From: an uncultured Eubacteriales bacterium
GTDB taxonomy: Bacteria > Bacillota_A > Clostridia > Oscillospirales > Oscillospiraceae
Direction: 5' to 3'
Assembly: GCA_900319835.1 (NCBI GenBank)
Contig: ONPY01000019.1
Coordinates: 1-28,437 of the forward strand
DNA length: 28,437 bases
The notes under the pieces were generated by a model. The model was given only the letters and a program-made list of their open reading frames with translations. It did not search any database and was not told the origin of the DNA. Made by a program: the position numbers and the translations under genes. Positions 1 through 28,437 of this stretch are shown here, in pieces (position 1 is the stretch's first letter; each line of letters begins with the position of its first letter).

Positions 1-28
1 CAATCCCCAATCCCCAATCCCCAATCCC
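1..28. repeat. Telomere-like AATCCCC tandem repeat at contig end
   Basis: Three perfect AATCCCC units followed by AATCCC fill positions 2-28, preceded by one C. The top strand is C-rich at the extreme left end, which is the orientation expected of a left chromosome end. C4A2- and C4A4-type repeats are known at ciliate macronuclear telomeres; a CCCCAAT variant in rumen ciliates is my inference. A simple low-complexity repeat is the alternative. Confidence 0.55.
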
Positions 29-106
29 GAAATGTTCTATTATTTATTTATTAGCAAAAGATTAGATTAATATATATTAAAATTATTTATTTATTAAAAT
101 ATAAAA
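29..106. other. AT-rich leader between telomere-like repeat and first gene
   Basis: This stretch is almost entirely A and T with no bacterial ribosome binding site in front of the ATG at 107; the bases before the start are A/T only. It fits a short eukaryotic 5' leader of a compact gene-sized chromosome or an anaerobic-fungus intergenic region rather than a clostridial leader. Confidence 0.5.
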
Positions 107-988
107 ATGAAAAGCATATATCTTCTCTTACTTTTGATTTTAAATGTGAATTTTTCTTTTTCAAAAAATCTTAGAACCTTAGCAGAATGTCAAGATTTCA
201 CATTTTTAGCAACAGAAGAAAATGTCAAAATCATAGGAAGAACTTACAACCATGAAGACGAAACTTGGATTGTTCATGGAGGAGCTGCAGTTGAATTTTA
301 TGCTGTTGGAAACACAGTAGAACTATTTTTAGTTGGTGATGATAGTGTCTATGAACAACCTGATTTCCGTCCAAGATATGCCATCTATGTGGACGATAAA
401 ATGGTCATCGATACAACTATGAGTAATTTAGAATTTACTGTTCAATTTAAAATATCAAATGATGAAAATGCAAAATCAAAAATTAAAGTAATGATGTTAT
501 CAGAAGCTCAAAACGGTGGAATAGGAATAAAGGCAATAAAAATCAATTCTTGTCAAGACAACAGAAAAATTTGGCCTGTAAAAAAAAAAAAATATAGCAT
601 AGAATTTATTGGTGATTCAATTACAAATGCCTATGGAGTCGATGCACCAGATCAATCCCATCCATTTAAAACCACCACAGAAAATTTCAGTAAATCCTAT
701 GCTTATTTAGCTTCTGAAATATTAGATGCTGATTATAGCTCTGTCTCTTATAGTGGTCATGGTATTGTCTCTGGTTATTCAGGTGGAGATAAATGGGCAG
801 ATGGTCTTGTACCCCTTTATTATGAAAAAATTAGTAAAAATACTAAATATCCAGGAGATTGGGACTTTGAAAATCATAGATATGATGTTGTTTTAATTAA
901 CCTTGGAACTAATGATGCCAATTATGTTAATGCTGATAGAGAAAAAAGAAAAGATGAATTTGTCCAAGAGTATGTTAACTTTTTGAAA
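107..988 (+). pseudogene. Truncated secreted CE2/SGNH-type carbohydrate esterase (eukaryote-like)
   Basis: Residues 1-19 form a signal peptide (MKSIYLL, Leu-rich core, FSFSK). Residues ~28-155 look like the beta-sandwich domain of CE2 acetyl esterases, which remove acetyl groups from plant polysaccharides such as xylan. The SGNH hydrolase part follows, with the nucleophile motif GDSIT (Ser171) and the GTND block (267-270). The last SGNH block, which supplies the catalytic Asp/His, is absent because the reading frame passes into bacterial sequence after EYVNFLK (968-988). Composition is strongly AT-rich with A-runs (13 A at 580-592) and AT-ending codons, unlike everything downstream. The source is probably a rumen ciliate or anaerobic fungus. 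As written, the product should lack esterase activity. The family call rests on motif recognition only. Confidence 0.65.
968..988. other. Junction between eukaryote-like and bacterial sequence
   Basis: The codons for EYVNFLK fit both the CE2/SGNH family upstream and the C-terminal helix of VanY/VanXY-type peptidases downstream, so the join probably lies within this short shared stretch. Base composition changes here from AT-rich to mid GC. The frame stays open across the join. Confidence 0.6.
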
Positions 989-1150
989 GGCTATTCGTTG
1001 GAGTGTCCTTTGGTTGCTCATGGCAGCGAAATATACTACGTCCCCGCCAGTGGGGAAATGATTGAGATCCACTTGCCGGAAAAAGCGGCATATCAGATTT
1101 CCGGCAATAACATAGACGGCTTTTTCGTGACTATTGGGAGGAAAAGCTGA
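968..1150 (+). pseudogene. C-terminal fragment of VanY/VanXY-type D,D-peptidase
   Basis: The last ~55 codons, containing EIYYVPASG and YQISGNNIDGFFVTI, resemble the C-terminal extension of M15-family D-Ala-D-Ala carboxypeptidases/dipeptidases found in vanG-type clusters. These zinc enzymes remove D-Ala-ending precursors so that D-Ser-ending cell-wall precursors dominate. The zinc-binding core (His, Asp, His) is missing, so the fragment cannot be active. The stop TGA at 1148-1150 shares its A with the ATG of the following vanT, and GGGAGG at 1136-1141 serves the downstream start. In vanG-type operons a peptidase gene normally sits directly before vanT, which supports the call. Confidence 0.5.
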
Positions 1151-3291
1151 TGAACGATCACAAGTATTATGCTGGAATTGACTGGATGCGTCTGATTGCC
1201 GCCATTTTAGTTATTGCGATCCATACATCGCCGCTTGCCAGTTATAACGCAACGGGAGATTTTATTCTGACAAGGGTTATTGCTCGTGTTGCTGTCCCGT
1301 TCTTTTTTATGACAACAGGCTACTTCACATTGTCAAGGTATCACTATGATAATAAAAAGTTATTTGCCTTTTTGAAAAAGACCAGCATAATTTATGCAGC
1401 AGCGATTGTAGTATATCTTCCATTGAATATTTATAATGGTTATTTTAATCAGCATAGCTTGCTGCCTAATATACTGAAAGACCTTGTATTTGATGGAACG
1501 CTGTATCACTTGTGGTATCTCCCTGCTTCTATGCTCGGTATGCTGATTGCTTGGCATCTTGTTCAAAAGTTTGACTATTCAAAAGGCTTGATCGTGGCAG
1601 GGCTACTGTATCTGGTAGGGCTATTTGGTGACAGCTATTACGGCATTACGGAAAAGCTGCCGATCATTAAGAACATATATGATTTGCTGTTTGAGCTTTT
1701 CGATTATACTCGAAACGGCATTTTCTTTTCCCCCGTTTTTCTTATGCTCGGCGGCTTGATTGCTGAAAAAAAGCACCGTATGACGAAAACACAGGCAATC
1801 TCTGGTCTGGTTGGCAGCTTTTTGTTATTGCTTGCGGAAGCCATGTTACTTCATAAGAACGGATTTCAGCGTCACGACAGTATGTATGTGTTTCTTCTGC
1901 CGTGTATGGTATTCCTTTTCCATTTTGTGCTGCATTTCAAAGGGAAAAAAGTACGTGGACTGAGGATTGCTTCTCTGCTGATTTATTTGATCCACCCGAT
2001 GATGATTGTTGTGGTGCGAGCTGCCGCAAAAATAACACATCTTCAAAATATTTTGGTAGATAACAGCTTGGGGCACTTTGCGGCGGTCTTTGCAGCATCT
2101 CTATTGTTTAGCTGTGCAGCAACCGTATTGGTGGAACGAGTTGTGGGAAAACAGCATCACCGTACAGAAATGGAACGTGCCTACATCGAACTTAATCTTG
2201 CGCATCTATCTCATAATGCCGAAGTTTTGCAGGATGCTATGCCACGGGGTTGTGAGTTGATGGCAGTTGTAAAAACGGAGGCCTATGGTCACGGTGCTTA
2301 TGCAGTCTCCACCCATCTTGAAAAGAACGGCGTAAAAGCATTTGCTGTTGCAACGATAGACGAAGGAATCCATCTGCGTCACTATGGGATTCGGGGAGAT
2401 ATTTTGATCCTTGGATTTACTGACGTGCATCGTGCCAAAGAACTAAAGAAGTTTCGTTTGACACAAACGCTGATTGACACCGACTATGCTGAATGTTTGA
2501 ATCGTCAAGGAATTCCGATCTGCGTACATATCGGAATCGACAGCGGAATGCACCGCCTTGGCTTTGATGTCCATGATTATGAAAATATACGACGGGTTTT
2601 CGATATGAAAAATCTGAACGTCGATGGGATATTTACACATCTCTGCTGCTGTGAAAGTTTGGAACCAGAAGACGTTGCTTTTACAAAAGGACAGGTTTAC
2701 AGCTTCTATGCTTTGATTGACTACCTGAAAGCGCACAAAATACATATCCCAAAGCTGCATATTCAAAGCAGCTACGGCTTGTTGAATTATCCTGAACTGC
2801 AATGTGATTATGTGCGAGAAGGCATCTCTCTGTATGGTGTTGCCTGTACGCCGCAGGATAAAACGACTTTGCAGCTTGATCTTCGTCCGGTTCTTGCGTT
2901 AAAAGCAAAGGTTGTTTTGATAAGGGATGTCCCGAAAGGTGATTTTGTCGGTTATGATCGAGTATATCAGACCCGGCGGGACAGCCGAATTGCAATCTTG
3001 CCGATTGGCTATGGCGATGGATTTCCGAGAAATTTGTCCTGTGGAAAAACAAGCGTAAAGATCGGCACATATATCGTGCCGATTGTCGGACGGATTTGTA
3101 TGGATCAGCTTGCCGTTGATATCACCGATACGGAGGGAATCTCCGTTGGCGATACGGCAACATTGATCGATAACGGGAAAGACAGCTTCTACACGACACC
3201 TTATGTGGCAGAGCAGTCCGATACCATTAGCAATGAACTGTTAAGCCGTATGGGCGCAAGACTACCAGTTGTTATTATAGAGGATTGTTAA
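1150..3291 (+). CDS. vanT: VanT-type membrane-bound serine/alanine racemase
   Basis: The 713-residue length matches VanT racemases, which fuse an integral-membrane domain to an alanine-racemase domain. Residues ~1-330 are an acyltransferase-3-like membrane domain with about ten hydrophobic segments, thought to take up L-serine. Residues ~340-713 are a PLP-dependent racemase: AVVKTEAYGHG carries the PLP lysine (Lys375), GYGDGFPR and VGRICMDQLAVD are the usual downstream motifs, and VGYDRVY lies near the catalytic tyrosine region. The enzyme makes D-Ser for D-Ala-D-Ser precursors, giving vanG-type low-level vancomycin resistance. It follows a D,D-peptidase tail with one-base overlap; the ligase, the rest of the peptidase and the regulators are not in the window. 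An ordinary fused Alr is less likely given this context. Confidence 0.88.
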   Translation: MNDHKYYAGIDWMRLIAAILVIAIHTSPLASYNATGDFILTRVIARVAVPFFFMTTGYFTLSRYHYDNKKLFAFLKKTSIIYAAAIVVYLPLNIYNGYFNQHSLLPNILKDLVFDGTLYHLWYLPASMLGMLIAWHLVQKFDYSKGLIVAGLLYLVGLFGDSYYGITEKLPIIKNIYDLLFELFDYTRNGIFFSPVFLMLGGLIAEKKHRMTKTQAISGLVGSFLLLLAEAMLLHKNGFQRHDSMYVFLLPCMVFLFHFVLHFKGKKVRGLRIASLLIYLIHPMMIVVVRAAAKITHLQNILVDNSLGHFAAVFAASLLFSCAATVLVERVVGKQHHRTEMERAYIELNLAHLSHNAEVLQDAMPRGCELMAVVKTEAYGHGAYAVSTHLEKNGVKAFAVATIDEGIHLRHYGIRGDILILGFTDVHRAKELKKFRLTQTLIDTDYAECLNRQGIPICVHIGIDSGMHRLGFDVHDYENIRRVFDMKNLNVDGIFTHLCCCESLEPEDVAFTKGQVYSFYALIDYLKAHKIHIPKLHIQSSYGLLNYPELQCDYVREGISLYGVACTPQDKTTLQLDLRPVLALKAKVVLIRDVPKGDFVGYDRVYQTRRDSRIAILPIGYGDGFPRNLSCGKTSVKIGTYIVPIVGRICMDQLAVDITDTEGISVGDTATLIDNGKDSFYTTPYVAEQSDTISNELLSRMGARLPVVIIEDC

Positions 3292-3325
3292 AACAAACGC
3301 AGCATTAGTCAATTCCATCTGCCGG

Positions 3326-3353
3326 ACGACGGCAAAAGAAAAAAAGCCGTCGT
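3326..3353 (+). other. Short hairpin after vanT
   Basis: An 8-bp perfect stem (ACGACGGC at 3326-3333 with GCCGTCGT at 3346-3353) encloses an A-rich 12-base loop. It precedes the stronger hairpin at 3381-3412 and may be part of a vanT transcript end. Confidence 0.35.
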
Positions 3354-3380
3354 ACAGCAGCCATTTGACACGCCCATTTG

Positions 3381-3412
3381 AAACGGCGGCTTTGATTTCA
3401 GAGCCGCCGTTT
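3381..3412 (+). terminator. Hairpin terminator of vanT operon
   Basis: A perfect 11-bp GC-rich stem (3381-3391 with 3402-3412) with a 10-base loop follows vanT by 90 bases. The downstream tail is only moderately T-rich, so it may act partly as an RNA-stabilising hairpin. Confidence 0.5.
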
Positions 3413-3565
3413 CTTTGCGTTTACACAAACCAATGACGACTTGCAGGGACACGGCAACCGATGGGAGGTTATTTTGTCGTGTCTACTTTACTATTCTATT
3501 TCTCCTGTGATCTGCACCAGTCAAAAAAAGCTCGTACCCGCCATCGGGGTATTCCGGGCATTGGT

Positions 3566-3586
3566 ATGAACACAGGAATCATGTAA
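3566..3586 (+). CDS. Possible six-residue leader peptide MNTGIM
   Basis: ATG AAC ACA GGA ATC ATG TAA ends 21 bases before a strong intrinsic terminator (3608-3641). Such tiny ORFs before an attenuator are known in regulatory leaders of resistance transposons. The ribosome binding site is weak, so this is a suggestion only. Confidence 0.25.
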   Translation: MNTGIM

Positions 3587-3607
3587 ATAGATTTTATAAT
3601 TCTTCTG

Positions 3608-3641
3608 CGTCTGTCTGCGTTTTGCAGACAGGCGCTTTTTG
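3608..3641 (+). terminator. Strong intrinsic terminator, possible attenuator
   Basis: A 12-bp stem (3608-3619 with 3625-3636, one G-T pair) with a five-base loop is followed by TTTTT at 3637-3641. It lies between vanT and the element's regulatory genes, downstream of a tiny ORF, so it could control read-through into the sigma-like gene. Confidence 0.6.
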
Positions 3642-3782
3642 TCGTTTTCTTGGGTTCTGTGTCGGCTGCAGATCCCCTCCTGCTTCTATCCCTCACAGAG
3701 CAACGATGAAACAGGAGGTGCAGCGCATGGATTCTTCCTAAAGAATTTTTCCAAAAAATTTTCTGCGTGTTTGCCAAAACGC

Positions 3783-3857
3783 ATGGTGCAGACCGTAGTA
3801 GTGGCGAAAGGGGAAGAAAACCGTATCACCCGCCTTTGCGGACGCGAAGGGAGGTGA
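3783..3857 (+). CDS. Possible 24-residue upstream peptide
   Basis: A short ORF (starts MVQTVVVAKG, ends CGREGR) stops at TGA 3855-3857, inside the GGGAGGTGA ribosome binding region of the next gene. The position would suit translational coupling to the sigma-like gene. No family is recognised and there is no clear Shine-Dalgarno of its own. Confidence 0.25.
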   Translation: MVQTVVVAKGEENRITRLCGREGR

Positions 3858-3861
3858 ATAC

Positions 3862-4284
3862 ATGAAGCCTCATTCGCACGAAGAACATATCCAGCACTCC
3901 TTTGATGCGTTCTGCAAAAAGGTACTGCGGAACGAAGCGCGGGACTATCAGGACGCGCTGGCACGGAAAAGGAACCGAGAGGTCTATTTTTCTGAGTTGC
4001 CCGTCGAAGTGCTGGAACAGTTCGCTGTCCGTGACACCTATTTCACGGATAGCCGCACATTTGAAGTCATCGGCCATTCGGTTTGTATCGACGATGAAAC
4101 GCTGGCAGAAGCGATCTCAGCTTTGCCTGTTGACCGCAGAGATATTATCCTGCTGTCCTACTTCCTCGATATGTCCGACGCTGAAATTGCAAATGTGCTG
4201 AATATGGTGCGCCGTTCCGTTGCCTATCGCAGGACAAGCACCCTAAAGCTGCTGAAAAACCTGATGGGAGGAAAAAACAGATGA
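3862..4284 (+). CDS. Sigma-70-like regulatory protein of integrative element
   Basis: This 140-residue protein has a C-terminal sigma region 4-like helix-turn-helix (residues ~85-135: LPVDRRDIILLSYFLDMSD, then AEIANVLNM) and an unassigned N-terminal half without a recognisable sigma region 2. Proteins of this type are common regulators in Tn916/Tn1549-like clostridial elements and usually precede the recombination genes. The start is supported by GGGAGGTG at 3849-3856. Its stop overlaps the ATG of the next gene (ATGA at 4281-4284), so the two are translationally coupled. It more likely controls element genes than acts as a housekeeping sigma factor. Confidence 0.8.
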   Translation: MKPHSHEEHIQHSFDAFCKKVLRNEARDYQDALARKRNREVYFSELPVEVLEQFAVRDTYFTDSRTFEVIGHSVCIDDETLAEAISALPVDRRDIILLSYFLDMSDAEIANVLNMVRRSVAYRRTSTLKLLKNLMGGKNR

Positions 4285-4520
4285 CAAGTCAATCGAAGGA
4301 TAACCGTCTGTTGCCGCTGACCGTCATTGAAGCGGCTGCTGGCGGTGACGTGGAAGCGATCAACGCCGTTCTGAAACACTATGCAGGGTACATAGCCCGT
4401 CTGTCGATGCGTGAGCTTTACGACGAGTACGGAAATCCCCATCTCTGCGTGGATGAAGAACTGCGGCGTAGGCTGGAAACGAAACTCATTACCAAGCTGC
4501 TCACATTCCGCGTGAGATAA
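4281..4520 (+). CDS. Small helix-turn-helix protein of integrative element
   Basis: This 79-residue protein resembles the small HTH proteins that follow the sigma-like gene in Tn916/Tn1549-type elements. Features seen are VIEAAAGGDVEAINAVLKHYAGYIARLS and a C-terminal ELRRRLETKLITKLLTF. The DVEAINAVLKHY and LETKL segments correspond to those found in this family's usual products. It starts within the stop of the preceding gene, with GGGAGG upstream. It probably regulates excision or transfer; the target is unknown. Confidence 0.7.
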   Translation: MTSQSKDNRLLPLTVIEAAAGGDVEAINAVLKHYAGYIARLSMRELYDEYGNPHLCVDEELRRRLETKLITKLLTFRVR

Positions 4521-4925
4521 CTGACGCCTGACAGAAACGTGTTCCCCCTTTCCTCGTTTCTGTCCCATGCTCCTTGACAAATATGCCCGCAAGAGAACGG
4601 CGGCGCATCATAGGCAAAACGGGTACGTTCCTTTTGCGTCGAGCTGGGCGGCTGGTACGCCATGACGTATATCCGAGAGGATATGCCGAGCGACAAATAC
4701 CGAGCCGTAACGCAAGTGTGGCAACTTGCAGGCGATGACGCGCAAAACACATAATGATACGACCTTACAGCCACAGTCCGAGCGTTCAAAGCGTCGCAGG
4801 CGATGGGTAGGGCTGCACGAGAACCGTGCGGGGGTGAAATTCCCTTGGAGCTGCGCCAGCAGCCGTCCGTTTTGTCATTCCCTTTTGTAGTTATTTCGTT
4901 TCCCATGAAAGGGGGATTTGTTTCT
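4521..4925 (+). other. 405-base gap with a 30-codon ORF and hairpins, no clear gene
   Basis: No complete gene is convincing here. One short ORF, 4662-4754 (MTYIREDMPS... ending GDDAQNT), lies in a frame that is open back to 4614 (preceded by VELGGWYA) and looks like a remnant of a larger element protein. Between 4810 and 4850 there are small hairpins, for example GCACG/CGTGC around AGAAC, and GGG/CCC. In related elements this position can hold transfer or excisionase genes, so a deletion scar is possible. Confidence 0.35.
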
Positions 4926-5111
4926 ATGGAAACAACCATGAAGAAAACAACGTCCCCGATTGTACGCGAGTACAAGATCGGGGATATAACGTATATCGTC
5001 AAGGCCGTCGTCAAAGACGGCGCGAAAGAGGACGCCGTGACAAAGGTGCGCCGCCTGATTCAGAATGACTTGCGGGGTAAAAAAGTTACAAATAATTTTG
5101 AACCCGCCTAA
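4926..5111 (+). CDS. tnpW: TnpW-like transposon-encoded small protein
   Basis: A 61-residue protein with EYKIGDITYIVKAVVKDGAK, then DAVTKVRRLIQND, matches the pattern of TnpW-family proteins: a short beta-hairpin 'IG-TY-V' followed by a charged helix ending in LIQND. TnpW proteins are carried by Tn4451-like and Tn1549-like elements; their role is unknown. I chose ATG 4926 because AAAGGGGG lies just upstream; an internal ATG at 4938 is possible. A promoter for the next genes overlaps its stop codon. Confidence 0.7.
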   Translation: METTMKKTTSPIVREYKIGDITYIVKAVVKDGAKEDAVTKVRRLIQNDLRGKKVTNNFEPA

Positions 5112-5139
5112 TGACGGCGAGCGAGATCCCTAGTATAAT
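5111..5139 (+). promoter_or_regulatory. Promoter of the recombinase genes
   Basis: ATGACG (5111-5116) and a consensus TATAAT (5134-5139) are 17 bases apart, 42 bases before the resolvase-like gene. The -35 box overlaps the tnpW stop codon. Confidence 0.55.
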
Positions 5140-5180
5140 ATAAATAACCTGTTTGTCCGGCTGCCGGAATAGGAGGCAAC

Positions 5181-5597
5181 ATGAAAAAGCAGCCCGACAA
5201 AATCACCGCATATTACTACCGTGCGGCGAACAAACAAACAGACCTGAACCTTGACAATCAAATGCACCTACTTTTGAGCCATGCACAGGAAAACGGAACG
5301 GACACCTATATGTTCTTCGTGGACAATGGGTACAACGGCCTGACCGCAGAGCGTCCGGCATTTCAAAATCTGCTTGCAGCAATCCATGAGAACCGCGTGC
5401 AGAAAATTGTTGTCGTATCGCTTGACCAACTTTACCGCAACCATCTTGCAGCGGTGCAGTTCCTTGATGATATGGAGCAGCGCGGTATTGCGATTTGCTC
5501 CATTACAGACGGCGATCTGCCCCTTTGCCGAGAACTGTATCACGGCATTGTCAATGCCTACCGCAGTTCTTCCGAGAAAGGCGGTGAGTGCAGATGA
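5181..5597 (+). CDS. Resolvase-fold protein lacking the catalytic serine
   Basis: This 138-residue protein aligns by eye to the N-terminal catalytic domain of serine recombinases: a first strand YYYRAANKQ, a mid region PAFQNLLAAI and KIVVVSLDQLYRN. In active enzymes the first motif reads Y-x-R-V-S; here the serine position is Ala16. The conserved Arg of the D-R-L-x-R motif is Gln83, with only Arg86 kept. No zinc ribbon or DNA-binding tail follows. It is therefore probably not a recombinase itself, but could pair with or regulate the large serine recombinase whose ATG overlaps its stop (ATGA at 5594-5597). AGGAGG precedes the start. Confidence 0.75.
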   Translation: MKKQPDKITAYYYRAANKQTDLNLDNQMHLLLSHAQENGTDTYMFFVDNGYNGLTAERPAFQNLLAAIHENRVQKIVVVSLDQLYRNHLAAVQFLDDMEQRGIAICSITDGDLPLCRELYHGIVNAYRSSSEKGGECR

Positions 5598-7354
5598 CGG
5601 GATTTACCTTTCAGAGCTTGAAGCCGCAGGACAGTTTAAGCAATGAGCTTCGCAGCGTGATCCGCGATAATGTTTTGCAGTTCTACGCCAAGGGGCTATC
5701 TGCGGAAGCGGAGGAAGAAGGTCTGACCGCTCTGTATGAGCGCCTTTCGCAGGAAGATAAGCTGGATGGTGAAAGTAACTCCATAGCAAACCAGAAGAAG
5801 ATTCTGGAACGCTACTGCAAGGATCACGGGATTACCGCCTACCGCCATTATGACGAGGATGACGGTTATTCCGGCACAAACTTCAACCGTCCGGGCTTCC
5901 AGCGTATGCTTGCCGACATCAAGGCAGGACGGATCAAGCGCGTCATCGTAAAGGACATGAGCCGCTTTGGGCGCGATTATCTCCAAGTGGGAATGTATAC
6001 CGATGTTGTTTTCCCGGAGTTTGGCGTTCATTTCATTGCCGTCAATGACGGCGTGGACAGCACACGCGGCGAAAGTGAGTTTACCGCGATCCGCAATGTG
6101 TTCAACGAAATGTATGCCCGCGATACCTCTAAGAAGATTCGCGCTACATGGCAGAGTAAAGGCAAGTCCGGCGAGCATTTGACGACCATTCCGCCCTATG
6201 GGTATATGAAAAGCCCGGAGGACAAAAAGAAATGGATCGTCGATGAAGAAGCCGCAGCCGTCGTACAGAAGATATTCTCCCTGTGCGCGTCTGGCAAGGG
6301 ACCCACGCAGATTGCTAAATGGCTCAAACAGCAGCAAATCTTGAACCCAACTGCCTATTGCCATGCGAAAGGTCTGCCGACCAGCAACAAGCCGACAGCA
6401 GACCCGTACAAATGGACAAATGAAACGGTTTCCCGCATTTTGGAGCGCGTAGACTATCTGGGGCATACAGTAAACTTCAAGACCACAAAGAAGTCCTACA
6501 AGAGCAAGAAGAAAATCTGGAATGACCCTGAGAATTGGGTGATCTTCGAGAACACCCAGCCACCGATCATCGAGGAAAGCGTGTTCCTGATTGTTCAGAA
6601 CATTCGCAAGGCGCGTCGCCGTCCTACCAAGATGGGTGAAATGGGTATGTTCTCCGGGCTTCTGTATTGCGCAGAGTGCGGCGGCAAAATGTATCAATGC
6701 CGCGCTACCAACTTTGCAGAGAACCAGAAATACTTCATCTGCTCCACCTACCGCAAGGGCAAGGATCTCTGCACGACCCATTCTATCAAGAATGTTGTGC
6801 TGCATGAAATTGTTCTGCGAAATCTGCGGGAAGCAATCTCCTATGTTTCAGAACATGAAGCGGAGTTCATTCAGGACGCAGCCGAGAGCGATATGCGGGA
6901 CAGAGATGCAGAGTTTGTTCGGAAGCGTGAAACGCTGGCAAAGGCGGACACGCGAATTGCCGAGCTTGACCGCATTATCTCCCGACTGTATGAGGACAAC
7001 GTGATTGGCAAGCTGTCAGATGAACGGTTTATCAAAATGTCCCATGACTACGAGTTGGAACAAAGCAACCTGAAATCAATGGCAGAAGTCCTGCGCAAGG
7101 ATCTGAAGCAGCAGGAGCAGCAGAAAACCAATGTCAAGGCGTTTATCGCTGCCGTGAAGAAGTACACGGATTTGCAGGAGCTTGACGCGGCTGTTCTCCG
7201 TGCTTTCATTGACAGGATCGAAGTTTCCCATGTTGACAAGAAATCCAGAACGAGGGAAATCACCATCGTCTATAACTTCATCGGTGCATTTGACTTCACA
7301 CGGGCAATCGAAAATGCCCGCAACACAAGTAAAAAAGAGCAAAGAACGGCATAG
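5594..7354 (+). CDS. Large serine recombinase (TnpX/TndX-like)
   Basis: This 586-residue enzyme cuts and rejoins DNA for excision and integration of the element. The resolvase domain (~residues 45-190) carries YERLSQED with catalytic Ser52, DGYSGTNFNRPGFQRML, KDMSRFGRDYLQVG and the E-helix region. The recombinase domain (~200-350) contains PPYGYMKS and the typical spaced tryptophans. The zinc ribbon begins at Cys359-x2-Cys362 with a second Cys pair near CSTYRKGKDLC. A coiled-coil-rich C-terminus and a VSHVDKKSRTREITIVYNF end follow, as in TnpX of Tn4451. I chose ATG 5594 for its overlap with the upstream stop; ATG 5588 is possible. An extra ~45 residues precede the resolvase core. Confidence 0.9.
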   Translation: MTGFTFQSLKPQDSLSNELRSVIRDNVLQFYAKGLSAEAEEEGLTALYERLSQEDKLDGESNSIANQKKILERYCKDHGITAYRHYDEDDGYSGTNFNRPGFQRMLADIKAGRIKRVIVKDMSRFGRDYLQVGMYTDVVFPEFGVHFIAVNDGVDSTRGESEFTAIRNVFNEMYARDTSKKIRATWQSKGKSGEHLTTIPPYGYMKSPEDKKKWIVDEEAAAVVQKIFSLCASGKGPTQIAKWLKQQQILNPTAYCHAKGLPTSNKPTADPYKWTNETVSRILERVDYLGHTVNFKTTKKSYKSKKKIWNDPENWVIFENTQPPIIEESVFLIVQNIRKARRRPTKMGEMGMFSGLLYCAECGGKMYQCRATNFAENQKYFICSTYRKGKDLCTTHSIKNVVLHEIVLRNLREAISYVSEHEAEFIQDAAESDMRDRDAEFVRKRETLAKADTRIAELDRIISRLYEDNVIGKLSDERFIKMSHDYELEQSNLKSMAEVLRKDLKQQEQQKTNVKAFIAAVKKYTDLQELDAAVLRAFIDRIEVSHVDKKSRTREITIVYNFIGAFDFTRAIENARNTSKKEQRTA

Positions 7355-7379
7355 CCATTAAGCTACACCGTTCCTTGCT
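7338..7379. repeat. Inverted repeat overlapping the recombinase stop codon
   Basis: AGCAAAGAACGG (7338-7349) pairs with CCGTTCCTTGCT (7368-7379), 11 of 12 positions, with an inner TAGC/GCTA pair. It spans the recombinase stop at 7352-7354 and lies at the expected element end, so it may be part of the right attachment region or a terminator. Confidence 0.4.
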
Positions 7380-7434
7380 TCAATGTTTTCCTAAGTCACC
7401 GCCCCATCAGCGCGGGGCTTTTTCATTTTTCCCA
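7380..7434. other. Probable right end of the integrative element
   Basis: Gene content and base composition change between the recombinase stop and the chromosomal promoter at 7435. The recombinase of TnpX-type elements normally lies next to one end. The exact attachment site cannot be set because the left end is not in the window. Confidence 0.4.
7401..7430 (+). terminator. Short intrinsic terminator at element end
   Basis: GCCCC (7401-7405) pairs with GGGGC (7414-7418) around an 8-base loop, followed by a T-rich tail interrupted by CA. It insulates the chromosomal regulator from element transcription. Confidence 0.5.
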
Positions 7435-7463
7435 TTGACGAGCGGAGAAAAATACGCTATACT
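7435..7463 (+). promoter_or_regulatory. Promoter of the DtxR/MntR-like gene
   Basis: TTGACG (7435-7440) and TATACT (7458-7463) are separated by 17 bases, close to the sigma-A consensus. Confidence 0.7.
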
Positions 7464-7464
7464 G

Positions 7465-7492
7465 GCATCAGTTAAAGATAGCTAACTGCTGC
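7465..7492. promoter_or_regulatory. Candidate autoregulatory operator
   Basis: GCATCAGTTA (7465-7474) and TAACTGCTGC (7483-7492) form an inverted repeat matching at 9 of 10 positions with an 8-base gap. It lies directly after the -10 box and before the ribosome binding site, where a repressor would block early transcription. Autoregulation by the encoded DtxR/MntR-like protein is inferred. Confidence 0.45.
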
Positions 7493-7507
7493 TTGGGAGG
7501 TGTTGTG

Positions 7508-7885
7508 GTGAATTTGCATAAATCCGGTGAGGACTATCTGGAGGCCATTCTGGTCCTGAAGCATAAAAACGGCCTGGTGCGCTCTCTGGATGTGGCAGAG
7601 CACATGGGCGTGAGCAAGCCCAGCATCTCCAACGCGGTGCGCCTGCTGCGGGAGGGCGGCTTCCTCACCATGGACGAGGCCAAGCACCTGGAGCTGACAG
7701 AGCTCGGCAGGGAAGTGGCGGAGCGGATCTATGAGCGCCACATACTGCTGACCCGCGGCCTGATCGCCATCGGCGTGGACCCGGTTGTGGCCGAGCGGGA
7801 CGCCTGCCGCATAGAGCACGACATCAGTCGGGAGAGCTTTGACAAGCTGAAGGACTTCATTGCCGAAAGGATCGGAGAGCACTGA
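7508..7885 (+). CDS. Metal-dependent DtxR/MntR-family repressor
   Basis: This 125-residue protein has an N-terminal winged helix (VRSLDVAEHMGVSKPSISNA, residues 24-43) and a C-terminal dimerisation/metal domain, without the SH3-like domain of long DtxR proteins; that short layout is MntR-like. Metal ligands by alignment to MntR are Asp9, Glu12, His78, Cys100, Glu103 and His104. Cys100 replaces the MntR glutamate and gives the ACRxEH pattern of iron-type DtxR. It should repress metal uptake when Mn or Fe is abundant. I chose GTG 7508 because GGGAGG (7495-7500) lies 7 bases upstream; GTG 7505 and TTG 7493 are poorer. No transporter is adjacent, and the integrated element sits just upstream. Confidence 0.85.
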   Translation: MNLHKSGEDYLEAILVLKHKNGLVRSLDVAEHMGVSKPSISNAVRLLREGGFLTMDEAKHLELTELGREVAERIYERHILLTRGLIAIGVDPVVAERDACRIEHDISRESFDKLKDFIAERIGEH

Positions 7886-7944
7886 CCGCTTTTTTCAAAA
7901 CAATAACAAAAGCCACCCATAGAATCCTCTTTTTCTCTGCGCGG

Positions 7945-7985
7945 ATGCCCCGGCGGACACAGGAACTGTCCGCCGGGGCATTTTG
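7945..7985. terminator. Strong intrinsic terminator after the DtxR/MntR-like gene
   Basis: A perfect 15-bp stem (7945-7959 with 7967-7981) with a 7-base loop is followed by TTTT, so it should stop transcription well. Confidence 0.85.
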
Positions 7986-8016
7986 CATGTTTTTTCATAA
8001 TACCCGGAATCCTATC

Positions 8017-8045
8017 TTGACAAAGAGTGAGAAATCTGCTATATT
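8017..8045 (+). promoter_or_regulatory. Promoter of the peroxidase-ohrR operon
   Basis: A perfect TTGACA (8017-8022) and TATATT (8040-8045) are spaced by 17 bases. This is one of the strongest promoters in the window, as expected for a gene held down by a repressor. Confidence 0.8.
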
Positions 8046-8055
8046 CAGTTTAGCA

Positions 8056-8078
8056 AAATTAATTGAACACAATTGATT
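8056..8078. promoter_or_regulatory. Candidate OhrR operator
   Basis: The AT-rich near-palindrome AATTAATTG-AACAC-AATTGATT lies between the -10 box and the ribosome binding site. OhrR/MarR sites are usually AT-rich inverted repeats with AATT cores, and an ohrR gene follows in the same operon. The assignment is by position and style only. Confidence 0.45.
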
Positions 8079-8091
8079 GGGAGGTACACTC

Positions 8092-8634
8092 ATGAACGTT
8101 TATGATTTCACCGTGACCGCGCAGGACGGCAGCCAGGTCAATCTCAAGGACTACGCCGGCAAGGTTCTGCTGATCGTCAACACCGCCACTGCCTGCGGCT
8201 TTACGCCTCAGTACGGCCCCATGCAGGAAATCTATGAGGAGTTCCACGACAAGGGACTTGAGATCCTGGACTTCCCCTGCAACCAGTTTGCCGATCAGGC
8301 GCCCGGCACCGACGAGGAGATCCACAGCTTCTGCCAGGGCCGCTTCGGCGTGACCTTCCCGCAGTTTTCCAAGATCGACGTCAACGGCGATAACGCCATC
8401 CCGCTCTATAAGTACCTGACCACCAACACCGCCTTTGAGGGCTTCGGCAAGGGCCCCATGGGTCTTGTGCTTGCACCCATCGTGAAGAAGATGGACAAGG
8501 ATTACAAGAATAACGGCAACATCAAGTGGAACTTCACCAAGTTCCTGATCGACCGCGAGGGCAACATCGTCGCCCGCTTCGAGCCCACTGCGGACATGAA
8601 GCTGGTCAAGGAAAAGATCGCAGAGCAGCTGTAA
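8092..8634 (+). CDS. Glutathione-peroxidase-family thiol peroxidase
   Basis: This 180-residue cytosolic protein has the full single-domain GPx fold: NTATACGFTPQY with peroxidatic Cys35 (Cys, not selenocysteine), FPCNQFADQAPG with catalytic Gln69, and IKWNFTKFLI with the catalytic Trp. Cys81 in HSFCQGRFGVTFP is the probable resolving cysteine, so it likely uses thioredoxin rather than glutathione to reduce peroxides, as is usual in clostridia. GGGAGG precedes ATG 8092. It is co-transcribed with the OhrR-type regulator downstream, which points to induction by organic peroxides. The family is certain; reductant and substrate are inferred. Confidence 0.93.
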   Translation: MNVYDFTVTAQDGSQVNLKDYAGKVLLIVNTATACGFTPQYGPMQEIYEEFHDKGLEILDFPCNQFADQAPGTDEEIHSFCQGRFGVTFPQFSKIDVNGDNAIPLYKYLTTNTAFEGFGKGPMGLVLAPIVKKMDKDYKNNGNIKWNFTKFLIDREGNIVARFEPTADMKLVKEKIAEQL

Positions 8635-8635
8635 G

Positions 8636-8659
8636 AAAGGAGCGCCGCGCTTCGCGGTG
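8636..8659 (+). promoter_or_regulatory. Shine-Dalgarno followed by hairpin before ohrR
   Basis: AAAGGAG (8636-8642) is 26 bases before the ohrR ATG at 8669. The sequence CGCCGCG-CTT-CGCGGTG (8643-8659) between them can form a 7-bp hairpin that would bring the site to about 9 bases from the start. Confidence 0.5.
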
Positions 8660-8668
8660 TGATGTGTG

Positions 8669-9127
8669 ATGAACAGGAAAAGCACAGACAACAGAGCCTA
8701 TGACACATTGCTGCTGGACAGACAGCTCTGCTTCCCGCTGTATGCCTGTGCGCGGGAGGTCGTCAAGCGCTATACGCCGTATCTGGAGGAGATCGGGCTG
8801 ACCTATACCCAGTACATCACGATGCTGGTGCTGTGGGAGACGCCATGCATGACCTCCAAGCAGATCGGTAAACGCCTGAGGCTTGATTCCGGAACCCTGA
8901 CGCCGGTGCTGAAAAAGCTGGAGCAGCGCGGCCTGATCCTCCGCAGACGGGACGAGGCCGACGAGCGCAACCTGCTGGTGGAGCTCACCGAAGACGGAAA
9001 GAACCTGCGGGAGCGCGCGGTGAAAATCCCGCAGCGGCTGGGCGCCTGTCTGAATCTGACGCCGGAGGATGCGGTGCAGCTCTACACCCTTTTGCACCGG
9101 ATGCTGGACGGTCTGGAAAACACATAA
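8669..9127 (+). CDS. ohrR: OhrR-type MarR-family peroxide-sensing repressor
   Basis: This 152-residue protein matches OhrR closely: LLDRQLCFPLYACAREV with reactive Cys21, Tyr35 and Tyr46 at the positions of the tyrosines that contact this cysteine in B. subtilis OhrR, LDSGTLTPVLKKLEQRGLI as recognition helix and RRRDEADERNLLVELT as the wing. A second cysteine, Cys127, lies where 2-Cys OhrR proteins have their partner cysteine, so oxidation may form a disulfide between subunits. It probably represses its own operon through the AT-rich palindrome near 8056-8078 and releases DNA when organic peroxides oxidise Cys21. ATG 8669 is preferred over GTG 8666. Confidence 0.9.
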   Translation: MNRKSTDNRAYDTLLLDRQLCFPLYACAREVVKRYTPYLEEIGLTYTQYITMLVLWETPCMTSKQIGKRLRLDSGTLTPVLKKLEQRGLILRRRDEADERNLLVELTEDGKNLRERAVKIPQRLGACLNLTPEDAVQLYTLLHRMLDGLENT

Positions 9128-9128
9128 G

Positions 9129-9174
9129 AGAAACGGTACAGACGGAGGAGACTCCGGCTGTGCCGTTTCTTTTG
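9129..9174 (+). terminator. Intrinsic terminator after ohrR
   Basis: AGAAACGGTACAG (9129-9141) pairs with CTGTGCCGTTTCT (9158-9170) with one G-T pair, with an inner CGGAG/CTCCG stem, followed by T-rich sequence. Confidence 0.85.
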
Positions 9175-9192
9175 GAAAATAACAGAAACGGC

Positions 9193-9221
9193 TTGTTTTT
9201 AGTCGGGGATTCCCGTATAAT
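9193..9221 (+). promoter_or_regulatory. Promoter of the VanW-domain gene
   Basis: TTGTTT (9193-9198) and consensus TATAAT (9216-9221) are 17 bases apart. Confidence 0.65.
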
Positions 9222-9235
9222 AAACCAATACGGGA
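9211..9235. promoter_or_regulatory. Inverted repeat over the -10 box
   Basis: TCCCGTAT (9211-9218) and ATACGGGA (9228-9235) form a perfect 8-bp inverted repeat with a 9-base gap. The left arm includes the start of the -10 box, a classic repressor position. The binding protein is unknown. Confidence 0.45.
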
Positions 9236-9247
9236 AGGAGGGACACT

Positions 9248-10846
9248 ATGAAAAAAGTCTTAACCGTATTCCTTGTACTGTTGATTTTTCTTGTGATTCT
9301 CGGGGGCTGTGCCCTGTATCTGGGCTACTACGTCACCAATGGGAACACCAATGTCCGCTATGTCTATGTGGGGGACACCAATGTCAGCGGCCTGACGCGG
9401 GATGAGACGGAAAACCTGCTGATCGAGCGCGGATGGAAGTCCCGGGCGGAGACGCCGCTGGTGGTGACCACCTACCGCGACGTGAGCTTTGAGGTGGAGC
9501 CGCTGCGCGCCGGCACTGCCGTCACGGTCGATTCGCTGGTGGACGCGGCCTTTGCCTACGGGCACAACGATGAGATGATCACCAACCTCATCACGGCCGT
9601 GAAAACGCTGCTGAACCCCGTGGATGTCAGCAAACGGGAGGCTACGGTCGACACCGTCTATCTGGATGCGCTGATCGACGCCTGTGAGCAGCGCGTCAAC
9701 GAAAGCCTTGCGGACGAGGAATACACCGTGGACGCCCACGCCGGAGAAATGACTCTGGTCAAAGGCTGGCAGGGACTGCACTTTGACCGCGCGGATTTCC
9801 GCGCTGCCATTTTAACTGCACTGGAATCCGGCGCTACGGAACTGCATTACACCAAGCTGGCCGAGGAACCGGCGGCTCCGGACTTTGAGGCCATCCACCG
9901 CGAACTGGAGCGCGAGCCCGCGGACGCCTACTATACCGACGACGGCACCTTCAACGTGGTGGATGAAATCGTCGGCTGCAAGTTTGACGTGGCCGAAGCC
10001 CAGAGACTTTGGGACGTCGCGGCCCCGGGCGAGAAGGTGACGGTCCCGCTGGACATCGTCTGGCCCGAGGTGACCGGCGAACAGCTGCGCGGGCAGCTCT
10101 ATCACGATCTGCTGGGCGCGTGCCTGACCAAGTTCCCCAACTCCGCGGAGAACCGCCGCAGCAACCTTAACCTCTGCGCCGAACGCATCAACGGTTTCAT
10201 CCTCTATCCGGGCGAGACCTTCTCCTATAACGAGGTGGTGGGCGAGCGCACCGAGGAAGCCGGCTTTCTGCCGGCGCCGGCCTACGTCAACGGTGACGTG
10301 AAGGATGAGATTGGCGGCGGCGCCTGTCAGGTGTCCAGCACCCTCTATGCCGCGACGGCCTTTGCCTTCCTGGAGACGGTGGACCGCTCCTGCCATGTCT
10401 TCCCGGTCAACTACATGCAGATGGGAACCGACGCCACCGTCACCATCCCCGCCGAGGGTAAATCCATCGACTTCAAGTTCCGCAACAACAAGAATTTTCC
10501 CATCAAGATCGTGACGGATTTCAACGATGAGGAGCGCACCATCTCTGTGGAAATCTGGGGCACCCTGGAAGACGACGATTACATGCCCGTGGAGTTTGAC
10601 AATACCTACGGCTGGACCTACGACTACGACCGCTTTATCGATCCGGCCTACCCGGACAGAGAGGGTTATACCATCAAGTTCCTGGTGGACATCTACAACG
10701 GCACGGAGGAAGACGGACGCTTCTTCTACCGCACGATTACCCACCGCCAGGTGATCGACCAGGAGGGGAATATCGTGGAGGACACGATCCTCAATCCCGG
10801 CGAGCCCGGCAAGTATGCCATGGACACCTACTACGAGCATCCCTGA
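9248..10846 (+). CDS. VanW-domain membrane-anchored cell-envelope protein
   Basis: This 532-residue protein has an N-terminal membrane anchor (residues ~4-29) and an extracellular part. Residues ~40-280 resemble the peptidoglycan-binding-4 (YoaR) type repeats. Residues ~295-430 are the VanW domain, with LYPGETFSYNEVVGERTEEAG and EIGGGACQVSSTLYAA, and a beta-rich tail follows. VanW-domain proteins are widespread in clostridia; a general role in the cell envelope is assumed but their biochemistry is unresolved. Despite the name, this chromosomal gene is not evidence of vancomycin resistance. AAGGAGG precedes ATG 9248. A dUTPase-like gene follows after 31 bases and may share the transcript. Confidence 0.88.
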   Translation: MKKVLTVFLVLLIFLVILGGCALYLGYYVTNGNTNVRYVYVGDTNVSGLTRDETENLLIERGWKSRAETPLVVTTYRDVSFEVEPLRAGTAVTVDSLVDAAFAYGHNDEMITNLITAVKTLLNPVDVSKREATVDTVYLDALIDACEQRVNESLADEEYTVDAHAGEMTLVKGWQGLHFDRADFRAAILTALESGATELHYTKLAEEPAAPDFEAIHRELEREPADAYYTDDGTFNVVDEIVGCKFDVAEAQRLWDVAAPGEKVTVPLDIVWPEVTGEQLRGQLYHDLLGACLTKFPNSAENRRSNLNLCAERINGFILYPGETFSYNEVVGERTEEAGFLPAPAYVNGDVKDEIGGGACQVSSTLYAATAFAFLETVDRSCHVFPVNYMQMGTDATVTIPAEGKSIDFKFRNNKNFPIKIVTDFNDEERTISVEIWGTLEDDDYMPVEFDNTYGWTYDYDRFIDPAYPDREGYTIKFLVDIYNGTEEDGRFFYRTITHRQVIDQEGNIVEDTILNPGEPGKYAMDTYYEHP

Positions 10847-10877
10847 CGAAAACGAAAAAGCAAAAGAGGAGCCGACT

Positions 10878-11366
10878 ATGAACCGTATTTCCTTTGCCAA
10901 AATCCGCGAGGGCGCCGTTATCCCCTCCAAGCGGGACGAGGATTCCGACTACGACCTCTATGCCTGCTTCGACGAGGACGAGTTTGTCATCCCCGCCTTT
11001 TCCACCCGCCTGATCCCCACGGGACTGATCAGCGCCTTTGACAAGTCCCTGGGCGTCAAGTTTGAGGAGCGCGGCAGCAACACCAAATGGTGCGGGATTG
11101 TGCAGGCCGGGGTCATCGACAGCGGCTACCGCGGCGAATGGGTCTGTGCCATGTATAACGGCAACCCGGTCCCGGTCCACATCACAAAGGCGGTGGAGGA
11201 GGTACAGCGGATGGAAGACCGGGTTCTGGTGCCCTATGCCAAGGCCATCTGCCAGTTCCATGTGCGGCAGATCCCGGAGACGGAAATCTGCGAGACCACG
11301 GCGGAGGAGATCTACGCGCAGAGCTCTGAGCGCGGGGCGGGGAAGCTCGGCAGCAGCGGCAAGTAA
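10878..11366 (+). CDS. dUTPase-family protein
   Basis: This 162-residue protein carries the trimeric dUTPase motifs: DSDYDLYA (residues 23-29, motif 1), ERGSNTKWCGI (motif 2 region, varied from RSS/RSG), GVIDSGYRGE with catalytic Asp81 and stacking Tyr84 (motif 3), and a C-terminal SSERGAGKLGSSGK like the flexible motif 5 (RGxGGFGS). The family hydrolyses dUTP to dUMP and keeps uracil out of DNA; some members act on dCTP. The start at 10878 follows AGAGGAG. Motif 2 is atypical, so substrate may differ. A terminator follows directly. Confidence 0.8.
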   Translation: MNRISFAKIREGAVIPSKRDEDSDYDLYACFDEDEFVIPAFSTRLIPTGLISAFDKSLGVKFEERGSNTKWCGIVQAGVIDSGYRGEWVCAMYNGNPVPVHITKAVEEVQRMEDRVLVPYAKAICQFHVRQIPETEICETTAEEIYAQSSERGAGKLGSSGK

Positions 11367-11375
11367 AAACACGGG

Positions 11376-11411
11376 AAAAGGATCGAGGCCTTGGAGCCTT
11401 GATCCTTTTTT
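11376..11411 (+). terminator. Intrinsic terminator after the dUTPase-like gene
   Basis: A 14-bp stem (11376-11389 with 11396-11409, one G-T pair) with a six-base loop ends in a run of T. Confidence 0.9.
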
Positions 11412-11461
11412 CATGGGAAAAAGTTTCAGGCGCTTTTTGCCGAAATCTTGCGGAAAAGGTC

Positions 11462-11490
11462 TTGCAGGGTCAAAAGGCCTGTGTTATACT
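11462..11490 (+). promoter_or_regulatory. Promoter of the Ig-like surface protein gene
   Basis: TTGCAG (11462-11467) and TATACT (11485-11490) are 17 bases apart, 64 bases before the chosen start. Confidence 0.6.
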
Positions 11491-11553
11491 TAACATAACG
11501 TGTCCAAAACCGATGTTATGGACGTTAATCCAAAGCAGACGGAGTGCAAAAAG

Positions 11554-12861
11554 ATGAAAAAACAGAGCTTTAAGATATTTCTGATCCTGGTTCTGAGCGT
11601 TTGCATCGCGATGGCCCTGCCCGGCCTGAGCGCCGCGGCGGACTATCTCGGGGAGTTTACCGAGGGGGAGGCCATCGGAACTGTGAAATTCTATTCCAGC
11701 TCCCTGCCCATCATCGATGTGGCGCTGAGCTCCGGCGGCCTGCCAAGAGGCGTGCAGCCCACCTGGAATGAAGACGGCGTGTACCTGACCGGCACACCAA
11801 AGACCTCCGGCAGCTACTCGGCCGAGTATCTGGTGAGCACCTCGGAGGGCGTGCAGACCGCCACGGTGAGCTTCAACGTGGCCGCGGCGCCTGAGGCGAC
11901 GCCTACCCCCACCGAGCAGCCCGCCGCCACCCAGAAGCCGGCCAGCGCGGAGCTGGAGATCACCAAGCACCCCTCCGGGGAGTTCGTGGAATCCGGCGAC
12001 GACCGGGAAGTGAAGTTCATCGCCCGCGCGGAAAACGCGGAGAAGATCGTGTGGCGCCTGGTCAGCCCCGACGCCAGCAACACGGTGCAGTGCACCGACG
12101 CGTCTGATTTCTTCCCCGGCCTGGAGGTCAAGGGCCTCGGCACCGACACCCTGATCCTCAAGCATGTGACCAACGCCATGAACGGCTGGTATGTGGAGGC
12201 GCAGTTCTGGAACGGCAGCACCCATCTGGAATCTGCCGGCGCGCGCATCACCGTTGTCGATTCCGAGGGCAATGAGATCGGCGCTCCCGCCCCCACGGCA
12301 GCGCCAGCCGAGACGACCAAGCCCGCTGCGACAGCCGCGCCCGCCCCGGACAATACCGGCAGTCTCCCCGTGGACAACGACGCCAAGACCGCCAACATCA
12401 GTGTGCAGCCTGAGAGCGCGGAGATCAAGGCCGGCGACTCCCACACCCTGAGCGTGGTGGCGACCTCGCCCAACAATGGCAGCCTGACCTATCAGTGGTA
12501 CAGCGCAGCGACGGACAATCTCAACGCCGCGCTGCCCATCGGCGGCGCCTCCGATGCCTCCTATACCATCGAGAACGCCAGCGAGACGGCCTACTACTGG
12601 GCCGCGGTGTGGAATGTGAAGGACGGAACGCGCAGCCAGGCTGTGTTTACCGAGGCGGCGGAGGTGAAGCTGGCTGTGGAGGCCACGCCCACGCCCCTGC
12701 CCACCGAGGCTCCCGAGCCCTCTCCGGAGCGCGGCGGACTCTTCAGCTCCGACATCAATTTCCAGCTTGTCATGTTCAGCGTGATCGGCCTTCTCGCTCT
12801 GGCGGCTCTGATCGGCGTGGTGATTTTCCTGCGCAAGGACAGCAAGAACAAAGCGGAATAA
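11554..12861 (+). CDS. Secreted, membrane-anchored Ig-like surface protein
   Basis: This 435-residue protein has a signal peptide (residues 1 to about 27, ending LSAAA). The first domain has a putative-Ig (He_PIG) pattern, LPRGVQPTWNEDGVYLTGTP with SGSYSAEY. A Pro/Thr/Ala linker (EATPTPTEQPAATQKP) leads to a second beta domain and another Pro/Thr/Ala-rich linker. An Ig-like domain (SVQPESAEIKAGDSHTL, LTYQWYSA) follows, then a third Pro/Thr-rich stretch, a membrane helix (~residues 404-426) and a short basic tail. There is no LPxTG sorting motif, so it is held by the membrane. The role is probably adhesion or surface binding; the ligand is unknown. ATG 11554 is chosen over GTG 11500 and ATG 11518 because CGGAG lies 9 bases upstream and the signal peptide begins there. 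Confidence 0.75.
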   Translation: MKKQSFKIFLILVLSVCIAMALPGLSAAADYLGEFTEGEAIGTVKFYSSSLPIIDVALSSGGLPRGVQPTWNEDGVYLTGTPKTSGSYSAEYLVSTSEGVQTATVSFNVAAAPEATPTPTEQPAATQKPASAELEITKHPSGEFVESGDDREVKFIARAENAEKIVWRLVSPDASNTVQCTDASDFFPGLEVKGLGTDTLILKHVTNAMNGWYVEAQFWNGSTHLESAGARITVVDSEGNEIGAPAPTAAPAETTKPAATAAPAPDNTGSLPVDNDAKTANISVQPESAEIKAGDSHTLSVVATSPNNGSLTYQWYSAATDNLNAALPIGGASDASYTIENASETAYYWAAVWNVKDGTRSQAVFTEAAEVKLAVEATPTPLPTEAPEPSPERGGLFSSDINFQLVMFSVIGLLALAALIGVVIFLRKDSKNKAE

Positions 12862-12870
12862 TGAGCTTTG

Positions 12871-12909
12871 AACAGAGCGTTCCCCAAAAAACAGGAACGC
12901 TCTGTTTTT
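12871..12909 (+). terminator. Intrinsic terminator after the surface protein
   Basis: A perfect 13-bp stem (12871-12883 with 12894-12906) with an A-rich loop is followed by T's. Confidence 0.9.
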
Positions 12910-12988
12910 CTCTGCCCGACCGCCCGGTGAGATCTGGCGGAACTGGCTGTGTTTCTCGTTTTCGGTAGGAAATGACAGCTCCTCGCAG

Positions 12989-12994
12989 TATAAT
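12989..12994 (+). promoter_or_regulatory. -10 box before glycogen synthase
   Basis: A consensus TATAAT lies 51 bases before glgA. No good -35 box sits 16-18 bases upstream, so the promoter may be weak or need an activator. Confidence 0.4.
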
Positions 12995-13045
12995 GAGCAG
13001 GATGTCTGCGGACAAACAGCCTCACAGGCAACAGGAGGATATGGA

Positions 13046-14524
13046 ATGAAACAGGAATTTCGCGAGCTGCTCCGGCAACGCGGCAGAGCGGAGCTGCCCC
13101 GGGTGCTGCTGGCCTCGGCGGAGTGCGCGCCTCTGTCCAAAACCGGGGGACTTGCCGATGTGGTGGGAACGCTCCCCAAGGAGCTCAAAAAGATCGGGAT
13201 CGACGCGAGAGTGATTACGCCCTATCACCGCTGCATCAAGGAGAGATATGCCGACAGGGTTCAGCACATGTTCTATTTTTACATTCAGCTCGGCTGGCGC
13301 AGGGAATATGTCGGCATTGAGAAGCTGGACATGGACGGCGTGACCGTCTATCTGGTGGATAACGAGTCCTATTTTGGAGACAAGATTTACCGCGGCGGCT
13401 ACCCGGAAGGGGAACAGTACTGCTTCTTCTGCCGGGCTGTGCTGGACGCCATGCCCAACCTGGGCTTTGATGTGGACGTGGTCCACTGCAACGACTGGCA
13501 CACCGCCATGCTGCCCATGCTGGCCCATACACAGTATCCCGGCCAACTGCAGGACAGGGCCAAATATTTGCTGACTATCCACAACATCGCTTTCCAGGGA
13601 AAGTACGGCTTTGACTTCGTACAGGATATGCTGGGCGTGGACGGCAGGTACTATACGCCCGAATATTTAGAACTCAACGGCTGCGCGAATTTTCTCAAGG
13701 CAGGCTGTGTGTTTGCCGACCGGATCAACACCGTCAGCCCCAGTTACGCCTCGGAGATCCGGACACCGTATTACGGCGAGGGGCTGGATGGGGTCCTCAA
13801 CGAGAGACAGAACGTGCTCACCGGCATCCTCAACGGCATCGACCGGGAGTTCTTCAATCCCCACAGCGATCCCGCGCTGCCCGCCCGCTTTGACCGGGGA
13901 CACCTGAAGGGCAAGGCGATCTGCAAGGCCAGCCTGCAGGAGCAGATGGGCCTGGAGAGAAGGCCGGACGTGCCGATGTTTGCCATGGTCACCCGCATGA
14001 CCGAGCAGAAGGGCTTTGACCTGGTGGCCTGCATCCTGGATGACATGATGTGTCGGGAGGACATACAGTTTATGCTGCTGGGCTCCGGGGACGAGCGCCT
14101 TGAAAAATTCATGGCCGCCGCCGAGCACCGCTATCCCGGCAGGCTCTGCGCCTTTATCGGTTACCGGGAGGACCTGTCCCATCTGGTCTATGCGGGCAGC
14201 GACTTCTTCCTGATGCCCTCCCGCTTTGAACCCTGCGGGCTCAGCCAGATGATCGCCATGCGCTACGGCTCCATCCCCATCGTGCGGGAGACCGGCGGGC
14301 TGCGGGACACGGTCATCCCTTATAATCGCTTCACCGGCGAGGGCAACGGTTTCTCCTTTGCCAACTTTGACGCATGGGAGATGCGCGACGCCATGCGTCT
14401 CGCCATGGAATGCTATCAGAACAAGGAGATCATGCAGGGACTCATCAGCCGGGCCATGCAGGCCGATTTCGGCTTTACACACTCGGCGGAGGACTATGCA
14501 AGACATTACATATGGATGCTGTAA
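13046..14524 (+). CDS. glgA: Glycogen synthase
   Basis: This 492-residue GT5 enzyme adds glucose from ADP-glucose to the non-reducing end of glycogen. Visible motifs are the N-terminal SAECAPLSKTGGLADVVG (Lys-x-Gly-Gly, ADP-glucose binding), VVHCNDWHTA, the HNIAFQG region, TRMTEQKGFDL and the C-terminal Glu-containing RFEPCGLSQMIAMRYGSIPIVRETGGL. Length fits bacterial GlgA (about 480). AGGAGG precedes ATG 13046. Its end overlaps the following GH13 gene by 13 bases. No glgC is in the window. Confidence 0.95.
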   Translation: MKQEFRELLRQRGRAELPRVLLASAECAPLSKTGGLADVVGTLPKELKKIGIDARVITPYHRCIKERYADRVQHMFYFYIQLGWRREYVGIEKLDMDGVTVYLVDNESYFGDKIYRGGYPEGEQYCFFCRAVLDAMPNLGFDVDVVHCNDWHTAMLPMLAHTQYPGQLQDRAKYLLTIHNIAFQGKYGFDFVQDMLGVDGRYYTPEYLELNGCANFLKAGCVFADRINTVSPSYASEIRTPYYGEGLDGVLNERQNVLTGILNGIDREFFNPHSDPALPARFDRGHLKGKAICKASLQEQMGLERRPDVPMFAMVTRMTEQKGFDLVACILDDMMCREDIQFMLLGSGDERLEKFMAAAEHRYPGRLCAFIGYREDLSHLVYAGSDFFLMPSRFEPCGLSQMIAMRYGSIPIVRETGGLRDTVIPYNRFTGEGNGFSFANFDAWEMRDAMRLAMECYQNKEIMQGLISRAMQADFGFTHSAEDYARHYIWML

Positions 14525-16896
14525 GCCACAAAAACTGTGCCGTCTATTTCGGCGGCCGTTACTATGAAAACTGGTCGGAGGACTACACGCTCTCCATCCG
14601 CTACGAAAACCGCCGCCAGGTGCTGGCCCGGTGCCAGGAGGGCCGCTGGATCCCCGTGGCGGGGGACGAGGAAATCCGGGAGCTGCTGCTCTCGCCCCTT
14701 TGCCCGCCGCTGATGCAGGAGTACTTCCAGACAGCGGCGACGGTGTATACCGCTATCTCCGCGTGCCTGGCAAAAGGGCTGGAGCTGGGGCGGCTCAACG
14801 AGTGCTTTAACAGCGTCGGCCAACCCCTGGCGGCGCCCGAGCTGATGCGTCTGCTGATGGACGATTGCGGTCTGCCGCTGGAGGAGGCTTATCGGATCAC
14901 CGGCGCCTGCTGTGACGATCTCAGCAGCATTGGGATCCAGCCCCAGTATATCAAGGCCTACCAGCCCCGCACCGCCCATGTGGTCAGCATCCTGCGTCAG
15001 ACCGCCGGCCGCATGCCCGCGCTGGTACACGATAGCCGCCGTCCCGAATACCGCAGCCATTTCGGCGCCGTGACCGAGGGCAGTGAGCTGCGGCTTGCTT
15101 TCCAGTGCCGCGGCGGCCGGATCAAGCACGCGGAGCTGGTGCTCTGGGGGGATGATTTTGAGAGCAGTTGGAACATGGAGCAGGAGGGAAAGGAGTTTTA
15201 TGTAAACCTCACGCTTCCCGAGAGTCCGCAGGCCCTCTGGTACGCCTTCTATGTGGAGACGGAGAGCAGCGCCCACTGGCTTTGTCCGGATGAAACGGGC
15301 TTTTTGGGCCGGCTCTATCCGAGACGGGAAGAGGGCTTCCGCCTGACGGTCTACCGGAAGGACTTTGAAACACCGGCCTGGTTTCGCCGGAGCGTGATGT
15401 ACCAGGTTTTCCCCGACCGTTTTGGATTCTCGAAGGACGATACGGCCCAAAAGGGCATCGCCTATCATGAGAGCCTCGGGCAGTACCCGGAGCTTCACCG
15501 CTCCCTGGAGGAGCCCGTGCGCTATCTGCCCCGGAGCTTTGAGCAGACCTACACGCCGGACGACTTCTATGGCGGGACCTTCCGGGGCATCGAGGAAAAG
15601 CTGCCCTATTTGAAGGAGCTGGGCGTGTCCTGCCTGTATCTCAACCCCATCGTGGAGGCGCGCTCCAACCATCGGTATGACACCTCCGATTACCGCCGTC
15701 CGGATCCCATCCTGGGCAGTGTGGAGGACTTCCGCCGTCTGTGCGACAGTGCCCGCAAATGCGGGATCCGCATTCTGCTGGACGGGGTCTTTTCCCACAC
15801 CGGCAACGACAGCGTGTATTTTGACCAATACCGCAGCTACGGCGGAAACGGGGCCTGCAGCGGACCGGATTCTCCCTACTACGGCTGGTACGACTTCAAG
15901 CACTTTCCGGACGAGTACCGCTGCTGGTGGGGCTTCCCGTCCCTGCCGGAGGTGCAGGAGCACAACCCCTCCTGGCAGCGGGAGATCATCACCGGGGACA
16001 ACAGCGTGGTGAAGCTATGGCTCAAGCGCGGCGCCTCCGGCTGGCGGCTGGACGTGGCCGATGAGCTGCCGGACGACGTGCTGGCCAAGATCCGCAGCGC
16101 GGTGAAGGAGACAAAGCCAGACGCCCCCATTGTCGGGGAGGTCTGGGAGGACGCGGTCATCAAGGAAAGCTACGGCGAACGCAGAGATTACGCGCTGGGC
16201 TTTTCCCTGGATTCGGTGATGAACTATCCCTTCCGCGCAGCGGTTCTGGACTATGTACACGGGAGGGGGGACGCCTACGACCTGCGGGACTTTTTGATCG
16301 GTCAGCAAATGAATTATCCCAAGCCCTTTTACTATTCGTTGATGAACCTGCTGGGCTCTCACGATGTGGCGCGGCTGCGCAACTGCCTGGCCTGTCCCCT
16401 GGATCTGAGAACGCTCAGCCGGGCCGAGCAGCTGGCTGTGGATTTTAACGAAGAGGAGATGAACCTTGCCCTGCAGCGGGAGCGCATGTGCGCCGCCCTG
16501 CAGTTTGCGATCCCCGGCGTTCCCAGCATCTATTACGGGGACGAGCAGGGAATGGCCGGGGTGGGCGATCCCTTCAACCGCCAGCCCTTCCGGGAGGGCG
16601 AGAAGGCGCTCCATGATGTGTATGCAAGCCTTGCCGCCCTGCGAAACGGAGCGGCGGCCCTCTCCACGGGAAACGCCCTCTTCCTCGCGGACGGGACGGA
16701 CGTACTGATGGTGCTGCGCTACATTACCGGCGGGCGGGACGTGTTTTCCCTCCCGGCGGAAAACGGAGCCTATCTCTGCGTTCTCAACCGCAACCGGGAG
16801 GCGCGGCCCTACAGCGCAGACTGCTCACCGGCGGGTCTCGGCACCGTCACCGGCATCGCGCCGCCGCTCTCCGGCACGATCCGCAAGCTCTTCTGA
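14512..16896 (+). CDS. GH13 alpha-glucanase with unusual N-terminal domain
   Basis: This 794-residue protein starts within glgA (ATG 14512, 13-base overlap). Residues 1-~165 are mostly helical and not recognised. Residues ~165-285 look like a CBM34-type beta domain as in neopullulanase/cyclomaltodextrinase. The (beta/alpha)8 catalytic domain starts near SVMYQVFPDRF (294-304) and has DGVFSHTG (Asp424), GWRLDVAD with nucleophile Asp514, VGEVWED with acid/base Glu543 and GSHDVAR with Asp618. A C-terminal beta domain ends the protein. No signal peptide is seen, so it acts in the cytoplasm on glycogen or maltodextrins by alpha-1,4 and/or alpha-1,6 hydrolysis. The long open frame upstream of 14512 lies inside glgA and is not used. 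Confidence 0.88.
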   Translation: MDAVSHKNCAVYFGGRYYENWSEDYTLSIRYENRRQVLARCQEGRWIPVAGDEEIRELLLSPLCPPLMQEYFQTAATVYTAISACLAKGLELGRLNECFNSVGQPLAAPELMRLLMDDCGLPLEEAYRITGACCDDLSSIGIQPQYIKAYQPRTAHVVSILRQTAGRMPALVHDSRRPEYRSHFGAVTEGSELRLAFQCRGGRIKHAELVLWGDDFESSWNMEQEGKEFYVNLTLPESPQALWYAFYVETESSAHWLCPDETGFLGRLYPRREEGFRLTVYRKDFETPAWFRRSVMYQVFPDRFGFSKDDTAQKGIAYHESLGQYPELHRSLEEPVRYLPRSFEQTYTPDDFYGGTFRGIEEKLPYLKELGVSCLYLNPIVEARSNHRYDTSDYRRPDPILGSVEDFRRLCDSARKCGIRILLDGVFSHTGNDSVYFDQYRSYGGNGACSGPDSPYYGWYDFKHFPDEYRCWWGFPSLPEVQEHNPSWQREIITGDNSVVKLWLKRGASGWRLDVADELPDDVLAKIRSAVKETKPDAPIVGEVWEDAVIKESYGERRDYALGFSLDSVMNYPFRAAVLDYVHGRGDAYDLRDFLIGQQMNYPKPFYYSLMNLLGSHDVARLRNCLACPLDLRTLSRAEQLAVDFNEEEMNLALQRERMCAALQFAIPGVPSIYYGDEQGMAGVGDPFNRQPFREGEKALHDVYASLAALRNGAAALSTGNALFLADGTDVLMVLRYITGGRDVFSLPAENGAYLCVLNRNREARPYSADCSPAGLGTVTGIAPPLSGTIRKLF

Positions 16897-16962
16897 GCGT
16901 GCGGGGAGAGAAAAACAGATCGAAAACACAACAGTTTTTTTCCACAAACGACAGATCTACAC

Positions 16963-16991
16963 TTGCAAGATGGCCAGCACTTGTATATAAT
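16963..16991 (+). promoter_or_regulatory. Promoter of nrdR
   Basis: TTGCAA (16963-16968) and TATAAT (16986-16991) have a 17-base spacer. The -35 box lies in the palindrome CTTGCAAG. I see no clear NrdR-box pair. Confidence 0.7.
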
Positions 16992-17050
16992 TGCCGCTGG
17001 AGCACAAGATATGCCGTCACATCGGATCACAATACAGGAGAGATAGAGAT

Positions 17051-17506
17051 ATGAAATGCCCGTTTTGCGGATATACCGAGAGCAAGGTTATTGACTCCCG
17101 TCCGGCAGAAGAGAGCACCACCATCCGACGCAGAAGAGAGTGCCTGGCCTGCCAGAAGCGTTTTACCACCTATGAGATCATTGAGCGTCTGCCTCTGGTT
17201 GTCATCAAGCGCGACGGCAGCCGCCAGTCCTTTGACAAGATCAAGCTCATCAACGGCATGGTCCGCGCCTGTGAGAAGCGCCCGGTGGCGCTGGCGACCC
17301 TGGAGCAGATTGCCGACGATATTGAGCAGGAGCTGCAGAGCAACCTGGAGCGCGAGATCAGCACCGTTGAGATCGGCGAGATGGTGATGGCGCGGCTCAA
17401 GGATGTGGACGAGGTGGCGTATGTCCGCTTTGCCTCCGTCTATCGCAGCTTCAAGGATATCAACACCTTTATGGAGGAGCTGACCAAGCTCCTGACTGAA
17501 AAATAA
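17051..17506 (+). CDS. nrdR: Transcriptional repressor NrdR
   Basis: This 151-residue protein starts with the zinc ribbon MKCPFCGY (Cys3, Cys6) and ECLACQKRF (Cys31, Cys34), followed by the ATP-cone domain ([16 protein letters not shown]). NrdR senses ATP/dATP and represses ribonucleotide reductase operons. The length is standard. ATG 17051 begins the invariant MKCPFC. Its stop directly abuts the stop of the convergent DUF4363 gene, with no intergenic base and no terminator between them. Confidence 0.97.
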
Positions 17507-17887
17507 TCAGAATACGCTGCCGATGCTGATGTGCTCCATTCGGTCGATCGACTCCAGATGGTAGCGCAAAAGATCGTAGGCCGCGCTCAGCTCCTTGCCG
17601 TCTCCTGCGCGCAGCCCATGCTGCAGCTGGAAAAAGGCGTCGCTGGCGCTGTCGATTTCGCTGTGGCGGATGAAAATGTGGGTATAGTGCTCGGCAGCCT
17701 GCCAGATACGCAGGGCGGCATCCAGCTCGGATTCCGCGTAAGGGCGGTCCCCTGCGAGCAGGGCTTTTTCCGACAGATCCAGATGTGCCTCGATTTCATC
17801 CGTCAGCCTGTCCGCTGCGCGGATGTTGATGACCGCGGCTGTGAAGAGAGAGAGCAGCAGAAGCAGCGCACCGAGTTCTCGCTTCAT
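17507..17887 (-). CDS. DUF4363-family small membrane/secreted protein
   Basis: This 126-residue protein has an N-terminal hydrophobic segment (residues ~5-22, LGALLLLLSLFTAAVIN) acting as anchor or uncleaved signal, followed by a long helical region (DEIEAHLDLSEKALL, LDAALRIWQAAEHYTHIF, HSEIDSASDAFFQL). This matches the DUF4363 pattern, which commonly follows a DUF421 membrane protein in clostridia. Function is unknown. Its ATG overlaps the stop of the DUF421 gene by four bases (17884-17887), so the pair is coupled, with GGAGG upstream. Confidence 0.8.
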   Translation of the reverse strand: MKRELGALLLLLSLFTAAVINIRAADRLTDEIEAHLDLSEKALLAGDRPYAESELDAALRIWQAAEHYTHIFIRHSEIDSASDAFFQLQHGLRAGDGKELSAAYDLLRYHLESIDRMEHISIGSVF

Positions 17888-18564
17888 GCCCCCGCCTCCT
17901 TTCCGGCGACATAGACCTGGCCGCCGCGGTTGACCGTCATGAGATAGACGCCTTTGGCGTCGTCAAAGCCCAGACGGTGCAGCTCCCGGTTCAGCCAGTC
18001 CCGGTCGTGCCCGGTGCTCTGGAGTACCGCGTCCAGCACGCGCCCGTCGTTGACCACAATGGCGGGGAAGCCGCCGTCCTTTACCTGGATGCCCATCTGA
18101 CTGGCGGTGGGCGGCTTTTCGGCGGGGAAGGGGATCACGTTGAGCTGCCCGTCCGTCTCCAAAATGGCGTACTCCACCTGGCTGATATCGAAGATCCCCT
18201 GGTTTCGCAGCTCCTGCATCAGCTCGTCGGCGGTGAAGCGGTTGGCGCGCATCTCCTGCTGGGAGATCTGGCCCCGGACAATGAGCATGCTGGGCTTGCC
18301 GAAGAGCAGCGCGCGCAGCCGCACGCTTTTGAGCGTGAGACCTGCGATCAGCAGCTCACAGCAAAAGAGCGTCACGATGGGCACAAGACCGTTGATCATC
18401 GGGATGCCCACATCCTGCAAGGGATGAGAGGCCAGATCCGCGATCAGCGAGGCCACCACGAATTCGGAAAGCTCCATTTCGCCCAACTGCCGCTTGCCCA
18501 TCAACCGCATGCTGACAAGCAGGGCCGTATAGATGATGATGGTACGAAGAATACTGATTGCCAT
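17884..18564 (-). CDS. DUF421 (YetF/YcaP-like) membrane protein
   Basis: This 226-residue protein has about three N-terminal membrane helices (RTIIIYTALLVSMRLMGKR, FVVASLIADLA, IPMINGLVPIVTLFCCELL) and a cytosolic C-terminal domain with KPSMLIVRGQISQQEM and NRFTADELMQELRNQGI, the hallmark of DUF421. In Bacillus, YetF-type proteins are linked to spores and the envelope; the reaction is unknown. GAGGTG lies 6 bases before the start. It is divergent from the NagB-like gene with only 54 bases between starts and forms a two-gene operon with the DUF4363 gene. Confidence 0.9.
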   Translation of the reverse strand: MAISILRTIIIYTALLVSMRLMGKRQLGEMELSEFVVASLIADLASHPLQDVGIPMINGLVPIVTLFCCELLIAGLTLKSVRLRALLFGKPSMLIVRGQISQQEMRANRFTADELMQELRNQGIFDISQVEYAILETDGQLNVIPFPAEKPPTASQMGIQVKDGGFPAIVVNDGRVLDAVLQSTGHDRDWLNRELHRLGFDDAKGVYLMTVNRGGQVYVAGKEAGA

Positions 18565-18580
18565 TTGTCACACCTCGTTT

Positions 18581-18610
18581 TTTATTTTGTCCATGAAAGG
18601 AGAAAATAAA
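18581..18610. promoter_or_regulatory. AT-rich inverted repeat in a divergent 54-base region
   Basis: TTTATTTT (18581-18588) and AAAATAAA (18603-18610) are perfect inverted copies around the centre of the divergent intergenic region. The space must hold both promoters, but neither shows a clear -35/-10 pair. It may be a shared operator, though AT-rich matches occur by chance. Confidence 0.3.
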
Positions 18611-18618
18611 GGGCCGAC

Positions 18619-19338
18619 ATGAAAACCATAATCTGTGAAAACAGCCAGTTGGCTGAAAAAGCGGCGGATTTTATCATCCGCGTTTTGAAGGATAAGCCCG
18701 AAGCTGTGCTGGCGCTGGCCTGTGGCCAGACCATGAAGCCGGTCTGGGCACAGCTTGCCGACGCGTATGCGAAGGGCGCTGTGAATTTTGAAAAAGCCCG
18801 CGTGCTCTGTGTGACGGAACTGATCGGCGTCAGAGAGGAGCAAAGCTGCCGCTATGCACTGGAAAACGAACTTTTGAGGCGTGTGAACATCCGATCAGAT
18901 CACTGCTTCTTTCCAAACCCGGATGCGCCGGAGGACTACGACCGGCTGATCGAAAGCCTGGGCGGCATTGATCTTGCGGTGCTCGGCATCGGGGAGAACT
19001 GCCACGTCGGCTACAATGAGCCCGGCACGCTTTTTGATTCCATGACCCATGTCCAGAAGCTGACCGATCGCACCAAGCGGCAGCTCCTCAAGCGCGGCTT
19101 TGTCGAGGCGGACATGCCCCAAAAAGCCGTGACGATGGGCATCAAAAATCTGACAGACGCCGGGGAGATCCTGGTGATCGCCGCCGGCGACAAGGCGGGC
19201 GCCGTATATCAGATGGTCTACGCCAAGACCACACCGTACATTCCCGCCGCGTATCTGCAAATCCCGCTTGAGGTGACCGTATTGCTTGACACCGAGGCCG
19301 CCAGAGAGCTTGAAACAGGAGGTATAAAAAATGGGTAA
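18619..19338 (+). CDS. NagB-like sugar-phosphate isomerase/deaminase with changed active site
   Basis: This 239-residue protein has the NagB/6-phosphogluconolactonase fold: LALACGQTMKPVW (phosphate loop, usually LxTGSTP), VTELIGVREEQSCRYAL (usually DEYxGL...SY) and GIGENCHVGYNEPG (usually GIGxDGHIAFNEPG). Glucosamine-6-phosphate deaminase uses Asp72, Asp141, His143 and Glu148. By motif alignment the first Asp is Thr and the second is Asn here, while His and Glu remain. It may therefore act on another sugar phosphate or serve as a binding protein. It overlaps glmM by 8 bases, placing it in amino-sugar metabolism. AAAGGG lies 5 bases before the start. Confidence 0.8.
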   Translation: MKTIICENSQLAEKAADFIIRVLKDKPEAVLALACGQTMKPVWAQLADAYAKGAVNFEKARVLCVTELIGVREEQSCRYALENELLRRVNIRSDHCFFPNPDAPEDYDRLIESLGGIDLAVLGIGENCHVGYNEPGTLFDSMTHVQKLTDRTKRQLLKRGFVEADMPQKAVTMGIKNLTDAGEILVIAAGDKAGAVYQMVYAKTTPYIPAAYLQIPLEVTVLLDTEAARELETGGIKNG

Positions 19339-20680
19339 GTATTTTGGAACAGACGGTTTCCGCGGAGAAGCCAACGTCGACCTGACCGTTGACCACGCCT
19401 TCCGCATCGGCCGCTGGCTCGGCTGGTATTATGGCAAAGAGCACAAAGCCCAGGTCGTCATCGGCAAGGATACCCGGCGCTCCAGCTATATGTTTGAGGA
19501 CGCCCTCTGCGCGGGCCTGACCGCCTCCGGCGCGGACGCCTATCTGCTGCACGTCACCTCGACGCCCAGCGTGTCCTTTATCGCGAGAGCCGACGATTTT
19601 GACTGTGGCATCATGATCTCCGCCAGCCACAATCCCTTCCACGACAACGGCATCAAGCTGCTCAACGGCAACGGCGAGAAGATGGAGGAGTCCGTTCTGG
19701 ATGAGCTGGAGGCTTTTCTCGACTCCAACGAGCAGCTGCCCTACGCCCACCGGGACGCCATCGGCTGCACGGTGGACTACGCCGCCGGCCGCAACCGCTA
19801 CATCGGCTATCTGATCTCTCTGGCTACCCGCTCCTACAAGGGCTTCCGCATCGGTCTGGACTGCGCCAACGGCAGCACCTGGCAAATGGCCAAGAGCGTC
19901 TTTGACGCCCTGGGCGCCGACACCTATGTGATCGCCAACAAGCCAGACGGTCTGAACATCAACGTCGACTGCGGCTCCACCCACCTGAACAACCTGAAAC
20001 AGTTTGTCGTGGAGAACAAGCTCGACGTGGGCTTTGCCTTTGACGGCGACGCCGACCGCTGCCTGGCCGTGGACGAGAAGGGCAACGAGGTCAACGGCGA
20101 CCACATCATGTACATCTGCGCCAAATACATGCTCGACCGCGGCACCCTGGGCGACTCCAAGGTCGTCACCACGGTCATGAGCAACATGGGTCTGTACAAG
20201 GCCCTCGACGCCATCGGCGTGGGCTACGAGAAGACCGCCGTGGGCGACAAATACGTGGCGGAAAATATGCGCCAGAACGGCCATGTGATCGGCGGCGAGC
20301 AGTCCGGCCACATCATCTTCGGACGCCTGGCCAACACCGGCGACGGCCTGCTGACCGCCATCAAGGTCATGGAGGCCATCACCGAGACCAAGGAGCCGCT
20401 CTCCGTCCTGGCAGCGCCGATGACCATGTACCCCCAGGTGCTGAAAAACGTCATCGTGACCGACAAGGATGAGACTCTGGCCTGTCCCGAGGTCCAGGCC
20501 GCCGTGAAGAAAGCAGAGGCGGAGCTGGGCGATAACGGCCGCGTGCTCCTGCGCAAGAGCGGCACGGAGCCGCTGCTGCGCGTGATGAGCGAGGCCACCA
20601 CCTATGAGCTCTGCGAGGAGAAGGTGGACGCCATCATCGCCGCCATGAAGGACGCCGGAAAGCTGATTCGCATCAAGTAA
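19331..20680 (+). CDS. glmM: Phosphoglucosamine mutase-like phosphohexomutase
   Basis: This 449-residue protein contains all four phosphohexomutase motifs: GTDGFRGEAN at the start, ISASHNPFHDNGIK with phosphoserine Ser99, FDGDADR with metal ligands Asp238, Asp240 and Asp242, GGEQSGHII for sugar binding and RKSGTEPLLRVM for phosphate. GlmM converts glucosamine-6-phosphate to glucosamine-1-phosphate for UDP-GlcNAc and cell wall. It overlaps the NagB-like gene and is followed by a GlmU-like acyltransferase, so a hexosamine route is likely. Confidence 0.93.
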   Translation: MGKYFGTDGFRGEANVDLTVDHAFRIGRWLGWYYGKEHKAQVVIGKDTRRSSYMFEDALCAGLTASGADAYLLHVTSTPSVSFIARADDFDCGIMISASHNPFHDNGIKLLNGNGEKMEESVLDELEAFLDSNEQLPYAHRDAIGCTVDYAAGRNRYIGYLISLATRSYKGFRIGLDCANGSTWQMAKSVFDALGADTYVIANKPDGLNINVDCGSTHLNNLKQFVVENKLDVGFAFDGDADRCLAVDEKGNEVNGDHIMYICAKYMLDRGTLGDSKVVTTVMSNMGLYKALDAIGVGYEKTAVGDKYVAENMRQNGHVIGGEQSGHIIFGRLANTGDGLLTAIKVMEAITETKEPLSVLAAPMTMYPQVLKNVIVTDKDETLACPEVQAAVKKAEAELGDNGRVLLRKSGTEPLLRVMSEATTYELCEEKVDAIIAAMKDAGKLIRIK

Positions 20681-20693
20681 GGGGGATACAACC

Positions 20694-21356
20694 ATGGTAA
20701 CCATCAACGATCTGCTGGATCTGGACAAAACCATCGCAAAGGAGCTCTTCGTGGGCAAGACCTACCCCTGGGAAGTCCTGGACGAGATCAAGAGCTTTAT
20801 CCTGAAGCTGGGTCCCACCCTGGACCCCGAGGAGTTTGACCAGCCCTACGAGGGCGTGTGGGTGGCAAAGGACGCCAAGGTGTTCTCCTCGGCTTTCCTG
20901 GGGGCGCCCTGCATCATCGACCACGGCGCGGAGATCCGCCACTGCGCTTTCATCCGCGGCAGCGCCATCGTGGGCAAGAACGCCGTGGTGGGAAACTCGG
21001 TCGAGCTGAAGAACGTGGTGCTCTTTGACAACGTCCAGACCCCGCACTACAACTATGTGGGCGACTCTGTCCTGGGCTACAAGGCGCACATGGGCGCGGG
21101 CTCCATCACCTCCAACGTCAAGAGTGACAAGACCCTTGTCACTGTCAAGGACCCTGAGGGGCCCATTGAGACCGGCCGCAAAAAGTTCGGTGCCATGCTG
21201 GGCGACTTCGTGGAGGTCGGCTGCAACAGCGTCCTGAACCCCGGCACCGTGGTGGGCCGCCACACCAACATCTATCCCACCTCCTGCGTCCGCGGCGTCA
21301 TCCCCGCCAACTCCATCTACAAGGACAAGGTGGACATCGTACTCAAGCACGAGTAA
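20694..21356 (+). CDS. Left-handed beta-helix GlmU-like acetyltransferase-domain protein
   Basis: This 220-residue protein starts with ~50 helical residues and continues with hexapeptide repeats (AFIRGSAIVGKNAVVGNSVE, MLGDFVEVGCNSVLN). TPHYNYVGDSVLG aligns with the GlmU region that holds acetyl-transfer His363; here it is His118. GAGSITSNVKSDKTLV matches GlmU's GAGTITCNYDG segment. The uridylyltransferase half of GlmU is absent. It may acetylate glucosamine-1-phosphate made by the upstream GlmM, with another protein doing uridylyl transfer. It begins 13 bases after glmM with GGGGGA upstream. The short N-terminal part could aid oligomerisation. Confidence 0.82.
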   Translation: MVTINDLLDLDKTIAKELFVGKTYPWEVLDEIKSFILKLGPTLDPEEFDQPYEGVWVAKDAKVFSSAFLGAPCIIDHGAEIRHCAFIRGSAIVGKNAVVGNSVELKNVVLFDNVQTPHYNYVGDSVLGYKAHMGAGSITSNVKSDKTLVTVKDPEGPIETGRKKFGAMLGDFVEVGCNSVLNPGTVVGRHTNIYPTSCVRGVIPANSIYKDKVDIVLKHE

Positions 21357-21379
21357 AGTTGACAGAATATAGTTTACAT

Positions 21380-21412
21380 AAGAAATGCTCCCCGCGAAGG
21401 GGAGCATTTCTT
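21380..21412. terminator. Bidirectional terminator between convergent genes
   Basis: A perfect 14-bp stem (21380-21393 with 21399-21412) with loop GCGAA lies between the GlmU-like gene and a leftward gene, with its right arm covering two bases of that gene's stop codon. It can serve both strands. Confidence 0.9.
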
Positions 21413-22202
21413 ATTTGAAGGATCGGTACTCGTCGCTCTCGCTGACAGAGTCGGGCGGGAAGAACTCATCCGCCGGGAAATGGATGCGGCTGAAGAGCGT
21501 GCAGGGGTCATCGCTGACGATGCCGGGGCCTTCCTTGTCCGGCATGCAGTAGTCGTAGGCGGGCACCACCAGCTGGGTGTCGCGCTCAAGACGGATGATG
21601 CTGAACTGCCCGATGGTGGCAAGCCAGCGCCGCGGAGTGTCTGCCAGAATGAGCTTTTCGGTAAAGACGGAGCGGATGGAATCGGGGATGCTGCGGTGCT
21701 CCAGCTCGGTGGCGATGAGCGTCTCCGCGTCGGCCAGACGGCAGTGCAGGCAGATGGGATCGACCGCGCTGACCACGGCGATGGGCTTGTCGTCCGGCTG
21801 CGGCGCCAGGATGCTGCCATCCGAGGCGTAGGACTTGACGGAGCCCACGCTGCCAAAGAGCATGACGCGCTTGTCGAACACGCACAGGCCTGTGACGGTC
21901 TGGCCGCCGGGGAAGGTCTCGCCGGTGACGGAGTAGAAGTAGCTGCAGTCGACCGTGTAGTAGCCGCGGTTGAAGCTGACGGGCTCCACATGGACGTCCA
22001 CATACAACAGCTCCGCGTTCTTGGGGCGGATGCTCAGCGCGCCGTCTATGTAGCCCAGGGAGCTCTCCGTGGGGTACACCCGCAGATCGTCCACACAGTC
22101 CTTGTCACGGCAGCTGTCGAAGATTTTCCGTGTATTGACGCATACGGCTTGACGAATGGATGCGGGGCTCTCGGCCGGCCCCGGCGCAACTCTGTCGGCC
22201 AT
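21411..22202 (-). CDS. Conserved clostridial protein of unknown function
   Basis: This 263-residue protein has no signal peptide or membrane helix. The motif VNTRKIFDSCRDKDCVDDLRVY near residue 20 and the beta-rich middle (LLYVDVHVEPVSFNRGYYTV, TVTGLCVFDKRVMLFGSVGSVK) recur, as I recall, in uncharacterised proteins of Clostridia. Two cysteines bracket RDKD. I chose ATG at 22200-22202 because GGAGG (22210-22214) lies 7 bases upstream; the ATG at 22206-22208 is too close. It is divergent from the DUF4364 gene. A spore-coat-like role is possible but not shown. Confidence 0.65.
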   Translation of the reverse strand: MADRVAPGPAESPASIRQAVCVNTRKIFDSCRDKDCVDDLRVYPTESSLGYIDGALSIRPKNAELLYVDVHVEPVSFNRGYYTVDCSYFYSVTGETFPGGQTVTGLCVFDKRVMLFGSVGSVKSYASDGSILAPQPDDKPIAVVSAVDPICLHCRLADAETLIATELEHRSIPDSIRSVFTEKLILADTPRRWLATIGQFSIIRLERDTQLVVPAYDYCMPDKEGPGIVSDDPCTLFSRIHFPADEFFPPDSVSESDEYRSFK

Positions 22203-22241
22203 AAACATACCTCCTGTCGTTTTTGCTTCGCTACAGTCTAT

Positions 22242-22258
22242 GCGCCCCGGGAGGGCGC
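22242..22258. repeat. Short GC inverted repeat in divergent region
   Basis: GCGCCC (22242-22247) and GGGCGC (22253-22258) form a perfect 6-bp stem with a five-base gap between the two divergent genes. It could be an operator; the evidence is only the symmetry. Confidence 0.3.
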
Positions 22259-22272
22259 GTTCCAAAAAAGTC

Positions 22273-22302
22273 TTGAAATGGCATGCGCCATGCGTGTATA
22301 AT
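22273..22302 (+). promoter_or_regulatory. Promoter of the DUF4364-asnA genes
   Basis: TTGAAA (22273-22278) and TATAAT (22297-22302) are 18 bases apart, with TG one base before the -10 box (extended -10). The spacer contains the symmetric ATGGC-ATGC-GCCAT. Confidence 0.7.
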
Positions 22303-22329
22303 GAACAATCATGGAAAAGGAGAGGCCCT

Positions 22330-22860
22330 ATGGATCAGTTTGGTTTCATTCATGAAAAGCTGGATATCAAGATTTTGATTCTCTTCCTGCTGCGCCGCCT
22401 GCCGGGTGTGGTCGATCCCAGCACCCTGGGGGATCTCTGCCGCCAGTGTGACGACGGCATCGGCTACTTTGATTATTCCGACTGTCTGGCGGAACTTGTG
22501 GAGACGGAACACATCGCCGAGAGCGAGGAGGGCTTTTCCATCACTGAGAAGGGCAGCCGCAACGCCGATGCGGTGGAGACCAGTCTGCCCTATTCTGTGC
22601 GCAGCAAGGCGCTGAAGCTGCTCGAGCCGATCGCGGAGGCTATGCGCCGTGCCGCCATGATCACCGCGCGCCATGAGGTGAGGGAGGACGGCTGCTTTGT
22701 CCATCTGGCCATGTCCGACGGGGCGGGGGAGATCATCAACCTGACGCTGCTCTGCGCCGATGAAGACCAGGCCCGCCGCATGGAAAAGAATTTCCGCAAA
22801 AAGGCGGAGAGCTATTACCACCAGGTGGTCGCTCTCTTTGACAAGAACGACAAGAAATAA
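22330..22860 (+). CDS. DUF4364-family winged-helix-like protein
   Basis: This 176-residue protein begins with a winged-helix-like domain (IKILILFLLRRLP, LGDLCRQCDDGIGYFDYSDCLAELVE, EGFSITEKG) and ends with a mixed alpha/beta region. This is the DUF4364 pattern, found in Clostridia and assumed to be a DNA-binding regulator. AAGGAGAGG is upstream of ATG 22330. asnA follows after 40 bases, so they may share a transcript. Confidence 0.85.
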   Translation: MDQFGFIHEKLDIKILILFLLRRLPGVVDPSTLGDLCRQCDDGIGYFDYSDCLAELVETEHIAESEEGFSITEKGSRNADAVETSLPYSVRSKALKLLEPIAEAMRRAAMITARHEVREDGCFVHLAMSDGAGEIINLTLLCADEDQARRMEKNFRKKAESYYHQVVALFDKNDKK

Positions 22861-22900
22861 GAGCTTCCCAGGCAAAACTCCCCACCAGAAAGGAGAACCC

Positions 22901-23914
22901 ATGGTCACCTATATTCCTGAGGGCTACAAGAGCCTGCTTTCCATCTACGATACCCAGAAGGGCATCAGCCTTCTCAAGCGCTTGTTTGAGGACAATCTGG
23001 CCGCCAAGCTGAACCTCTACCGCGTCAGCGCGCCGCTGTTCGTGGACGAGGCCTCCGGTCTCAACGACAACCTCAACGGCTACGAGCGGCCGGTTTCCTT
23101 TGATATACTCCACGCCGACGCAAAGGCGGAGGTGGTGCAGTCCCTGGCCAAGTGGAAGCGACTTGCCCTGAAGCGCTACGGCTTCTGGCCGGGAAAAGGC
23201 ATCTATACCGACATGAACGCCATCCGCCGGGATGAGGATGAGCTGGACAATCTCCACTCGGTCTATGTGGACCAGTGGGACTGGGAAAAGGTGATCCTTG
23301 CAGAGAACCGCAATCTGGACTTTTTGAAGCTGACGGTGATGGACATCGTCTCCGCCATCTGTGACACGCAGAGCACCATGCAGGCCATCTATCCGCAGTT
23401 GGCCGTGCTGCCGAAGCTGGAGCGCCGGGTGAGCTTTGTCACGACCCAGCAGCTGGAGGACCGCTATCCCGACCTGACCCCCAAGCAGCGGGAGAACGCC
23501 TATGTCAAGGAGCACAAGACGGTGTTTTTGATCGGCATCGGCGGCAAGCTCAAGTCCGGCCAGCGCCACGACGGCCGCGCGCCCGACTATGACGACTGGG
23601 ATCTCAACGGCGACATCCTGTTCTGGGATGATCTGCTGGACTGCGCCATGGAGGTCTCCTCCATGGGCATCCGTGTCGACCCCGCGGCCATGGACCGTCA
23701 GCTCACCCTGGCCGGCTGTGACGACCGCCGGGAGCTGCCCTACCACAGGGCACTTCTCAACGGCGAGCTGCCGCTCACCATCGGCGGCGGCATCGGCCAG
23801 TCCCGGCTCTCCATGCTGCTGCTGGGAAAGGCGCACATCGGCGAGGTGCAGGCCTCCATCTGGGACAATGAGACCATGGAGATCTGCGAGAAGGCCGGTG
23901 TCATGCTGCTGTAA
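22901..23914 (+). CDS. asnA: Ammonia-dependent asparagine synthetase
   Basis: This 337-residue protein matches AsnA in full: LNLYRVSAPLFVD, GLNDNLNGYERPVSF, LAKWKRLALKRYGF, GIYTDMNAIRRDE, SVYVDQWDWEKV and the C-terminal GGGIGQSRLSMLLL (class II tRNA-synthetase-like fold). It makes asparagine from aspartate, ammonia and ATP through an aspartyl-adenylate. AAAGGAG precedes ATG 22901, and length is as usual (about 330). Confidence 0.97.
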   Translation: MVTYIPEGYKSLLSIYDTQKGISLLKRLFEDNLAAKLNLYRVSAPLFVDEASGLNDNLNGYERPVSFDILHADAKAEVVQSLAKWKRLALKRYGFWPGKGIYTDMNAIRRDEDELDNLHSVYVDQWDWEKVILAENRNLDFLKLTVMDIVSAICDTQSTMQAIYPQLAVLPKLERRVSFVTTQQLEDRYPDLTPKQRENAYVKEHKTVFLIGIGGKLKSGQRHDGRAPDYDDWDLNGDILFWDDLLDCAMEVSSMGIRVDPAAMDRQLTLAGCDDRRELPYHRALLNGELPLTIGGGIGQSRLSMLLLGKAHIGEVQASIWDNETMEICEKAGVMLL

Positions 23915-23928
23915 GACTCATTAAATCG

Positions 23929-23955
23929 GAAAGCACAGCCCATGGCTGTGCTTTC
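23929..23955. terminator. Hairpin between convergent genes
   Basis: A perfect 12-bp stem (23929-23940 with 23944-23955) with a three-base loop lies between asnA and the leftward DUF4830 gene. The T tail is short on the plus strand. Confidence 0.7.
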
Positions 23956-23973
23956 TAATTGCCTGCGCCGCGC

Positions 23974-24432
23974 TCATTGCGCTTCCGTTTTTGTCAGCCC
24001 GTGCATGAAGCCGTTGAGGGCTGTAGAGTGGATGTCGGCCGCGATGATCTGGCCGTCCTGCAGATAGAGTGAGACCAGAACCTTCCCGTCGGAATCCGGG
24101 TAGTTTGTGATCTCATAGCAGTACTGCAGGCAGCTCTCACCCAGGTGACGGCTGAGGTCATAACCCTGCTTGAGCTGCAGCTTGTTGTACTGGGCCATAA
24201 TGCCCTCCAACTGATCGGGGACGATCACGGTGCGGAAGCTCTCGCTCTCCGGATCGATCTCCCAGCCCAGGGACTGCAGGTAGTCCGTGCGGCCCTCCAG
24301 CGTGGTCAGATCATAGTCTGCCTTGGGGGAGAACACCCTGCGGGCTGTGAAGATCAGAAGCAGAATCACCGCACACAGGACCACCAGAAGCAGGATCTTT
24401 TTTCCTTGGAATTGTTTGCTCGCTTGTGCCAT
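23974..24432 (-). CDS. DUF4830-family membrane-anchored protein
   Basis: This 152-residue protein has a Lys-flanked membrane helix (residues ~11-30, KKILLLVVLCAVILLLIFTA) near its start and an extracellular domain with DLTTLEGRTDYLQSLGWEID, ESCLQYCYEITNYP and VLVSLYLQDGQIIAADIHS. This resembles DUF4830. Function is unknown. I chose ATG at 24430-24432 because GGAG lies upstream and the frame before it is not coding-like. Confidence 0.75.
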   Translation of the reverse strand: MAQASKQFQGKKILLLVVLCAVILLLIFTARRVFSPKADYDLTTLEGRTDYLQSLGWEIDPESESFRTVIVPDQLEGIMAQYNKLQLKQGYDLSRHLGESCLQYCYEITNYPDSDGKVLVSLYLQDGQIIAADIHSTALNGFMHGLTKTEAQ

Positions 24433-24523
24433 TTGTTCTCCGTCTCCGCCGCTTTCTGTGCGGAGGGGGATGAACCTGCGGCAAAAGTTCGTTCCCTTGC
24501 TGTCTCCGCCTGCTAACAGGCTA

Positions 24524-24552
24524 TTCAAATTATGTCAGCGATATGTTATAAT
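24524..24552 (+). promoter_or_regulatory. Promoter of the pseudouridine synthase gene
   Basis: TTCAAA (24524-24529) and TATAAT (24547-24552) are 17 bases apart, 31 bases before the gene. Confidence 0.6.
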
Positions 24553-24583
24553 GCCTTGACTTTTTGCGAAAGGGGAGTCCGCC

Positions 24584-25306
24584 ATGGCCATCAAACGTCT
24601 GGACAAGCTGCTGGCTGACCTGGGAGTGGCCACCCGCAGTGAGCTCAGGGACATCATCCGCAGCGGAAGAGTCCAGGTGGACGGCGTCACCGTCACGCGG
24701 CCCGAACAAAAGTTTGACAGTGAAACCTGCCGGATCTTGATGGACGGTCAGACGCTGCAATACAGCGTCTTTCACTACTATATGATGGACAAGCCCGAAG
24801 GCGTGCTGAGCGTGACCGAGGACCGCAGTCAGAAAACCGTGCTGGATCTGCTGCCGCCGGATTTGAGACGCATGGGCCTGTTTCCGGTGGGGCGCCTGGA
24901 CAAGGATACCAGCGGTCTGCTGCTGCTGACAAACGACGGTGCATTTTCCCATAAGGTGATCTCACCGAAGTCCGGAATTGAAAAGCGCTATGAGGCGCGC
25001 GTCGACGGCGTACCGAACGAGGACGACGTGCGCGCCTTTGCCTTGGGCCTGACGCTCGGCGACGGGACGAAGTGCCTGCCGGCAAAGCTGGAGATCACCG
25101 GAACAGACTGCTGCTATGTCACTGTGATGGAGGGAAAGTACCACCAGGTCAAGCGGATGCTTGCCTCCCGGGGCAAGCCCGTGTATTCGCTGCGGCGGCT
25201 CTCTGTGGGCGGACTGCGTCTGGATCTCAAAGGGCCCGGAGACTTGCGGGAACTGACCGAAGAGGATTTGTGCAAGGTGTTCAGCAAAGAGCGCTTGGAC
25301 AAATAG
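24584..25306 (+). CDS. RsuA/RluB-family rRNA pseudouridine synthase
   Basis: This 240-residue protein has an N-terminal S4 RNA-binding domain (RLDKLLADLGVATRSELR, residues 5-22) and a catalytic domain with PVGRLDKDTSGLLLLTNDG; Asp106 is the catalytic aspartate. KRYEARV and KYHQVKRMLASRGKPVYSL are further family motifs. It converts a uridine in rRNA to pseudouridine; 16S U516 (RsuA) is the most likely target given its length (~240), but RluB/RluF-type targets cannot be excluded. AAAGGGGA lies upstream. Confidence 0.93.
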   Translation: MAIKRLDKLLADLGVATRSELRDIIRSGRVQVDGVTVTRPEQKFDSETCRILMDGQTLQYSVFHYYMMDKPEGVLSVTEDRSQKTVLDLLPPDLRRMGLFPVGRLDKDTSGLLLLTNDGAFSHKVISPKSGIEKRYEARVDGVPNEDDVRAFALGLTLGDGTKCLPAKLEITGTDCCYVTVMEGKYHQVKRMLASRGKPVYSLRRLSVGGLRLDLKGPGDLRELTEEDLCKVFSKERLDK

Positions 25307-25393
25307 TCGAAAAATGGCGGGTTTTGTTTGGGCTTTTTTGAGCGTTAGCTACACAAAGGCAAAAAAATTCACAAAAAAACCGTATAGTTTCTA

Positions 25394-25422
25394 TTGAAAA
25401 TTACATAAAAAAGCGTTATTAT
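25394..25422 (+). promoter_or_regulatory. Promoter of the CdaR-like regulator
   Basis: TTGAAA (25394-25399) and TATTAT (25417-25422) have a 17-base spacer. The transcript would have a ~145-base leader. Confidence 0.65.
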
Positions 25423-25447
25423 GATACAAGCGGTTTTCAGAGTACAG

Positions 25448-25510
25448 GACAAAATGCGTTGAGCACTTTGACAAAATGCTGAAAACGCCTGCTTTGCGGA
25501 TTTTGCGGAT
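25448..25510. repeat. Direct repeats in the leader of the CdaR-like gene
   Basis: GACAAAATGC occurs at 25448-25457 and 25470-25479, 22 bases apart (about two helical turns). TTTGCGGAT occurs twice in tandem at 25493-25510. Both sets lie between the promoter and the gene and may bind a regulator. Confidence 0.5.
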
Positions 25511-25574
25511 ACAGGCGGGACTGCCGTGGAGTGTACGGCGGCCGCAATTTGCGAAAGAATGGGAGAGAGAAACG

Positions 25575-26669
25575 ATGTCCAGCAGAATATTCCAGAATGT
25601 GATCATTCAAATGAAGGACGCCGTGGACAGAACCATTGGCGTAGTGGACGAGCAGGGCTTTATCGTGGCCAGCAGTGAGCTTGCCATGATCGGTTCCAGA
25701 CTGGATGATTTTCACCTGTACGAGTTTGACGGGAATGAGTATCCTGTCGCCACAGGTACCAGAACCTACTGCGCGCTTTCTTCTCCCGGGGCCAAGTTCG
25801 ACTATGCCGCCTTTGCAGAGGGGACCGACGCCATGAGCCGCACCATCTGCTCCATCGCCGCGGTGGCCTTCAATGAGGCCAAGAACAACTATGAGGAGAA
25901 GCACAACAAGGCCGCCTTCATCAAGAACATCATCTCTGACAACATTCTGCCCGGAGACGTCTATGTGCGTGCCAAGGAGCTGCACTTTGTCACCGATGAG
26001 CCGCGGGTCGTCCTGCTGGTGCGCCAGATGGAGAACCCCGACGTGGCCGCGGTGGAGGCCATTCAGCGCATCTTCCCCGACAAGCAGAAGGACTTTGTGC
26101 TGAATATCAACGAGACGGACATCGTGCTGGTCAAGGCGCTGCCCAGCGCCAACTGCCCCGAGGAGATCCACAAGGTTGCCGTCAACATCGAGAACACCCT
26201 CATGGAGGAGATGGGCATCAAGTCCGTCATCGGCGTGAGCACCAACGCCCGCCATCTCAGAGAGTTGGCCGACAAATACAAGGAGGCGCAGGTCGCCATC
26301 GACGTGGGCCGCGTTTTCGAGAGCGAGAAGACCATCATCAACTATGAGAGCCTGGGCCTGGGCCGCATCATCTACCAGCTGCCCACCACGCTCTGTGAAA
26401 TGTTCCTCAACGAGGTCTTCAAGAAGAACCCCATCGAGACCCTGGACGAGGACACCCTGGAGACCATCAACAAATTCTTTGAGAACAACCTCAACGTCTC
26501 CGAGACCTCAAGAAAGCTGTACGTCCACCGCAATACCCTGGTCTACCGCCTGGAGAAGATCAAGAAAATGACCGGGCTGGATCTGCGGGAGTTTGACCAC
26601 GCCATCGTCTTCAAGGTGGCCATGATGGTCAAGCAGTATCTGGACTCTCTGAACAGCAGCAAGTATTAA
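25575..26669 (+). CDS. CdaR/PucR-type transcriptional regulator
   Basis: This 364-residue protein has an N-terminal sugar-diacid-recognition-like sensory region (MKDAVDRTIGVVDEQGFIVASS, residues ~12-130), a middle GGDEF-like portion (~130-275, SVIGVSTNARHLRELADKYK, EAQVAIDVG) and a C-terminal PucR-type HTH (ETSRKLYVHRNTLVYRLEKI, residues ~315-334). This layout is typical of CdaR-family activators. The effector is unknown. It lies just before ftsEX, but its target is not shown. ATG 25575 follows GGGAGAGAG. Confidence 0.85.
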   Translation: MSSRIFQNVIIQMKDAVDRTIGVVDEQGFIVASSELAMIGSRLDDFHLYEFDGNEYPVATGTRTYCALSSPGAKFDYAAFAEGTDAMSRTICSIAAVAFNEAKNNYEEKHNKAAFIKNIISDNILPGDVYVRAKELHFVTDEPRVVLLVRQMENPDVAAVEAIQRIFPDKQKDFVLNINETDIVLVKALPSANCPEEIHKVAVNIENTLMEEMGIKSVIGVSTNARHLRELADKYKEAQVAIDVGRVFESEKTIINYESLGLGRIIYQLPTTLCEMFLNEVFKKNPIETLDEDTLETINKFFENNLNVSETSRKLYVHRNTLVYRLEKIKKMTGLDLREFDHAIVFKVAMMVKQYLDSLNSSKY

Positions 26670-26691
26670 GCGTGATTTCAATTTCACCCGG

Positions 26692-26697
26692 TATACT
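26692..26697 (+). promoter_or_regulatory. Possible -10 box before ftsE
   Basis: TATACT lies 43 bases before ftsE, between CACCC and GGGTG, which form a 5-bp inverted repeat. No good -35 box is seen, so read-through from the upstream gene is also possible. Confidence 0.35.
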
Positions 26698-26740
26698 CTG
26701 GGTGCGATTGATTGAGCATATTCCATTCTGGAGGATCATC

Positions 26741-27433
26741 ATGGTTCAAATGAAAAACGTGCGGAAGGTGTACGAGAGCAGCAAGACCGTTGCGCTCGAC
26801 GATGTAAGCCTTACCGTAAACGATGGTGAGTTCGTCTTCCTGGTGGGCCCCTCCGGCTCCGGCAAGACGACCATCATGAAGCTCATCACCGGCGAGGTCA
26901 GACCGACCTCCGGCAGCGTGATCGTCAACGATTTCGACATGACCACGATCAAGCGCCGGAAGCTGCCGAAGATGCGCAGAACGCTCGGCGTTGTGTTCCA
27001 GGATTACCGCCTGATTGAGAACATGAATGTCTATGACAACGTGGCCTTTGCCATGCGCGTCGTCGGCGCCGCCAACAGCGAAATCAGAACCCGCGTTCCC
27101 TACATACTGGAGCTGGTCGGTCTGGAAGGCCGTGAAAAGCGCATGCCTGGCGAGCTCTCCGGCGGCGAGCAGCAGCGTGTCGCCATCGCCCGCGCGCTGG
27201 TCAACAGCCCGCGCATGATCGTGGCGGACGAGCCCACCGGCAACCTCGACCCCGTGCGCTCGCTGGAGCTGATGCTGCTGCTGGAAAAAATCAACGAGAT
27301 GGGCACCACCGTCGTTGTGGTCACCCACGAAAAAGAACTGGTCAACGCCCTGTCCAAGCGTGTCATCACCATCGACAGCGGCAAGAAAACCAGCGATGGG
27401 GAGGAGGGCTACTTCGGCTATGAGATTGAGTAG
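26741..27433 (+). CDS. ftsE: Cell-division ABC ATPase FtsE
   Basis: This 230-residue ABC ATPase has Walker A GPSGSGKT (36-43), a Q-loop VFQDYRLIENMNVYDNV, the signature LSGGEQQRVAIARAL, Walker B MIVADEPTGNLD and the switch THEK. FtsE couples ATP use to FtsX, which activates peptidoglycan hydrolases outside the cell at division. CTGGAGG precedes ATG 26741. FtsX overlaps its end by 14 bases, and the pairing settles the identity. Confidence 0.95.
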   Translation: MVQMKNVRKVYESSKTVALDDVSLTVNDGEFVFLVGPSGSGKTTIMKLITGEVRPTSGSVIVNDFDMTTIKRRKLPKMRRTLGVVFQDYRLIENMNVYDNVAFAMRVVGAANSEIRTRVPYILELVGLEGREKRMPGELSGGEQQRVAIARALVNSPRMIVADEPTGNLDPVRSLELMLLLEKINEMGTTVVVVTHEKELVNALSKRVITIDSGKKTSDGEEGYFGYEIE

Positions 27434-28307
27434 ATGCGGCTATCTGATTCGTGAGGGCTTCCGCAGCATCACCACCCACGGCTTCATGTCTTTCGCCTCC
27501 GTCACCATCATTATGGCCTGCCTGATCATCATGGGCAGCGTTTCCCTGCTCTCCCTGAACATTGACGCCCTGATCAAGGATCTGGAATCCCAGAACGAGA
27601 TCGTCGTCTTTGTGGACGACGACATCACCGATGAGGACGCTGCCCGGGAGATCGGAAAAAGCATCGCGGCTGTCGAGAACATTTCCTCTGTGGATTTCGT
27701 CCCTAGGGATGAGGCCATGGACAACTTCATGAGCCGTTACGACGCGGCGTTGATGGAGGGGATCGACGAGACCGTTTTCCGCCACCGCTTCGTGGTGCAT
27801 CTGACCGACATTGCGCTCATGTCCCAGACCAAGCTGGAGCTTGAGTCTCTCAAGGGCGTGGCCAAGGTCAACGCGCATCTGGACTATGCCCAGAGCTTCG
27901 TGACCATCCGCAACGTGGTCAGCGTCGTGTCCCTGGTTCTGATCGTCATTTTGGTCTTTGTCTCCTTCTTCATCATGTCCAATACCATCAAGCTGGCCAC
28001 CTTCGGCCGGCGCGAGGAGATTGCCATCATGAAGATGGTGGGCGCCACCAACGCGTTCATCCGGCTGCCCTTTGTCATTGAGGGCCTGATCCTCGGTATG
28101 CTGGGCGGCGGCCTGGCATTCCTTGCCGAGTGGGGGCTGTACAACGTGGTCACCGGCAAGCTGGTCGGCTCCCTGACGGGGAGCCTGCTCAACGTGGTGC
28201 CTTTCCAGAATGTGGCCCTTGAGGTGTTCGTCATTTACATGGCCGTGGGCATCCTGGTGGGCGCCTTCGGCGGCGTCAACGCGATCAAGAACTATCGCAA
28301 GGTTTGA
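27420..28307 (+). CDS. ftsX: Cell-division membrane protein FtsX
   Basis: This 295-residue protein has one N-terminal membrane helix (SFASVTIIMACLIIMGSVSL), an extracellular loop of about 130 residues, and three C-terminal helices (SVVSLVLIVILVFVSFFIMS, FVIEGLILGMLGGGLAFLAE, VFVIYMAVGILVGAFGG), which is the FtsX layout. IKLATFGRREEIAIMKMVGATNAFIRLPF is the typical FtsX cytosolic segment. I chose ATG 27420, the only in-frame Met near the start, giving a 14-base overlap with ftsE. Confidence 0.95.
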   Translation: MRLSRCGYLIREGFRSITTHGFMSFASVTIIMACLIIMGSVSLLSLNIDALIKDLESQNEIVVFVDDDITDEDAAREIGKSIAAVENISSVDFVPRDEAMDNFMSRYDAALMEGIDETVFRHRFVVHLTDIALMSQTKLELESLKGVAKVNAHLDYAQSFVTIRNVVSVVSLVLIVILVFVSFFIMSNTIKLATFGRREEIAIMKMVGATNAFIRLPFVIEGLILGMLGGGLAFLAEWGLYNVVTGKLVGSLTGSLLNVVPFQNVALEVFVIYMAVGILVGAFGGVNAIKNYRKV

Positions 28308-28341
28308 TCCCGGGGGTTCCCGGCATGGAGAACAACGAAAC

Positions 28342-28437
28342 ATGAAAAGAAACAAGGCAATATCCATCATCGCAATCGTGCTTGCGGTGTTGATGATGCT
28401 CTCCCTGTTTGTCAGCGCCATTCCGGTTCGCGCCCAC
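28342..28437 (+). CDS. N-terminal signal peptide of a secreted protein (cut by window end)
   Basis: Only 32 codons are present: MKRNK, a hydrophobic core (ISIIAIVLAVLMMLSLFVSA) and IPVRAH, so a signal peptide whose cleavage is likely after VRA. It lies 34 bases after ftsX. In many Firmicutes a coiled-coil peptidoglycan hydrolase or its activator follows or works with FtsEX, so a PcsB/EnvC-type protein is a reasonable guess, not shown by this sequence. Confidence 0.6.
   Translation, partial: MKRNKAISIIAIVLAVLMMLSLFVSAIPVRAH

Follow-up and report, generated by a model that had tools for sequence, protein, structure and literature searches.

The window, i.e. the whole stretch of DNA that was analysed (28,437 nucleotides of contig ONPY01000019.1, assembly GCA_900319835.1), carries near its left end an open reading frame of 347 amino acids (positions 107–1150, forward strand) which is free of stop codons throughout and which begins as a CE2 esterase and ends as the C-terminal tail of a VanXY protein. 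The frame and its surroundings comprise the following features.

1–28, forward strand: four perfect, in-register copies of CCCCAAT, a ciliate-type telomere at the left end of the contig (tandem repeat, period 7, 4.0 copies, 100 % matches).
29–106, forward strand: AT-rich subtelomeric leader (1–106 at 21.7 % GC).
107–967, forward strand: 5′ portion of a CE2 esterase gene, ciliate-like, with an N-terminal hydrophobic leader, truncated ahead of the C-terminal catalytic block (AxeC2 and GDSL/CE2_N matches).
968–988, forward strand: the join, coding for the peptide EYVNFLK common to CE2 and VanXY relatives (longest peptide common to the proteins P0001 and P0121 described below; composition change-point).
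989–1150, forward strand: C-terminal vanXY tail, bacterial, without the VanY domain (together with 968–988, 58 of 60 residues identical with P0121; NCBIfam vanXY_G).
1150–3291, forward strand: gene for a vanT-type membrane serine/alanine racemase, the downstream partner of vanXY (NCBIfam vanT-CELN, 664.5 bits; vanT-G-Cterm, 529.3 bits, above its cut-off of 460).
3862–7354, forward strand: transposon-type genes, namely sigma-70 region 4, HTH_16, TnpW and two resolvase-family recombinases (Pfam; blastn).

The first-pass annotation had described an esterase frame continuing without a stop into a VanY/VanXY-type C-terminus, and this description was borne out, CE2 matches being followed by a VanXY tail within the same frame. 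The NCBIfam profile AxeC2 (CE2) matched residues 38–294 with 60.6 bits and the profile VanXY-G matched residues 286–346 with its positions 186–251 of 254 at 44 bits; both scores are far below the whole-protein cut-offs (500 in each case), as is expected for partial proteins. In Pfam, Lipase_GDSL (28.3 bits) exceeded its cut-off, Lipase_GDSL_2 (30 bits) and CE2_N (25.7 bits) were slightly below theirs, and the tail (989–1150) taken alone gave no match. A PDB search with the whole frame matched CE2 enzymes and residues 186–252 of VanXY-G (4f78).

The GDS and GTND blocks, which we take to have a role in CE2 esterases, are present in the frame, IEFIGDSIT and NLGTND being conserved in an alignment of its relatives (A1). 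The C-terminal D-[W/S]-H-P block, which 108 of the 120 CE2 relatives listed (of 3642 found) possess, is missing from the fusion. The VanY catalytic domain (PF02557), which occupies residues 44–171 of the VanXY protein P0121, is likewise missing according to Pfam, and the join corresponds to residue 187 of P0121, downstream of the end of that domain (171). Both halves had been said to lack their catalytic residues (SGNH Asp/His; zinc ligands); this agrees with the absence of the C-terminal CE2 block and of the VanY domain, the parts that would carry these residues. A run of A lies within the CE2 frame at 590–604, and the window differs from the nearest CE2 protein found, P0001, at residues 159 and 162; these differences near the A run could be real variation or sequence error.

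When the whole frame was searched against about 5.8 billion proteins, 4776 candidates and from them 3642 relatives were obtained, of which 120 were listed. The top match among the matches listed was P0001, a full-length CE2 protein of 374 amino acids, with which the frame shares 290 of 294 amino acids over residues 1–294 (four differences) and then only 2 of 53. A second search with residues 284–347 alone gave seven candidates and three proteins, all with a VanY domain; the best of these, P0121, is a VanXY of 247 amino acids that is identical at 58 of 60 positions from E288 onwards and at 14 of the 186 preceding ones. Each half thus has a close full-length relative, and the P0001-like and P0121-like stretches overlap in exactly EYVNFLK (968–988 of the window). 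No second fusion was found among the 123 relatives fetched (the 120 listed of 3642 and the three tail matches) from the searched database, which is clustered at 90 % identity and in which a fusion could hide within a cluster.

EYVNFLK, seven amino acids, is the longest peptide common to P0001 and P0121, a length reached in none of 500 shuffles of P0121 (the longest common peptide was 6 in 2, 5 in 26, 4 in 293 and 3 in 179 of them). The join therefore sits where the two proteins agree, as expected if a shared stretch caused it. The peptide had been called natural to both families, and it is present in both P0001 and P0121, the nearest full-length relatives found. It occurs in 7 of the 120 listed CE2 relatives (of 3642 found). 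A match to the vanXY tail was found at 37 of the 70 vanT loci examined and starts at the same EY in 35 of these 37, none of those 35 tails having the exact EYVNFLK. The word YSLEC of the tail was found only in P0121 among the 123 proteins.

The composition of the DNA changes at the same place. GC content is 21.7 % over 1–106 and 31.1 % over 107–967 (17 % at third codon positions), and rises to 48 % in the vanXY tail, 43 % in vanT, 50 % over 3292–7354 and 59 % in the remainder. A two-model likelihood change-point, trained on 1–900 versus 1151–3291, fell at 988 with order 1 and at 978 with order 2. The gene on the left avoids certain codons (GAG 0 of 18, TTG 1 of 19); judged by its usage, the codons of 968–988 would arise with a probability of about 1.1e-4, against a value 40 times higher for the usage of vanT. 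Because codon use is so improbable for the left gene, the 21 bases look bacterial and the true overlap may fall short of 21 bases. Parents with the same residues as P0001 and P0121 could share no more than 23 bases of DNA there.

At the left end the C-rich strand of (CCCCAAT)n runs inward from the very end of the contig. Within the window the word CCCCAATCCCCAAT occurs at positions 5 and 12 only, and 100 shuffles did not produce it once. The same caps are reported for Entodinium caudatum (2018 draft, contigs up to 147 kb; PMC6211341), for which a table in PMC10978948 gives 21.5 % GC and 11,371 two-telomere contigs with a mean of 2,779 bp, and whose transcriptome includes one CE2 transcript (Table 1 of PMC6925433). 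Balantidium ctenopharyngodoni also has (CCCCAAT)n caps, on 22,334 contigs termed nanochromosomes (PMC10978948). In Muniziella cunhai, which uses the standard code and has about 26 % GC, (CCCCAAT)n is described as the "typical" telomere of Litostomatea, and complete chromosomes average about 28.6 kb with about six genes (PMC11316547). Since this ciliate has the same repeat on chromosomes of that size, gene-sized chromosomes cannot be deduced from the repeat by itself. None of the contigs that carry the 120 listed CE2 relatives (of 3642) is longer than 2150 bases, compared with 60,959 for the contig of the VanXY protein P0122. The stretch from base 1 to about 967 looks like the terminal part of a gene-sized macronuclear chromosome of a litostome-type gut ciliate, and the contig would stop at the physical end of that chromosome. 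This putative assignment draws on the telomere, the composition and the contig sizes jointly, and it gives a narrower place to the esterase half, which the first-pass annotation had called eukaryote-like. An origin from an anaerobic fungus, the first idea on account of AT richness and the CE2 family, was dropped on the strength of the telomere, when (CCCCAAT)4 was matched to ciliates. A search of 29–106 for the 15-bp AT periodicity that is reported for subtelomeres of E. caudatum did not find it (autocorrelation 0.00 at lag 15); these 78 bases are too short a stretch to weigh.

Right of the join the window is, judged by its sequence, bacterial and Oscillospirales-like, with a vanXY–vanT fragment, then transposon genes and then chromosome. 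By blastn, DNA similar to 3862–7354 was found in a record of Vescimonas fastidiosa whose annotation names genes of these types. The van fragment is probably part of a mobile element; the GC content of 3862–7354 lies between those of vanT and the chromosome, and the element would have a boundary near 7354–7493. Two stretches, approximately 3317–3455 and 4569–4870, are 78–89 % identical to many Enterococcus plasmids among the matches listed, with no annotated gene under the match. The chromosomal part (7355–28437, 59 % GC) is closest to genome G177 among 296 genomes searched. Three pieces, parts of 8040–11366, are collinear with contig C26 of G177 at 72–87 % DNA identity, and the phosphoglucomutase-like protein at 19331–20680 is 90 % identical to one on C26, the best match in the 296 genomes around an Oscillospiraceae metagenome-assembled genome.

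Parental DNA was sought on both sides of the join. For the CE2 parent, viral contigs scanned with P0001 gave 5 stretches and with alignment A1 100 stretches, of which none was confirmed; the exact 21 bases of 968–988 occurred in no viral contig, and blastn of 1–985 against plasmids gave no match. For the bacterial parent, vanT loci in genome contigs were at most 62 % identical over their full length and at most 64 % over the racemase part, the DNA of 989–5200 gave one match of 98 query bases in one of the five nearest genomes, P0121 had a best identity of 53 % in 99 genomes around G177, and all VanXY-side matches in 423 plasmid records were below 60 %.

The window is best explained as a chimeric contig that arose in metagenome assembly, with no gene fusion behind it (probability about 0.95). 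An assembly chimera at a short shared sequence had also been the preferred explanation of the first-pass annotation, and it gains support from the switch of parents at EYVNFLK, the change in composition, the telomere on the left and the lack of a second fusion among the relatives fetched. Bases 1 to about 967–988 would then be the start of a gut-ciliate macronuclear chromosome with a single gene, consisting of telomere, short AT-rich leader and CE2 gene, and the remainder would be a bacterial contig broken off within vanXY. Both genes would code for EYVNFLK, so that a short common word could link two assembly paths; the assembler would cross over there and extend leftward to the physical end of the ciliate chromosome. 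Such a path switch and extension would account for the contig stopping at the telomere, a feature left unexplained by insertion into a bacterial chromosome, and the second telomere would be absent as the path leaves the ciliate chromosome inside the gene. We infer that the joining took place in the computer and not in a molecule, and that the DNA common to the two parents (at most 23 bases if they carry the residues of P0001 and P0121) would suffice for a join at small k. By formula, 1 Gb of random sequence is expected to contain about 2.3e5 chance-shared 21-mers, 56 27-mers and 0.22 31-mers. Chimeric nodes in multispecies de Bruijn graphs (PMC8171044) and cross-genome contigs at low to intermediate coverage (PMC7881036) have been described.

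The joining could also have taken place in a DNA molecule: template switching at a short stretch common to ciliate and bacterial fragments would have united them while the library was prepared or amplified, and the assembler would have followed reads that were real although artificial. This is improbable, but it remains a rival because the overlap may be shorter than 21 bases, as the codon use suggests, and a ciliate project has reported chimeric contigs together with Nanopore reads with embedded telomeres, some of them checked by PCR (PMC10978948). A single molecule would, however, need depth enough for assembly, and a join located at the longest peptide common to P0001 and P0121 fits a word-overlap join well. 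That the fusion is an artefact of one of these two kinds, assembly chimera or chimeric library molecule, is close to certain.

Recombination in a cell, by which the end of a ciliate chromosome with its telomere would have been fused in frame to vanXY at the seven shared residues, either in a bacterium or in a linear hybrid molecule with a working eukaryotic telomere, is altogether very improbable. A bacterium that had captured the chromosome end would account for a frame that is open over 347 codons and for a join in register with both proteins; the contig nevertheless ends at the telomere with no bacterial DNA beyond it, the left part is still ciliate-like in composition with no amelioration, and no further example appeared among the 123 relatives (120 listed of 3642, and 3). 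Both halves also lack their C-terminal or catalytic part, and therefore nothing would favour keeping the fusion. The odds for such a capture are below one in a hundred. They are lower still for transfer in the opposite direction, in which the contig would be a ciliate chromosome with acquired bacterial DNA. Transfers from bacteria to rumen ciliates have been reported (PMC6925433) and the telomere does cap the contig, but the remaining 27 kb have 43–59 % GC, contain bacterial and transposon genes and include the pieces collinear with the bacterial genome G177 at 72–87 % DNA identity.

Other contigs with the CCCCAAT repeat were found in IMG/VR. A scan with 25 bases of the repeat gave eight contigs, three with AT-rich flanks (L083, L085 and L088) and five with GC-rich DNA on both sides; a scan with an 18-base repeat gave 25 stretches on 22 contigs, the same three having about 0.2 GC beside the repeat, and 19 of the other 22 stretches had 0.50–0.74 GC on both sides and three (L096, L098, L102) 0.32–0.40. 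The CCCCAAT repeat alone is not diagnostic of ciliate DNA.

One of the three AT-rich cases, L088 (IMGVR_UViG_3300021400_000885, 103,909 bases, of which 5226 were examined), is an independent contig with the layout of the window: a ciliate-type telomere, one gene and then phage. Its telomere lies at 56–83, after 55 low-complexity bases, and is followed by DNA of 17 % GC with one complete gene, the product of which is identical at 297 of 300 positions with P0124, a protein on a contig of 1159 bases. A run of 14 G lies at 1263, and from 1280 the DNA has 36 % GC and matches to a phage endolysin, a holin (weak) and a portal protein. The ciliate-type protein of L088 also has a weak match to phrog_1244 (PHROG, function unknown; E 8e-5, residues 10–79), which was set aside because none of the 82 listed full-length relatives lies on a contig longer than 4271 bases and 297 of 300 positions agree with P0124. 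L088 and the window are alike in having a CCCCAAT telomere near the end and a single AT-rich gene, followed in L088 by DNA of a prokaryotic virus. L088 departs from the window in its complete gene, in a join beside the run of 14 G, in the 55 bases ahead of the telomere and in having a phage as partner. With a complete gene and a join at a homopolymer, L088 may have had another cause than the window.

The remaining two contigs are of other kinds. L085 (IMGVR_UViG_3300010998_001116, 3253 bases) is capped by CCCCAAT telomeres on both sides and contains one frame of 928 amino acids at 228–3014, which on reading looks like a helicase; a whole nanochromosome of a ciliate has here apparently been filed under viruses. 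L083 (IMGVR_UViG_3300028833_000049, 2299 bases, AT-rich) has two CCCCAAT telomeres head to head at 474–569 and probably represents the erroneous joining of two chromosome ends.

Taken at face value, the window would indicate a cross-kingdom transfer involving a glycopeptide-resistance gene, a conclusion that should not be drawn; as an artefact, the fusion needs no function. A (CCCCAAT)n cap at the end of a contig together with adjoining AT-rich DNA is a warning sign of gut-ciliate DNA. In collections of gut metagenomes, contigs of this kind can give rise to spurious transfers, spurious fusion proteins and misfiled viruses, and at least one further public contig with the layout of the window, L088, is filed as a virus of 104 kb. 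In the titles and abstract openings of open-access papers, among the best matches, no report was found of rumen metagenomes in which prokaryotic contigs are joined to ciliate nanochromosomes. About 3 % of the contigs of the Balantidium project had embedded telomeres and are described there as chimeras or artefacts (PMC10978948), and the type of artefact is therefore already known for ciliates.

Compared with the chimeric contigs described for metagenomes (PMC8171044, PMC7881036), the window is probably alike in that two unrelated genomes would be joined at a short common stretch, and differs in that a eukaryotic chromosome end would be joined to a bacterium, with the frame kept by coincidence. 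With the gene-sized chromosomes reported for E. caudatum and B. ctenopharyngodoni it has in common the (CCCCAAT)n cap, the AT-rich leader, the single gene and the low GC content, but only the left end is present. The encoded protein resembles CE2 acetyl-xylan esterases (AxeC2; PDB 4xvh, 2wao, 2w9x) in the CE2_N and GDSL/SGNH N-terminal parts, whereas it does not have their C-terminal D-[W/S]-H-P block, and it resembles vanG-type VanXY (PDB 4f78) in the C-terminal tail and in the place of its gene directly before vanT, whereas it does not have the VanY domain.
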